Positions 1 to 64,000 of a stretch of 64,000 nucleotides of DNA are shown here, piece by piece. The notes under the pieces are model-generated. The model saw only the letters and a list, made by a program, of their open reading frames with translations, searched no databases and was not told the DNA's origin. Source of the DNA: Prevotellaceae bacterium (GTDB lineage: Bacteria; Bacteroidota; Bacteroidia; Bacteroidales; UBA932); the NCBI GenBank assembly GCA_031258195.1, contig JAIRNF010000039.1, forward strand, positions 62,001 through 126,000, read 5' to 3'. How positions within the stretch are numbered: position 1 is the stretch's first letter; every line of letters begins with the position of its first letter. The position numbers and the translations under genes were made by a program.

Positions 1-2
1 TA

Positions 3-752
3 GGCGGTATTAAGCGTATTGGGAAGGTTGCGGCAAAGCTGGTACCGTTTATGGTTATACTGTATTTCTCGGCCGTAGTATTTATTCTTATTCGTTATTT
101 CGATAATATTCCCGAGACATTCGCCTTGATTTTTAGAGATGCGTTTACCGGAAACTCGGTAATGGGCGGGGCTGTAGGCGGTCTTATTCTTATTGGTATT
201 CGTCGCGGCGCTTTCTGCAACGAGGCGGGCGTGGGAACGGCGGCAATGATGCATGGCGCGTCAAAAAATAACGAACCTATCGGCGAGGGGCTGGTCGCTA
301 TGATAGAGCCGACTATTGATACCATTCTTATTTGTACGCTCACCGCTCTATCCGTATTGGTTACCGGCGCGTGGGATACCTTTGCGAATCAAGAGGGAGT
401 AAAAGGTATAGAGGTTACGCTTACCGCGTTTAATATGGCTATGCCCGGTTGGGGTGGTTATATTTTGCTATTTGCCGCGATAGTATTTGCGTTTTCAACG
501 CTATTCTCATATTCGTACTACGGTTCTAAGTGCGCTAACTTTTTGTTTGGCGCAAAATACGTATGGTACTATCGTTACTTCTATTTGCTTACGCTAGTTG
601 CGGCGGCGGTAGTTTCTGTATCGACCGTGGTCGCTTTTATTGATATTATGTATGCAATAATGGCAATTTGTACCATGACGGCAACATTACTACTCGCCCC
701 AAGAGTGAAAAAGGCCGCGAAAGAGTATTTTGCTAGAGTAAAGAAAGCTTAA
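3..752 (+). CDS. Alanine/glycine:cation symporter (AGCS) family protein, C-terminal part (5' truncated by window edge)
   Basis: Frame is open upstream of the listed ORF (GGIKRIGKVAAKLVPFMVILYFSAVVF); 'RRGAFCNEAGVGTAAMMHGASK' resembles AGCS family; multiple TM helices. Confidence 0.85.
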   Translation, partial: GGIKRIGKVAAKLVPFMVILYFSAVVFILIRYFDNIPETFALIFRDAFTGNSVMGGAVGGLILIGIRRGAFCNEAGVGTAAMMHGASKNNEPIGEGLVAMIEPTIDTILICTLTALSVLVTGAWDTFANQEGVKGIEVTLTAFNMAMPGWGGYILLFAAIVFAFSTLFSYSYYGSKCANFLFGAKYVWYYRYFYLLTLVAAAVVSVSTVVAFIDIMYAIMAICTMTATLLLAPRVKKAAKEYFARVKKA

Positions 753-776
753 TAAGCATAGCGTTCTTGGCTTCTC

Positions 777-1724
777 ATGGTAAGTTCTGGAGATAATACG
801 GCAAGCATACGAGTACGTATCCTTAAATCGATAAAAGAAGCGATGCCATCGGCTCTTAAAACGGGCCGGTGGATGGTAAAAGTTACGCTTATCGTTTCTT
901 TAGCGGTTACCATACTTCAATATTTTGGAATTGTAGGACGGATGTCGGAATCGCTTACTCCTGTTTTTCGATTTTTAGGTTTACCCGGAGAGTCGGCTTT
1001 AGTTTTTATTTCGGGTTATTTTGTTAACATATACTCTGCGATTGCTGTTATCGTGACGCTCGAGATGAGCGCGCGTTCTATCACGATCTTAGCCGTAATG
1101 TGTTTATGCGCTCACAATATGTTTATAGAAACGGCGGTGCAAAAGAAAACGGGCTCATCTGTTCTACGGATGACGCTAGTCAGAACACTCTCCGCTTTCG
1201 CGTTGGGCTTTTTTCTAAACCGTATTATGCCGGAGGCTACGACAACGGTAGAGGCTCAGGAACCGTTTTTGGCGGAAGTAGGTTTTGGAGTAATTCTAAA
1301 GAATTGGCTGATTTCGGCAGGATGGCTTATTCTTAAGATGATGACGCTTATAATCTCGCTATCAATTTCGCAACGTTTATTGGCGGAATTTGGGGCTATC
1401 GGGTGGTTATCCAAGCTGCTACGCCCGGTGATGAAGGCGTTTGGTTTGCCGGCAAAAACTTCTTTTCTGTGGATAGTAGCGAATATTTTGGGACTAGCGT
1501 ACGGTTCGGCGGTAATGATAGAAGAGTCGGAAAGGGGAGCGATAAGTCGCGAAGATGTAGATCTCTTAAACCACCACATAGGTATTTCGCATAGTAATTT
1601 GGAAGATGTAATTCTTTTCGCCTCTGTCGGAGGTATGGTTCTTTGGATGTTATTTACCCGTTGGGCCGCGTCTATTGTTATTGTTTGGCTCAGAAAACTC
1701 GAACTCGTGTTAAAAAAGCAATAA
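777..1724 (+). CDS. Nucleoside-recognition (Gate) domain-like membrane protein
   Basis: 315 aa multi-TM ORF; 'LGLPGESALVFISGYFVNIYSAIAV' resembles nucleoside recognition/Gate domain proteins. Confidence 0.6.
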   Translation: MVSSGDNTASIRVRILKSIKEAMPSALKTGRWMVKVTLIVSLAVTILQYFGIVGRMSESLTPVFRFLGLPGESALVFISGYFVNIYSAIAVIVTLEMSARSITILAVMCLCAHNMFIETAVQKKTGSSVLRMTLVRTLSAFALGFFLNRIMPEATTTVEAQEPFLAEVGFGVILKNWLISAGWLILKMMTLIISLSISQRLLAEFGAIGWLSKLLRPVMKAFGLPAKTSFLWIVANILGLAYGSAVMIEESERGAISREDVDLLNHHIGISHSNLEDVILFASVGGMVLWMLFTRWAASIVIVWLRKLELVLKKQ

Positions 1725-1809
1725 ACCGGCGGGTTTATTTACTACATTCGCGGAACCTAAATCTACCTAAATAGTTATTAGCGCGGTATTTTGTATTCAA
1801 AAAAAGAGA

Positions 1810-2892
1810 ATGGTATTAGCTCTATACGCTTTCGGAACGTCGCTTGTCGTTAGCTTTCTGTCGATGCCTTTGCTGATAAAATTTTTGCATAAGCAACACC
1901 TCTTAGACGAGGGTGGAAGAAGAAAGATTCATAAGGGACAAATCCCGGCGATGGGGGGGATTGTTATTTTTTTAGCGTTTGTCTTTTCGCTGTTAGCATG
2001 GCTCCCGGTAAACGATATATTTAGCCGTAAGCACTTATTTAGCGCTATTATCCTTATTTTTCTTACAGGGTTCAGAGACGATTCCGCACCGCTAAAGCCT
2101 TGGAGCAAGCTCGTTGCCCAGCTTGTCGCGGTTCTCATAGTTGTTGGACTAGCCGATGTTCGAATCGATTCTTTTCATGGCTTCTTGGGTATCTATGAGA
2201 TACCTCGGTGGATAAGTATTGTGTTTTCTGTTTTTGTAATAATTGTTGTTACCAACGCTTTTAACCTTATTGATGGCGTTGATGGGCTTGCCGCGTCTAT
2301 TGCTGTCGTCGGTTTTTCGTTTTACGCGTGTTGGTTCTTTATAACAAATAATTACGAATATGCTATTATGATGTTTGCGCTCGTTGGCGCTGTATTAGGT
2401 TTTTTATATTTTAACTGGCATAAGGCGGCTATCTTTATGGGCGATACGGGCTCTTTAATATTAGGTTTCTTATTATCTATCAGTACCATTGCTTTTATAA
2501 AATCAAATGGAACACTGGCGGAAGATGTAAACGAATACTCTTTTAAAGCCCCGATAGCGATGGCCGTAACGATAGCGCTCTTCCCTCTGTTTGATACATT
2601 GAGAGTCTTTATTTTACGAGTTCGGCAAGGGAAATCTCCTTTTGCGGCAGATAAGCAACACCTTCATCACTACCTGCTGCGCTTAGGTTATAATCACGAA
2701 AAGGTAACGCTTATAATAACAGGAATTTTTGCGTTTATTGTTCTTGTGATGCTGCTTTTATCGCGAGTATTTGATGATAATATACTTATTCCTGTTTTGA
2801 TCCTATTTTGCTTCGCGCTAAGTCTGTATCTGAGAAAAGGTGTTCTTGACAGCTACAAAAAACAGCGCAAAGAAGCTGATAAAGCTCGTTAA
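1810..2892 (+). CDS. MraY/WecA-type undecaprenyl-phosphate sugar-1-phosphate transferase
   Basis: Motifs 'IPAMGGIVIF', 'NAFNLIDGVDGLAASIA', 'FMGDTGSLILGF', 'HLHHYLLRLG' typical of the polyprenyl-phosphate HexNAc-1-P transferase family. Confidence 0.9.
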   Translation: MVLALYAFGTSLVVSFLSMPLLIKFLHKQHLLDEGGRRKIHKGQIPAMGGIVIFLAFVFSLLAWLPVNDIFSRKHLFSAIILIFLTGFRDDSAPLKPWSKLVAQLVAVLIVVGLADVRIDSFHGFLGIYEIPRWISIVFSVFVIIVVTNAFNLIDGVDGLAASIAVVGFSFYACWFFITNNYEYAIMMFALVGAVLGFLYFNWHKAAIFMGDTGSLILGFLLSISTIAFIKSNGTLAEDVNEYSFKAPIAMAVTIALFPLFDTLRVFILRVRQGKSPFAADKQHLHHYLLRLGYNHEKVTLIITGIFAFIVLVMLLLSRVFDDNILIPVLILFCFALSLYLRKGVLDSYKKQRKEADKAR

Positions 2893-2910
2893 CAATAAAG
2901 ATTTATATCG

Positions 2911-4671
2911 CTATTCCTCGCTCCGAAATAGAGAAGACGAGCGTTTTCGTAATCTTGTCTTTTGGGTACTTGACAAGAAGCAAAGCCAGAACGCCAGAGG
3001 CTGTATGCCTTTCGCCGCGGCATCGACAGATTCGACATACATAAAGAGTAGGTATATGGTAAGGTATGCCAAAAGCGGAAAATCTTTTCGTTTTATGGCG
3101 ATAAACAATAAATAAGCGAACAGTATAAAGAAAGGGAGCGACCCAATAAAACCTAGCTGCGCGAGCATATCCAAATATTGATTGTGGAAGTGCTTATGGG
3201 TACCATAAGGCTCTACTAAACCCGCTTTTTGCGCGATATCTTTATCCTGTAAAAGATACTCCATGCTATTCGCGCCCCACCCAAAAGCCGGTTTTTCTTT
3301 TATGGCGGCAATTGCTGTTTTTCTCATCTTCCGACGTAGCGGGTCGTTTAGTACGTTTCTCAAAGGTGAAATATTCGCGACTAATACGGCAAATACGCAT
3401 ATCCCGACGATAACAAATAGCTTTATATATTTCGGTATATTAATATAGTATAAGAAACCTGATACTAAAAGTAGAGGTATTATTATAAGTCCGACGCGGG
3501 CTCCGGATAATGCCGCCACTATAGAGATAAGGGCGATTGTTACTATTAGCTCGGCTAAACCTATTGCGTTCTCTTTTTTAAGGTATATAGCGATGGGTAT
3601 AGCCATTGTAATAATTATTGTTAGGAATGATGGGTGTGTATATGAAGGATAGGCAAAAAGGAAAACCCGGAAAATTTTCGCATTCACAAAGGCTTCTCTC
3701 AGAGAGTCAACGCCGGAAATAGGCGAGGCAATAATGTAGCATATAATTGAATAAGCCGAGTATAGCGCTACGAAACGAATAAAGAAGCGAAGTGTTATAG
3801 TGATGTCTTTTCTTTTCGGAGAGATTACGCTAAAAATAAAGACATAAGCTACCGGCGTAAGTATGAGACGTATATTTTTCCATGAATTTATAGGGTCTAT
3901 AGCATAAAATTCACTAATAGCGTATGCTAATGCAATGCCTAGGATACAGTAAGACGCAATGTTAAGATTAAGTCGATATGACTTTTTCCTAATAAATGTA
4001 ATAATACAAATAAGCGCTAGTAGTACTAATGCCCAATTTCCCCACGATATTTTAAGGGGCAGGCATAAAACATATAGGCAGAGAGAGCATAGTAGAAGTC
4101 GGTTGTTGCCGGCTTTTAGGGAGAACAACAACAAAGCAATGGATAATACTAAAAATAAGATGAGAGGAATAAATATGTACAGATGGTTATAGTAAAAAGA
4201 CTCGATATCAAGCGCGAAATATCCGGGTATGTCTTTATTGATAAAACCGGTATAAGAACTATTTGCCGAATTGAAAGTTAAGTCTATACTACCTTGCCAT
4301 AAAATACTATCGTCGGAAATCTTGCCTGCCGGCAATACCGTTGCTCCGTCTATGCCTATTTCATGGATATTTATAAGCTTATCTTGTTGAGTTTTTATTA
4401 CAAAGAAAAGAGCTGTAAATCCGTTGGTCGCGCTATTTATAATCGGTACCGTTATCGTGCTGTTTTCTGTATCTGTCTTGTTTACCCTGTACTCCCCCGC
4501 GGATTCAAATTGATCTAAAGACTGTTGGTAGTATGCGATAGAAATGGAATCGCCTTCCTCTAGCGTCATTCCCAAGCTTATCTCAGAAGGTTGCTTTGCG
4601 CAAGAGCAAAAAAGGTACGCGAATAATATGGCGCATACTATTCTTAGATATCTATTACCGGCGGCTTTCAA
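2911..4671 (-). CDS. O-antigen ligase/polymerase (Wzy_C-like) with an N-terminal lipobox and extracytoplasmic region
   Basis: C-terminal multi-TM region with 'GWGANSMEYLLQ...GTHKHFHNQYLDMLAQLGFIGSLPF' typical of Wzy_C/WaaL; N-terminus 'LFAYLFCSCAKQ' lipobox-like, then ~150 aa soluble region. Confidence 0.8.
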   Translation of the reverse strand: MKAAGNRYLRIVCAILFAYLFCSCAKQPSEISLGMTLEEGDSISIAYYQQSLDQFESAGEYRVNKTDTENSTITVPIINSATNGFTALFFVIKTQQDKLINIHEIGIDGATVLPAGKISDDSILWQGSIDLTFNSANSSYTGFINKDIPGYFALDIESFYYNHLYIFIPLILFLVLSIALLLFSLKAGNNRLLLCSLCLYVLCLPLKISWGNWALVLLALICIITFIRKKSYRLNLNIASYCILGIALAYAISEFYAIDPINSWKNIRLILTPVAYVFIFSVISPKRKDITITLRFFIRFVALYSAYSIICYIIASPISGVDSLREAFVNAKIFRVFLFAYPSYTHPSFLTIIITMAIPIAIYLKKENAIGLAELIVTIALISIVAALSGARVGLIIIPLLLVSGFLYYINIPKYIKLFVIVGICVFAVLVANISPLRNVLNDPLRRKMRKTAIAAIKEKPAFGWGANSMEYLLQDKDIAQKAGLVEPYGTHKHFHNQYLDMLAQLGFIGSLPFFILFAYLLFIAIKRKDFPLLAYLTIYLLFMYVESVDAAAKGIQPLAFWLCFLSSTQKTRLRKRSSSLFRSEE

Positions 4672-4716
4672 TACGCGAAGGTTTGGCGGATGTTAATGAA
4701 AATCTATTGTATATTG

Positions 4717-5706
4717 CTATTCGCTTTCAAAAGTTATTCCTTCGGATGCGTTATGTATAAACTCAAACTCTAGCGTACGCGCTAATCCATCGCCTAAAGT
4801 ATAGGGAGGATCGAAGCCTGATGCGTGAACTTTAGTCGCGTCGAATTCTGTTGTCGCGCAGAATTTTTTTATACGAACAGAGCTTATCGTTAGCTTCCTC
4901 CGCGCGATATAGGCAAGCGCATCAAAAGCATACCCGCCCATCATACCTAGCCATAAAGGGATGTGAGTTGACGGGATGTGTTTGTTTAATACTTTACCTA
5001 CATGCTCTACCAGCTCGTTCATTGTAAAATCAGGCTTGTCAATATAGTTATATAAATTGTAACCCGACTTATCATTCTCTGTTAAAAACATGATAAACGC
5101 GACAATATTACCCACATACGCCATCGATTTCTTGTTATTTCCCTTTCCTGCCATTAGAAATCTGCCGCTAGAAATCTGCTTCAAAAGGTTATAAACATTA
5201 CCTCTGTTTCTTTCTCCAAAAATCACGGCGGGGCGTAGTATATTAATATTCCAATCCGGATGAGATTTGCGCCAATTTTGTAGAACCTGTTCTGCCCGCC
5301 ATTTGCTTTTTCCATAGTGGTTAAAAGGATCGGCGGGATGTTCTTCGTCAGGGTTTTGCTTATTTAGTCCGTACACGGCGACAGAGCTGGTAAAGATAAT
5401 ACGTTTAACACCATTGCTAGCCATGGCTTCTAGGGTATTTCTCATTCCTTCTACATTCACATCGTAGTATAGAGAGGTAGGGGTTACATCGTCCCTATGT
5501 TCGGCGGCAAGCAGCACTACTAAATCCGTACCTTTTAGCAATGAGGTTATTTTTTCTTTATCAAGAACGTTGGCAATAGTCGTTATCTCGGGATGAAAAT
5601 GGCTTTGCCGCTTATCTATATTTTGTAGCTCGTAATGGCTTTGCTTTAAGAGTTCGATAAGACGAGTTCCAACAAAACCAGAGCCTCCAATAATGCTTAT
5701 TTTCAT
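4717..5706 (-). CDS. NAD-dependent epimerase/dehydratase (extended SDR)
   Basis: 'MKISIIGGSGFVGTRL' Rossmann motif; 'HYGKSKWRAEQ' YxxxK. Confidence 0.88.
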   Translation of the reverse strand: MKISIIGGSGFVGTRLIELLKQSHYELQNIDKRQSHFHPEITTIANVLDKEKITSLLKGTDLVVLLAAEHRDDVTPTSLYYDVNVEGMRNTLEAMASNGVKRIIFTSSVAVYGLNKQNPDEEHPADPFNHYGKSKWRAEQVLQNWRKSHPDWNINILRPAVIFGERNRGNVYNLLKQISSGRFLMAGKGNNKKSMAYVGNIVAFIMFLTENDKSGYNLYNYIDKPDFTMNELVEHVGKVLNKHIPSTHIPLWLGMMGGYAFDALAYIARRKLTISSVRIKKFCATTEFDATKVHASGFDPPYTLGDGLARTLEFEFIHNASEGITFESE

Positions 5707-5712
5707 AAACGT

Positions 5713-6465
5713 TTATTTTAACGATTTAAGTAAAGCTTTAAATGCATAACATGTAAAGTTATACAATCGTCCAAAAAAACCTATTTTTTCGATATTTTTA
5801 TAGATATTCCATTGCCAAGCCATGGTCTTTAGCTTGTTAGAGGATATCGACGATTCGCATATTCTATATAAAGTCTCTACAGATTTAGTATTACGCGCAA
5901 TAAAACCTTTCTTAAGAATGGCTAGCCAAAAAACGTAATCTTCGTGCCCAATTTTTTGGAAGTATTGTTTGCCGACCTTCTCCGAATCGTATGCGGCAGA
6001 AGACAAACAAATAACATTTCCGCGAAGTAGTTTTTTATACGATGTAGCCGCGGGGGCTTTTACTATTCTATTAGAACGCCTTCCGTCTTCCGAAATTTTC
6101 TCGTAGCTAGAAAAAGCTATAGCCGTATCGTTATTTTTTAACAGCTTAACTTGTTTTTCCAGTTTCGTCGGAAACCACGTATCGTCGCTGTCGAGAAATG
6201 CGATATACTGTCCGCTTGCGTTTTCTGTTGCGATATTTCTGGGTAGGCTGGGAGAGCCCGATGGCGCATCTGTTTTAAAGTATTTTATTCTGTCGTCTTG
6301 TTCGCGGTAGCTGGCGATAACAGCCGCCGAATTATCGTTAGAACAATCGTCAACAATAAGCATCTCCCAGTTAGAGTATGTTTGATTTATAACAGAATCT
6401 ATTGCTTCGGCAATAAAAGAGTCCGAATTATAGCAAGGAGTTATTACGCTAACTTTATCATTCAT
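5713..6465 (-). CDS. Glycosyltransferase family 2
   Basis: 'VSVITPCYNSDSFIAEAIDSVINQTYSNWEMLIVDDCSND', 'AFLDSDDTW'. Confidence 0.92.
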   Translation of the reverse strand: MNDKVSVITPCYNSDSFIAEAIDSVINQTYSNWEMLIVDDCSNDNSAAVIASYREQDDRIKYFKTDAPSGSPSLPRNIATENASGQYIAFLDSDDTWFPTKLEKQVKLLKNNDTAIAFSSYEKISEDGRRSNRIVKAPAATSYKKLLRGNVICLSSAAYDSEKVGKQYFQKIGHEDYVFWLAILKKGFIARNTKSVETLYRICESSISSNKLKTMAWQWNIYKNIEKIGFFGRLYNFTCYAFKALLKSLK

Positions 6466-6469
6466 AACA

Positions 6470-7537
6470 TTAAGCAGAAGTCGATTTTATAAATTCTCGA
6501 AATCGAGAAAAAACCACATTATTGCTATAGCTATTCAAAAAAAGCTCGGCGGAATATTGGTTATAGTATAACGGGAGAGAGTCCGAATTTATCTTTTCAA
6601 TAAACTCGTCGGCTGTATTGCAGATGCCGCCAAGCTTAGAGAAATTTGCTTCAATCCCGACAAATGCTTCTGATGTGCCAATTATTGTTTTTGCATAGCT
6701 TAGCGCTTCAACCGTTTTTGTCTTCATTCCCGAACCCATAAATAGCGGTACAATAATAAAGGCCGCGTTATGATACACTTCTTCTAAATTATCTACAAAG
6801 CCTTTCAGCTTTATATTGTGAGGAAATTCGTCAGAGTTTGCCTTTAAAGCATCACAGCATGAACCTACAACCCATGTTTCAAAAGGTATTTTCGTAGCGA
6901 CGTTTTTTATAAACCAAGAGATACCTGAAACGTTCGGAAAGAAATTTGATCCGACAAAAAGCCCGTATTTTTTTTCTGTTTTTATTAGAGTATCTTCCGC
7001 GCCCCGGTAATCACAGCTAATAGGGAGTTCGCAATCAGCCGTACGGCTATACTTCTTTTTCAGTAAGTCACTATCTCTACTATTTAATGTTATTACATGG
7101 CTTGCATATTTAAATGTCCTTTTTTCGTTGAAGGAAACGAACGAATATTGTGAGTAAGAAATTAAATTTTTATGATGCCTATATCGCTGACGGTAGAGCG
7201 AACTTTCTATATTGTGTGAAAAAATAATGCTTCTAATCCGGTGTTTTTTTAAAAGCTTTACTATTCTGCCAAAAAAAGATCCCTCAAGAAAAACCGAGTC
7301 AATATCGTGTCGCTTAATAAATCTCAGTAGTTTTTTTTCCGAAAATCTTGTTACACCATAGCCGCTAAGTCCCAATACTGATAGAGCTAACCTTTTTATG
7401 CTCGTAGGCGGTAATTTATAAGTTAACACAACCTCTTCTCCAAACGTTTTTTTCAGAAAGGATTGGTTTCTTTTGATTACTACATCAAAACCGTTATTAT
7501 CTTCTTTGCTAGTATATGATAGATGCAATATTCTCAT
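6470..7537 (-). CDS. Glycosyltransferase (GT4-like)
   Basis: 'VPLFMGSGMKTKTVEALSYAKTIIGTSEAFVGI' GT-B C-terminal motif; operon context. Confidence 0.85.
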   Translation of the reverse strand: MRILHLSYTSKEDNNGFDVVIKRNQSFLKKTFGEEVVLTYKLPPTSIKRLALSVLGLSGYGVTRFSEKKLLRFIKRHDIDSVFLEGSFFGRIVKLLKKHRIRSIIFSHNIESSLYRQRYRHHKNLISYSQYSFVSFNEKRTFKYASHVITLNSRDSDLLKKKYSRTADCELPISCDYRGAEDTLIKTEKKYGLFVGSNFFPNVSGISWFIKNVATKIPFETWVVGSCCDALKANSDEFPHNIKLKGFVDNLEEVYHNAAFIIVPLFMGSGMKTKTVEALSYAKTIIGTSEAFVGIEANFSKLGGICNTADEFIEKINSDSLPLYYNQYSAELFLNSYSNNVVFSRFREFIKSTSA

Positions 7538-7549
7538 AAATATAAAACT

Positions 7550-8611
7550 TTAAAGGTATGTCCACCTGAACGTCGGAGTTTCTGTATCTGCGAAAAAGAT
7601 AGATTGATAAGGTATGTACGGAGATCGCTCTGATACGAATTGCGTTTTATATAATAGCAAAAAGAAGTAGAGCATTAGTATATAAACGCAAAGTGCTTTC
7701 CACCGGATTTGATATAAAGATAGTACTTGTGGGATAAGTATAGCTAGGTATATCAAAAAATATTCGGCGATGCGCCCTCCTAAATGTCCTCCGAACAAGA
7801 AAGGGAGGAATACGCCCGGTAGTATGATCGAAAATAAGCCCTTGTCTATAGCTAAAGACGGCTTTCTTCTATAGAATGTTAGCGCTAAAAGCGCTGTAAA
7901 AAGTATCAGATAAAAGACTCTTATCTTGTCGCCACCGCTATAGCTAGTTATATTTTGTAAATACTCACTTATATACGCGTGGTTCGATAAAAGCGATTTG
8001 ACAATAGGATACGCAACAGAAATTACAATAAGCGATAGTAACACGAATAAAAAAGAAAATCTATACAGAAAATATATTGCAACCCCTATTATGGCGGGGG
8101 TATGAAATTGGGACGCGAGAATGCAAAAAGCAAAAAAGATAAGCGTTCGTCTTTCTTTTACATAGCCGAAAGCGTAAGATACGATGGAAATGGCTAACGC
8201 TTGCCTGATACTACCCAACGAGTTTAAATAAAATAAGAACAGGTATATAAGAGCCGATAAGTAAAAATCGACAGAGTATTTCTTTAATGCTTTAAATATT
8301 AGAATATAGGTAGGTAAACCGAACAGAATAAAGATTAAACAGGGAGTTTTAAAAAAATAGGCTATTTTAATAAATACGGTACTTAGCGGTTCAAAACGTT
8401 CGACATCCTTCGGGTTGTGGCTGTCAATTAATTCGTAGTATGTGGGATAGTCGTAGCCAACATCAAACCTGAATATGGAAACAGCTATGATGATAAACAG
8501 CCCAAAACACTCAACAATATCTTTTGTTAAGCTTTTGTCGCTATTAATGCGATATTGGGCGATATAAAAGAGCCCTAATACAATTCCAATAAAAAGAATA
8601 TAAAAAAGCAT
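7550..8611 (-). CDS. EpsG-family/Wzy-like polysaccharide polymerase
   Basis: Multi-TM; 'FRFDVGYDYPTYYELI', 'SLGSIRQALAISIVSYAF' resemble EpsG family. Confidence 0.8.
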   Translation of the reverse strand: MLFYILFIGIVLGLFYIAQYRINSDKSLTKDIVECFGLFIIIAVSIFRFDVGYDYPTYYELIDSHNPKDVERFEPLSTVFIKIAYFFKTPCLIFILFGLPTYILIFKALKKYSVDFYLSALIYLFLFYLNSLGSIRQALAISIVSYAFGYVKERRTLIFFAFCILASQFHTPAIIGVAIYFLYRFSFLFVLLSLIVISVAYPIVKSLLSNHAYISEYLQNITSYSGGDKIRVFYLILFTALLALTFYRRKPSLAIDKGLFSIILPGVFLPFLFGGHLGGRIAEYFLIYLAILIPQVLSLYQIRWKALCVYILMLYFFLLLYKTQFVSERSPYIPYQSIFFADTETPTFRWTYL

Positions 8612-8614
8612 AGC

Positions 8615-9541
8615 TTACATATTCTTAAGAATAAATTTCCACCTATTATATTTCGGCTTATTTCTTAGCGCTGTAAAAATAAAACATCGTAAAATAGCGG
8701 TCATATAATAAATGCTATTGCAAACCCATATGCTAAAGCGAGTATGTGTCTTTTTATAGTATAGTTTTCGGCTATACAATATCTGCTTTAGCTTTCTTTC
8801 GCTAGGCGATGGCGACTTTCCCTCCAGGTGAGTAATCTCTGCCCGAGGGACGCTATAAACACCATACCCCATTTTTTTTACACGGTATGTCAGCTCTGTT
8901 TCCTCAAAATACATAAAAAAATCGGGGTCGAAACCATTTAATTTCTTAAATAAAGAAGTACGAATCATTAGGTCCGCGCCGGTTATATACCCTACTTTAC
9001 GAGGCCTATCGGAGTGGTTAAACTGTGTATTTTTTCTATATAGCAATTTACCTAATAAGCCTCCCGTTAAATCGTTCAGCTCCCACTTAATAGAGGGTAG
9101 ATAGCTGAAGTAGGAGTGCGCGGGTGATTTGTTTTCGTCGAATAAGTTTCCTCCGCAAATTCCAACGGTAGGATTATCGTCTAGAAAATCCGCGAGAATT
9201 TTTACGGCATTGTTTAGTAAAATAGTATCGGAGTTTAAAAGAAATAGATACTTACCCGTCGTTTGTTCGGCTCCTATGTTATTTGCTTTGCCAAACCCTA
9301 AATTTTCCACACTTTCTATCACAACAACATTCGGAAATTCTTTTTTAATAGCTTCGGCGGAATTGTCGGCAGAAGCGTTATCTACAACAATAAGCTCGAA
9401 AGAAATGTCTGTCGTTCTTTCATATACTGAACGGATACACTCGCGCGTTAGCTGGCAAGTGTTATAGCTAACGATAATTATTGAAACATCAATATTTTTA
9501 GAATTCGCTATCATGCCGCGCTTTAGATGCTGAAAGACCAT
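8615..9541 (-). CDS. Glycosyltransferase family 2 (rhamnosyltransferase-like)
   Basis: 'VSIIIVSYNTCQLTRECIRSVYE', 'FLLNSDTILL', 'DPDFFMYFEETELTYRVK'. Confidence 0.9.
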   Translation of the reverse strand: MVFQHLKRGMIANSKNIDVSIIIVSYNTCQLTRECIRSVYERTTDISFELIVVDNASADNSAEAIKKEFPNVVVIESVENLGFGKANNIGAEQTTGKYLFLLNSDTILLNNAVKILADFLDDNPTVGICGGNLFDENKSPAHSYFSYLPSIKWELNDLTGGLLGKLLYRKNTQFNHSDRPRKVGYITGADLMIRTSLFKKLNGFDPDFFMYFEETELTYRVKKMGYGVYSVPRAEITHLEGKSPSPSERKLKQILYSRKLYYKKTHTRFSIWVCNSIYYMTAILRCFIFTALRNKPKYNRWKFILKNM

Positions 9542-10337
9542 GGCGTACGCCTTTGCTTTGGGCTTTTATCTTTTTTATTTTATTGTTTTCGACTAATAAA
9601 ATTTGTATAAATCTTTTCACAATATAGTTTTTTATAATGAAGCGTTTTAGCTTCTTACTAATAATTTGGGGGTATTCTTTCCACAGCCTTATATGATTTC
9701 TTGTTATGTAGTATGTTCTAAAAGCTGAATAGTTGGGAGCCGGAATGCCCAAAAATTTAGTTGGCGCCGCAAACTGTTGCTTTAAATGAGCGTGCTTAAT
9801 GCAAATAGTGGGGTAAGAATTTTTTATTGCTCTAAAACAAAATTCCGTATCGACAGCATCAATAAAGTAATCTTCTCTAAAAAATCCGATCTCTTGAAAA
9901 AGCGTTAAGTCATAAATGCCGCCCGATGTTATAGCCGCTTCTATCTCTTGAATCTCTCGCTCCAAGCCGTATCGATAGTTCACATTGGGCGAAAAGATTT
10001 TATATTGCGAATGGTATTTATCTACTATATTTTTATAATAATCGAAGTTTTCCCAATAGCTGTCCTGATCCATTGTAAGTATGTGAGTAAAGCCATCTGC
10101 TATGCCTAGCTCCGCCGCTCTATTAAGAGGATACGCTATTCCCTCGTTTTCGCCAGTAGATAAATGCGCTATTTTGTTAGCATATTCAGGTATCTCAATT
10201 CGATATTTATTCCGATCCGGTTCGGGAGTATTTTCCCATATAATAAGCTTATCAATATTAGATATATATCTTAATATATTATCTACCGCTTCTTTTACAT
10301 CCGGATAGTATGATATGACAACGGCTAATAGCTTCAT
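9498..10337 (-). CDS. Glycosyltransferase family 2-like protein
   Basis: 'MKLLAVVISYYPDVKEAVDNI', 'HILTMDQDSYW', 'FREDYFIDAVDTEFCFRA'; overlaps the next gene by 44 nt in the operon. Confidence 0.85.
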   Translation of the reverse strand: MKLLAVVISYYPDVKEAVDNILRYISNIDKLIIWENTPEPDRNKYRIEIPEYANKIAHLSTGENEGIAYPLNRAAELGIADGFTHILTMDQDSYWENFDYYKNIVDKYHSQYKIFSPNVNYRYGLEREIQEIEAAITSGGIYDLTLFQEIGFFREDYFIDAVDTEFCFRAIKNSYPTICIKHAHLKQQFAAPTKFLGIPAPNYSAFRTYYITRNHIRLWKEYPQIISKKLKRFIIKNYIVKRFIQILLVENNKIKKIKAQSKGVRHGLSASKARHDSEF

Positions 10338-10385
10338 CTAAATCAACGGGTCTGGTTTAAAATATTTGCTCGAATTTACCATGTG

Positions 10386-11834
10386 TTAATTTCTTCTCAA
10401 CCTCTCCTTTACTATTAAAACCAGCTCACGGTAGGCAAGCGGTTTTATAATAGCACAGAGCATGAATGTACAAAAGCTAAATATAGCAAGCGTTATTAGT
10501 ATTCGCAGCCAATCGGTAAATATTGGCAGCGCCATAGCCGATAAAACGGCTAAGGCTGCCGGAAGTCCGACGATTGCTATAGACAATAAAATTATACTCA
10601 GCTGCTGCCCGATAGAAAAATTGATTAGCCGCTTAGCGTACCACGCGTTAATGAAAAATCCTAGCCAGTAGTGGAAGATAAAACCTATCATCAATACTTT
10701 TATACCCCATACGATACCAACGATTATAATAGGAATAAAAAGCGCATATTTTACCAGCTCTGTTCTAAGAAAAAGGTCGGATCTTCCAAGAGCATTCATT
10801 ATATTTTGGTCGATATTGTGTAATGGTTGTACCATATACGCCAAACATAACGCCTGAAGATATGGTATAGCCGGAGCCCATTTTTCTCCCATCAGTAAAA
10901 TAATCAGTGGTTTTGCTACAATTATGATTGCGAACATAATAAAGAACGTACAGAGCGTAATAATGCCGAGTATTTTCTTAGCGGCGTTTTTTAGAGCGGC
11001 AGGGTCTGATTGCAGCCGAGAAAATACAGGATAGGCAACTTTAGCCGTTATATTGCTGATTGTACCTCCAACCATATTAGCATATTGATCGGCGGTAGAG
11101 TAGTATCCCACATCTTCTACCTTATAAAAACGACCAATTATGGCGTTATAAATGTTTTTAAAAATGGCGGCGATTAGATAGATTAAAACTAAATTTTTTC
11201 CAAATGAAAATAGCCTCAGAAACGTTTTTTTATCAAAGAACGTTCGGGGTATCCATTTATTATGAATCCAGAAAAGTATAGAACGTATGGTTTGCATTAA
11301 CAACGCTCTCCAAACAAGTGCCCAAACTCCCCGGCCCGAAAAAGCCAGGTATATGGCTACTACGCCGCTTATAGAGGCGGAGCATAAAGAAATAATAGCT
11401 TGCGATTTAAAATCAATACGCTTAACTAAGATCGTTTGCTGGATGCCGGTAAGCGATCCGATAATGAGCGTTAGCCCTAAAACGCGAAGGACTTTAACCA
11501 GAATAGGTTGTCCGAAAAAGTTTGCAATAGCGGGGGCTAAAAAATAGAATAGAACGTATAGTAGGATGCCGAACGCAACGTTGAAATGGAATACCGTACT
11601 ATAATCTTTTTCGTTGCCGTCTTGTTCTCTTACCAAAGCATGTCCTAATCCGCCCTCAATTAATACTTGTGCAATAGCAATGAAAATGGTAGTAAGACCA
11701 ATAATTCCGAATTCCGCGGGAGATAAAATTCGGGCTAAGATAATAATAACGATAACGGTTATCCCTTGGCTTCCGATATTATCTATAGAACTCCAAAAGA
11801 AACCTTTTACTGTTTTTTGTTTTAAACCACTCAT
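10386..11834 (-). CDS. Polysaccharide flippase (Wzx/MOP superfamily)
   Basis: 'KTVKGFFWSSIDNIGSQGITVIVIIILARILSPAEFGIIGL'; ~480 aa multi-TM; polysaccharide locus. Confidence 0.9.
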   Translation of the reverse strand: MSGLKQKTVKGFFWSSIDNIGSQGITVIVIIILARILSPAEFGIIGLTTIFIAIAQVLIEGGLGHALVREQDGNEKDYSTVFHFNVAFGILLYVLFYFLAPAIANFFGQPILVKVLRVLGLTLIIGSLTGIQQTILVKRIDFKSQAIISLCSASISGVVAIYLAFSGRGVWALVWRALLMQTIRSILFWIHNKWIPRTFFDKKTFLRLFSFGKNLVLIYLIAAIFKNIYNAIIGRFYKVEDVGYYSTADQYANMVGGTISNITAKVAYPVFSRLQSDPAALKNAAKKILGIITLCTFFIMFAIIIVAKPLIILLMGEKWAPAIPYLQALCLAYMVQPLHNIDQNIMNALGRSDLFLRTELVKYALFIPIIIVGIVWGIKVLMIGFIFHYWLGFFINAWYAKRLINFSIGQQLSIILLSIAIVGLPAALAVLSAMALPIFTDWLRILITLAIFSFCTFMLCAIIKPLAYRELVLIVKERLRRN

Positions 11835-11860
11835 CTAAGATGTATAATCCTTTACCGGCT

Positions 11861-12844
11861 CTATTTTATGCTCTCTTCGATCAGTAAATCTAATATTTCG
11901 CCAAACTCTTTACCCATCTCTTTTACCTGCTTTGGAACAAGACTATTTGCTGTCATTCCAGGAACGGTATTTACTTCTAAAAAGTACAGCATATCTTTTT
12001 CTTTATTGTAGATATAGTCAACCCTGACAATTCCCTTGCACCCAAGACGCTCGTATATGAGACAAGAACAATCTTCTACCCGTTTTGTTAGCTCGGGCGA
12101 TATACGGGCGGGGGTAATCTCATCAGACATGCCCGGCGTATATTTGGCTTCGTAGTCAAAGAACTCTTTTTTGCTGACAATTTCGGTTATAGGAAATACC
12201 AGTAGCTCGCTATTCGCACGCATTAAGCCACAGGTAAGCTCTACGCCCGATATAAATTCTTCTACAATTACATTTACGTCTTCTTTTAAAGCCTCATCAA
12301 TAGCCTTTTGCATATCGTTTACCGACTTTACTTTACTTATGCCAAAGCTGCTGCCTCCCTCGTTTGGCTTAACGAATAGTGGAAGTCCCAGCCGCCGTAT
12401 AGCTGTTTCGGCATTAATCTTATCGCCTTTACGGATAAGAATCGCCTTAGCCATGGCAACTGTTGTGTCAGACAAGTACTTTTTACATGCCCACTTATTG
12501 AATGTTAGCGAAGAAACCAGTACATCGCAAGTGGTATAAGGAATCTTTAGCATTTCGAAATAACCCTGCAGAAGACCGTCTTCTCCGGGTGTTCCGTGTA
12601 TAGCGACCAGGGCGCAATCGAACCGGACTTTAGCCTCGTTTTGCCCAAAGCTGAAATCATCCCTATTGATAGGGATATCGCTTTTACCCTGTTGTTTTAC
12701 AGTCCAACGCTCCTCCTCGATCAATACCCGGTAAACGTTATACCTGGCTTTATCTAAAGCGTTTTCTATAGTATCGGCGCTTTTAAGCGACACAACATGC
12801 TCCGATGAGTTTCCGCCCGTAACAACGGCAATATTTTTTTTCAT
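11861..12844 (-). CDS. ddl: D-alanine--D-alanine ligase
   Basis: 'VVTGGNSSEHVVSLKSA', 'ALVAIHGTPGEDGLLQGYFEMLKIPYT', 'FVKPNEGGSSFGISKV', 'EVNTVPGMTANSLVPKQ'. Confidence 0.95.
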   Translation of the reverse strand: MKKNIAVVTGGNSSEHVVSLKSADTIENALDKARYNVYRVLIEEERWTVKQQGKSDIPINRDDFSFGQNEAKVRFDCALVAIHGTPGEDGLLQGYFEMLKIPYTTCDVLVSSLTFNKWACKKYLSDTTVAMAKAILIRKGDKINAETAIRRLGLPLFVKPNEGGSSFGISKVKSVNDMQKAIDEALKEDVNVIVEEFISGVELTCGLMRANSELLVFPITEIVSKKEFFDYEAKYTPGMSDEITPARISPELTKRVEDCSCLIYERLGCKGIVRVDYIYNKEKDMLYFLEVNTVPGMTANSLVPKQVKEMGKEFGEILDLLIEESIK

Positions 12845-12982
12845 TTACAGAGTCGGAATTTTTTAAACTTCAAAAATACTTAATAATATTTTATCAAAAG
12901 GCTTTAGCTTGGGATAGTTTCCGATAATCATCCATTTTTCTACCTTTGTACCTGTTTGATAATGGAAATAATCAGTTAAGCT

Positions 12983-13972
12983 ATGGATATTGTACTAAGC
13001 GGTATTCGCCCAACCGGAGAACTTCATTTGGGCAACTATTTTGGAGCGCTAAGAAATTTTACCAAAATGCAGTACGAAAATCGTTGCTATTTTTTTATTG
13101 CCGATTTGCATTCACTTACAACACACCCAAAGCCTGACGATTTTCATGCTAACGTTAGCAATGTGTTAGCGGAGTATTTGGCGGCAGGCTTAGATCCGGA
13201 GGTGGCTACTATATTTGTTCAGAGCGATATACCTGAGGTTTCGGAGCTATATGTTATTCTGAATATGCTTGCTTATAAAGGAGAACTGGAACGTACTCCC
13301 TCATTTAAAGAAAAAGCTCGTAAGCATGCCGATAATATTAATGCGGGTTTGCTTACCTATCCGGTACTTATGGCATCGGATATTCTTATTCATCGCGCGG
13401 CGAAGGTTCCTGTTGGAAAGGATCAGGAGCAGCATCTGGAGTTTACCCGCTTGCTAGCTCGCAGGTTTAACAACATGTATGGAGCGGAGGTCTTTCCTGA
13501 ACCAACGGCGTATAATTTCGGAAACGACTTGGTAAAAGTACCGGGATTAGATGGTGGCGGAAAGATGGGAAAGAGTGAAGGAAACGGTATTTACCTTAGC
13601 GATGATGAAAAAACGATTCGTAAAAAAGTAATGAGGGCAGTAACAGATAGCGGTCCTACAGAGCCTAATAGCCCTATGCCGGAGCCTATACAAAATATCT
13701 TTACGTTGCTTGATATCGTTTCTACATCTGATACGGTTCAACATTTCCGTGATAAATACAACAGCTGCGAGATTCGCTATGGCGAGCTGAAAAAACAGCT
13801 CGCCGATGATATCTGTAAAGTCACCCTGCCTATACGGGAGCGCATTCTTGAGCTTACGGCGGATAAAGAATATTTGGGTAAGGTAGTTAGAGAAGGGTCC
13901 GTTAAAGCACGCGAGAGTGCCGCTGCTACTTTATATGAAGCGCGTAAGGCTGTTGGCTTTCGTCCATTTTAA
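12983..13972 (+). CDS. trpS: Tryptophanyl-tRNA synthetase
   Basis: 'VLSGIRPTGELHLGNYFGALRNF' HIGH-type motif, 'GGGKMGKSEGNGI' KMSKS-type motif. Confidence 0.96.
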   Translation: MDIVLSGIRPTGELHLGNYFGALRNFTKMQYENRCYFFIADLHSLTTHPKPDDFHANVSNVLAEYLAAGLDPEVATIFVQSDIPEVSELYVILNMLAYKGELERTPSFKEKARKHADNINAGLLTYPVLMASDILIHRAAKVPVGKDQEQHLEFTRLLARRFNNMYGAEVFPEPTAYNFGNDLVKVPGLDGGGKMGKSEGNGIYLSDDEKTIRKKVMRAVTDSGPTEPNSPMPEPIQNIFTLLDIVSTSDTVQHFRDKYNSCEIRYGELKKQLADDICKVTLPIRERILELTADKEYLGKVVREGSVKARESAAATLYEARKAVGFRPF

Positions 13973-14004
13973 CACTATTTTTTAATAACAAATAATCAAA
14001 AACT

Positions 14005-14379
14005 ATGAGAACATTAAAAACTTTAGCCTTGGTAATAGCGGCGTCGCTTTTACTTTTCGCTTGCGGTGGAAGTTCGCCGGAATCTGTAGTATCAAAATAT
14101 TTGGATGCTGTTAAAGCTGTTGATTTAAAAGCGGCAAAAGAGTGTCTTAGTAAACCATTGGCGGTAGAGTTCGAGGAAATGACTCGTGATTTTAGCGAGG
14201 ATGAAATTAAAGAGCTAAAAGAGGAAAATGCGAACATGAATGTTAAAGTTGTTCGTTCGGAAATTGACGGAGAAACAGCTGTTGTTTATCTCGAAGAAGC
14301 GCATAGCGATCATTCTCACGAACGGAAAATTCCGCTGATAAAGGAAGACGGGCAATGGAAAATGAATATCATCTATTAA
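14005..14379 (+). CDS. Small lipoprotein, tandem paralog 1 (DUF4878-like)
   Basis: Signal peptide with lipobox 'LLLFACGGSSPESVVSKYLDAV'; ends 'LIKEDGQWKMN'. Confidence 0.75.
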   Translation: MRTLKTLALVIAASLLLFACGGSSPESVVSKYLDAVKAVDLKAAKECLSKPLAVEFEEMTRDFSEDEIKELKEENANMNVKVVRSEIDGETAVVYLEEAHSDHSHERKIPLIKEDGQWKMNIIY

Positions 14380-14388
14380 TAGTGTACT

Positions 14389-14781
14389 ATGAAGATTATT
14401 AAAGTTTTTACAATTCTGGCTGTTGTAGCTTCTATCTTATCTTCATGCGGCGCGAGTAGTCCTGAAGCTATTGCCGGAAAAGTTTGTAAGGCGGCGCTTA
14501 ACGGAGATGTTGAGACAATGATTAAGCATGCTACTAAGCGCCAAGTTCCTAAGCTTGAGGAAGCAAAGGTATTTTTTGAAGCGAATAAAGCCGAAATGCA
14601 AAAGGAAAATAAAAAAAATAGTTCGCTTAAGCTTATCAAAATAGAATATGACGATGATAATACGGCTGTGGCTAAATTTGAGCGTACAATAAAAGACGAA
14701 GATGGGGACGAATCGTGCGAAATAGATGTTCTATTGATAAAAGAAGACGGTAGCCGGAAGGTTGAGCATGTAATACTTTAA
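14389..14781 (+). CDS. Small lipoprotein, tandem paralog 2 (DUF4878-like)
   Basis: 'ILSSCGASSPEAIAGKVCKAALNGDVETMIKHAT ... LIKEDGSRKVEHV'. Confidence 0.75.
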   Translation: MKIIKVFTILAVVASILSSCGASSPEAIAGKVCKAALNGDVETMIKHATKRQVPKLEEAKVFFEANKAEMQKENKKNSSLKLIKIEYDDDNTAVAKFERTIKDEDGDESCEIDVLLIKEDGSRKVEHVIL

Positions 14782-14828
14782 GGCTTCCAGAACCTAGAAT
14801 TGATTTTTAGATAATCGGATTAATCGTT

Positions 14829-14866
14829 AAAAATAGGCTGAGCCACCTCGGGCGCAGCCTATTTTT
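14829..14866 (+). terminator. Hairpin terminator candidate
   Basis: aaaaataggctg ... cagcctattttt inverted repeat followed by T-rich tract. Confidence 0.7.
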
Positions 14867-14991
14867 ATTTATAAGCTAATCTTTTGCGAATAAAGAAAAA
14901 ATAAATAGGCGAAACAGCCAATAGAAAGTGGATACTTTGAGATAAAAAACATACTTTTGCTACAAAATGATTTAACCCCTTATTTAACGAA

Positions 14992-15378
14992 GTGAAAATA
15001 GTTAGATTTTTTACGCTAGCATTATGCGTAATGCTTATGCCGTCCGCGTGTGGCGGCGGAACGCCCGAATCTGTCGCCGAAAAATATTGCAAAGCGATTA
15101 TGTGTGCTGATGTAAAAACCGCGGTAAAGTATGCTACAGCATCTGAATCCGAAGATATTAACGAAATTTTATCAGATGCAGAAACCAGAGAATTTGTATT
15201 AAAAGCCTATGATGGTGCGAAGCTAAAGCTTGCCGCCTCTGAGATTGCGGAAGATAACGAATCTGCCGAGGTTGTCTTTGATGTTGAAACGGCTCCGGAC
15301 AGCGAAAAAGAAAATCTTCAAATGAGGGTTAGTCTAGTAAAAGAAGGCGGTAGCTGGAAGGTTAATAGGCTTAGATAA
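14992..15378 (+). CDS. Small lipoprotein, tandem paralog 3 (DUF4878-like)
   Basis: GTG start; 'LMPSACGGGTPESVAEKYCKAIMCADVKTAVKYAT ... LVKEGGSWKVNRL'. Confidence 0.75.
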   Translation: MKIVRFFTLALCVMLMPSACGGGTPESVAEKYCKAIMCADVKTAVKYATASESEDINEILSDAETREFVLKAYDGAKLKLAASEIAEDNESAEVVFDVETAPDSEKENLQMRVSLVKEGGSWKVNRLR

Positions 15379-15422
15379 GAAATCCGTTTTATTTATTATA
15401 ACCATTCTAATTTTAAATTATC

Positions 15423-15809
15423 ATGAAAACATTAAAGAGTATTGTTATCGCACTATGTGCGGTGTGTATGTTAACCGCATGCGGCGGAGGTGGAAATCCC
15501 GAATCTGTCGCTTTAGACTTCCAGAAAGCCGTGATGAATGGCGATTTTGAAGAGGCCGTTAAGTATGCTACAGAAAATACGGCCCCAATGCTTAAACGAA
15601 TGGCATCAATGGGGGGAGCAGAAGAGATGAAAGGAGTAAAAGAAGAATTTAAAAATACAAAAGTTGCTGTTAAGAGTTCTGAAATTGACGAAGAAGCTGG
15701 TACTGCGATAGTTACACTGGAGCTAACAAATGCTGATGGAGATACTGATATTGCTAGATACGACCTGATTAAAGAAAATGGCAGCTGGAAAGTTATCTTT
15801 AAGAAGTAG
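15423..15809 (+). CDS. Small lipoprotein, tandem paralog 4 (DUF4878-like)
   Basis: 'MLTACGGGGNPESVALDFQKAVMNGDFEEAVKYAT ... LIKENGSWKVIFKK'. Confidence 0.75.
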   Translation: MKTLKSIVIALCAVCMLTACGGGGNPESVALDFQKAVMNGDFEEAVKYATENTAPMLKRMASMGGAEEMKGVKEEFKNTKVAVKSSEIDEEAGTAIVTLELTNADGDTDIARYDLIKENGSWKVIFKK

Positions 15810-15848
15810 TAGTAGAATTTCTGCTTAAGCAAATATCATATAGTAGCT

Positions 15849-16262
15849 ATGAAAATACTTAGAAACCTTGCTATCGCTGTTTTTACAACACTGATGTCAA
15901 CCGCTTGTGGTGGCGGAACGCCCGAATCTGTCGCCGAAAGCTATGTTGAAGCATTCCTAAATGCCGATTACAAAAAGGCCGCTAAGCTTGCAACCAAAGA
16001 GTATGCTGCCGAAATTTTAGAAGAGGTAAAAGATGTTCCTGCCGAAGTAATAAAGCAAGTAATAAAGCAGGTTGTAGAAGAAAGAAAAGCGGAGTATAAA
16101 GGTATTAAATATAAAATTATTGATACCGATATTGGTAAAAAAGGTGCTACCGTTCGATTTGAATTTACTTTAAATGGTGAAACAGACACGGGTAGAGTAG
16201 ATCTGGTAAAAGAAGGCGGTAGCTGGAAAGTCGAAGGCGAAAGCTTGTATCTAGCATTCTAA
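15849..16262 (+). CDS. Small lipoprotein, tandem paralog 5 (DUF4878-like)
   Basis: 'LMSTACGGGTPESVAESYVEAFLNADYKKAAKLAT ... LVKEGGSWKVEGE'. Confidence 0.75.
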   Translation: MKILRNLAIAVFTTLMSTACGGGTPESVAESYVEAFLNADYKKAAKLATKEYAAEILEEVKDVPAEVIKQVIKQVVEERKAEYKGIKYKIIDTDIGKKGATVRFEFTLNGETDTGRVDLVKEGGSWKVEGESLYLAF

Positions 16263-16333
16263 AAGAGCAATAAGTTGTAAATCAGCTGAGTTAATTATGT
16301 TGACTCGGCTTATTTATTACCATTATCCGTCAA

Positions 16334-16705
16334 ATGAAATTATTGAAAAACCTCCTTCTTCTTTTTCTCTTTACGGCTACCGCTTGTAGTAAAGATACTC
16401 CCGATACGGTGGTTACTAATTTTCAAGATGCCCTCGAAAAAATGGATCTCGAGAGAGCAAAAAGCTATATATCTAAAGATGCTATACCGATTTTTGATAT
16501 GCTGATAAAAATGGCAGATGAGAACGGCTCTGAGGATATAGAAGCTGGACAAGATATTACGTTTACAATTAAAAGTGTAGATATAAATGATGCTGAAGAT
16601 ATAGCGGCTGTTATCTCTCAAATGATAGATAATAGCGGCGGCGTAGTTGATGAAACAACGTTCTCTTTAGTAAAAGAAGAGGGCAAGTGGAAAATTATTT
16701 TTTAA
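16334..16705 (+). CDS. Small lipoprotein, tandem paralog 6 (DUF4878-like, divergent)
   Basis: 'FLFTATACSKDTPDTVVTNFQDALEKMDLERAKSYIS ... LVKEEGKWKIIF'. Confidence 0.75.
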   Translation: MKLLKNLLLLFLFTATACSKDTPDTVVTNFQDALEKMDLERAKSYISKDAIPIFDMLIKMADENGSEDIEAGQDITFTIKSVDINDAEDIAAVISQMIDNSGGVVDETTFSLVKEEGKWKIIF

Positions 16706-16715
16706 AGTATAAAAG

Positions 16716-17321
16716 TTGAAATATATATTCTGTTGTTTATTTGCTCTTCTACTTCTGGGCTGTAGTAATGGCAAGCAAGAGCAGCCATCCCCTGCCTATA
16801 CTTTGTCGGAAGAGGAGTTAAGCCATCTTCAATCTGGTGATATTATTTTTCGTATGGGTTATGGCGCTATGAGTCTTAGTATTGTTAGCATACTTAACGA
16901 TTCGATCAAGGTATCGCATTGTGGTATTGTAGTTAGAGGTAGCGCGGGATTAAAAATTGTTCATACCATTTCGCAAAGCCTTTCTGATGCGGACGGTATG
17001 CAGGAGTGTACGGTGGAAGAGTTTATTGCGGATAGTCGGGAAAACTCTATTGCTGCTGTACGGTTTAAGCATGCTGACAAGCAGCAGATAGCCGATAAAG
17101 CAATCTATTACCTAGACAAAAAAATACCATTTGATTCATACTTCGACTTAATCGATTCTTCAGCATTTTTCTGCTCTGAGCTGCCTATGAGAATACTTAA
17201 AGACGAGTTTAACTTTGATTTGTTGCAAGGCGGAGAGTCGCTTATGCAAAACTGTAAGTTTTCTACTTTTTTCGATCCGCAGTACTTCCAAGTAATAATC
17301 AATCACCATTTACGTAAATAA
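16716..17321 (+). CDS. Lipoprotein with YiiX/NlpC-P60-like cysteine hydrolase fold
   Basis: TTG start; lipobox 'LLLLGCSNGK'; 'LQSGDIIFRMGYGAMS', 'VSHCGIVV', 'FDSYFDLIDSSAFFCSEL' resemble YiiX family. Confidence 0.75.
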   Translation: MKYIFCCLFALLLLGCSNGKQEQPSPAYTLSEEELSHLQSGDIIFRMGYGAMSLSIVSILNDSIKVSHCGIVVRGSAGLKIVHTISQSLSDADGMQECTVEEFIADSRENSIAAVRFKHADKQQIADKAIYYLDKKIPFDSYFDLIDSSAFFCSELPMRILKDEFNFDLLQGGESLMQNCKFSTFFDPQYFQVIINHHLRK

Positions 17322-17334
17322 ACAGGCGAATAAA

Positions 17335-17368
17335 AAAGGTTTGAGCACAGGTTATTGCTCAAACCTTT
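17335..17368. terminator. Bidirectional hairpin terminator between convergent genes
   Basis: aaaggtttgagca ... tgctcaaaccttt perfect 13-bp arms. Confidence 0.8.
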
Positions 17369-17396
17369 ATAATTATAATAATTAATACGTGGCGCA

Positions 17397-18170
17397 TTAA
17401 CCTGATACTTGTACCGTGTATCCTAGTTCTCTGGCTCTATTGGCAATCTTTTCCAGCTCTTCTATGCTGACTTTTTGTAGGTTCGGGGCGGGTGTTTCTC
17501 TATCAATTGTATAAATCATTATTTCGCGAGGGTTAATTTCCCGCGCTACTTCGAGCCAGCGATCTACCTCAATCTTTTCCGTATTATCAACACGCTTGCC
17601 ATCCAGCTCTCCTTTAAGAAACATCGTTTGCAAGGTCATTTTGCCATTAAATTTCTTCATTCGTTTAACGACGGTTGCAACGCTATAGCTGCCTTGCGGC
17701 TTGTCAATTAGCTGAACGGTTTCATCGAAACCGGAATCTAGCTTAAGTATAGCTCTGTCAACCTTTAGCAATGCATTAAAAACTTTTTCTCTGCCCGACA
17801 TTGTAGCATTACTTAATACGCTTACATTCGCCGACGGCGCATACTTATCTCTAAGAGCAATGGTATCGTCTATAATCTCTGCAAAATCGGGGTGCATAGT
17901 AGGCTCTCCGTTTCCGGAAAATGTAATAGTATCGGGTAGCTCATTATTTACAGCCATTTCTTTTAGCTTTGCTTCTAATGTTACCTTTACATCTTCGCGT
18001 GAGTTAAATTCTTTTTTTTCGCCTTTTCTATTCCATCCGCACTCGCAGTAAATACAGTTAAAGTTGCAAAGCTTACTGTAGTCGGGCAATAGGTTTATGC
18101 CCAAAGATATTCCAAGTCTGCGGCTTTTTATAGGACCGAATACCACATCGTTAAAAAGAATAGTTGCCAT
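17397..18170 (-). CDS. Radical SAM protein
   Basis: 'CNFNCIYCECGW' CxxxCxxC cluster; 'TFSGNGEPTMHPDF' GGE-like motif. Confidence 0.9.
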   Translation of the reverse strand: MATILFNDVVFGPIKSRRLGISLGINLLPDYSKLCNFNCIYCECGWNRKGEKKEFNSREDVKVTLEAKLKEMAVNNELPDTITFSGNGEPTMHPDFAEIIDDTIALRDKYAPSANVSVLSNATMSGREKVFNALLKVDRAILKLDSGFDETVQLIDKPQGSYSVATVVKRMKKFNGKMTLQTMFLKGELDGKRVDNTEKIEVDRWLEVAREINPREIMIYTIDRETPAPNLQKVSIEELEKIANRARELGYTVQVSG

Positions 18171-18252
18171 ATTTCAAAGTTAAACGCGCATAATATTTAC
18201 CGCGCGAATCACAAATTTACTTGTTGAGGTACTCTTGATACTCATTAATTTT

Positions 18253-18567
18253 TTACTTTTGCTTATCCGTATTTTTTTCAGCTTCTTCAGCTTTAACGCT
18301 GATTTTCTCGAAAGCTTTTACCAGCTTATCTTTATCGGTTTTCTTTGTGTCGAAAGTAACGGTAACTTCTTTCGTCTCAACGTTGGCTTGTACATCTTTT
18401 ACGCCTTTTTCAAACGGAATATTCTTATTGATTTTATTTACGCAGTTTTGGCACGATATGTCGGTTTTAAATGTTACGGTTTCTATACCTTTTTTGTTTT
18501 GAGCAATAGCGCTAAAGCTAATGCCGATAAGAAGTATGAGTGCTGAAATAAATTTTATTGTTTTCAT
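18253..18567 (-). CDS. Heavy-metal-associated (HMA) domain protein, secreted
   Basis: Signal peptide, then 'VTFKTDISCQNCVNKINKNIPFEKGVKDVQANVETKEVTVTFD' (CxxC HMA fold). Confidence 0.88.
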   Translation of the reverse strand: MKTIKFISALILLIGISFSAIAQNKKGIETVTFKTDISCQNCVNKINKNIPFEKGVKDVQANVETKEVTVTFDTKKTDKDKLVKAFEKISVKAEEAEKNTDKQK

Positions 18568-18604
18568 AGCAAATAATTTTTTATGTCATTCAAAGATAAT
18601 GTTA

Positions 18605-20884
18605 TTATAGTAGCTGACCTAATGTCAGCCTGATGCCCATGTAAAACTTACGTCCCATCAATGGTCCCCAAACGGTGCTTGCGTCAAATTGTGTGCCAAA
18701 TGGGTTTTGTGGATCGATAATAGGATTTTTTTGTGTATAGTTACCAATATTTTCAGCGCCAACATATATGTCTAAGCGTTTGAATTTTCGGGTTACTTGT
18801 GCGTAAAACATAGGGTAAACTTCAGAGTAGGTGGAACTATCCATATTTCCATCTCTTGTGGGTATGCGACTTTTTCCGTTTAGCTGAGCCGTAAAATCAA
18901 ACTTCCATTTCTCAAACCTTGTTGCGTAGGCAAGGTTGATAAGCCCCTTATATCTATCTATTAAAGGTTTTTCAACCTTTCCATGGCTTACCGTTATTTT
19001 AGTATCCGTATAACGGAAGGTTGCAAATATGGTAAACCGTTCGATAGGATCGATGCTAAAATCAATCTGAAAAGCGTTTGCATAGGAGTCCCCATCGAGA
19101 TTGTAAACGTATATACCGAAGGCATCATGTTCCGTATCTACTACCACCTGATTACGAAAATCGCTTCGGAAGGCATCTATGCTAAACATGGCTGTACGCG
19201 TTCCGCTCAACGGAAATGTCTGAGTAAAGCTTAGTCCGTATGTCCGCGCCTCTTCCATTTTTAAATCGTTAGGATTTACGACCAGCTGGCGAGAGTTTGC
19301 CAAAATTCCCATATTATCAGGAATAACATATGCCGAACGGTAGCCCCTGCCTACTGATGCGCGGAAAGACGAGTTCTCGAGAAAGTTATACTTTAAGTGC
19401 GCGCGCGGTGTAAACAACGATCCGTAAACATTATTGTAATCGTAGCGTGCGCCGATAATTACGTTTAAATGTTCGCCGGGGCTGTAAGTATATTCGGCAA
19501 ATGTACCTACCGTACTTTCATCTCTGCCAAAATCTATCGTTTGTCCGGCATTATATAGCATCAACCTATCGTTATATAGCGCGCTCAGCTTATCATACTT
19601 ATAGCTTGCTCCCACGGAGTATTTGTGTTGACCGTTGCCGCCAAAAAACGACTGAAAAATAAGATTTGTAAATAAGCCGCTTTCATTTCCATTGAAAAAC
19701 TTTCCTGTTCCGTTTGGTCGTATGCTTCCATACCTTGCATCCTCATCGTGATAGTGGTAGCTCGCTATCCATCCAAGGCTACTTGCTTTTCCATTAAAAG
19801 GAATACCTAACTTGGCGTAGGCGTTAAAGTGGCGGTTATCTATCCGGGTTTCATATAAAGGTGTGATACCCATTTCTCCATGAGATACTTGACCACCCTC
19901 TCTTCTTTCGTCAAGAAAGCCAAGCCCGAAACGCAGCTGCCAATCGTTCTTCATTTTATATAGCCAACGATTTCCGACATTTAGCTGGCGTACTTTTGGC
20001 AGATCTGCAAAAGAATCGTCGTTATCGTCGTGTAGCTTCGTGTCTGCCGAGCCATGAGCAAATACTACGGTACTAAGTCTTTCGTTGAATTGCGCCGCTG
20101 ATATGGCGTTTGCTTCGAAACGCTCCTCGCTCGATGCGAAGAGGTTTAGGAATAGAGGGTTGCTTCTGTCGGGTTTGCGATGCTCCATATTTATCTGTCC
20201 GGCAATCGACTCGTATCCGTTAATTACTGATGTTGTACCTTTTGAAATCTGAATACTTTCTAGCCAAGGTCCGGGTGTATAGCTTAATCCATATGTAGAA
20301 GCAAGACCAATAGATGTAGGAATATTCTCGTCAAGCATCTGAGTGTACGTTCCGGCTAGGCCAAGCATACGAATTTGGCGCGCACCCGATACGGCATCGC
20401 TATATCCAACCGATATGGTTGCTGTATTTTCAAAGCTTTCTGCCAAATTACAGCAAGCCATTTTACTTAAGCCCTCCATTGTTATTACTTCGGATTTAAC
20501 GGACGCCAGTTTGGAAATAAAGCCGCCTCGCTTACGTCCGGCTACATTTGCGCCCTCCAACATCATTCCCTCGTTAAGTATAAAAGTTACCTCTTCGACA
20601 TCGGAAGCTATATCTAGCGTATCACTGGTATAACCGGTAAGCGATGCAACTAGCTTGGCGTTTTGGGTAGATAGTCTTTCTATCGAAAATGCGCCTTTTT
20701 CGTTAGTCATTACGACTGTACTTGATCCCGCCCAATAAACACTGGCAAATTCCAAGGGTTGTTGTTTTTCCGAATTACTAAACGAGAAAACCTTACCGGT
20801 AATTTTAGGAGGGACAGCTGCCGCAACAGCCGGTATAAAAAATAGAACTAATAGATATTTTAAAAACGTATAAAGTGTTTTCAT
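18605..20884 (-). CDS. TonB-dependent receptor with N-terminal carboxypeptidase-regulatory-like domain
   Basis: Plug/barrel features ('QIRMLGLAGTYTQMLDENIPTS', 'GYESIAGQINMEHRKPD', C-terminal 'MGRKFYMGIRLTLGQLL'). Confidence 0.9.
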   Translation of the reverse strand: MKTLYTFLKYLLVLFFIPAVAAAVPPKITGKVFSFSNSEKQQPLEFASVYWAGSSTVVMTNEKGAFSIERLSTQNAKLVASLTGYTSDTLDIASDVEEVTFILNEGMMLEGANVAGRKRGGFISKLASVKSEVITMEGLSKMACCNLAESFENTATISVGYSDAVSGARQIRMLGLAGTYTQMLDENIPTSIGLASTYGLSYTPGPWLESIQISKGTTSVINGYESIAGQINMEHRKPDRSNPLFLNLFASSEERFEANAISAAQFNERLSTVVFAHGSADTKLHDDNDDSFADLPKVRQLNVGNRWLYKMKNDWQLRFGLGFLDERREGGQVSHGEMGITPLYETRIDNRHFNAYAKLGIPFNGKASSLGWIASYHYHDEDARYGSIRPNGTGKFFNGNESGLFTNLIFQSFFGGNGQHKYSVGASYKYDKLSALYNDRLMLYNAGQTIDFGRDESTVGTFAEYTYSPGEHLNVIIGARYDYNNVYGSLFTPRAHLKYNFLENSSFRASVGRGYRSAYVIPDNMGILANSRQLVVNPNDLKMEEARTYGLSFTQTFPLSGTRTAMFSIDAFRSDFRNQVVVDTEHDAFGIYVYNLDGDSYANAFQIDFSIDPIERFTIFATFRYTDTKITVSHGKVEKPLIDRYKGLINLAYATRFEKWKFDFTAQLNGKSRIPTRDGNMDSSTYSEVYPMFYAQVTRKFKRLDIYVGAENIGNYTQKNPIIDPQNPFGTQFDASTVWGPLMGRKFYMGIRLTLGQLL

Positions 20885-20965
20885 AATATATGCTTACAAT
20901 AATACAATATAATGCTTGCTGTTATATAGTACAGCAAATTGAAGTATGGCATTAGCCTTATTGCA

Positions 20966-21415
20966 TCATAAACGTAAGCAGGAATGTTGATAGATGATCG
21001 GTATTTTTTGGGGAGTAACATGCCGGTCTAGCGTGCCAGCCAAGGTATTGGGGTGTATAGGTTGATCTATTTCGGCGGCTAAAGCCAGAAGTATAAGTTG
21101 TATAAAATCGGCTGACAAAATATTCAACCTCACTTGCTCTGGTTGATGTTCGGTGGTTAGCGATGCTGTTTCGCTAGTACAGCACGGCTTTTTACTGATA
21201 TGTATGCTCTGTGTGTGCTGATAGTCTTGTATTTGAAAGCGACATATTTTCTTTTGTTTCTTTTCGCACTTATGCTCGGCTTTGCTATCCAAGATTGTTA
21301 TCTGCTTGCTATGTGTACAGGTACATGCATATACTGTTATACCAAATGAGCTGAATAGGTATAACAAGCACAGCGCAAGCGTTATAAACTTAAATATTTT
21401 TAGCCGACTTTTCAT
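20966..21415 (-). CDS. Small Cys/His-rich membrane-anchored protein, metal-module associated (HYC_CC_PP-like)
   Basis: Start chosen at internal Met (MKSRLKIFKFITLALCLLYLFSS signal); 'ACTCTHSKQ', 'KPCCTSE' motifs; upstream of TonB receptor + HMA gene. Confidence 0.6.
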   Translation of the reverse strand: MKSRLKIFKFITLALCLLYLFSSFGITVYACTCTHSKQITILDSKAEHKCEKKQKKICRFQIQDYQHTQSIHISKKPCCTSETASLTTEHQPEQVRLNILSADFIQLILLALAAEIDQPIHPNTLAGTLDRHVTPQKIPIIYQHSCLRL

Positions 21416-21714
21416 TTTAATTAGATACAAAGATACTAATTTCTTGAACGGATTTAAATTTTGTTTAAGAAAGATTAGCTGTTCGATTTTTGTCTCTTTT
21501 TCCGAAAAAATCCGAGGAATCGTTTTTCTATTTTCATGTATCAGCGTGTGCCAAAGCAAGTTTAACAATTTGAGTCTAAACAACCCGAGTGCTTTTTGTG
21601 TTTATATATTTGACATAAGCTAAAAGGTGATTTAAAAAAACGAGGGGTAAATTATTGAATTGTGAGGCGTACTACCGACATGAAGATTGATTTACTAACT
21701 AATACGACATAACA

Positions 21715-22086
21715 GTGAAAGCAAAAGACATTATTCAGTACGAAGTATCTAACCAAGACACCATTCTGTTGATTGTAAATAAATCGGTATGTAGAGTATT
21801 TGAAACTTCTGCCTATTGGTTGAGTAAGCATATACCAATGGATAAATTGTATAACAAATACTCCAGAAGCCTTGACACGAGGATGATATACGCGTGGTTC
21901 TCTGTTCGTAGGCTTAATAAGGTATTAGACGAGTTACATGCAAAAGGCTTTCATCCTGTTGCTCGTAAAGAGGGGTATATCGTTCTTAAAAAAGAAGGCG
22001 CAAAACCAGACGACTATGATGAATGGAGAGAACGGGTGTATGATGGCGTTATGGTGAATCAGGTTTATATAATGGAAGAAGCGTAA
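21715..22086 (+). CDS. Hypothetical protein
   Basis: 123 aa ORF, GTG start, ends just before a strong terminator hairpin; no family recognised. Confidence 0.55.
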   Translation: MKAKDIIQYEVSNQDTILLIVNKSVCRVFETSAYWLSKHIPMDKLYNKYSRSLDTRMIYAWFSVRRLNKVLDELHAKGFHPVARKEGYIVLKKEGAKPDDYDEWRERVYDGVMVNQVYIMEEA

Positions 22087-22101
22087 AGCAGAAATTAAGC
22101 T

Positions 22102-22142
22102 TATAATGCGGGGGAAGAGAAGACTCTCTTCCCCGCATTATA
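22102..22142. terminator. Bidirectional hairpin terminator between convergent genes
   Basis: tataatgcgggggaagaga ... tctcttccccgcattata, near-perfect stem with one bulged G. Confidence 0.85.
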
Positions 22143-22928
22143 TTATAGCTCTATATCGCCTTGCATATAGGTTATTGCTTGTCCTTTCAGCAATACGCGG
22201 TTGTCTTTTAGCTCGCACAAGAGCTTTCCGATTCTATCGGATAGCTGCATTGCGCTTAGCCGCGTCTTACCTAAACGCTCCGCCCAGAAAGGTGTAAGGC
22301 TACAATGGGCAGAACCTGTTACCGGGTCTTCAAATATACTAGCCCGAGGGGTAAAAAATCGAGATACGAAATCAACATTCTCTCCTTGTGCCGTGACGAT
22401 TACACCACCCGGATCAATATTGATAAGGTTAAATTTTTCACGATCGGGTTTTATTTGTCGTATATCATCTTCACTGTCATATACGAGGACATAATCGCGC
22501 GCTTTATAGATTTCTTTGGGCTTAATATTGAGTCCATCCATAAGTTCGTCTGGCAAAATTGCCGGAGACGGCATTCGTGATGGAAAATCAAGTATCAGCA
22601 TACTACCTTCACGTTTTACGGCGAGCAATCCCGACTGCGTATTGAACGATATGCTAGCTTTACTATGCTGCATGTGATTAAATAGAACATGGGCTGTAGC
22701 TAGCGTTGCATGTCCGCATAAATCCATTTCAATATCGGGCGTAAACCACCGTAAGTGGTAGCTATCGCCGTTTGGGATAAAAAATGCTGTTTCCGGCACG
22801 GCATTCTCAGCAGCAATAAGCATTAGTTGCTCATCAGGAAACCATTTATCTAATGGTACAACACACGCCGGATTTCCACCGAACAGCTTATCGGTAAACG
22901 CGTCGACTTGGTAAATAGGGTAGGGCAT
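22143..22928 (-). CDS. PhzF family isomerase/epimerase
   Basis: 'YQVDAFTDKLFGGNPACVV', 'MDLCGHATLATAHVLF', 'FEDPVTGSAHCSLTPFWAERLGK'; start at MPYPIYQ preferred. Confidence 0.93.
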   Translation of the reverse strand: MPYPIYQVDAFTDKLFGGNPACVVPLDKWFPDEQLMLIAAENAVPETAFFIPNGDSYHLRWFTPDIEMDLCGHATLATAHVLFNHMQHSKASISFNTQSGLLAVKREGSMLILDFPSRMPSPAILPDELMDGLNIKPKEIYKARDYVLVYDSEDDIRQIKPDREKFNLINIDPGGVIVTAQGENVDFVSRFFTPRASIFEDPVTGSAHCSLTPFWAERLGKTRLSAMQLSDRIGKLLCELKDNRVLLKGQAITYMQGDIEL

Positions 22929-23157
22929 AGTACTTAGCTGTTTAGATTTTTTATTTATTGTCAATCGGATACAAATTTGTATTTTTGCTGTGCTAATCTA
23001 ATTGGCGCAAGCATAGATGTAACTACATGCTACTTCGATTAATCGAAACGATTTATATCTCATCGTTCATTCTTCCTTGCGGAACAAGCTTATTGTAAAG
23101 AATTGCTATTGCGGGGAAGACTCTCTGGTATTGTTTCATGTGCTAAAATACTAAAAA

Positions 23158-23488
23158 ATGGCTTGGATTTTATTAATTCTTGGAGGATTGTTCGAAGTTG
23201 GTTTTACAACTTGCTTAGGTAAGGTGAAAGAAACAAGCGGAACAGAATCTATTTTTTGGTTTTTTGGTAAGCTGCGGCTTAAGCATGTACTTACTTTATA
23301 AAGCGACATCATTACAAACCGGACATATACCTATGGGTACAGTTTATGCTATATGGGCTGGTATTGGGGCCGTTGGTACGGCATTAATGGGTACGATAAT
23401 TTTTAAAGAACCTACAGATTTTTGGCGTATCTTCTTTATTTTTACGCTTATTGCTTCTATCGTAGGGCTAAAGTTTGTATCGCATTAG
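23158..23488 (+). pseudogene. SMR-family transporter (SugE/Gdx-like), frameshifted
   Basis: MAWILLILGGLFEVGFTTCLGKVKETSGTESIFWF[shift]LVSCGLSMYLLYKATSLQTGHIPMGTVYAIWAGIGAVGTALMGTIIFKEP...; shift at T6 tract 23260-23265. Confidence 0.85.
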
Positions 23489-23561
23489 GAATTTAATAAT
23501 ATGAAAATATGCTAATGTAAAAATGGCATTAATACATTTTTGTATTACCAAATTATTACAT

Positions 23562-24294
23562 TTATTCAACCTTATGCCTGCCTGCGCTCAGAAAAGTGAT
23601 GCTAGGCAAGATTTTGTTTTGCTCAAAGTGGTCGTAAACAGCCTTAAGCTCGTCCCATAGTTTTAGCTTGTCGGTGTCGTTTTTATATATGGTTTTCAGC
23701 TCTTGCGGCTTGCTATCGAAAGATTGTTACGGGTATTAGTGTGTTATTATTCTTGGCTTCTACGCAATATACGTATAGCTCTTTAATCTTATCGTCGGTA
23801 ATAGGTATGCAGCCTATTGTAGCACAGTCGCCATGAATAAAGATATCTCCTCCCGGCTTACCTTTAACGCCTAATACTTGGTCTGATTTATTGGGGTAAC
23901 TTATACCTAACGAAAGGTAAAAGTTGCTGTACGGATTAAAACGATCTATACGGTAGAATCCTTCCGGCACTTGCCTATCGCCTTGCTTACGCCTAGTACC
24001 TAGCGCGCCGGATAGCGAGCGGAATTTATAGGTTTTTATTAGCGTGTATTTTTCGTCGTTCTTATTCTTAGCCCAAACTTGTAGCTCTTTTTCTTGTTTA
24101 AACGTACGAAGGTGTGGCTGAAGCGTGCTGGCTTTGATGCCGTTGTCGGCTAAGCTCTTTTCTGCCACCTTTTCTTTATCAGCATAAGCTTGCCTTACAC
24201 GCGGATATTTTTTCTGCCGCTCTTTAAATGACGATTGAGCGGCAACAAATGTGAAGTTAAGCAGTAGTATAGCTATCATGGCTACTTTCTTCAT
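23562..24294 (-). pseudogene. YafK-like L,D-transpeptidase, C-terminal frameshift
   Basis: 'IFIHGDCATIGCIPITDDKI' YkuD/YafK motif; ORF stops at IFR*, but the alternate frame continues DSKPQELKTIYKNDTDKLKLWDELKAVYDHFEQNKILPSITFLSAGRHKVE*. Confidence 0.85.
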
Positions 24295-24311
24295 AAAGAA
24301 AATATGGCTAT

Positions 24312-24838
24312 TTACTCTAACATAAGAAGAGCTTCATTTATTTGTTTTGAGCAATATAAAAAGTTACCCTCTACATTAGAATGAATGGATAAGAAACGAA
24401 ATAGTCTTGTCTCTTTAAATTTGTTATCAGAAGTAAGATCCGCTTCATCTAAAAGGACATTATATAACTCTTCCAACTTTTTACTCATATATGTATCTCT
24501 GGAAGATATGGCGTCTTCTAATGAAGCGTATGATTCTAAGATGGATTCCATCAGCACTTCGTTCTTTATTAACCGCATCGCCCCAGATGTTTTCAGCATT
24601 TCGAACGCGCTTGTTTTGTATGTATTTCCAATAACATAGCCGATAATATCGTTATAGCCGACTAGGCTATCTGGTTCTAAACTTTTTTTTTTCTCGAGCC
24701 TAAATATCTGCTGAAGCTTGCTGTTTTAGTGTAAAAAGCAATGTCTTCTTGCATAAGTTCAAGGTTACTCTTCAACTCTAATTTAACAACATTCAAATAG
24801 CGTTTTGAAGTTTTTCTTTTAGTCGTATTTTCTTCCAT
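24312..24838 (-). pseudogene. Hypothetical protein, frameshifted
   Basis: Joined reading MEENTTKRKTSKRYLNVVKLELKSNLELMQEDIAFYTK[shift]NSKLQQIFRLEKKKSLEPDSLVGYNDIIGYVIGNTYKTSAFEMLKTSGAMRLIKNEVL... Confidence 0.65.
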
Positions 24839-24881
24839 TTCTTTTTTCTGATTATTGTTTACGTAAGTTAGGGTAGTGGTT

Positions 24882-26159
24882 TTAAACGGCTTTATTTTCC
24901 GAAGTTATCTTCACTAAAACCTTATCTATACGGGCGCCATCCATGTCAACAACCTCAAACTCAAAGTTGAGCCAGCTAAGTTTTTCTCCCGTTGACGGTA
25001 CATGCTTTAGCTTTTCTAATATTAGTCCGCTAAGTGTATTGAACGGATAGTCGGGATATAGCGATTGTAGATCGTAGTAGCTTAGGAAATCGTAGAAAGA
25101 GTATTGTCCGTCTATAAGTACACTTCCATCGTCGCGAGTGATAGGTTGCTTTCTATCCTCGTCTATTTCGCCTACTAAAGCTTCTAAGATATCGTTCATA
25201 GTAACCAAGCCGTTTATGCTGCCGTAGTCGTCGGTAACAAAGGCGTAGTGCATTTTCGACTTTTTAAGCTGCCCCAGCACGCTGTAAACGCTTTGCCCTT
25301 CATGTAAAAACGGTGCTTTTCGGATATATTTGGTAAGGTAAAAATCTTTTCGGTCGATATTTAAAAAAAGATGCTTGAGGTAAACAATGCCGAGCAGGTT
25401 ATCCAAGTTTTTGTCGGCAACAGGATATACATAGTGTATGCCGTCTGTTACCTTTTTCTTTATATCATCTACGGTATCGTCTATATCTATCCATACCAAC
25501 TCGCCGCGGTGGGTTGCCAGCGATCCGATTTTTCTATCGCCTAAAAAGAAAACGCGCTCTACTATATCCTGTTCAACCTCTTGTACCTCGCCTCCTTCGG
25601 TACCTTCTTGTACAATAGCTTTAATCTCTTCTTCGGTAACTCTGTTGTCGTCTGATTTTTTAATTCTCAATACCTTTATTACAAGGCTGGTTGATGCTGA
25701 TAGCAGCCAAATAAACGGAGCCGTAATTTTGGAAAGTATATTCATCGATCCGGCTACTACGCGCGATATCGCTTCAGGGTTGGTCATACCAATTCGTTTA
25801 GGAACGAGCTCACCCAAAACTAATGTAAGATATGTAATAACGATAAGAATAATAGCGGCAGCAAGAATATGAGCATATGGGCGAGTCAGATCGAATTGTG
25901 AAAGAAAAACCTCCAGCTTTGCGCTAAAACTTTTACCGCTATACATCCCCATAAACACACCGATTAGCGTAATACCTATTTGAATTGTAGATAGAAAACG
26001 ATCGGGAGAGTTTGCTAATTTAAGAGCGCGTTGTGCGTTCTTATGTCCCTTTTTCGCGGCGTTTTCAAGGCGTACCTTTCGCGCCGATACCAATGCTATC
26101 TCGGACATTGAGAAAATGCCGTTTAAAATTATCAGAACAATTATAATAATAAATTCCAT
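24882..26159 (-). CDS. HlyC/CorC (CNNM) family transporter: DUF21 + CBS pair + transporter-associated domain
   Basis: 'ILNGIFSMSEIALVSARKVRLENAAKKG', 'HYAFVTDDYGSINGLVTMNDILEALVGEI'. Confidence 0.93.
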   Translation of the reverse strand: MEFIIIIVLIILNGIFSMSEIALVSARKVRLENAAKKGHKNAQRALKLANSPDRFLSTIQIGITLIGVFMGMYSGKSFSAKLEVFLSQFDLTRPYAHILAAAIILIVITYLTLVLGELVPKRIGMTNPEAISRVVAGSMNILSKITAPFIWLLSASTSLVIKVLRIKKSDDNRVTEEEIKAIVQEGTEGGEVQEVEQDIVERVFFLGDRKIGSLATHRGELVWIDIDDTVDDIKKKVTDGIHYVYPVADKNLDNLLGIVYLKHLFLNIDRKDFYLTKYIRKAPFLHEGQSVYSVLGQLKKSKMHYAFVTDDYGSINGLVTMNDILEALVGEIDEDRKQPITRDDGSVLIDGQYSFYDFLSYYDLQSLYPDYPFNTLSGLILEKLKHVPSTGEKLSWLNFEFEVVDMDGARIDKVLVKITSENKAV

Positions 26160-26218
26160 AGAATGATATTCGTGATATGCAAGTAGCTGTTCGGTATAAC
26201 AAAGATATATCTGAATAG

Positions 26219-29071
26219 TTAGAACGTTACGTTGAAAAGAATTTCTGCGCTTAAATTATTATTACGCGGTTTAATTAATCGGATACCTGTCATAAACGGA
26301 AACTCTTTTCGCATTATATGATAATCGGCAATTATATCAAGCCCATACGAAAATAGATTTGTGGTTACTACACCCTCTCTTCCATAGTACGAGTTTTGTC
26401 CTATATCGGTAAACAGGTTAAGACGGAATCGCTTGAAGTATAATAACGATCCTATATTGAAGTCGGGGTAGGCAATAGGAAAAGCGTAGTCTGCCGAAAA
26501 GAACTTCATTTCCTTACTTACAAAATCATTATACCCCCTAGGTCTTGAAAAAACGTTAGACATATAGTAGCGCTTTACATTTTGCTGCTGAAAGGTACCC
26601 GACAGTTTCAAACCATGGTTAATGAACAATCCCGGAGTATATACGGTGAGCCTTCCGCCATACGTCGAACCAAAGTTTTCCGTATCAAAGGGCATTGAGC
26701 GATGCGCAAATAAAACTCTATATCCCCAGCGCGGGTATATATCTCTTACAGATGAGCGGCTATAGGTATAATGTTGCAAAAAAAGATCCAATCTCGTTTG
26801 GCTCTGATAGTCGTCTTCTGAGGGGACGTAGTAGCTATCGTTGTTATGCTTTATGCTGACTTGTGGTATAAGTCCGCTTAGCGAACGTGTGCCATTCAGG
26901 GTAAGAGGGATGTATATGTTTGCGCCGATATCATACAGGTTTTTGCTCCCTTTACTTAGTGTTCCTTCTGTAATCAGCAGCTGCTTACCTCCTCCGTAGC
27001 TAGCCGTGATATCGATTACAGGATACCATCCCCTGTATGTAAATGAAGCATGCCCTGCGCTATAGCCATGCTCGTATGAATAACCAACTCTTGCGACCGC
27101 AGTGCTTAGCGAATTTTGAGAAAGTAACATAAAGCCGGGCTTTACCGATTGAATCAGCTCGTCGGGATCGAAGTTAACCTCAGAGTCCAATTCTACGTAA
27201 AGCGGCATCCGGCTATGAGGTCTGAATAGGTGTAAAGCCTTTCTGTACGGTTTACTCTCATAAAGTTTTCCGGTTGGGACGGTTACCGAATCTATATTAA
27301 AGCTTTCTTGGATAGAAAGCGAATCCGCTAAAACGAACCGATAGGGCTTATTCCAGTCAACCTCTTCCCATTCCGACGGATTAATATTTTTATAGGCTAA
27401 CCTGAATCCTTTTTTCTGATAGTCGGAAAAGTAAAGGCGGTTATCTTGCCTAGATATGTTGACATCAAACGCGCCGAATCGAGAAGATGTTACCTTGTAT
27501 ATTTTCTTGTCGCCTATATTTAACGCGTAAATGTTGTTTATACCGCTATGCCCCGATTCAAATAAAACATACCCGTCAAATACGCTTATGCCGCTAATGT
27601 TGACATACAATTCGGGGAGTAGCGTACTCCATTCTCCGCTATTAATGTTCAGAGAGTATATTCCCATCCCTTCATCGTTAAGCAATAGCACCGCGAGCAT
27701 TCCGGTGGTATTTATCCACGCGAGCTCGATTGCCCGGCTATTTAAGGGGGTATTATGCCGGTTAGTGATCGCGTCACTATTCGAATCTAATAAACAAATG
27801 CCGCTAACACCTTCTCTGCCTATGGTAGTTGCCGCGTAGTGGCTAAGGCTATCGTTAAACGCGAGGTTGAAGTAGCGACCTTTACGGGTATGTTTTGTTA
27901 CCTGTTTACTTTTCAGATCTAGCGATTTTACGTTGGCATACGAGCGTTGCTCCCAACGGGGGGCGCTTACATTCTCGCTCCAGTAAATCTTTCCTCTGTA
28001 CCGAGTGATCCTTCCGTTTATTGCGCCATGGTTTATGAGCTGTTCTTCTTTTCCCTCATCGTTTACCATAATCATACCGGAAGCCCTGCTCATACTCTCT
28101 TTTATAGCAATAAACGTTGTACCGCTAAGCGGCACTATAGAGCGGTAGCTGGTGTAATCATCATCTTCAGGAGTGAGGTAACCTAAGCTGGTATCATTTT
28201 TTAGCAGCCTATCCTCTTCTATCCATTGTTGCTGAAGAAAGGCAAAAACTTCTTTTTGTAAGTCTTTTACTTTTAAACCGGTATGTTTTTTCAGAGCGTT
28301 GCTAAAAGCGGGAAATTTGAAATAGCTCCGTGCTGACTCGTCCAGTACCTTATCCCAAATATCAACGCCATATTTATAGCGGGCATAGGCGACATTCTCG
28401 TATCCGAAGTGATATATATTCGGAACATTGTGTTTGTACGAGCCGTTAATCCACCTGTCGTATGTCCAATCAATATCCGATAAGAGATAAGCACGGTAAG
28501 CCATATGAAACTTCGCGTCTCTACCTCTTCCTGACGATGATAGCGCTGTTTCGGTCGCGACAGCATCGCCTTCTAAAAACCATTTTGGAATAGGTAGTAG
28601 CCACAACCCGCTTGTGTGCTCGCCAAATAAGTAGTAAGCTATGCGCGTAAAGCCTTTATTCAGCTTATCAATTTGGGCGACATGCCTAAACTCGTGTAGC
28701 GATAAATGCTTGCTCCACGGTTGAGAATAACCTTCAGCCGGCGGAGTAGTAATGAGTTCCATTCGGCTAGGAGCCCATGTTACCATTCCGTTAGAGTAAA
28801 CATTATCCGGATGTAAAACTACCGGGATTCGGATAGACGTATGACCTATACTCTTAGAGCCGTGAGCGTAAATGGTATCTAAAAGCCATGCATACTGTTG
28901 CGCAAGCGAATCGATAGGTTTAGGATAAATAAACTTAAAATGCGGAGTGGTAATTTGTTGCCAGCGTTGTCCCCATGCATCTGTACCATAACTTACATAT
29001 TGTCCGGATAGCGTATTTGCGGACAATATAAACAGGAAAACAAGTGGAAAGAGGAGCCGTATTCTTTTCAT
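26219..29071 (-). CDS. Large secreted/outer-membrane protein: putative HEFRH metallopeptidase region + propeller-like region + C-terminal barrel-like region
   Basis: Signal peptide; 'LSLHEFRHVAQIDKLN ... WFLEGDAVATETALS' resembles gluzincin HExxH + downstream Glu; C-terminal repeats of aromatic beta strands ending in 'SAEILFNVTF'. Confidence 0.65.
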   Translation of the reverse strand: MKRIRLLFPLVFLFILSANTLSGQYVSYGTDAWGQRWQQITTPHFKFIYPKPIDSLAQQYAWLLDTIYAHGSKSIGHTSIRIPVVLHPDNVYSNGMVTWAPSRMELITTPPAEGYSQPWSKHLSLHEFRHVAQIDKLNKGFTRIAYYLFGEHTSGLWLLPIPKWFLEGDAVATETALSSSGRGRDAKFHMAYRAYLLSDIDWTYDRWINGSYKHNVPNIYHFGYENVAYARYKYGVDIWDKVLDESARSYFKFPAFSNALKKHTGLKVKDLQKEVFAFLQQQWIEEDRLLKNDTSLGYLTPEDDDYTSYRSIVPLSGTTFIAIKESMSRASGMIMVNDEGKEEQLINHGAINGRITRYRGKIYWSENVSAPRWEQRSYANVKSLDLKSKQVTKHTRKGRYFNLAFNDSLSHYAATTIGREGVSGICLLDSNSDAITNRHNTPLNSRAIELAWINTTGMLAVLLLNDEGMGIYSLNINSGEWSTLLPELYVNISGISVFDGYVLFESGHSGINNIYALNIGDKKIYKVTSSRFGAFDVNISRQDNRLYFSDYQKKGFRLAYKNINPSEWEEVDWNKPYRFVLADSLSIQESFNIDSVTVPTGKLYESKPYRKALHLFRPHSRMPLYVELDSEVNFDPDELIQSVKPGFMLLSQNSLSTAVARVGYSYEHGYSAGHASFTYRGWYPVIDITASYGGGKQLLITEGTLSKGSKNLYDIGANIYIPLTLNGTRSLSGLIPQVSIKHNNDSYYVPSEDDYQSQTRLDLFLQHYTYSRSSVRDIYPRWGYRVLFAHRSMPFDTENFGSTYGGRLTVYTPGLFINHGLKLSGTFQQQNVKRYYMSNVFSRPRGYNDFVSKEMKFFSADYAFPIAYPDFNIGSLLYFKRFRLNLFTDIGQNSYYGREGVVTTNLFSYGLDIIADYHIMRKEFPFMTGIRLIKPRNNNLSAEILFNVTF

Positions 29072-29368
29072 TTTGCTACGTACATGCTGATTCTACAAAT
29101 GTATGAAAAGATGCCTAATTGACAACAAGATTGACGACGCGCGAAGCCTTAGAATAGGAGATAAAGGGACAAAAAGACCCATCAATCTACCGATGTTAAA
29201 GCATTTTAGCTTTTAATCTTAACATGATAAGCCATTTGTTATACCTTTGTATCATTATTTTACGAATAATGTCGATTCTAGCGAACGCCAAGAGCTAATG
29301 CTTTTTTATCGACAAAAGCTAAAACAAAACTATATGGGGTTTTGTTGTACTAACCAAAAACAACGTTT

Positions 29369-31267
29369 ATGAAAAAAATTGTAGCCCTTGCGGCATGCCT
29401 TATACTAGGAGCGGGTTTACTACATGCCCAATCGTACACAGGTTATTTCTACAATAACTACGAAGGAGTTGGGGGTATTACGGCAAACCCGGCTAACATA
29501 GCAGGTAGCGTTTACAAGTTGGATGTAAACATTTTTTCTGCAAGTGGATATTTTGGAACCAACGCTTACGAGGTAAAAAAATCAACCTTGTTTAAGTTTA
29601 AGTTTTCCGGTTGGCGAGAAGGCAACCACTACAAGCGAGTGAATAATAGCGATAGCAAAGATTTTTGGACAAACATAGATATTCTCGGTCCTTCTGTAAT
29701 GGTTGCTATTAACGAAAAGCACTCTGTTGCGCTATCTACTCGGTTTAGGTTTCTAGCAAACGAGAGGAATTTATCTAACGATGTGTTCCAGCTGTTCGGA
29801 AAAACTGAGCCTAATGCTATATACGGTCAGGCTCTTCGGCAGAATAACCTAAGAGTTGATGCCCATGCTTTTGCTGATATCGGCTTAACGTACGGAGGAG
29901 TACTTTTTGAGAACGACCGCCATAAGCTGAAGGTAGGGGCTACTGCTAAATGGGTGCTTGGTCTGGGAGCCGGCTCGTTATACGGCGATAACGTAAATGT
30001 AAATCTTTTAGACGCCAATAATATTACTACACTTACGGGAAGTGCAAGTATAGCATACTCAACAGGTATAGACAGGCTTATTGATGGAAATCTGGACGGC
30101 GGCTTAGGCAGCTATATTGATGCTAGAGGTGTTGGTTTCGATCTGGGCGTTGTTTACGAATGGACATCGGCTGCTAATCGTGCCAGAGTGGAAGAGGAAG
30201 GAAACGCTTGGTTTTCTCCTACAGGCTATAAGCTAAGAATTTCGGCATCGGTAACGGATATAGGTAGGCTAAAGTATGATGTTGTGTCTAACTCGGCTTC
30301 TTATGCGTTGAATTTTAGCGGAGTTCCTAGTGATATTCTGAATCTGGGCGATCGCTCGCTTGATGAGTATATTAACGATTTAAAAGCCGGAGGGTATATC
30401 AGTCAATCTGGAATAAGTGAGCTTAAACCATCATTACCTACACTACTTCATGCCAACGTTGATTGGCAGGCATGGAAACGCTTCTATGTAAATCTTGACG
30501 GAGCATTAAATCTGGTTGGCGACAAAAAGATGGGGGCGCGCTATTTATCGGGTCTTGCACTTACCCCTCGTTATGAAAGCCGCTGGTTTAGCGTATATAG
30601 CCCTGTTACATATAACGAGAAAGACGAATTTGGGTGGGGTCTCGGTTTTAATGTAGGTGTATTTTACGTAGGGTCGAGCTCTATACTTAGCAATGTAATC
30701 CGTAGCGATGTTAAAAGTGCCGATTTTCATGTGGGTATGCATGTACCTATTGGTCGCGCTAAGAAGGTTAAGTCTAAACCGATTATTCATGAGCCTGTTT
30801 ATATTCCGGAACCGGAACCGCCCCGCGTTGATACGGTTATTCAGATTAAGGAGGTTATTAAGTATATCGAACCGGAGCCTATACCCGAGCCTGTTAAGGT
30901 TGATGAGGTAATAGTAAAAGAAGTAGAGCTGCTAGCCCATAGTATATACTTTGTAACAGGAAGCGATTGGCTACTCATAGAATCGCGTGAACCGCTAAAT
31001 AGAATTGCTGAAATATTAAAGGCTAACCCCGATATATATGCAACAATAGAAGGACACGCCGATAGCGTGGGTTCTGATGCGACTAACGATGCGCTGTCGC
31101 AACGGCGCGCCGATAGAATCGCCAGCTATCTGATAGAGCAAGGTGTTGATACATGGAGGATTTCTACCACCGCCTACGGTTCTCACCGGCCGTTTGCGGC
31201 TAACCTGACGAACGCGGGTAAAGCTAAGAACCGTAGAGTTGAAATAAGGCTACACTATAACGAATAG
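29369..31267 (+). CDS. Outer-membrane protein (DUF5723-like) with C-terminal OmpA domain
   Basis: 'IEGHADSVGSDATNDALSQRRADRIASYLIEQGVD ... KNRRVEIRLHY' OmpA-C motif; proline-rich linker. Confidence 0.88.
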   Translation: MKKIVALAACLILGAGLLHAQSYTGYFYNNYEGVGGITANPANIAGSVYKLDVNIFSASGYFGTNAYEVKKSTLFKFKFSGWREGNHYKRVNNSDSKDFWTNIDILGPSVMVAINEKHSVALSTRFRFLANERNLSNDVFQLFGKTEPNAIYGQALRQNNLRVDAHAFADIGLTYGGVLFENDRHKLKVGATAKWVLGLGAGSLYGDNVNVNLLDANNITTLTGSASIAYSTGIDRLIDGNLDGGLGSYIDARGVGFDLGVVYEWTSAANRARVEEEGNAWFSPTGYKLRISASVTDIGRLKYDVVSNSASYALNFSGVPSDILNLGDRSLDEYINDLKAGGYISQSGISELKPSLPTLLHANVDWQAWKRFYVNLDGALNLVGDKKMGARYLSGLALTPRYESRWFSVYSPVTYNEKDEFGWGLGFNVGVFYVGSSSILSNVIRSDVKSADFHVGMHVPIGRAKKVKSKPIIHEPVYIPEPEPPRVDTVIQIKEVIKYIEPEPIPEPVKVDEVIVKEVELLAHSIYFVTGSDWLLIESREPLNRIAEILKANPDIYATIEGHADSVGSDATNDALSQRRADRIASYLIEQGVDTWRISTTAYGSHRPFAANLTNAGKAKNRRVEIRLHYNE

Positions 31268-31287
31268 GTTTATAGATGAGTTAATAA

Positions 31288-31322
31288 AAAGGGAGACTCA
31301 ACAAGCCGTGGGTCTCCCTTTG
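31288..31322. terminator. Hairpin terminator candidate between convergent genes
   Basis: aaagggagac ... gtctcccttt. Confidence 0.65.
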
Positions 31323-31345
31323 CTTTATTTGCTTAAGCTTAGTTT

Positions 31346-32294
31346 CTACAATGGCTTAACCGGTATGCAGCTATCCACTATAAACTTTTGCTCGGGATGT
31401 TCCATATGGTTACTATGATACAGCTCATACGTACATCCATCTCCCTGTTGATAACCGCTCTCGGTAAACCAAAGGCACATGCTGTTCCACGCTTTTTCGA
31501 ACTCATCTTTGCCAACCTCAAAACGACCAACGGCATATTTACCAGCAGGAACCGTCATTTTTCCAATTTCATTCTCAACTTTTACATCTTCTTTTAGCGT
31601 TATACACACGCTCGACCTTACTTTCTCAATGCTTGTAATACTAGGATCATCGTGCGCAACTGTAATTGTTTTTACATCGGGAGAGCTAAGTAAACCGCGT
31701 GGTGCCGCCCATTTTATCAGCTTATCATAGGCACTTCCAATTTGGTTAAATGCTCCGGTATGACGACAGTAGGCGACATAAAATTCGGGCATTTCCTTTA
31801 CTTCAATCTTTGCATTCGTAATTAGTAGTTCTTTAAATTCAACGCCGCAAAGATGGGGGGGCGAAATCCGGAGGTAGCTGCTTATTCTTGCCAACTACTT
31901 TACCATTTTCGCTATGGTAAAATCCTTCTTTAGCATATACTGCTAAATCTGTTTCGCGAAATTCGCGGGCTGTGATGTCAAAATATTTACGAAATGAACG
32001 GCTGAATAATGCTAAGCTGCTAAATCCGCAAGCGCGGACAATATCATTTATTGACATTTCGGGGTGTGTTCGTAATAGCCGGGCTGCTTTCCCTAGACGA
32101 ATTCGCTGAATAAAGCCGGCGGGCGTTTCACCCGCTAGAAATGTGAATATTCGGTGAAAGTGATAGGGTGAAAAATGAGCTTGATTTGCAATGGTATTAA
32201 GATTTAGAACATCTGCTAAGTTCTTCTCCACATGATCCATTACCTTATTTATTCGTGATATATATTCCTTCCGGCTTCTTTCTTGGGCATTCAT
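31346..32294 (-). pseudogene. AraC-family regulator with GyrI-like effector domain, split by frameshift in G7/C7 tract
   Basis: HTH 'MSINDIVRACGFSSLALFSRSFRKYF' in one frame, GyrI-like 'VKEMPEFYVAYCRHTGAFNQIGSAYDKL' in another; dropping one C from the C7 tract restores DFAPHLCGVEFKELL. Confidence 0.88.
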
Positions 32295-32454
32295 ACTGTG
32301 TATTTATAAAATGAGGTTGAAATAATAGTAATATCTTAATCGTATTTTACTAATCTTGCTATTGGGTTATTCTAAAGGCTTTTACCAAAATTTCTATAGA
32401 AATAAGAAAAATGCTTAACTTTGTAACCTAACACTAACACAATACAATAACTAA

Positions 32455-33024
32455 ATGGCTACTACGGCAGATTTTAAGAACGGACTTTACATTTCTTATA
32501 ACGGCAAACCTTGTGTCATTACATGGTTCCAGCACGTTAAGCCCGGTAAGGGAGGCGCATTTGTTAAGGTTAAGATGAAAAACCTTGAGAACGGTAAAAC
32601 GCTGGAGAATACTTTTACTGCCGGCGAAAAAATTGATATTATTACGGTTGAGCGTCGTCCCTATCAGTTTTTGTACAAAGATGAAAATGGCTTCAACTTT
32701 ATGCATAACGAAACGTTCGAGCAGATTAACCTCGCTCCTGAAATGGTTGATAATGCAGATTTAATGAAAGAAGGACAGTATGTTGAAATGATGTTTCTTG
32801 CAGACGAAGAAAGGGTGCTTACCTGCGAGTTGCCTCCTTTTGTTGAGCTTGTTGTAACCTATACCGAGCCGGCTGTTAAGGGCGATACGGCTTCAACTTC
32901 GGCATTAAAGAGTGCGACGTTAGAGACAGGAGCAGAGATTATGGTTCCGCTTTTTATTAATCAAGATGAAAAGATTAAGGTAGATACTCGTACGCGCGAA
33001 TACTCTGAGCGCGTTAAAGGATAG
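32455..33024 (+). CDS. efp: Elongation factor P
   Basis: 'GKPCVITWFQHVKPGKGGAFVKVKMKNLENGKTLENTFTAGEKID' and C-terminal OB domain. Confidence 0.96.
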   Translation: MATTADFKNGLYISYNGKPCVITWFQHVKPGKGGAFVKVKMKNLENGKTLENTFTAGEKIDIITVERRPYQFLYKDENGFNFMHNETFEQINLAPEMVDNADLMKEGQYVEMMFLADEERVLTCELPPFVELVVTYTEPAVKGDTASTSALKSATLETGAEIMVPLFINQDEKIKVDTRTREYSERVKG

Positions 33025-33050
33025 GATTTAGCAAAGTATAGAATCAGATA

Positions 33051-33089
33051 CAAAGAGAGGTTACGCGTATTACGCGTAACCTCTCTTTG
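33051..33089 (+). terminator. Hairpin terminator after efp
   Basis: Perfect 19-bp inverted repeat caaagagaggttacgcgta t tacgcgtaacctctctttg followed by T-run. Confidence 0.85.
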
Positions 33090-33163
33090 TTTTAAGGCGG
33101 TAAGCAGAAAGCATAGCACTAAAACCGTATAGATTTGGCTAGTGGTACATTTAGAAAAATCTT

Positions 33164-33246
33164 CGTCATTTCGACCAAAGGGAGAAATCTGTTAAATAGT
33201 AGTAGTACATTGAATTAGCGGATTTCTCCCTTTGGTCGAAATGACG
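33164..33246. repeat. Palindromic intergenic repeat, copy A
   Basis: Perfect 26-bp arms cgtcatttcgaccaaagggagaaatc / gatttctccctttggtcgaaatgacg around a 31-nt loop. Confidence 0.9.
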
Positions 33247-33378
33247 GTATTATTTTTTGTAAAACTATGGTGTCGGTTGTAAAACATTATTTATCATACA
33301 TATCAATATTCTAAATGATGCGCTATGGGTCACTTTCTACGTAACTCTCCACGAATAAGAACGACGCGTTCTAAAACA

Positions 33379-33420
33379 AAAAACCGTCATGCCAAATATA
33401 AATTAGGCACGACGGTTTTT
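33379..33420 (-). terminator. Hairpin terminator after the M16 peptidase gene
   Basis: aaaaaccgtc ... gacggttttt. Confidence 0.65.
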
Positions 33421-33455
33421 AAGTGTTTATTCTATGTTTCTGCTAAAAGCTGCTG

Positions 33456-36371
33456 CTAGTATCCGAAAATCTGTTCCGTAGTTAAACGGGTAATCGGACC
33501 GTACTTAGCAAGCGAAGCCATATCCAGCTCTGCCTCCTTACCTAATACGCAGTAAGTATAAGTACGATTCTTAATCCACTCTTCTTGGAACTTAATAACA
33601 TCTTGCAATGTCATTGTTTGCACATTTTCAAATACAGCCTTACGCCTGTCAATATTCAGACCTAAGTCTTGCGCGCTGAGGTAACTCCAAAGAATATCCG
33701 ATTTTAAAATACGCTCTGTACGTATACGTGTAATAATCGCATCCTTAGCAAGGTTGAACGCGTTTTCTGATTGAGGCATATTGTTGATAATTTCATCAAA
33801 TGCCTGCATAGCGTCCGCCATCTTATCGTTTTGCGTAGCAATAAAGCTTGTAAAAGTATAAGGACGATCTAGCTTAGACGGAGAGCCTAGCCTTGCGCTT
33901 GCGGAGTATGCTAAACCTCTGGCTTCGCGCATTTCTTGGAATACAATAGCGTTCATGCCACCACCAAAGTATTCGTTATACATCGATACGATTGGATTAA
34001 GCGACAGATCGAATTTTTCGCCTCTGTTAGAGTACGAAATAAAGTAAATTTGACGGGCATCGTAAGGTGCCAATAATACTTTGTTCGTAGGTGTTTCTAA
34101 CATCTTAAATTCTTCGTTCTTTACAATAGGAGTTAGCGTTTCCGGAACATTGTGCAGCTTATTAACGCTAGCAATAAACTCATCTATAGACTTTGGTCCG
34201 TAGTAAAGAATTTTATGCTCATAGCTATTCAGCTTATTAATACGAGTGATTAAATCTTCTGGCTTAAGGTCGTTCAATTCTTTAGCTGAAAGAACGTTGG
34301 TAGCCGGAGATTTAGCACCGTACATAGCGTAGTTTTGTAGCATTCTAAAGTTTGCCGATTGATTCTTTTTCGAGTCGCCTCTAGACTTTAGAATATCTCC
34401 CTTCATATTTTCAAGTACGGCAACATTTGGTTGAGCGTCGGCAAGTAGCGATTCGAACAGCTCCATTGCCTTATCCATATTCTCGCTTAAACCCTGTATG
34501 CCTACATAAACTCTTTCGGAGTCTGAAGAAACAAAGTAATCACAAGCCAGTTTATAGAACTCTTGCTTAATTTGCTCAGGAGTATATTGGCTTGTTCCCA
34601 AATAATCCAAGTAAGAAACAGCTGTACCTAACGCCTTATCTTCGTTAGTACCCATTTCAAATACATACATTATAGAGAATAGATCGTTACTTGTATTTTG
34701 TTTGTACAGTACTTCTATATTAGATTTTGCGATGCTCTTAGATAGATCTTTTGAGAAGTCGAGGAATACGGGTTCTATAGGCTTTACGTTTGCAGCGGCT
34801 TTTTGTATTTCTGTTAAGAATACGCTGGCTGTATCGCGATTCGTGAAGATAGGAGTAATCTCCGGTTTATCTATCTTAAGCTCGTTAGGATCTTTTCCTT
34901 CACGCTTATAAACAATAACGTAGTTGTCTTTAAAGTTAGCGTTGGCAAAATCTACGATTTGTTGCTTGGTAATCTTGCTCATTTTATCAAGAGAAGCAAC
35001 TTCGTCTGCCCAGCTGGTACCATTGATAAACGACGTTACAAACATATTTGCACGAGAGTAGTTGTACTCAAGCCGCATTTGCATGTAGCGCTTAAAGTTA
35101 TTTATAGTTGCCTGAATTAAATCTTCTTCAAAATCACCTTTTTTCAGCTTTTCAACTTCGGCAAGTAGTATATCCTTAACATCATCCAACGATTGTCCTG
35201 CTTTCGGTCTTCCGCCAAACATCAGCATTCCGTAGTCTGCCATCATTTCCGCATATCCGTATGCCGAAAGAACCTTTTGCTGCTGATTAACATTCAGGTC
35301 AACTAATCCGGCTTTTCCATTATAAAGTATCTGACCAATAAGAGTTATTATTTCAGCATCGGGGGTTGCGGCTCCGGGTAAACGCCAAGCCATAGACATG
35401 CTTTCTGCTTCTAAGCCCCATACTTCTTTTACGACAGGTGCTGTGAGAGGAGGTTCTGGTGCAAACTCCAGCTTTGGTAATGACTCGTTAGGCTTCATTC
35501 CGCCAAAATACTTATCGATTATAGCGATTGCTTCATCCGGATTAAAATCACCCGACATACAAATTGCCATATTGTTCGGAACGTACCATTGCTTGTAGTA
35601 ATTCTTAATATTGATAATAGAAGGATTTTTTAGGTGCTCTTGTGATCCGAGTACGGTTTGAGTTCCATATGGGTGGTTAGGGAAAAGACCTTCCATTACA
35701 GCATAGTATGCCTTAGTTCCGTCTCTGGTTAGAGACATATTCTTTTCTTCATAAACAGTTTCTAATTCTGTATGGAAAAGACGAATTACGTTATTCTGGA
35801 AACGGTCGGCTTGTATCTTTGCCCAATTCTCAACCTCGTTAGCAGGGATATCTTCAACATAAACCGTCATGTCCATACCGGTGTATGCATTAGTACCATC
35901 TGCGCCAATAGCAGACATCAGCTTATCATACTCGTTCGGAATAGCAAGCTTAGACGCTTCGTACGAAATGCTATCAATTTGTTTGTATATGGCTTTGCGC
36001 TCAGCGTCGTCGGTAGTTTTGCGGTAAACTTCAAACAGCCCTTCAATTTCGTCAAGCATAAGTTTTTCTTGCTCGTAGTTTTGCGTTCCGAATTGTTCGG
36101 TACCTTTAAACATCAAGTGCTCGAAGTAGTGAGCCAATCCGGTAGTTTCGGCGGGGTCGTTCTTACCTCCTACGCGTACAGCGACATATGTTTGAATTCT
36201 TGGCTCATCTTTATTTACTGTTAAGTAAACCTTTAAACCGTTGTCTAAAGTATAAATTCTTGCGTTAAGCGGATCGTTCGGTACGGTCTCGTACTTATAC
36301 TCAGAGCCTCCGCATGATGCAGTCACCATTACAATGCATGACAGCAACAACCATTTGATGCTTTTTCTCAT
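33456..36371 (-). CDS. M16 family zinc peptidase lipoprotein (two M16 repeats)
   Basis: HxxEH inverted zinc motif in 'GLAHYFEHLMFKGTEQFG'; lipobox 'VTASCGGS'; 971 aa. Confidence 0.95.
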   Translation of the reverse strand: MRKSIKWLLLSCIVMVTASCGGSEYKYETVPNDPLNARIYTLDNGLKVYLTVNKDEPRIQTYVAVRVGGKNDPAETTGLAHYFEHLMFKGTEQFGTQNYEQEKLMLDEIEGLFEVYRKTTDDAERKAIYKQIDSISYEASKLAIPNEYDKLMSAIGADGTNAYTGMDMTVYVEDIPANEVENWAKIQADRFQNNVIRLFHTELETVYEEKNMSLTRDGTKAYYAVMEGLFPNHPYGTQTVLGSQEHLKNPSIINIKNYYKQWYVPNNMAICMSGDFNPDEAIAIIDKYFGGMKPNESLPKLEFAPEPPLTAPVVKEVWGLEAESMSMAWRLPGAATPDAEIITLIGQILYNGKAGLVDLNVNQQQKVLSAYGYAEMMADYGMLMFGGRPKAGQSLDDVKDILLAEVEKLKKGDFEEDLIQATINNFKRYMQMRLEYNYSRANMFVTSFINGTSWADEVASLDKMSKITKQQIVDFANANFKDNYVIVYKREGKDPNELKIDKPEITPIFTNRDTASVFLTEIQKAAANVKPIEPVFLDFSKDLSKSIAKSNIEVLYKQNTSNDLFSIMYVFEMGTNEDKALGTAVSYLDYLGTSQYTPEQIKQEFYKLACDYFVSSDSERVYVGIQGLSENMDKAMELFESLLADAQPNVAVLENMKGDILKSRGDSKKNQSANFRMLQNYAMYGAKSPATNVLSAKELNDLKPEDLITRINKLNSYEHKILYYGPKSIDEFIASVNKLHNVPETLTPIVKNEEFKMLETPTNKVLLAPYDARQIYFISYSNRGEKFDLSLNPIVSMYNEYFGGGMNAIVFQEMREARGLAYSASARLGSPSKLDRPYTFTSFIATQNDKMADAMQAFDEIINNMPQSENAFNLAKDAIITRIRTERILKSDILWSYLSAQDLGLNIDRRKAVFENVQTMTLQDVIKFQEEWIKNRTYTYCVLGKEAELDMASLAKYGPITRLTTEQIFGY

Positions 36372-36630
36372 AGCCGATTATTTTTTTGGTTTGCATTGCA
36401 AAGGTAGCAATTTTGACCAGCTATAAAAGGTTTTACCGTATATTTTTTTGTAAATGATGTATAACATAAAATCGTGTAAATGCCAGATTAGTAGCCGATG
36501 ATAGCACGTATATATTTATATCGTTGCTTATTTGATTGTAAAATATAAGATTATATCCTCTCATTCAGCATTTTGGTTTAAATTTGTATTTTTATTTATC
36601 ATTTAGTTAAACCCACTAACACTATTACTT

Positions 36631-37158
36631 ATGACTCGCGAAGAATTAAAGGATATTTTGCTCTATGAGCATAAAAGAGACCTGCGCCTTACATACATTC
36701 AGTATAGTATTATCGGTATCGCGGCATTACTTGTTTTAGGTCTTATTGCTTTTTTGTTTATCTCTACAGGGGCTAACGTAGGCGATGCCGTTAGCGGCAT
36801 TGTTAATGATTCGATAGATAGCGTTAATAGTAGCCAGTACCCTGCCTACCTTAAGATTGTAATTCCTTTGGCATTTTTAAGCTGTATTGGTTATTTTGTG
36901 TATGGTATTGTAAAGCTGCACAAAAGGCCTAAGCACATCGAAGAGTTCTTGCAACACGTGGAGAAAGGTAGCAGAACGGTAAGCGTTCAGGACTCGAAAG
37001 ATTATAAGCTTAAAATCCCGTTATTGGTTGTAAACATAAATACAGGATCGGTTACATCGCTACATGTAGTGTTTCAAAGCAGCCGAAAGGCTTATCTTAT
37101 CCCTGTACCAGCAGGTCAGCTTGAAAAAATAAAAGAAATTCTCGCAGAGAATTCATAA
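36631..37158 (+). CDS. Membrane protein of unknown function in lemA operon
   Basis: Two TM segments; 20-nt gap to next gene. Confidence 0.6.
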   Translation: MTREELKDILLYEHKRDLRLTYIQYSIIGIAALLVLGLIAFLFISTGANVGDAVSGIVNDSIDSVNSSQYPAYLKIVIPLAFLSCIGYFVYGIVKLHKRPKHIEEFLQHVEKGSRTVSVQDSKDYKLKIPLLVVNINTGSVTSLHVVFQSSRKAYLIPVPAGQLEKIKEILAENS

Positions 37159-37177
37159 ACCGCCAAACGTTTGACAT

Positions 37178-38173
37178 ATGAAAACTCAAGATGAATTTCT
37201 AAATTTTGTTGACGCCGAACTTTCTACAGAGCTGAGTACCGTGAATAAGCAGCGCAAAGGTACGCTGAAGATGTTTTTCCTTGCAACATTTATATGCGTC
37301 GCTTTTGTGGGCTTTATGATTTACAGCTCTATGGGAGACGTGTTGTGGCTCGAGGGCGAAAATACGTTAACCGTCATTGCCTTTGTTTTTATTGCATTAT
37401 ATGGTATAGGCTTTTCTATTTCGTATTTTGTAAAGAAAAATAAAAGCAATGCAACCCCTAACACCTCATCGGGATATGGTTTTGCCTACGATTTTAAAGA
37501 TAAGGTAGTACGTCGTATGGTCGAGTTTCTCGACCCCTCGTTCAAATATCAGATCGTTAACCACATTAAGCTCTCGGAGGTTATTCAGAGCGGTATGTTT
37601 CATGAGTCGAAGCTGAAAGCTTCAGGAAGCGATTTGGTGCAAGGCGTAGAAGACGGTGTTCCCTTTAAATTTAGCGATTTACGGCTGGTGCGTGAAAAAA
37701 CATTTGTCGGTAAAAATGAAGATACTGAAGTATCGGTATTTTCAGGAAGTATGTTTATTGCCGAATTCAACAAATCTTTTAAAAAGCCGGTATATGTGTT
37801 CTCGAAAAAGGCACTCGGTATCGTTTCGAGCGAGCTCTCTTATACCGGAGATAAAGTGAGGCTGGAAGATCCCGACTTCGACAAGCAGTTTGCCGTATAT
37901 AGCCCCGATCAAATTGAAGCGCGCTTTATTCTTACGCCAAGTATGATGGAAAGGTTAAAGGCGCTGCGCCGTAAAATGGGTAACAACGTTAATATTGTAT
38001 TTGCCAATAACAATATCTATATCGCTAATAATAACGGTAAAGATCGATTCGAGATAGGCGCGCTCTCATCAGTTAACAGGCGCGAAAGTATTATCGGTTA
38101 TTACAACGATCTTGCCGAACAGCTTGGTATTATTGATGAGCTAAAGCTCAACCTGAAAATCTGGAAAGCATAA
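37178..38173 (+). CDS. DUF3137-like membrane protein
   Basis: N-terminal TM hairpin, 'VFSGSMFIAEFNKSFKKPVYVFSKK', adjacent to lemA. Confidence 0.7.
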   Translation: MKTQDEFLNFVDAELSTELSTVNKQRKGTLKMFFLATFICVAFVGFMIYSSMGDVLWLEGENTLTVIAFVFIALYGIGFSISYFVKKNKSNATPNTSSGYGFAYDFKDKVVRRMVEFLDPSFKYQIVNHIKLSEVIQSGMFHESKLKASGSDLVQGVEDGVPFKFSDLRLVREKTFVGKNEDTEVSVFSGSMFIAEFNKSFKKPVYVFSKKALGIVSSELSYTGDKVRLEDPDFDKQFAVYSPDQIEARFILTPSMMERLKALRRKMGNNVNIVFANNNIYIANNNGKDRFEIGALSSVNRRESIIGYYNDLAEQLGIIDELKLNLKIWKA

Positions 38174-38185
38174 AACTCAAAGCAT

Positions 38186-38746
38186 ATGAACACAACAACT
38201 ATTATTGTTTTATCAGCGGTGGCATTGCTCGTCATCATACTGATAGCGCTATATAACCGCTTAAATATAAGGCGTAACCAGATAGAAAATGCAAAATCAT
38301 CGCTTGAGGCACTGTTTATTAAGCGTAGCGATTTAATTCCAAATCTTGTTACTGTGGTAAAAGAATACACCAGCTATGAACGCGATGTGCTGGATAAAAT
38401 TACGCGGCTACGCGCCGATAGCCAAAAAGATAAACCGAGTATGGAGTATCAGCATGACGGCGATTTGTCTTCGGCAGTAAAGCGTCTTATGGTGCAGGTA
38501 GAGAACTATCCGGAGCTGAAAGCTAACAGCCAGTTTACTAACCTTGCCTATAGCTGGAACGAGGTGGAGGAGCAAATTACTGCCGGGCGTCGTTATCTTG
38601 CATCCAGCATTACCTACTATAATGATGCAATTCGTATATTTCCATCGAATATGGTTGCGGGCATGTTTGGATTTAAAGCCCACGAGTGGGAGAGGGCTAC
38701 GCAAGAGCAGCGTAAAGGCTTAAATGCTGATGAACTGTTTAAATAA
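38186..38746 (+). CDS. LemA family protein
   Basis: 'YNRLNIRRNQIENAKSSLEALFIKRSDLIPNLVTVVKEY', 'AYSWNEVEEQITAGRRYLASSITYYNDAIRIFPSNMVAGMFGF'. Confidence 0.9.
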   Translation: MNTTTIIVLSAVALLVIILIALYNRLNIRRNQIENAKSSLEALFIKRSDLIPNLVTVVKEYTSYERDVLDKITRLRADSQKDKPSMEYQHDGDLSSAVKRLMVQVENYPELKANSQFTNLAYSWNEVEEQITAGRRYLASSITYYNDAIRIFPSNMVAGMFGFKAHEWERATQEQRKGLNADELFK

Positions 38747-38770
38747 TATTTAAATGCTTTACAATCGAAA

Positions 38771-38806
38771 GATAAGGGTTGTTTCGTTACGAAACAACCC
38801 TTATCT
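38771..38806 (+). terminator. Hairpin terminator after lemA operon
   Basis: Perfect 16-bp arms gataagggttgtttcg / cgaaacaacccttatc + T-rich tail. Confidence 0.85.
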
Positions 38807-39144
38807 CTTTATTATGTTTAACTGCATTCAAAAGATGAACCACACATTTTACCTAAATCAAACAAATCTTGGGGTGAAATGGGAAATGTTATTAATTGGA
38901 AGAGTGGGTGCTGAAATGAGTTTTCTTACGGTATCATAGGTAAGACATTTGTATATCAAAGAATTGCCTCCGCCAACTTTTCTTCTTTACTTTAAAATTC
39001 GGCTAGGAAAACTTTCCACTTGATTTTTTAGGTTGTTATCTCATCCAATTTAAGATAGCTGAAAAATAATCTTTCAGCCTCTACCAAAATGGCTAAGGCT
39101 TACTATCTTTGTATATGAATAATATATCAATAAAAATTACGCAT

Positions 39145-40476
39145 ATGAAGCTATCTATTTCTCGCACCCAACCCACTCTTCAACCCGAAGAAATAGTCGC
39201 TCTACAGCCAAAAGCCGCAGAGTGTCTCGAGGCGCTTTATCGTAAAACCGGAAAAGGAAACGATTTTCTGGGCTGGCTAGACCTTTCATCGCTGTTCGAT
39301 ACCAAGCTGCTGAATGATATTAAGCACTCCGCACAAACGCTTAGTAAGCTGGCGGATGTGGTTGTGGTGGTTGGAATAGGAGGTTCGTATTTAGGGGCAA
39401 AAGCTGTTATCGAAGCATTGTCTCACAGCTTCAGCCTGATCGCTCCAAGTAATCATCCTCAGGTGTTGTTTGTTGGGCAAAATATTAGCGAAGAATATAT
39501 TGCCGAGCTGCTGGAGATTCTGAAAGGTCGTTCGGTAGCATGCGTGGCTATTTCTAAATCGGGTACAACTACCGAGCCTGCAATAGCCTTACGCTTCATC
39601 AAAAAGTATATAGAGCAGGTACATGGTAAAGACGAGGTTAAAAAGCGCATTGTTGCTATTACCGATGCGTCGCACGGCGCACTAAAAAAGATGGCGGAGG
39701 AAGAGGGTTATGAAACCTTTGTAATTCCCGACGATGTTGGCGGGCGTTTTTCCGTAATGACCCCGGTTGGGCTACTTCCTATTGCTGTTGCCGGTTTCGA
39801 CATAGAACGAATGGTAAAAGGTGTTTACGACATGGAGTTATCAACAGGTATGGAGGTTGCGCCAAGCGATAATTCCGTTCTAGCCTATGCTATAGCTAGA
39901 AATCTATTATATCAAAAGGGGAAAAAGATAGAGCTGCTGGCAAACTTTAACCCTAAGCTGCGTTCGTTTGCCGAGTGGTGGAAACAGCTTTATGGCGAGA
40001 GCGAAGGAAAAGACAGCAAAGGAATATTTCCTGCTTCGGTTGACTATACTACCGATCTGCACTCGATGGGGCAATACATTCAGAATGGAGAGCGTATTCT
40101 TTTCGAAACGGTAATAAGCGTTACAGAGAGTAAGAAAATGGCGGCAGTCCCTATGGCAAATGATGATAGCGACGGGCTTAACTACCTTGCGGGACGTAGG
40201 CTTGAGGAGATTAATAAAATGGCAGAGTTAGGTACTATTCTTGCGCATGCTGATGGCGGAGTACCTAATATACATATCGAAATGCCTAAGTTGGACGAAT
40301 ATAATCTTGGTCAGCTGATATGCTTCTTTGAAAAAGCATGCGGCGTTAGCGGCTATCTACTTGGTGTTAATCCATTCGATCAGCCCGGTGTAGAGGCTTA
40401 TAAGCGTAACATGTTTGCGTTGCTTGGTAAGCCCGGCTTTGAGAAAGACGGAGAAGAGCTAAGAAAACGGCTGTAA
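39145..40476 (+). CDS. pgi: Glucose-6-phosphate isomerase
   Basis: 'VVVGIGGSYLGAKAVIEAL', 'GGRFSVMTPVGLLPIAVAGFD', 'NPFDQPGVEAYKRNMFALLGKPG'; start at MKLSISRT preferred. Confidence 0.96.
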   Translation: MKLSISRTQPTLQPEEIVALQPKAAECLEALYRKTGKGNDFLGWLDLSSLFDTKLLNDIKHSAQTLSKLADVVVVVGIGGSYLGAKAVIEALSHSFSLIAPSNHPQVLFVGQNISEEYIAELLEILKGRSVACVAISKSGTTTEPAIALRFIKKYIEQVHGKDEVKKRIVAITDASHGALKKMAEEEGYETFVIPDDVGGRFSVMTPVGLLPIAVAGFDIERMVKGVYDMELSTGMEVAPSDNSVLAYAIARNLLYQKGKKIELLANFNPKLRSFAEWWKQLYGESEGKDSKGIFPASVDYTTDLHSMGQYIQNGERILFETVISVTESKKMAAVPMANDDSDGLNYLAGRRLEEINKMAELGTILAHADGGVPNIHIEMPKLDEYNLGQLICFFEKACGVSGYLLGVNPFDQPGVEAYKRNMFALLGKPGFEKDGEELRKRL

Positions 40477-41045
40477 TGAATTTTCTTGCGCACGTTTTCT
40501 TTCCGGTAATGACAAGCAGCTGCAAGTTGGCAATTTTATTGGCGATTACGTGAAAGGAGCGGCTTATAGAAATTACTCGCCACGCATTGCTCGAGGAATT
40601 CTTCTGCATCGCGCTATTGACGATTTTACCGATAGGCATCCAAAAGTAGCAGAAGCAAAGCGGCTGCTACAACCTTCGTTTATATTCGGGCATATTTGTA
40701 GATATGTTTTACGACCATTTTCTAGCGTCGCAATGGGAGCAGTTTTCACCTATGCCGCTAAAACGCTTTACACGTCGGTTTTATAGGGCTATGGTGTGGC
40801 ATTTTCGTATATTGCTCTCGCGAGTAAAAGGGTTCTTGCCCCATCTTATCGCATGTAACCGTTTATATGTATATGCTACTCTTGAGGGGCTCCAGTGCTC
40901 TCTCGAGATTATGGAAAATTACAGGACCTTACCGCAAAAAAGTGGAGAAGCAATTGCTCTGTTAAAAGAAAACTATAGCCGGTTTAGAGATGGCTTTAAT
41001 GAATTTTTTCCGGACCTACAGGCTTTTGTTGCCTCAAGGCTTTAA
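40476..41045 (+). pseudogene. ACP phosphodiesterase (AcpH/DUF479-like), two frameshifts
   Basis: Conceptual reading MNFLAHVF[shift]SGNDKQLQVGNFIGDYVKGAAYRNYSPRIARGILLHRAIDDFTDRHPKVAEAKRLLQPSF[shift]YSGIFVDMFYDHFLASQWEQFS...; start overlaps pgi stop (TAATG). Confidence 0.88.
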
Positions 41046-41108
41046 GCATTTCTTGTATTATTGTACTGCCTTATTATTAAAATATTCATGGTGCGTTTAG
41101 AAAAATCT

Positions 41109-41193
41109 CCGTCATTTCGACCGAAGGGAGAAATCTGTTGATTCAGTGTACTGCTGGTATTTAGCAGATTTCTCCCTTCGGTCGAAATGACGG
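41109..41193. repeat. Palindromic intergenic repeat, copy B
   Basis: Perfect 29-bp arms ccgtcatttcgaccgaagggagaaatctg / cagatttctcccttcggtcgaaatgacgg. Confidence 0.9.
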
Positions 41194-41349
41194 TACTGTT
41201 TTTTGAAAGCTATGGTGTGTTTTTCCAAAGCATTATTTTCCAAACATATCAATATGGTAAATGCTCCACGGTTAAAATGCCCTTGTTCTTTTATCTTAAG
41301 TCGTAATACGAATCATTGCAGTTAAAAGACTATTTGCTTACTTTGTGGT

Positions 41350-42291
41350 ATGAACGAGCAGCAAACAGGTTTAGTTACCAAACATACCGGTAGCCACTAT
41401 CGGGTGCGGTTGGATAAAGACGGCACGTATATCGAAACGGTAGTAAGGGGTAAGCTACGCCTTAAAGACTTAAAAACCACAAACCCCATTGCTGTTGGCG
41501 ACAGAGTCGTAGTTGAGCCTTCCGATGATGGTACGGGTATTATACTAGATGTTTGTGACCGTAAAAACTACCTTATCCGTCGCTCTTCTAATCTATCGAG
41601 GCAGGCTCATATTGTAGCGGCTAGTATTGATAGGGCTTACCTTGTAATCAGCCTTGCTTTTCCCGATACTAAAATCGGCTTTATCGATCGTTTTTTGGTA
41701 AGTGCAGAAGCATATCATATACCTGTTACCATTCTTATTAACAAGGTTGATTTATACGAGGACGAACTGGCAGATATGCTTAACGGTTTCGAGGAAATTT
41801 ACAGTAACATAGGCTACGAAACCCTGCGAATTTCTGCTCTTAGAGGTGATAATATCAATACATTGAAAAAGCGGCTGGCAGGTAAGGTTTCGGTTTTTGC
41901 AGGAAATTCGGGTGTAGGAAAATCGTCGTTAATAAATGCTATAGAACCCTCGTTAAACCTAAAAACCGGAGAGATATCGGGTTACCACCTTAAAGGTACG
42001 CATACTACTACTTTTTATGAGATGGTAGAGCTACCGAATGGTGGATTTATTATCGATACCCCCGGGTTAAAAAGTTTTGGGCTGATTGACGATATTGGTA
42101 AGGAAGAAATCTCTCATTTTTTCCCCGAAATATTCCGTTATAGCGCCAATTGTAGGTTCAACATGTGTACCCATACCGACGAACCCGGATGCGCCGTAAA
42201 AAAAGCGGTGGAAGAAGGGCTGATATCAGAATCTCGTTATAGCAGCTACCTCGGCATGTTTTACGATGAGGATAGTAAATATAGGCAATGA
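41350..42291 (+). CDS. rsgA: Ribosome small subunit-dependent GTPase A
   Basis: Circularly permuted GTPase: 'LINKVDLY', 'FAGNSGVGKSSLINAI', 'DTPGLKSFGL', Cys/His cluster 'CRFNMCTHTDEPGC'; TGA stop. Confidence 0.95.
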   Translation: MNEQQTGLVTKHTGSHYRVRLDKDGTYIETVVRGKLRLKDLKTTNPIAVGDRVVVEPSDDGTGIILDVCDRKNYLIRRSSNLSRQAHIVAASIDRAYLVISLAFPDTKIGFIDRFLVSAEAYHIPVTILINKVDLYEDELADMLNGFEEIYSNIGYETLRISALRGDNINTLKKRLAGKVSVFAGNSGVGKSSLINAIEPSLNLKTGEISGYHLKGTHTTTFYEMVELPNGGFIIDTPGLKSFGLIDDIGKEEISHFFPEIFRYSANCRFNMCTHTDEPGCAVKKAVEEGLISESRYSSYLGMFYDEDSKYRQ

Positions 42292-42359
42292 TTAGCAGGA
42301 GAATATATTAATTTATCAATATACCGACTCATTTTCATATTAGTACATTAGTACATTTT

Positions 42360-44852
42360 CTACTCCAGCTCCACCACCGTAATTCCCGAACCGCCTTGTT
42401 CTACTCGTTCATCTTTACAAGACTTAACCCCACCAAAGGTTTTAAGCAAGTTTCGGATTGTTTCTTTCAGTATGCCGTTACCTTTACCATGTAAGATACG
42501 AACTTCGCTTGTACCCACCATCAACGCCTCGTCTATAAACTCTGTAATGGTTGGCAGCACTTCTTCTACACGCATTCCGCGTACATCAATGGTGCTTTTA
42601 AAGTTCGACTTGCGCTGAGATAGGTTGAAGCCGTTTACATTATGTGAAGGTGCGGGAGTGTTACGCGTTGTTTGCCTAAACTCGTTGTTGCTGATAACCT
42701 CTAACCTGTCTGCCTTTATGTTGGTAAGAATACTGCCTATGGCAACTATTGCGTTGTTACCGTTTAGCTTTATCAGTTCGCCAGCCGAATCTTGACCTTT
42801 TATGCGAACCTTAACGCCCGGCTCAAGTATTGCGGGTATTTCGGTATCTTGCTCTTCGTTTTGCTGGTTATTTTTTGTTTGTGCCTTACGTTGCTCGCGC
42901 TTTTCCTGACGGTCGCGCAGCTGCTGAATTTTGCGCTCTATCTTTTCGTTGTTTGTATCATCGACTTCTGCTTGGAGTGATTCTTTCAGCCGCTCCAGCT
43001 TCGCACGGCTTTCTTTTGTACGCTCTTTCTCTGCCTGCGTTTCGCGTATCTCACGAATTGTATTTTCTATCTGCCTATTGGTATCGGCAAGTAATCGGGC
43101 TGCTTCTTCTTTTGCCTTATTGATAATAGATTTACGTTGCTCTTTCAGCTCCTTCAGTTCCGCTTCGTACTTTGCCGTAACTTCTTCAAGCCGTTTATCG
43201 GTAAGGCGTATGCGTTGCCGCTTTTCCTCCCAGTAGCGACGGTCGCGCGCAATATTACGCAGGTTTTTTTCGATATTTACCTGCTTATCGCCCATTTTTT
43301 CGGAAGCGTAAAAAAGAATCTCTTCCGGCAAGCCTATTTTACGTGCGATCTCAAATGCAAACGAGCTGCCGGGTACACCTATTTCCAGCTTAAATAGCGG
43401 TTGTATGCGTTGCGTATCAAAAAGCATAGCGCCGTTAATTATGCCGGGTGCCGACGCTGCATAGTACTTAAGGTTGGTGTAATGTGTAGTGATTACACCG
43501 AATGTATTACGCTCGGTTAGTTTAGCTAATACTGCCTCCGCAATGGCTCCGCCAATAGATGGCTCTGTACCTGTGCCGAATTCGTCGATTAAAACTAACG
43601 ATTTGTCGGTGGCATAACGAACAAAGTTTTTCATGTTCAGCAGATGCGAGCTGTAGGTGCTAAGGTCGTTTTCTATCGATTGTTCATCGCCAATATCAAT
43701 GAAAATATCGTTGAATAATCCCACTTCTGAATTTTCCGATGCGGGTATCAGCAAGCCGCATTGTAACATATATTGCAGCAATCCGACGGTTTTTAAGCAT
43801 ACCGATTTACCTCCCGCATTAGGACCCGAAATTAGTAGGATATGTTTCTGTTTAGTTAGCTCTAAAGCAAGCGGAACAACTTCTTTTCCTTCTTTTTTCA
43901 GGCTTTGCATCAGCAGAGGATGGCGTGCGTTGATAAGCCGTATCGATTGTTCGTCGTATAGTATGGGCTTTACGGCTTCTAAGCCCATGCTGAAAAGAGC
44001 TTTGGCACGAATAAAATCTATTTCGCCGATATAGTCGCCTGTAGCCAGCATTTCGTCGAGGTAGGGACGGAGAAAATCTGCCGCGGCAACAAGTACTTTT
44101 ACTACTTCTCTACGTTCGGCGTACTCCAGCTCTTTTATTTCGTTATTCAGATCAACAACCTCAATCGGTTCTATATAAACGGTTTTACCGGTTGCCGATT
44201 CGTCGTGTACAAACCCTTTCAACTTGCGCTTACTGTAAGCGTTTACAGGAATTACCATACGCCCGTCGCGGATAGATATGCCGGCATCTTCGTCAGCAAT
44301 ACCGTCTTGCTGTGCGCTACGCAGTATGGCGTGCATGCGTTTGGTGATTTGCCGCTGCTTGTCGGAAATGGTACGGCGTACCTGCGCCAGCTCCGGCGAA
44401 GCGTTGTCTTTTACTTTCCCGAATTTATTTACAACAGCATCAAGCTTGGCAATAACGGCAGGGAGTACGGCTACTGTTGATGATAGCTGACGGAGCGAAG
44501 GATATTTTTCATCTTCACGTTTATTGAAGAAGTTGCTCAGCTCTCTGGCTGCGGTGAGTGCTTTGGAAAGCGCTAGCAGCTCCATACCATCCAAAAACGT
44601 ACCTTCAACACGAATTTTTTTCAGAAAATCAACCACGTCAACATACGTGTTGTCGGGGAAGCTGTCCTCCATCATCAGCACGGTACGCATTTCGTCGGTC
44701 AGTTCCAGACGTAACGAAACCACATCGAAAGATGAAGAGAAGCTTGTATCTGCCAGCTTTTCTTTTGCCAGCTTGGTAATACATTTCTCCTCCACCATTC
44801 GGCGGATTTTATCAAAACCTACTTTCTGCTCAAAGCTATCGGGATAAATCAT
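42360..44852 (-). CDS. mutS2: MutS2-family endonuclease/ATPase
   Basis: 'LLISGPNAGGKSVCLKTVGLLQYM' Walker A, 'IDEFGTGTEPSIGGAIAEAVL', C-terminal Smr 'TIDVRGMRVEEVLPTITEFIDEAL...VRILHGKGNGIL'. Confidence 0.96.
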   Translation of the reverse strand: MIYPDSFEQKVGFDKIRRMVEEKCITKLAKEKLADTSFSSSFDVVSLRLELTDEMRTVLMMEDSFPDNTYVDVVDFLKKIRVEGTFLDGMELLALSKALTAARELSNFFNKREDEKYPSLRQLSSTVAVLPAVIAKLDAVVNKFGKVKDNASPELAQVRRTISDKQRQITKRMHAILRSAQQDGIADEDAGISIRDGRMVIPVNAYSKRKLKGFVHDESATGKTVYIEPIEVVDLNNEIKELEYAERREVVKVLVAAADFLRPYLDEMLATGDYIGEIDFIRAKALFSMGLEAVKPILYDEQSIRLINARHPLLMQSLKKEGKEVVPLALELTKQKHILLISGPNAGGKSVCLKTVGLLQYMLQCGLLIPASENSEVGLFNDIFIDIGDEQSIENDLSTYSSHLLNMKNFVRYATDKSLVLIDEFGTGTEPSIGGAIAEAVLAKLTERNTFGVITTHYTNLKYYAASAPGIINGAMLFDTQRIQPLFKLEIGVPGSSFAFEIARKIGLPEEILFYASEKMGDKQVNIEKNLRNIARDRRYWEEKRQRIRLTDKRLEEVTAKYEAELKELKEQRKSIINKAKEEAARLLADTNRQIENTIREIRETQAEKERTKESRAKLERLKESLQAEVDDTNNEKIERKIQQLRDRQEKREQRKAQTKNNQQNEEQDTEIPAILEPGVKVRIKGQDSAGELIKLNGNNAIVAIGSILTNIKADRLEVISNNEFRQTTRNTPAPSHNVNGFNLSQRKSNFKSTIDVRGMRVEEVLPTITEFIDEALMVGTSEVRILHGKGNGILKETIRNLLKTFGGVKSCKDERVEQGGSGITVVELE

Positions 44853-44862
44853 TTAGTGTAAT

Positions 44863-44931
44863 AAAAGCCCCAACCCCCGAGGGGATTTTGTTTGTGTTAT
44901 TTAGCCCCCTTTGGGGGTTTAGGGGGCTTTT
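44863..44931. repeat. Palindromic G/C-run intergenic repeat
   Basis: aaaagccccaacccccgagggg ... gccccctttgggggtttagggggctttt. Confidence 0.7.
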
Positions 44932-44981
44932 CATTCTACAAAAGTATTAAAACTTATTGAGAGTAAGGAGGTAGATTCCGG

Positions 44982-45419
44982 TTATTGATGATAGCGGGTT
45001 GGGTAAGGTCGATGCTCAATGTCGGAAACCAGAATAGGGTAATCACTTCGCAGAATCTCTTGTTGATAAGGTTTAAGCTCATTTCTTAGCTCGTTGTAGG
45101 CTTTCGAAATTTCATTCTGTACTGTAAAGTAAGTTTTGTATTTAGTTCCGCGGCTTGTTTTTAAGACGATAATAGTTTCTAAGCGATAAACCGAGCCTAC
45201 TCCAATCGCTTCGATCTCGTGGCCATCAGCATTCGTTATGTGTTCTTTAAGTACCTCTTTTAGCTGATTAATCGGAATTAATTTACCATAACAGTACACT
45301 ATCGAATCGTTTTTGTGGCTAATATACACATAGCATATGTTTTTTAATTTTATTTGATCTGCTTTTGCTATACTTACACAACAGGCTATAAGTATTGCTA
45401 GGATAATGGCTTTTTTCAT
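44982..45419 (-). CDS. Hypothetical secreted protein
   Basis: Start at MKKAIILAILIACCVSIAKA (signal peptide); no family recognised. Confidence 0.6.
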   Translation of the reverse strand: MKKAIILAILIACCVSIAKADQIKLKNICYVYISHKNDSIVYCYGKLIPINQLKEVLKEHITNADGHEIEAIGVGSVYRLETIIVLKTSRGTKYKTYFTVQNEISKAYNELRNELKPYQQEILRSDYPILVSDIEHRPYPTRYHQ

Positions 45420-45545
45420 ATCGGTTATTTTTAATGTGAAACAATGTTGACGATTCAAAAGCTATGCCGGCTTTCCGATAGGTATAATTGTTACCTTTGA
45501 AAATTTTAAGATGAGAAGATCGTTATTTTAAGTTTTGGGTTTAAT

Positions 45546-46098
45546 ATGGATAAGGCGGAAATACTAAAAACGATTACCGATTTTTGGAATGATAGATATG
45601 CTCAATCCGGTTATATATATGGTGATGAGCCCAATCTCTTTTTTAAGCATGTTATTAGTAGCCTACAGCCCGGTAGTGTATTGATACCTGCCGCAGGAGA
45701 GGGGAGAGATGCTGTTTATGCGGCATTATTAGGATGGGAGGTGGACGCGTTCGATTTAAGCAGCGAAGGGCAAAAAAGGCGTTGGAGCTTGCTGCCCGGA
45801 AAAATGTACATGTTAATTTTGATGTACTTAATGCGCTGTTTTCTATAAGCGCATGGTTGATAGGCTTAAGTCCGGTGGAATGCTTATTGTCGAGGCGTTT
45901 AACCCTATTCAAAATGGTGGGTCATCAGGTGGACTAAAAGACTTTAAGCTGTTTATCAGTAAGCATGATTTGGCGGCCTACTTTTCTTCGTTAGAGTGCG
46001 TTCAGAATGAGCATTTAGTGCTAGAAATAAAAGAGGGAGAAGGGCGTGTTGGGATAGCAAATATTGTTCGGTATGTTGGAGTCCGCAGTAATTTGTAA
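45546..46098 (+). pseudogene. SAM-dependent methyltransferase (TehB/thiopurine-MT-like), frameshifted and internally deleted
   Basis: 'FWNDRYAQSGYIYGDEPNLFFKHVISSLQPGSVLIPAAGEGRDAVYAALLGWEVDAFDLS' / 'KKALELAARKNVHVNFDVLNALF' / 'MVDRLKSGGMLIVEAFNPIQNGG' lie in three different frames. Confidence 0.88.
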
Positions 46099-46263
46099 GT
46101 GCTATTGGCTCATATCATTATCGTTCGGCAGGATTTTATGCAAGCAGATAGAGAGTATTGGCTATTACAACCTGGCATAATATAGCTATAATTCGTAAAG
46201 TATTAATGTTTATCGAATTATACATATTCCAAAAAATTCGTAAGTTTGCCGAAACTTCTTAGA

Positions 46264-46929
46264 ATGGATATTGCTATAGATATACTTCTTGTGGTAGTAG
46301 CCTATCTGTTAGGTTCTATTTCTAATGCTATTTGGATCGGTAAGCGGTTTTACGGTATCGATGTGCGCCAATACGGTAGTAGGAATGCCGGTGCAACAAA
46401 CGTACTACGGACGTTAGGTTGGAAAGCGGCACTACCTGTGTTCTTGCTTGATATGCTAAAAGGTGTGCTGGCAGTGCTGCTGGTTAGGTTTACTACCTAT
46501 ATTCCCGATACAAATCCTTGTGTAGGCTATCAGATAGCGTTGGGTGCGGCGGTATTTATCGGTCATATCTTCCCGATATTCGCAAGGTTTAAAGGTGGTA
46601 AAGGGGTTGCAACCATGACAGGCGTTCTGCTCTCTATGCACCCATATGCCTTGCTTATTGCGTTTGCAGTATGGCTGCTGGTTTTTCTGCCGACACGCTA
46701 CGTATCGCTTAGCTCTATTTGTGCCAGTATCGCGTTCCCGATAGCGGTAATTGTCGTATTCGGTATGTTTTTAGACCCCGCTGAAACGCTAACAATGAAG
46801 ATTTTTAGCATTGCCATGTGTCTTATCATTATCCACACTCATCGCACCAACATTAAACGGTTGATGAAAGGCGAGGAATCTAAAACGGTATTTAAGAAGA
46901 GGGTAGAGCCGCCGCCTAAGGCAAAGTAA
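46264..46929 (+). CDS. plsY: Glycerol-3-phosphate acyltransferase PlsY
   Basis: 'YLLGSISNAIWIGKRFYGIDVRQYGSRNAGATNVLRTLG', 'HIFPIFARFKGGKGVATMTGVLL'. Confidence 0.95.
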   Translation: MDIAIDILLVVVAYLLGSISNAIWIGKRFYGIDVRQYGSRNAGATNVLRTLGWKAALPVFLLDMLKGVLAVLLVRFTTYIPDTNPCVGYQIALGAAVFIGHIFPIFARFKGGKGVATMTGVLLSMHPYALLIAFAVWLLVFLPTRYVSLSSICASIAFPIAVIVVFGMFLDPAETLTMKIFSIAMCLIIIHTHRTNIKRLMKGEESKTVFKKRVEPPPKAK

Positions 46930-46952
46930 TTTTATACGATTAAAAGTATTTC

Positions 46953-48089
46953 TTAATACTCGCTTAGCCCGGAAATATTGGCATATAGCTGGCAATGTGC
47001 CATTGAGTTTACTCTAATTTTTTCTCCTTTTACGGTTATAAAGGTATCATAGCTCACCTCGAATGTGAGTTTTTTTCCTGTAGCCCATTGCGGACGTTCC
47101 ACTTGCACGAGATACGCAGGCATACAAAAGTGTTCGGTATTGCTATCTTTACCTGTTTCGTAAACGGGCTGTAGCGATATTATAGAAAGCTTTTCTCCGT
47201 TCAGCTTTACGGTGATATCCTTTTCCTCGAGCGTAGGGGCAATATCCAGCTTTTCATATATTTGCCCCGCAATCATCTGTTTTGAGGTATAATCTTCCTC
47301 CGGAAGTAAAGCCTTTGGTAATACCATTGGGCGGAAGTAAAGGAAATAGGTGTTATGACCGCCATTGCTGCTCCACGCATGTAGGTTATATACCTCGCCG
47401 TTGCCAATGCGTATATCTAACGTTTCATCTCTATCCACAATCATACGCCATCCCCAGTATTCCAGCGTGCTTATGCCGTAAGTATGATCGTCTGCATAAA
47501 ATGTATTGTAGTCTCGTGCGGGTAGCGTAATGCTGTACTTACCGTTATCGTCGCTCCATACGCCTGTGAAATCAGGGAAATCGTCGGAAGAAACTCTTAT
47601 AAATCCCTTAAACGGCTTACCGTCGAAGTCGGTAAAATGTCCGCTAATGGTGTGGTAGGTACAAGGTATGCTTTTGCTAAAAGTACCTTTGGCACTTTCC
47701 AACCCCAGCTCAATAACATCGGCTCTTCTGGTTCCGGTTTCGGTCGGGCTTTCTATGCGAAAATAACCATTTGCCGCAAGGTATTTTACGTTAGGATCGG
47801 TGCTTTTACCATCTTTTATATCAAAGTTTTTGTCGAAAAACTTATCGCCCTTCTCGTAGGCTTTTACTTTTACCGTAAAGTCTCCTTCGGGTACTTTACC
47901 ATAGGCATGTACAATGGAGCAAAAATAGGTTGTACGGTTTACCTTTTGCCACTCTACCGAATCGGTGGGTACGGCATACCAGTACGCATTCAGGCTGTTA
48001 TTGCCTTCAGAGGGTTCGTACGGATAATTTTTTTGAGCAAATAGTATAGTCCCATTTATTAGAAAGAGTAGCGATAAAAGTTTCTTCAT
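46953..48089 (-). CDS. Secreted protein with carboxypeptidase-regulatory-like region
   Basis: Signal peptide; 'ISGHFTDFDGKPFKGFIRVSSDDFPDFTGVWSDDNGKYSITLPA'. Confidence 0.6.
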   Translation of the reverse strand: MKKLLSLLFLINGTILFAQKNYPYEPSEGNNSLNAYWYAVPTDSVEWQKVNRTTYFCSIVHAYGKVPEGDFTVKVKAYEKGDKFFDKNFDIKDGKSTDPNVKYLAANGYFRIESPTETGTRRADVIELGLESAKGTFSKSIPCTYHTISGHFTDFDGKPFKGFIRVSSDDFPDFTGVWSDDNGKYSITLPARDYNTFYADDHTYGISTLEYWGWRMIVDRDETLDIRIGNGEVYNLHAWSSNGGHNTYFLYFRPMVLPKALLPEEDYTSKQMIAGQIYEKLDIAPTLEEKDITVKLNGEKLSIISLQPVYETGKDSNTEHFCMPAYLVQVERPQWATGKKLTFEVSYDTFITVKGEKIRVNSMAHCQLYANISGLSEY

Positions 48090-48226
48090 AGCAGAGGTTT
48101 AGTTTAATTGATAAGATATTCTTCTTTCAGTAAGACGTACGTTTTGGCATTTAGCTGCACTAAAGTAGAAATTATTTAGTAAATATGGTTTTATTATAGC
48201 TTTTAAGAACAGTAGTATGGTAAATA

Positions 48227-48259
48227 AAAAGGACGAACTCCCAATCAGTTCGTCCTTTT
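48227..48259 (-). terminator. Hairpin terminator candidate
   Basis: aaaaggacgaact ... agttcgtcctttt. Confidence 0.7.
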
Positions 48260-48338
48260 CCCCTAAAAAATGTCTATGAAGTGTATTTCGGTTTTTGGGC
48301 AATTTTAATTTTTAGCTGCCGACTAAGCAGCTGTTTAT

Positions 48339-49754
48339 TTATTGTGCTATAGCTTCTGCCACAGAATTGGCAATTAGCTCGTTTTGCTCTGTTGGCTCAA
48401 TAAATGCCGCCGATTTTTTTACTACCTGCATACCTTCTAAAAGCGGGTCTTTTTCGGCAAATTGTACGCGTTTAACCCAGCTGTAGATAGCATCTAAATC
48501 GCCGCCGTTAGGGCGGTCGGATGTAAGGTATCCGCTTTCCGCATCTTCGTCTTGCATGTATGCGTAATCGTTATATATTGTATTAATGGGGTAAGGAAGA
48601 TGCGCCAATGTTTTTGATATAGGTAAACCGTCATCGTTAAGCGTTACGCTGTAAACGTCCATTCCGCCCAAGCCCTTATGTCCGTTAGATGAGAAGGTAA
48701 GTGTATTACCGCTAACATTCGGATATAACTCATCATTTTTGGTGTTTACGCTTAAACCCATGTTAACGGGTTCGCTCCATCCTTTCTTTGTTTTTCTCGA
48801 CATGTAGATATCCATTCCGCCTCTACCGTCGGTAAAGTCTGCCGCAAAGTATAAACGCTCACCGTCTTCGCTCACCGATGGGTGGCAGATAGATGAGAAC
48901 GGTTTATCGTTGAAAATACTTTTTGCATTATCCCATTGTTGTGTTTTTTCGTTATAGCTAAGCTCTACAATGTTAAGGTAGTTGGTTACGATAGGCTCGT
49001 CTTTTTGCAGCCTAACCATTTGGTCTTCTCTGTAATGATTATCGGTATAAATCATCGATTTACCGTTGTTGTAAATGCAAGCCGGACCTGTTTGCAACGT
49101 TCTAGGAACTTTTGCGTAGGGCTTGCTGCTTTTACCGTCGTAAAAATACAGCTCTGCACCTCTAAGCATTGCGGCTTCGTTATTGTCGTTATGAATAAAT
49201 AGAATGCCGTTGTTGAAGCGAGAACACCAGAAGTTAGAACCTTTGGTATTAAAAGGTGCTTTATTTACGGCAGCGGTAGTCATAGACGGTAGGTTGCCGT
49301 ACTGCTCTAAACCTTGAAGCAGGTTTTGCAGCGGCTGGTAGCCTCTGTGAGAAGCCGAATAACCGTTGAACTGTTTAGCAACGTCAGCAGCACGCTGTAA
49401 CTTTTCGAGGCGAATCAGCGTATTTACATAGTCGCATGCAAACTGAGGCGTATAGGCAGCCATGTTACGCACTATTACCGCACCAAAACGCTTTTCTGCT
49501 TCTTTGTACTTACGGATATTGTACATAGCAGAAGCAAGTTTGATATTTACTCTATCATAAGTAAGCAAATCGATAGACTTATCGCTTAGTATCGATAAGT
49601 ATTCGTTCTCAGCTTCGGCAAATCGTTGCATTGTAACGTAACTGTCCGCTATTTTTTCGCGCGTAAGCTGGTCGTAGTTTTGTTTAGCATTTGCAGGCAT
49701 TAAGGCTAGGCTGAAAAGTGCTAGGATAAGCGATTGACGTAATAGAGTTCTCAT
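48339..49754 (-). CDS. TPR + PD40 beta-propeller protein, paralog 1 (no OmpA domain)
   Basis: 'CHPSVSEDGERLYFAADFTDGRGGMDIYMSRK', 'FSSNGHKGLGGMDVYSV'; start at MRTLLRQS preferred. Confidence 0.85.
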   Translation of the reverse strand: MRTLLRQSLILALFSLALMPANAKQNYDQLTREKIADSYVTMQRFAEAENEYLSILSDKSIDLLTYDRVNIKLASAMYNIRKYKEAEKRFGAVIVRNMAAYTPQFACDYVNTLIRLEKLQRAADVAKQFNGYSASHRGYQPLQNLLQGLEQYGNLPSMTTAAVNKAPFNTKGSNFWCSRFNNGILFIHNDNNEAAMLRGAELYFYDGKSSKPYAKVPRTLQTGPACIYNNGKSMIYTDNHYREDQMVRLQKDEPIVTNYLNIVELSYNEKTQQWDNAKSIFNDKPFSSICHPSVSEDGERLYFAADFTDGRGGMDIYMSRKTKKGWSEPVNMGLSVNTKNDELYPNVSGNTLTFSSNGHKGLGGMDVYSVTLNDDGLPISKTLAHLPYPINTIYNDYAYMQDEDAESGYLTSDRPNGGDLDAIYSWVKRVQFAEKDPLLEGMQVVKKSAAFIEPTEQNELIANSVAEAIAQ

Positions 49755-50106
49755 AATATTCATGTATAAAAGTACTTTATTGCTAGAATATAAGGATATG
49801 TTTCTACGCTGCTGCTTCAGCGTTTTCAATACAAATCTAGCAAATAAGTATTTTAATGCCTAAATCATTTTTCGAAAATTAACGTTCGATAAGAATTTGT
49901 GTTTTGATTAAAATATTGGTTATTAGTATTATGTGTGTTTAATGGACGTTAAATCGAAAGGGTATTTTTAACTTTGATTAGCATTAATTAGCTGTTAAAT
50001 TTTTTTTATGCCGCATATATTTTCTCTATAGGCATAAAAAACGCGGCCAATCAAGCTGCGTTTTTACGGTTTGGGGATAATGTTTTTCTCTTGTGCTTAT
50101 TTCTGG

Positions 50107-51480
50107 TTATTTTTTCTCTATTGTGTTCGGATTTGGGCGGGCTGTAATAGCCGCTTTTGGAAAAAGCGTATTGTCCGGGAGTTCCTCTTCCTCTTCTACC
50201 CATTCGTATATGGTATCAAGGTTGCGCCCCTCGGGTCTGTCAGACGAAAAGTAACCCTTTGCATCCGTGTTGTGTGTAAAGGCATAGTCGTTATATATGG
50301 TATTAATCGGATAAGGCATATGAACCAGCGTTTCCGGTATAGGCATTCCGCTCGAATCCAACTCAACGTAGTAGATATCCATACCGCCTAAACCTTCGTG
50401 ACCGTTCGACACAAAGTACAGCCTGTTTTGATAAATGTAAGGATACATCTCGTCATAGCTGGTATTAACGTAGCTGCCCAGATTTATCGGTTTACTCCAG
50501 CCTTTGCCCACTCTGCCGCACATGTAGATATCCATTCTGCCGACAGCATCGTCAAAGTTTGCGGAGAAGTACATGCGCTTTCCATCGTCTGTAACTGAAG
50601 GGTGACAGGTTGAGTACATCGTCTTATCCTTAAAAACGTCTTTAGGGTTCTCCCACATTTCGGTTTTAGGATTATAGTTTAGTTCTATGAGCCGAAGTGG
50701 GTTTGTTATAAGCCGTTGATCTTTCAACTCGCGCACAAAACCTTTTCCGAGGTAACGATTATCGGTATAGATAATCAGGTTGTTGGTTTTATCAAAAACA
50801 CCCGGTCCGGCTTGTAATGTGTGCGGTATTTTATTATACACTTCGCTTTTGTTACCATCGTATAGGTAGAACTGCGCGCCTTTAACCAGCGATCTCTCGT
50901 CGTTATCGTGATGCACGAATATAAGCCCGTTGGTATAATGTGTAGCAGCATAGTTCGAACCCGGTACGTTAATAGGAGAGTTGGTTACTTTATAAGGTAC
51001 AACAGCAGGCAAGTTAGTCTGATATTCTAAGCCCGCTCTAAGGTTTTGCAGCGGTTTGTATAGCTTATAAAGCGGATTTTGACTGAAAATTTCTGCTACG
51101 TCTATTGCCCGTTGGTATTTTCCTAAACGAATAAGTGTGGAAACGTAAGCTGTACCGAACTCTGGTGTAAATGCTTTTTTATTACGTACGAATACGGTTT
51201 CAAAGCGTTTATCTGCTTCCGAGTATCTACGGGTATTATAAAGGGTAGCTGCCAGTTTAATGTTAACCCGGTCGTAGCTTATTATATCAATTGAGCCGCT
51301 ACTCAGTACATCCATATATTCAACTTCAGCATTACCGTACTCTTGTATGGTAGCGCAAAGGTCTCCGCGTTTCTCGCTAGCTGTGGGGTTTATTTTCTTT
51401 TGGGCTTCTGCTATCGGGGAAAAGCTTAGAACGAAAAATAGCAATGCTAGAGTGATGCGTATTAAAATTAAATTTGCCAT
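50107..51480 (-). CDS. TPR + PD40 beta-propeller protein, paralog 2 (no OmpA domain)
   Basis: 'CHPSVTDDGKRMYFSANFDDAVGRMDIYMCGR', 'FVSNGHEGLGGMDIYYV'. Confidence 0.85.
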   Translation of the reverse strand: MANLILIRITLALLFFVLSFSPIAEAQKKINPTASEKRGDLCATIQEYGNAEVEYMDVLSSGSIDIISYDRVNIKLAATLYNTRRYSEADKRFETVFVRNKKAFTPEFGTAYVSTLIRLGKYQRAIDVAEIFSQNPLYKLYKPLQNLRAGLEYQTNLPAVVPYKVTNSPINVPGSNYAATHYTNGLIFVHHDNDERSLVKGAQFYLYDGNKSEVYNKIPHTLQAGPGVFDKTNNLIIYTDNRYLGKGFVRELKDQRLITNPLRLIELNYNPKTEMWENPKDVFKDKTMYSTCHPSVTDDGKRMYFSANFDDAVGRMDIYMCGRVGKGWSKPINLGSYVNTSYDEMYPYIYQNRLYFVSNGHEGLGGMDIYYVELDSSGMPIPETLVHMPYPINTIYNDYAFTHNTDAKGYFSSDRPEGRNLDTIYEWVEEEEELPDNTLFPKAAITARPNPNTIEKK

Positions 51481-51888
51481 ATATAATTGTATATGAACGA
51501 ACTAAATTGTATTTTAATGCGTGGCTATTTTATAAGCAAGCATAAAAATAAGCGGTTAATGGCTTAGCTAAAGAAAACCCAATTTTAAAAATACAATAAA
51601 ATCTTTTATGTAAACGTATAAATACTGATTTTATTTATTTTACTAAGATAGCTCAGCCTTTATCGTCCATAAAATATTTAACATTCTTTAACCTTATTGC
51701 TTCGCTATATATCACAGAGTATATTATTTACTATATTGATTATTAATGTATAATATGAAGTTGCTTTAAATAATATAGTGAAATTTCTGCTATTTTGAGA
51801 TTTAACTGTTTTTTAAGGGGTAAATTTAAAAAAACTGCTACTAATCTGTTAAGTATATAATGTACATTAGGGTGTGATACAAATAAAA

Positions 51889-52009
51889 AGGCTGTCTAAA
51901 AAGTTTCTATTTTCTTGTCATGTCGAACGGATGTGAGACATCCGCCTATAAAACAGCAGATTCCGCCTTTCAGTCGGAATGACATAATTGTTAACTTTTT
52001 AGACAGCCT
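51889..52009. repeat. MITE-like element with 17-bp perfect terminal inverted repeats
   Basis: aggctgtctaaaaagtt (51889-51905) vs aactttttagacagcct (51993-52009); interior contains a degenerate 'gtcatgtcgaac...cggaatgac' palindrome. Confidence 0.8.
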
Positions 52010-52040
52010 CTTTTGAACTTACTCTAAAAGAAAAGTATGT

Positions 52041-53816
52041 TTATTCTAAAATCTTTATTTCTGCCTTACGCGCAGGAGCCAGCTTGGCTTTTAAGTCTTT
52101 TGCATCGTTAACCTGTTCCTCCTCATCAAGCTGTAGTTGACCTTTACCTATAACCTCGATGGCATCGTCGGGGTAACCATTTTTTGCTAAGTATTCTTTC
52201 ACTACCTCTGCTCTTCGATGCGACAATTCTTGGTTGCTGTCGCTCGACCCTATTGCATCGGCATAGCCTAAAACAAGAATTCTAGGGGTATCGCCATCTA
52301 ACGATTCAATAAAAGCATCTATAATAGCTAACGCCTCTTTCGATAGTGTGCGGCTGTTAAATCCGTAGTAAACAGTAGTATCGGGGGTAGTTCTGCCGGC
52401 AATTAAATCTTTTGCTACATCTTCGGGCACTATCTCTCTAACTTGCGCCAGCTGCGCCGGGCGCTCTATTGTGGGTTTAACGGGAGCCAGAACAGGTTTA
52501 GGTTGCTCTTTCTTTACTTCAACTTTAGGCGTAACACGTTTTGCCCACACATAGATAGCATCAAGATCATTGCCGTTTGGGCGGTCGGAGCTGAAGTAGC
52601 CGCCGGTTGCCTTATCGTACATATACGCATAATCGTTGTAAACCGTATTGATAGGATAAGGCATATGTTCTAGCGTACCGCCGATAGGAAGCCCTTCTTC
52701 GTCTAACATTACGGAGTAGATATCCATTCCGCCAAAACCGTCGTGTCCGTTAGAGGTAAAGCAAAGAATATTGTCATATACATTCGGGTATAGCTCTTCG
52801 CCTACTGTATTTATAACGCTGCCAAGGTTAACAGGCGTATCCCATGCGCCTTTTGCGTTTTTACGCGACATATACAGGTCCGAACCTCCGCGAGAATCGG
52901 AAAAATCGGCAGAGAAGTACAAGTGTTGCCCATCATCGCTTAAAGCAGGATGGCAGATAGAATTTTCGTTTTTATTCTTAAACAGTTCTTTGGCATTTTC
53001 CCAAGTCTGCTTTTTCTCGTTATACTTTAGCTCCATAAGACGAAGCGAGTTGGTAATAATTTTTTGATCTTTCATCGAACGAACCATCTTGTTATCTCTA
53101 AAGCGGTTGTCGGTATAGATCATCGTGCTGCTGTCACGAGAAAATGTAGCCGGACCAGCCTGCATGGTTTGCGGAATATTGGTGTATAGCTGGCTGTTTC
53201 TTCCGTCGAAGTAGTAGAACTCGGCGCCTTTAATCATTGCTTTTTCATCTGAGCCAATGTGGATAAACATAATGCCATCCTCGTAGCGTGTACACCAAAA
53301 GGTTGATCCCGGTTGGTTAAACGGAGCCTTGGTAACGGCAACGCTTGATGTATCGGGGTTATTGCCCCAGTACTTTGCGCCTTCGGCTAAGTTGAGTATA
53401 GCCTTGTCGCTCGAAAACGGATGCTGCTTGGTTAAACGATCGGCTATCTCAATAGCGCGTTCGTTCTTGTCGTTACGGATAAGCGTAGTCAGAAATGCGG
53501 CAACCTGTTCAGGTGTAAATGCGCCAAGGTTATGGGCTGCTTTCTCAAAGTAATTTTCAGCCATTTCATAGCTACGCGTGGAGTAGTAAACGTTGGCGAG
53601 CTTAATGCTAACCCTGTCTTTTTCTGCCGGATCGATCTTCTTTTTTCCCAGAATTGCTTTATACTCCTCTTCAGCTTTGGCAAAATCTTGGTAGCTTACG
53701 TAAGTATCGGCTTTCTTCTCCGCCCCCGATAGCTTTGGTTGCTGCGCCTGTGCTGTTAAAGTGGTTATTAGTATAAAAATGTTGGCAATTAGTAATGCTC
53801 GTAAAGTTCTGTGCAT
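52041..53816 (-). CDS. TPR + PD40 + OmpA protein, paralog 3
   Basis: 'CHPALSDDGQHLYFSADFSDSRGGSDLYMSRK', C-terminal 'LVLGYADAIGSSDSNQELSHRRAEVVKEYLAKNGYPDDAIEVIGKG'. Confidence 0.9.
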   Translation of the reverse strand: MHRTLRALLIANIFILITTLTAQAQQPKLSGAEKKADTYVSYQDFAKAEEEYKAILGKKKIDPAEKDRVSIKLANVYYSTRSYEMAENYFEKAAHNLGAFTPEQVAAFLTTLIRNDKNERAIEIADRLTKQHPFSSDKAILNLAEGAKYWGNNPDTSSVAVTKAPFNQPGSTFWCTRYEDGIMFIHIGSDEKAMIKGAEFYYFDGRNSQLYTNIPQTMQAGPATFSRDSSTMIYTDNRFRDNKMVRSMKDQKIITNSLRLMELKYNEKKQTWENAKELFKNKNENSICHPALSDDGQHLYFSADFSDSRGGSDLYMSRKNAKGAWDTPVNLGSVINTVGEELYPNVYDNILCFTSNGHDGFGGMDIYSVMLDEEGLPIGGTLEHMPYPINTVYNDYAYMYDKATGGYFSSDRPNGNDLDAIYVWAKRVTPKVEVKKEQPKPVLAPVKPTIERPAQLAQVREIVPEDVAKDLIAGRTTPDTTVYYGFNSRTLSKEALAIIDAFIESLDGDTPRILVLGYADAIGSSDSNQELSHRRAEVVKEYLAKNGYPDDAIEVIGKGQLQLDEEEQVNDAKDLKAKLAPARKAEIKILE

Positions 53817-54109
53817 AGCTATAGTATTTTTGTATTATGGTACGATTTGACTTAAAATAGAATTAAAAAGCCCCTCTTTTTTACAAGTTAGGCGTATGAT
53901 TGACTTATTTTATATACGAAGATACGCTATCTATCAAGTATTTAGCCTGAAATTAACCCATCTTAACCGTTACGAAAAGGAGTAAGCAGGTTGCGTTGAT
54001 GGATTATTTACTTAAAAACAGCCAATTAGGTTTGATAATGCGTTGTTAAAAGCCTATTTTAATTTTAGACTTTTTAGCTCTGAAGGAGCGGCAGGATTTA
54101 CCGATGGTA

Positions 54110-54985
54110 TTAAGGCTTCAACTTAAAGTATGCTGCCGGATCTTTATCAATATACCGTAGTGAATTTTGGGGCTTATCGAAGTTGAAGCCTCTCCACATA
54201 TAAATGGAGCTTAACTTTGAGTTATCGTAGCAGTAAAGGTAGTGTAGCAAGCTGTTGTTCGATAAGTCAAGCGATCTTAGTAAGTTTCTGTTACAGTATA
54301 AATTTTTTAAAGCCGTGTTGTTCGATAGGTTTATGCTGTTAAGCTTATTCGACGAGCAATCTAAGGCTACAAGCCGCGTATTGTTAGAAATATCCAGCGT
54401 TTTTAGGTTGTTAAAGCAGCAAATTAGTATACTTAGTTCGGTGTTATTTGTAAGATTCAGTTCGGTTAGCTGGTTGCCGCAACAGTCTAGTTCGGTTAAA
54501 GCCGTGTTATTCGATAGGTTTAGCGTATCTAGCCGGTTAATGCCACAAGCCAGGTTAGTAAGCACCGCATTGTTTTCTAAGTTAAGCTTGGTAATCTTAT
54601 TCTCCCTGCAGCTTAACCGTGTAAGCTTAGCGTTTTTTGATAGATCTAGACTTGTTATATTGCTACCGCTACAGTTTAGCATGGTTAAGTTGGTAAAATA
54701 CTCTATTCCGTCTAGCGATTCGATGTATGCTCTTTTTATCTTAGCTACAGAATCTAGGTTGTATGTAATGATAAGTTTGGGAGAGTAGCCGTCGTTAAGA
54801 ATATTCATTTCGGCTACCGTTGCGGCCTCATCCGGACTGAGAACGCCGTCGCCGTTAGCGTCAAAGCGTTGGCAGTATTCTTTGAAAATTGGGTCGGTTA
54901 TTTTGTCAAATATGTTGGCGATATCTTGAGCTAGTATGCTAAAAGCGGTAAGCATAAAAAGGCATAGCAGTAAAAATCTTTTCAT
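54110..54985 (-). CDS. Secreted leucine-rich-repeat protein with an EF-hand-like N-terminal segment
   Basis: 'DANGDGVLSPDEA'; tandem ~21-aa repeats 'LTxLxCxxNxLxxLxLSNN'; start at MKRFLLLC preferred. Confidence 0.88.
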   Translation of the reverse strand: MKRFLLLCLFMLTAFSILAQDIANIFDKITDPIFKEYCQRFDANGDGVLSPDEAATVAEMNILNDGYSPKLIITYNLDSVAKIKRAYIESLDGIEYFTNLTMLNCSGSNITSLDLSKNAKLTRLSCRENKITKLNLENNAVLTNLACGINRLDTLNLSNNTALTELDCCGNQLTELNLTNNTELSILICCFNNLKTLDISNNTRLVALDCSSNKLNSINLSNNTALKNLYCNRNLLRSLDLSNNSLLHYLYCYDNSKLSSIYMWRGFNFDKPQNSLRYIDKDPAAYFKLKP

Positions 54986-55276
54986 ACTATAATTTTTTAG
55001 AGTCGCGCAAAAGTACAAAAAAAACTTGAGTTGTTAAAAAACAATAAAAGAAAATAACGGTAAATTATTAATGTTTAACGGTTAAAGGTAAGCTGGTAAG
55101 TATTAGTGGGAAAGAACAATATAGGAATATGAATTTAAGAATTCAAGAGATATGAGGAATTTAAGAATTCAAAGTTTAAGGTTTAACAAGTTTAAATGGT
55201 CTAAGGCTTGGAAAACCTATGTGGTTTTATGTATCTGTGTGGTCAAAAGAAAAGGGCGTGTACTCAAAAATATTAT

Positions 55277-55359
55277 CGTCATGTCGACTGAAAGGAGACA
55301 TCTCCTATTTCAAAGAGCTACTGCTATTCAGGAGATTCCTCATTTCGTTAGGAATGACG
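55277..55359. repeat. Degenerate palindromic intergenic repeat, copy D
   Basis: cgtcatgtcgactgaaaggagacatctcc ... ggagattcctcatttcgttaggaatgacg. Confidence 0.65.
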
Positions 55360-55488
55360 AAAATAAACGTCATATCGAATGTAGTGGCATCTGTTTTGTA
55401 CTGTTTTTAAGAAGATTTAGTTGACCTGCCGGTTATCTTTTTGGTTGGAATGGTAGCAATTTAATCATTAATAAATTACCATTAATAG

Positions 55489-56253
55489 TTATGCTAATGT
55501 AACACCGATACTTCTGCTGTGTAAATCGTCAATATAGTGCTGCGGAGCGTTTATATCGGTAATTATATGGTGTACCTTATCAAAATCGCGGATTTTGCTG
55601 AAACCGCGTTGCCCGAATTTTGTCGAATCAGTCAGCACAATAACTTTTTGCGATGCCTTAATCATTTGCTGGTTGATAAAACCTTCGTTAGTATTGCTGG
55701 TAGTTAATCCAAAATCAAGGTCAAGACCATCAACGCCGATAAAAAGTTTTGTAGCAGCGATATTATCCAAGATACCCTCTGCAAAATGTCCTACAACCGA
55801 AGCGGCTGTTTTGCGCAGTACCTCGCCCAGCTGGATAACTTCTATGTTCGGATCGGAGTATAGCGAAAGCTAAACATTTAGAGCAGAGGTGATTACCGTT
55901 ATCTGAAAGTCAACCTTAACGTGGTTGGCAAAAAACAGTAGCACAGTACCCGAAGCGATAATAATTTTATCGTTCGGCTCAAGTGGCTTGGCTGCTCCTT
56001 GGGCTATGCGGATTTTTTCTTCCTGTTGCAGCTTCTCCTTTTCACCAATATGCCGTTCTACTGTCAGCGAAGCAAGGCTACTCGCGCTCCCGTGGTTACG
56101 GTGAAGCATTTTTTTGCTTTCAAGGTATCTCGGGTCTTTTCGGATGGTTACCTCCGAAACTCCCGACATTTTACTTAATTATTGAACCTTTACGTAGCCA
56201 TTTTTGTTAAGTTGTTCGAGAATGAGGTTATAACGTTTTGCTATGTTTCTCAT
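55489..56253 (-). pseudogene. DeoR-family transcriptional regulator with two in-frame stop codons
   Basis: In one continuous frame: MRNIAKRYNLILEQLNKNGYVKVQ*LSKMSGVSEVTIRKDPRYLESKKMLHRNHGSAS...VITSALNV*LSLYSDPNIEVIQLGEVLRKTAASVVGHFAE...LFIGVDGLDLDFGLTTSNTNEGFINQ. Confidence 0.92.
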
Positions 56254-56454
56254 GATTCTGATTTGGGGTTTTTGTTAGGATATACTACAAAGATAATAAA
56301 TATAGATTGGAATCTTTATAGATACCGAAGGTAATAAGGTTGGACTATACTCCGATAAGTAACCGGCTGTAAAGAAAAGATGAATGAATTGTAAGATGGG
56401 CGATGCTACACAGCACCGCCCATTCTTTTCTAATGGAAAAAATAGAGAGCCGAC

Positions 56455-57177
56455 TTAGCCTTCTTGCTTAGGCTCGTTAACGTCTTTACCTCTATAGAAC
56501 CCAAGCTCCTTAAGTAAAGCAATATAATCGTCTTCTGTTTGGCTTGCCAGCATAACAATTTCGTCGGGTTTGCCTTCTCTGTTAGTAAAGAACCACGACA
56601 TCCGTCTGTTTTTCCAGTAGATAACTAAGTTGTTGCGGTTAACTACTTTCTCCCATTCGCTCTCTAGCTGTTGTAACAAGGTATTTATCGTCTTTTCCTC
56701 ATTTCCTATAAGAATAGTGCCGGTAAACGAGTAGTTGCCTAAAAATCGGCTATATTCGTAAGTCGCTTGTGCGCATTGAAAAAACATGGTAGAGTGTATA
56801 AACTCTGTAATGCCTACACCCTCATTAAGCCATATTCGTTTTTCTCCGCCTTGGTCTTCGATACAGATATAAATAGGTGCATCAGCTTTGTATCGTTCGT
56901 TAATGTTTATGCCCCAGCGCCCGATACCGGTTTGTTCTTCGGTAAAAACCAGCTTATCGTCAATACAAGTTATTTCGTTTAATGAAAGAAAGCGCTCTGT
57001 AGAGTTGGTTATAAGTGTAAGGTTTCCCACCATTAGATGGAATTCTCTTAGTATATTCGGTAGTTTTAGCTGTAAGCGTTTTTCAGTTTTTTCAATTTCT
57101 TCGATGGGTAGCCCTTCTTCTTGTTTAAGCGGACGTCCAAGTATTTTTTCTGCAGTTTCTTTAATTGATTTATACAT
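56455..57177 (-). CDS. SMI1/KNR4 (SUKH)-like protein
   Basis: 'EEIEKTEKRLQLKLPNILREFHLMVGN', 'GRWGININ ... ICIEDQGGEKRIWLNEG' resemble SUKH/SMI1 family. Confidence 0.65.
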   Translation of the reverse strand: MYKSIKETAEKILGRPLKQEEGLPIEEIEKTEKRLQLKLPNILREFHLMVGNLTLITNSTERFLSLNEITCIDDKLVFTEEQTGIGRWGININERYKADAPIYICIEDQGGEKRIWLNEGVGITEFIHSTMFFQCAQATYEYSRFLGNYSFTGTILIGNEEKTINTLLQQLESEWEKVVNRNNLVIYWKNRRMSWFFTNREGKPDEIVMLASQTEDDYIALLKELGFYRGKDVNEPKQEG

Positions 57178-57520
57178 TTACTTAATATAGTTAGTAAATA
57201 TTTTGCTCTATAATATATAAAACGGACAAAAATATATAATATACCCGACCTGTATATAGAAAAAACTTTTAAATATCTTAAAATGTATTGTTAAAATTAT
57301 GTGAGGTAAATACCTGATAATGGGAATTATACAGGGTTTATTGTAAAAAATGGCTTACCACTTGGGAGCGGGAATGATTAAATAACGTTTGGGCAGATAA
57401 AAGCTGGGTTTTTCTTGCTATATCAAATGGGTATGAGGATCGTTAGTTCAGTGAAGCACAGCTAATCACTCAACAGGTTGCTACTTGTTTGCAGAGTCCT
57501 TCTTTCGGCAAACTAATAAA

Positions 57521-58057
57521 TTAGGCTTTTTGTACATCCTCTTTGTATGCGGTTTCAATCTTAGCTTTCTTCTTTTTCCAAGGTTTATAAACTGATAGCG
57601 GAATGTAAAGCAGTAAAAATGCAAGCTGTATAATTCCCCAAATGTTGGTCATCTGGCTATTGTGGATAAAATGCAGGTCGCTAAAAGCCGCATCTCTTAG
57701 CCTGTCGGCTATTTCAACATTTCCGTTTAACCATACGCCCAAAAAGAATGTTCCGAAAAGCATTTGAGCAACCGTAAGTATCCATTTAACTGTTAACCAG
57801 CGGTGTTTAAAGAGTCCCCAGTTTGTCCAGATACCATAAATAATACCGGTTAGAAGGCAGCCGTTAGCTCCCACAATAACAACCCAGTCGTCTATTATTT
57901 GTAGCATACGTACCTTCATGTATAGCTCATCGCCCGTTTTAGGAGAGGCAATATACTGTCCCAGTATTAGCGCAATTGCACCGCATATCCACATTATGGC
58001 AAAAAGTAGATGGAAAGTCTTAAGTAGTTTGACTCCGTTTGGTTTTAGCTTTTTCAT
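57521..58057 (-). CDS. DUF2269-like membrane protein
   Basis: 'KLLKTFHLLFAIMWICGAIALI'; four TM segments. Confidence 0.6.
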   Translation of the reverse strand: MKKLKPNGVKLLKTFHLLFAIMWICGAIALILGQYIASPKTGDELYMKVRMLQIIDDWVVIVGANGCLLTGIIYGIWTNWGLFKHRWLTVKWILTVAQMLFGTFFLGVWLNGNVEIADRLRDAAFSDLHFIHNSQMTNIWGIIQLAFLLLYIPLSVYKPWKKKKAKIETAYKEDVQKA

Positions 58058-58116
58058 AGCATGATTTTTTGATCATTATATTCTTGAATCACTTGAATCA
58101 TCAAGCCTTAAACCCT

Positions 58117-59508
58117 CTAAACATTATTGCCGCTTCCTCTTGCCATAGAGGTATATACCCCAAACGCACAGAGTACGGCAAAGATAATGAAGGTAACGTG
58201 TATTACGTTCATCAGCTCTGCGCTTACTTCGGGCGTTATGGCTTGTTTGCCGATGATAATAGAAATGATCATCGTTGTTATCCCCATGCTGAACGCCTGT
58301 CCTGTAAGCCTCATCGTACCTGTTGTTGCCGAAGCCATACTGTAGTATCTTTTCTCAACAGACCCCATAATAGCGTTGGTATTAGGCGATGAGAATGCGG
58401 CAAAACCTACGCCCAGTGAGCTAAGCATTACTAGTATCACAGAAATAGGCGTTGTAGGCGATATAAACCATGCGATGGCAAGTAGGATTACTGTAATGAG
58501 TGCCATTCCGCCCGATGCAAGGTAGCGCGGTTGTATTTTATCCGACAGCTTGCCAGCCAAAGGCGATAGCACTGCTTGTATGGCAGGCTGTACAATTAGC
58601 ACTAATCCTGCCGTTCGTGGGTCTAGCCCTTTAACTTCCTGCAAGTACAAGCTTATCAAAAATCCTATCGGAAAGGTTGCGGCATAGTTGATAAGCGCTG
58701 CTGTCGACGACATTCGGAAAACTTTATTTCCAAAGAGGAAATTGACGTTGAAAACGGGGTACTTCTCCTTATGCTCGCGCTTTACGAATACCATAAATAG
58801 TATTGCCGAAGCAACAATCAGCCCTATACCCAGTATTTGCGGGAGTATGGTTAATCCGTAGATAAGCGCCATAATAGCCAGCCCGTAAATAATAGAGCCT
58901 CGCATATCAAACGGTTCGCCTTTAGCCTCCGCCCAGCGGTCTTTCATTACTACAAATGAGCCGATAAGCGAAAGCAACGCAATACCTGCCGTAATAGTAA
59001 AAATATACTCCCAGCCCAGCCCTTGGGTAATAAATCCCCCGAACGAAGGTCCTGCCGCTGCTGCCAGATAAACCGTTGCAGCGTTTATACCCATTGCCAC
59101 TCCACGTTCTTTAGGCGCAAAAACCGATGAGATAATAGCCATGCTGGTGCTGAATATCATTGCGCTGCCAACACCCTGTAAAGCACGAAGGATAATTAGA
59201 GATGTGCCGTTAAAGGCATATCCGCAGAAGATGGTGGCGATAGTAAAAACACCTAATCCTATCATATAAACGTTGCGCTTACCCCAGATATCGGCGAGCC
59301 TACCGAACGGAACTTGAAGTATAGCCGACGATAGAAGATAGGCGGTAAGTATCCAACTTTGCTGTACGCTGTGTAAGCTAAAGTCGCGGGCAATGTGGGG
59401 TAATGCAAGGTTGATAGACGAACCCATAAACGGCACTAACGACGATGATAGGCACACAACCAGCAGTACCCAGTTTTTATATGTTTTTGAAGATGTATCT
59501 ATTGGCAT
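58117..59508 (-). CDS. MFS transporter (DHA2-like drug efflux)
   Basis: 'SSSLVPFMGSSINLALPHIARDFSL', 'FGRLADIWGKRNVYMIG', 'APKERGVAMGINAATVYLAAAAGPSFGGFI'. Confidence 0.92.
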   Translation of the reverse strand: MPIDTSSKTYKNWVLLVVCLSSSLVPFMGSSINLALPHIARDFSLHSVQQSWILTAYLLSSAILQVPFGRLADIWGKRNVYMIGLGVFTIATIFCGYAFNGTSLIILRALQGVGSAMIFSTSMAIISSVFAPKERGVAMGINAATVYLAAAAGPSFGGFITQGLGWEYIFTITAGIALLSLIGSFVVMKDRWAEAKGEPFDMRGSIIYGLAIMALIYGLTILPQILGIGLIVASAILFMVFVKREHKEKYPVFNVNFLFGNKVFRMSSTAALINYAATFPIGFLISLYLQEVKGLDPRTAGLVLIVQPAIQAVLSPLAGKLSDKIQPRYLASGGMALITVILLAIAWFISPTTPISVILVMLSSLGVGFAAFSSPNTNAIMGSVEKRYYSMASATTGTMRLTGQAFSMGITTMIISIIIGKQAITPEVSAELMNVIHVTFIIFAVLCAFGVYTSMARGSGNNV

Positions 59509-59820
59509 AGCTTATGTTTAATCTAATAAGCAAATGTACCAATTCTTTGATATTGTCTTTTAAGTAATATTCAATTATTCGATCTGATACATATTTAAGG
59601 TCGCTTTCATATTCATCTGATACGCATAATATGCAGTTTCCATATTTATCATATAAGTAACGATACCAATGTATGGGATGGCTGTTTCTGACCGTTTCTA
59701 TGTGTTCAATAATCAATAGCCGTTTCATAATACATATCATTTATTATAAAGATATTATATCTTTGGCAAGAAGCATGATAAATTTTCTAAAATTATTATC
59801 TTTATTAAAAAATATCCGTT

Positions 59821-60744
59821 ATGAGAAAAATAGCGATTATTCTAATAGCAATGCTTCTTGTGTGGGCAAATGCTTTACTGGCACAGGGCGCTTATACCTA
59901 CAAAGTAGGCGAGTACGAGGTTATACTGCTCCCGGAAGGGCAGCAAACAAGCAAGCCAAGCGTACTTATTGGAGCAACGCCGGAAATGCTTACCGAGACC
60001 ATGTCCGATGGTACTTATATATCGGCGGTAAATGCTTTTCTGGTAAAAACACCGCAGGCGAATATACTGGTAGATACAGGCTACGGACATAAGCTATTGG
60101 AGAATCTGGCTTCGGTCGGGGTTTCGCCGGAAGATATCGATCAGGTTCTTTTGACCCATATGCATCGCGATCACATAGGCGGGCTACTACTCGACGGTAA
60201 GGCGGCTTTCCCCAATGCAACGCTTAGCATTTCTACGCCGGAGGCGGCTTACTGGACTAGCAAGGAGATAATGAACAGTATGCCTGAAAACCGTAGAGGC
60301 GGATTCCAAGCAGCACAAAAAGCTGTAAATATATACGAACGGGAAGCCGGGTTTATGGATTTTGAACCGTTGGATATAGAAGACTCATTGCTGGATTATG
60401 TGAAGATGAGCGATGGCTATGCGATGCCGAAAGTAGATGGTGTTACGGGCTATAAAGCGTTTGGGCACACGCCGGGGCATACGATGTATATGGTGGAATC
60501 GAAGGGCGAGAAGCTCTTAATTTGGGCAGATCTTACGCATGTTATGCCTATCCAGATGCCCTATCCCGAAATATCGGTAACGTATGATGTTGATCCGAAG
60601 ATGGCGGCAGAGAGCCGTAAAAAAGTGTTGGAGTTTGTAACTATCAATAAAATTCCTATAGCCGGTATGCACATTGCATATCCTGCAATAGGCAATGTAG
60701 AAGGATACGGAAAGGCGTATAGGTTTATACCGGTATCGAACTAG
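59821..60744 (+). CDS. Secreted MBL-fold metallohydrolase
   Basis: Signal peptide; 'DQVLLTHMHRDHIGGLLLDGKAAFPNA', 'GHTPGHTMYMVE'. Confidence 0.92.
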   Translation: MRKIAIILIAMLLVWANALLAQGAYTYKVGEYEVILLPEGQQTSKPSVLIGATPEMLTETMSDGTYISAVNAFLVKTPQANILVDTGYGHKLLENLASVGVSPEDIDQVLLTHMHRDHIGGLLLDGKAAFPNATLSISTPEAAYWTSKEIMNSMPENRRGGFQAAQKAVNIYEREAGFMDFEPLDIEDSLLDYVKMSDGYAMPKVDGVTGYKAFGHTPGHTMYMVESKGEKLLIWADLTHVMPIQMPYPEISVTYDVDPKMAAESRKKVLEFVTINKIPIAGMHIAYPAIGNVEGYGKAYRFIPVSN

Positions 60745-60830
60745 CGGAACAACGATGGGGTAAAGATTTTGTAAAGAGTAAGCATTCTTTATTTTGCTTT
60801 TAAGCTTTTAATCAAATATTATTACCAAAA

Positions 60831-61464
60831 ATGAAAAGAATATTTTTCATAACTACATCGGTGATACTGCTGGCATCGTGTAAAAGCAATACAACAGAAC
60901 AAAAAATGGAACAAACAAACAATCGTCCCGAAATTGAGACAACAAGGGTAGAGTGGAACGGTTCAAGCAAATAGATCCACGCAGCATACAAGATAACGTT
61001 ATACGTCTAATTGGAGAGGATTGGATGCTAATTACAGCGGGTAAGGCTGATATTTACAACACAATGACCGCCAACTGGGGTATGATGGGCGAGCTATGGA
61101 ATAAGCATGTGGCTGCTGTTATGATTCGCGATATACATACCAGCTTATAGAAAAGAACGATACCTATACGCTCAGCTTCTTTACGCGCGATCATCGCCCT
61201 GCATGGCGGCTGCTAGGAACCAAGTCGGGGCGTGATGGCAATAAGATTGCAGAGTCGGGCTTAACACCGATGGAGTTGGAGTCTGGCGATATCAGCTTTA
61301 CGGAAGCTCGTATGATTATCGAATGCCGTAAGTTTTATGCCGAACCGTTTAAAAAAGATTCGTTTGTAGATAAATCGGTGTACGATAGTGCCTATAACGA
61401 GGAGTACTCAACATCAATGCATACAATGTATATAGGCGAAATAGTAAGCGTTTGGATTAAGTAG
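60831..61464 (+). pseudogene. Flavin reductase-like lipoprotein, two frameshifts
   Basis: Pieces in three frames: MKRIFFITTSVILLASCKSN... / ERFKQIDPRSIQDNVIRLIGEDWMLITAGKADIYNTMTANWGMMGELWNKHVAAVMIR / RYTYQLIEKNDTYTLSFFTRDHRPAWRLLGTKSGRDGNKIAESGLTPMELESGDISFTEARMIIECRKFYAEP. Confidence 0.88.
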
Positions 61465-61469
61465 CGCTC

Positions 61470-62145
61470 GTGAGTGGCGAAAGTATAGCTAAGCTGAAAA
61501 TCCGAGCAAATTCGGATATGCTTATCCTTAGCAAACCCGTTGATATTAAAGATCTCGACGGGATTATCTATGATACGAAAATAGAGAAGCGAAAGTATGA
61601 TCTGATTTTTACATTTATCTTTTCAATAGCAGAATTTACAGACACTTTAAAAATTGTAATCGATAAAGATTTGCTAAACCCTAACGGGTACTTATATTTT
61701 TTATATCCTAAAAAGGGAAATAAGCAGTACAACGAGTACATTGGTCGTGATGATTTTTTTGGTCCGGCACAGATGAATGAGGAAGATGGCTATGTGAAGG
61801 ATAGCGCACTTAAGTTTAACAAGATGATATCGTTTAATGATGTATTTACTTGTATAGGGCTAAAGCATCTGGCAAAGAAACCCAAGAAATCGCTGCGGCC
61901 TAGCCAACGTGTAGAAGATTATATTGCACGTGTCCCCGATCTGCAAAAACATTTTGCAGAAAACCAAGAAGTGCGGGATGCTTTTAACCGCTTAACGCCC
62001 GGCTATCAGCGAGCGCGATTGGGCTCGATATGTATAAGGTGTTAAAACCGTAGAAACATCGGCAAAACGTTTAGCCGAAATGGAAAGCATCTTGAAACAG
62101 GGGTATAAAACCATAGATTTATATAGACGAGCGCAAAGGCAGTAG
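61470..62145 (+). pseudogene. YdeI/OmpD-associated-like protein, C-terminus frameshifted with an additional stop
   Basis: ORF ends 'DAFNRLTPGYQRARLGSICIRC*'; alternate frame reads ERDWARYV*GVKTVETSAKRLAEMESILKQGYKTIDLYRRAQRQ*. Confidence 0.82.
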
Positions 62146-62257
62146 TTTAATAGTATACAGCTTTGTAGCGGCAGGTAACGCTTCAAGCATACCATTAGCA
62201 GAGTACCTTCTGTAAGAAAGTTACTATGTAAATCGAACTATCTGCTACTTTTTGGTC

Positions 62258-62746
62258 TTACATTTTGCTGTTGGTGTAATACTTCTGCCTTAAATCATTT
62301 ATTAAATCGAAAAAGGTTTGCGGCTTCTTAAAGCTTTTATCTTCTGTACCATTAATAAAAGAATACTGCTTGCCCGACGCTGTGATAACCGAGAATTCTG
62401 TATCGGTGCCATCTACGGGTAGTCGGCTGTGGCCATTCTGTATCTTTTTAAAAAGAGCCAAGTCCAGCTTTGTCATCAGCGAATCTCATACGCTAGCGTC
62501 GGCGGCTATACCGTAGTGTCTACTTTCTTTCTGGATATATGGCGAGAAAGAATACGAGATGCTGTCTTGAGTAATGGATAGAATCTCAGAAAGCCATCCC
62601 ATACCTCCATAATGTTGATACTCTATTTTAACCACCTTTTCGAGAGGTTCGGGTTCGTTCGATTTTTTGCCTGGATTACTTTGGCAAGCGCCAAATAAGA
62701 CTAGAGACGCTATCATAAGCACATTGTTTAGGTAATGAATGTTCAT
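62258..62746 (-). pseudogene. Small lipoprotein interrupted by one in-frame TGA
   Basis: MNIHYLNNVLMIASLVLFGACQSN...HYGIAADASV*DSLMTKLDLALFKKIQNGHSRLPVDGTDTEFSVI..., same frame on both sides of TGA at 62486-62488. Confidence 0.85.
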
Positions 62747-62883
62747 TATTCACTTGTTTTACATAGTAGATGAAGTAAAGATAGAAATTCCATAAATAGG
62801 TAAGGATATTTGTAGAACAATTAACCGTTACAGCTGTTGGTAGATATTGTTGGATAGAATTATATACCAAATAAATCACTATT

Positions 62884-63312
62884 ATGAAAGCAACGTACAC
62901 AGCAGTTGCCACAAGTATAGGTGGTAGAGAAGGACATGTAAAGTCTGTAAGCGGAATTATTGATATGGATCTTCGCACTCCGCAAGAAATGGGCGGTAAA
63001 GGCGAAAAGGGCTCTAATCCGGAGGAGTTATTTGCGGCAGGTTATTCTGCCTGCTTTAATGGAGCGCTAAACCTTGCGGCACGTATGAAGCGTGTTGAGG
63101 CGGGCGAAACAAAAGTAACTGTTTCGGTTAGTTTTGGTAAGAGCGAAAGAAACGAAGACGGTTTTGAAATAGAAGCCAAGATTGAAGCTGAAATCCCCGG
63201 AGTATCTCAGGATATCGCGGATATGCTTGTAAAAAGAGCTCACGAACTCTACCCTTATTCTCGCGCTACAAGAGGAAATATCGATGTTGAATTAATCGCA
63301 AAGGTTATTTAA
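62884..63312 (+). CDS. Organic hydroperoxide resistance protein (Ohr/OsmC family)
   Basis: 'NPEELFAAGYSACFNGALNLAAR', 'MLVKRAHELYPYSRATRGNIDVEL'. Confidence 0.94.
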   Translation: MKATYTAVATSIGGREGHVKSVSGIIDMDLRTPQEMGGKGEKGSNPEELFAAGYSACFNGALNLAARMKRVEAGETKVTVSVSFGKSERNEDGFEIEAKIEAEIPGVSQDIADMLVKRAHELYPYSRATRGNIDVELIAKVI

Positions 63313-63330
63313 CCTAGCTATATATTCAGC

Positions 63331-63484
63331 TAAATAAAGAAACTGTTTAAAGAGCCTGTAAATCGTCATTCCGAGCATAGCGAGGAATCTTCTGAAAAGG
63401 AGCAGCGCCTTGAGTAAGGAGATGTCTCGCTACGTTTGACATGACGAAGAAAGCTACAAGTTTTTTAGGCAGTTTCTTTGTTTA
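63331..63484. repeat. MITE-like palindromic element, copy E
   Basis: Imperfect outer arms taaataaagaaactgtttaaagagcctg / caagttttttaggcagtttctttgttta; inner 'cgtcattccgagcatagcgaggaatct ... atgtctcgctacgtttgacatgacg'. Confidence 0.7.
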
Positions 63485-63507
63485 GCAAGATTTAGGTTTA
63501 ATAAAAC

Positions 63508-63746
63508 TTAATCGTAGTATTCAATTTCTTTGGCAACGTGCGGTATAGTACCGTCGAAGTTATGTTCTGTCTCTGTCCAGTTGCCCTGCCGGTCGTAAGT
63601 ATAGCGAGATATTTCTGATTGCAACGAGTGGTTAAGCAGCTTTTTCATTTCAACTATATTGCCTTTGTCGTCATAAGTATAGGTAATATGTCGTTCTATC
63701 TTTTCGTTGGCATCTGTTATTTTCAGATCGGCTGATCTACCCTCAT
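63508..63746 (-). pseudogene. YD-repeat-like protein, C-terminal remnant
   Basis: Reads EGRSADLKITDANEKIERHITYTYDDKGNIVEMKKLLNHSLQSEISRYTYDRQGNWTETEHNFDGTIPHVAKEIEYYD*; no start or N-terminal region before adjoining + strand MFS sequence. Confidence 0.7.
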
Positions 63747-63747
63747 T

Positions 63748-64000
63748 ATGGCAATACTTACGCTTGTTTTTCCGGCTAAAGAGTTGGGACGGGCAATGGG
63801 TATAAATGCTGCCGTAACCTATACGGCTTTAGCATTGGGTCCTTTATTTGGCGGGGTTATTATTACAAACATAGGCTGGGAGGGTGTGTTCGGACTCATC
63901 GCTCTACTTTCGCTTATTGCATGCGTCGGGTCATTCTTCGTGCTAAAAAAACGCTGGGCTGTAGCCAAGGGCGAGCCGTTCGATACGCAAGGCTCCGTGC
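63748..64000 (+). pseudogene. MFS (DHA2-like) transporter fragment lacking its N-terminus; runs off the window
   Basis: MAILTLVFPAKELGRAMGINAAVTYTALALGPLFGGVIITNIGWEGVFGLIALLSLIACVGSFFVLKKRWAVAKGEPFDTQGSV aligns with an internal segment of the 58117-59508 protein. Confidence 0.75.

Follow-up and report, generated by a model that had tools for sequence, protein, structure and literature searches.

The six consecutive genes at positions 14005-16705 of the window (the whole stretch of 64,000 nucleotides analysed, from the contig JAIRNF010000039.1 of Prevotellaceae bacterium, assembly GCA_031258195.1) encode small DUF4878 lipoproteins and are followed by a single gene for a C92 protein. We give about an even chance to the reading that this locus is an expanded form of a conserved two-gene envelope unit, which joins an NTF2-like DUF4878 protein to a YiiX-type C92 protein and comprises here six pocket-bearing partners and one acyl enzyme. 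There is good support for both families and folds, for the conserved pairing and for a lineage-specific rise to six partners with one enzyme; A-F most likely are anchored in the membrane and serve as pocket-bearing partners of an enzyme directed at acyl groups. The genes are given below; the C92 gene, which starts ten bases past F, lay outside the original prediction.

14005-14379, + strand: A, DUF4878 (NTF2-like) lipoprotein, 124 aa; PF12870 31.8 bits, E 1.9e-7; lipobox LFAC-GGSSPE
14389-14781, + strand: B, DUF4878 lipoprotein, 130 aa; PF12870 28.8 bits; lipobox LSSC-GASSPE; without the C-terminal Trp
14992-15378, + strand: C, DUF4878 lipoprotein, 128 aa; GTG start; PF12870 24.7 bits, barely above the cut-off
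15423-15809, + strand: D, DUF4878 lipoprotein, 128 aa; PF12870 44.8 bits, E 1.7e-11; AlphaFold pLDDT 85.9, best PDB match 3k7c
15849-16262, + strand: E, DUF4878 lipoprotein, 137 aa; PF12870 28.9 bits
16334-16705, + strand: F, DUF4878 lipoprotein, 123 aa; PF12870 29.6 bits; the most divergent; 10-bp gap to the C92 gene
16716-17321, + strand: C92 / YiiX-YaeF-like permuted papain-fold lipoprotein, 201 aa; TTG start; catalytic His68 and Cys153

A-F are intact ORFs on the + strand that span exactly 14005-16705 and encode 123-137 aa. In the Pfam search all six exceeded the PF12870 gathering score (24.7-44.8 against 24.1 bits), and this HMM check, together with the fold of D, bears out the original prediction of a DUF4878-like, NTF2-like family. 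As they all pass Pfam and are linked by BLAST, the array as a product of chance or artefact was ruled out. The proteins had also been rightly called lipoproteins, a signal peptide and a lipobox Cys being readable in each of the six sequences; this Cys was invariant in an alignment of 58 DUF4878 homologues, and A (LFAC) and C (PSAC) deviate from an ideal lipobox. The shared motifs that had been listed are real, with exceptions in B, which ends in SRKV with no C-terminal Trp (present in A, C, D, E and F), and in F, which has CSKDTPDTVV in place of CGG..PESV. Compared with the DUF4878 family (PF12870; 3k7c), the array is alike in passing the cut-off, in the NTF2-like fold of D and in a lipobox as described earlier (PMC3924330), but differs in its six tandem copies, in the conserved Gly about 25 residues in (the NGD position), apparently found only in B and D, and in the lack of the conserved Trp in B. 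Lumazine binding, an old Pfam label of DUF4878 that has since been withdrawn (PMC3924330), was rejected as a function.

In Bacteroidetes, surface lipoproteins carry an export signal of acidic residues behind the Cys (PMC5080379). This SDDDD-type signal is absent from A-E and from the C92 protein and ambiguous in F (SKDTP), which favours a periplasmic position and, for A-E, disfavours a surface-facing binding role. Judged from these sequence features, all seven proteins would be lipidated and face the periplasm.

Structure prediction, run on D alone with an alignment to 57 homologues, gave a confident model of the NTF2-like fold, which the original prediction had proposed to check; the N-terminal half of the model is helical, and it has a sheet of four strands. 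The top PDB match was 3k7c (E 2.5e-5, TM 0.63/0.73), which is Cj0202c of Campylobacter jejuni, the solved DUF4878 protein. NTF2-like domains usually serve in the binding of small ligands in a conical cavity. DUF4878 has been proposed as a non-catalytic ligand binder, and the surroundings of its cavity are poorly conserved (PMC3924330). The weaker fold matches of D include the lipid-bound MlaC-type structures 5uwb, 4fcz and 2qgu; the likeness to MlaC/toluene-tolerance phospholipid-binding proteins lies in the NTF2-like core, but the TM is about 0.44 and the sequence matches to PF05494 (MlaC), seen in D and E, are weak at 14-15 bits, under the cut-off of 26. Further ligand-binding families likewise stayed under their Pfam cut-offs.

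The C92 protein scored 25.7 bits (E 1.3e-5) against PF05708, just short of the cut-off of 27, and its YiiX-like label is based on the fold and the active site, not on the Pfam cut-off. Its AlphaFold model (pLDDT 90.7) matched YiiX (2if6, E 7.4e-7) best in the PDB, followed by 3kw0. Over 44 C92 homologues His68 and Cys153 were invariant, with the His preceding the Cys as in the permuted papain order, and the near-invariant His83 follows His68 by 15 residues, the distance at which the Bacillus cereus enzyme has the third residue of its triad (PMC3142127). The best fold match, the permuted Cys/His and the polar His83 are thus shared with YaeF/YiiX (PF05708; 2if6, 3kw0), from which the array's C92 protein differs in its sub-threshold Pfam score and in belonging to a C92 group whose members mostly adjoin a DUF4878 gene. 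In crystal structures the S1 pocket of YiiX-type enzymes is hydrophobic and, in YiiX, holds a fatty acid; cleavage of lipid-amino acid amides has been proposed for these enzymes (PMC3142127). Permuted relatives act on acyl chains, Tox-Act1 as a phospholipase and Lnb as a lipoprotein N-acyltransferase (PMC12994826), and LnsA together with a second protein brings about lipoprotein N-acylation (PMC7387801). LnsA/LnsB and Lnb therefore resemble the present locus as permuted NlpC/P60 enzymes on acyl chains, one of which needs a second protein; however, LnsB is of CPBP type and not NTF2-like, and the source genome has its own Lnb_N gene elsewhere. With that gene present, C92 as the genome's missing lipoprotein N-acyltransferase is unneeded and was set aside.

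The pairing of the two families was surveyed in 295 genomes of the order, in the regions around DUF4878 matches and in those of family relatives. A C92 gene lay at most 106 bp from a DUF4878 gene, or overlapped it, at 30 of the 45 order loci, in all 30 cases on the same strand and in both gene orders; about a third of the order's DUF4878 loci had no nearby C92, some of them being truncated by contig ends, and the DUF4878 domain may work without C92 as well. Because the models of this order and family scan were built from, and iterated on, the loci themselves, an independent check was run with Pfam models only on 148 genomes spread across the phylum, in which all seven other genomes with DUF4878 had an adjacent same-strand C92 gene, the ORFs being confirmed. 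The reverse search, on loci picked from low-scoring C92 matches, found a DUF4878-like neighbour at 11 of 15. The pair is carried by Flavobacterium ichthyis, several Chitinophagaceae, a Treponema, a Leptospiraceae bin and Stenoxybacter acetivorans. Over 60 paired loci, most of them reached via DUF4878 (the paired share among all C92 genes is outside the reach of these counts), a search for a third conserved gene gave as the commonest one found in seven, all from the Chitinophagaceae group, and the flanks were not conserved. The surroundings and the internal order have changed and the pair has been kept, which is not what one ancient pair surviving only by lack of rearrangement would show. On a C92 tree from a quick search over limited columns, the paired label needed 4 changes against 22 in shuffles. 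The wider flanks of 20 generic C92 loci had no DUF4878-like ORF in 19 cases and one marginal match. At the array, F and C92 stand in the same gene order as in family relatives. A functional link of the DUF4878 family to C92 is very probable. Both families are known, and for their pairing we found no earlier report in titles and abstracts, subscription journals being mostly beyond the search; the only paper found to name DUF4878/PF12870, with few subscription journals covered, does not report it (PMC3924330).

The original prediction had called the local expansion unusual, and rightly so: Pfam matches to DUF4878 were found in 43 of the 295 order genomes, usually as one copy per genome having any and at most three in any other genome, against six and a relic here. 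Among the other pair loci seen, the maximum was two DUF4878 genes beside C92, and the relatives of genus group g21 with the pair had one or two. A sensitive search of 120 genomes of the source family gave at most six matches in any other genome, scattered over contigs; all of these comparisons of copy number are at species level. It is highly likely that the array is a lineage-specific expansion of the DUF4878 partner of C92, and A-F probably represent an enzyme's helper, multiplied to an unusual degree.

Several further loci came to light. A degraded seventh DUF4878 copy without its N-terminus lies on another contig of the source genome, at L007:1501-1755 (G000 contig C6:11833-12087), near a gene resembling GTPase Der, its start and lipobox being lost behind stop codons, and two distant DUF4878 homologues with no C92 close by occur elsewhere in the source genome. 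Genome G242 has three tandem DUF4878-like genes without a nearby C92 (L058:4498-5866) and a separate DUF4878-C92 pair (L054). In a 178-aa ORF at L043:4989-5525 the start of a C92 protein is followed, from the lipobox Cys on, by a mature DUF4878 domain; this looks like a deletion or an assembly error and not like a working fusion. Just upstream of a generic C92 gene, the 275-aa ORF at L184:1065-1892 gave a marginal DUF4878 profile match (E 9e-5) and is possibly a distant form of the pairing. In the window itself, another local expansion was observed at 48339-53816 on the - strand, where three large paralogues with PD40-like repeats stand in a row, at least one with an OmpA-like C-terminal part, and the secreted product of 54110-55018 has leucine-rich repeats and, close to the N-terminus, a segment (DANGDGVLSPDE) that resembles an EF-hand or a dockerin.

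In all-against-all BLASTP the pairwise identity of A-F was about 20-41% (E down to 1e-25), with B-F as the weakest pair. The strong divergence in the middle that had been described is real, identity being 38-39% in the N-terminal helix and in the final strands and 20% over residues 51-78, but it belongs to the whole family and not to the array, as the matching columns have 14% identity over 58 DUF4878 homologues. Synonymous sites approach saturation (pS 0.57-0.81), dN is lower than dS in every case in which dS is computable and the best nucleotide identity within the array is 57%. Recent tandem duplication is ruled out by this nucleotide identity and the near-saturated synonymous sites, and on these divergence measures the added copies are old. 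In the phylogeny, also a quick search over limited columns, A-E form a group of modest support (SH-aLRT 84) that excludes F, as would fit an old F-C92 unit to which A-E were added.

The gaps between the genes contain the following predicted signals:

14829-14866, + strand: intrinsic terminator-like hairpin in the B/C gap; 12-bp inverted repeat with A and T runs; -23.4 kcal/mol
14952-14959, + strand: TACTTTTG, like the Bacteroidetes -7 box TAnnTTTG, upstream of C; weak, with no -33 box at standard spacing
16284-16310, + strand: terminator-like hairpin in the E/F gap; 12 pairs; -14.5 kcal/mol
17335-17368, no strand: bidirectional-type terminator-like hairpin closing the locus; 13 pairs; -18.5 kcal/mol

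The first hairpin was missed by the terminator scanner, whose loop range is 3-8 only, and a pattern scan near the array found no match to the full Bacteroidetes promoter. The terminator-like hairpins suggest the transcription units A-B, C-D-E and F-C92.

In the proposed mechanism, C92 would hydrolyse or transfer an acyl group of a lipid, lipoamino acid or lipoprotein via a Cys/His thioester, and the NTF2-like pocket of each DUF4878 protein would bind an acyl or other hydrophobic ligand, which it may pass to C92 or take from it, or the DUF4878 protein may gate the activity of C92. F-C92 would represent the ancestral unit and A-E later copies, the six paralogues differing in ligand or in expression; the tie of A-E to C92 is one of homology and position, and their predicted transcription units are other than that of C92. 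That DUF4878 is a ligand-binding or presenting partner and not an inhibitor has, in our estimate, slightly less than an even chance.

It is possible, though on the unlikely side, that the DUF4878 proteins are inhibitor- or immunity-like guards capping the active site of C92, a potentially membrane-damaging acyl hydrolase that would be active only once released, the six copies giving graded or redundant control. The idea survives because of the conserved C92 enzyme partner and its tight pairing; periplasmic toxicity is possible for permuted papain enzymes, which have cognate immunity proteins (Tox-Act1, PMC12994826), and restraint of NlpC/P60 enzymes by NTF2-like proteins of their operons has been proposed (PMC3924330). 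Those DUF3828-NlpC/P60 operons likewise combine a secreted NTF2-like protein with a papain-like enzyme, but they involve another NTF2-like family and partners described there as peptidoglycan-processing, whereas the partner here is permuted and lipid-type. A and C have weak matches to PF16800 (the DL-endopeptidase inhibitor IseA), but at 16-18 bits these fall below the cut-off of 29.9 and cover C-terminal strands only. Moreover, C92 is a membrane-anchored chromosomal protein and not a secreted effector, the T6SS sheath gene VipB was not found in the genome by a model that may miss Bacteroidales systems, and no mobile-element or toxin genes were recognised next to the array.

We consider it rather improbable that A-F are independently useful periplasmic binders of small ligands and C92 a leftover of an older pair with no part in the function of A-E: a terminator-like hairpin does part A-E from F-C92, and DUF4878 genes are unpaired in many genomes, as are the two distant homologues in this one, but C92 has been kept with its catalytic His and Cys, and F-C92 retains the gene order of family relatives. 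The diversifying function of the original prediction was not borne out, and a lipoprotein array under diversifying selection by exposure to hosts, phages or competitors is highly improbable, for the six divergent paralogues and the birth and death suggested by the relic stand against a variable middle common to the whole family, near-saturated dS with dN below it and the export signal that is absent, or in F ambiguous.

Returning to the DUF4878 proteins as partners of the C92 enzyme, a broader and still doubtful proposal is that the two families form an undescribed two-protein envelope acyl-remodelling system of Bacteroidota, spirochaetes and some betaproteobacteria, in which DUF4878 would select or carry the substrate, and which would have been multiplied sixfold here. 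To DUF4878 and to the poorly understood YiiX-type bacterial enzymes, the tight conserved pairing gives a concrete partner each, by which both functions become testable. The array offers a natural example of helper multiplication beside a single enzyme and can serve to ask what the helper specifies.
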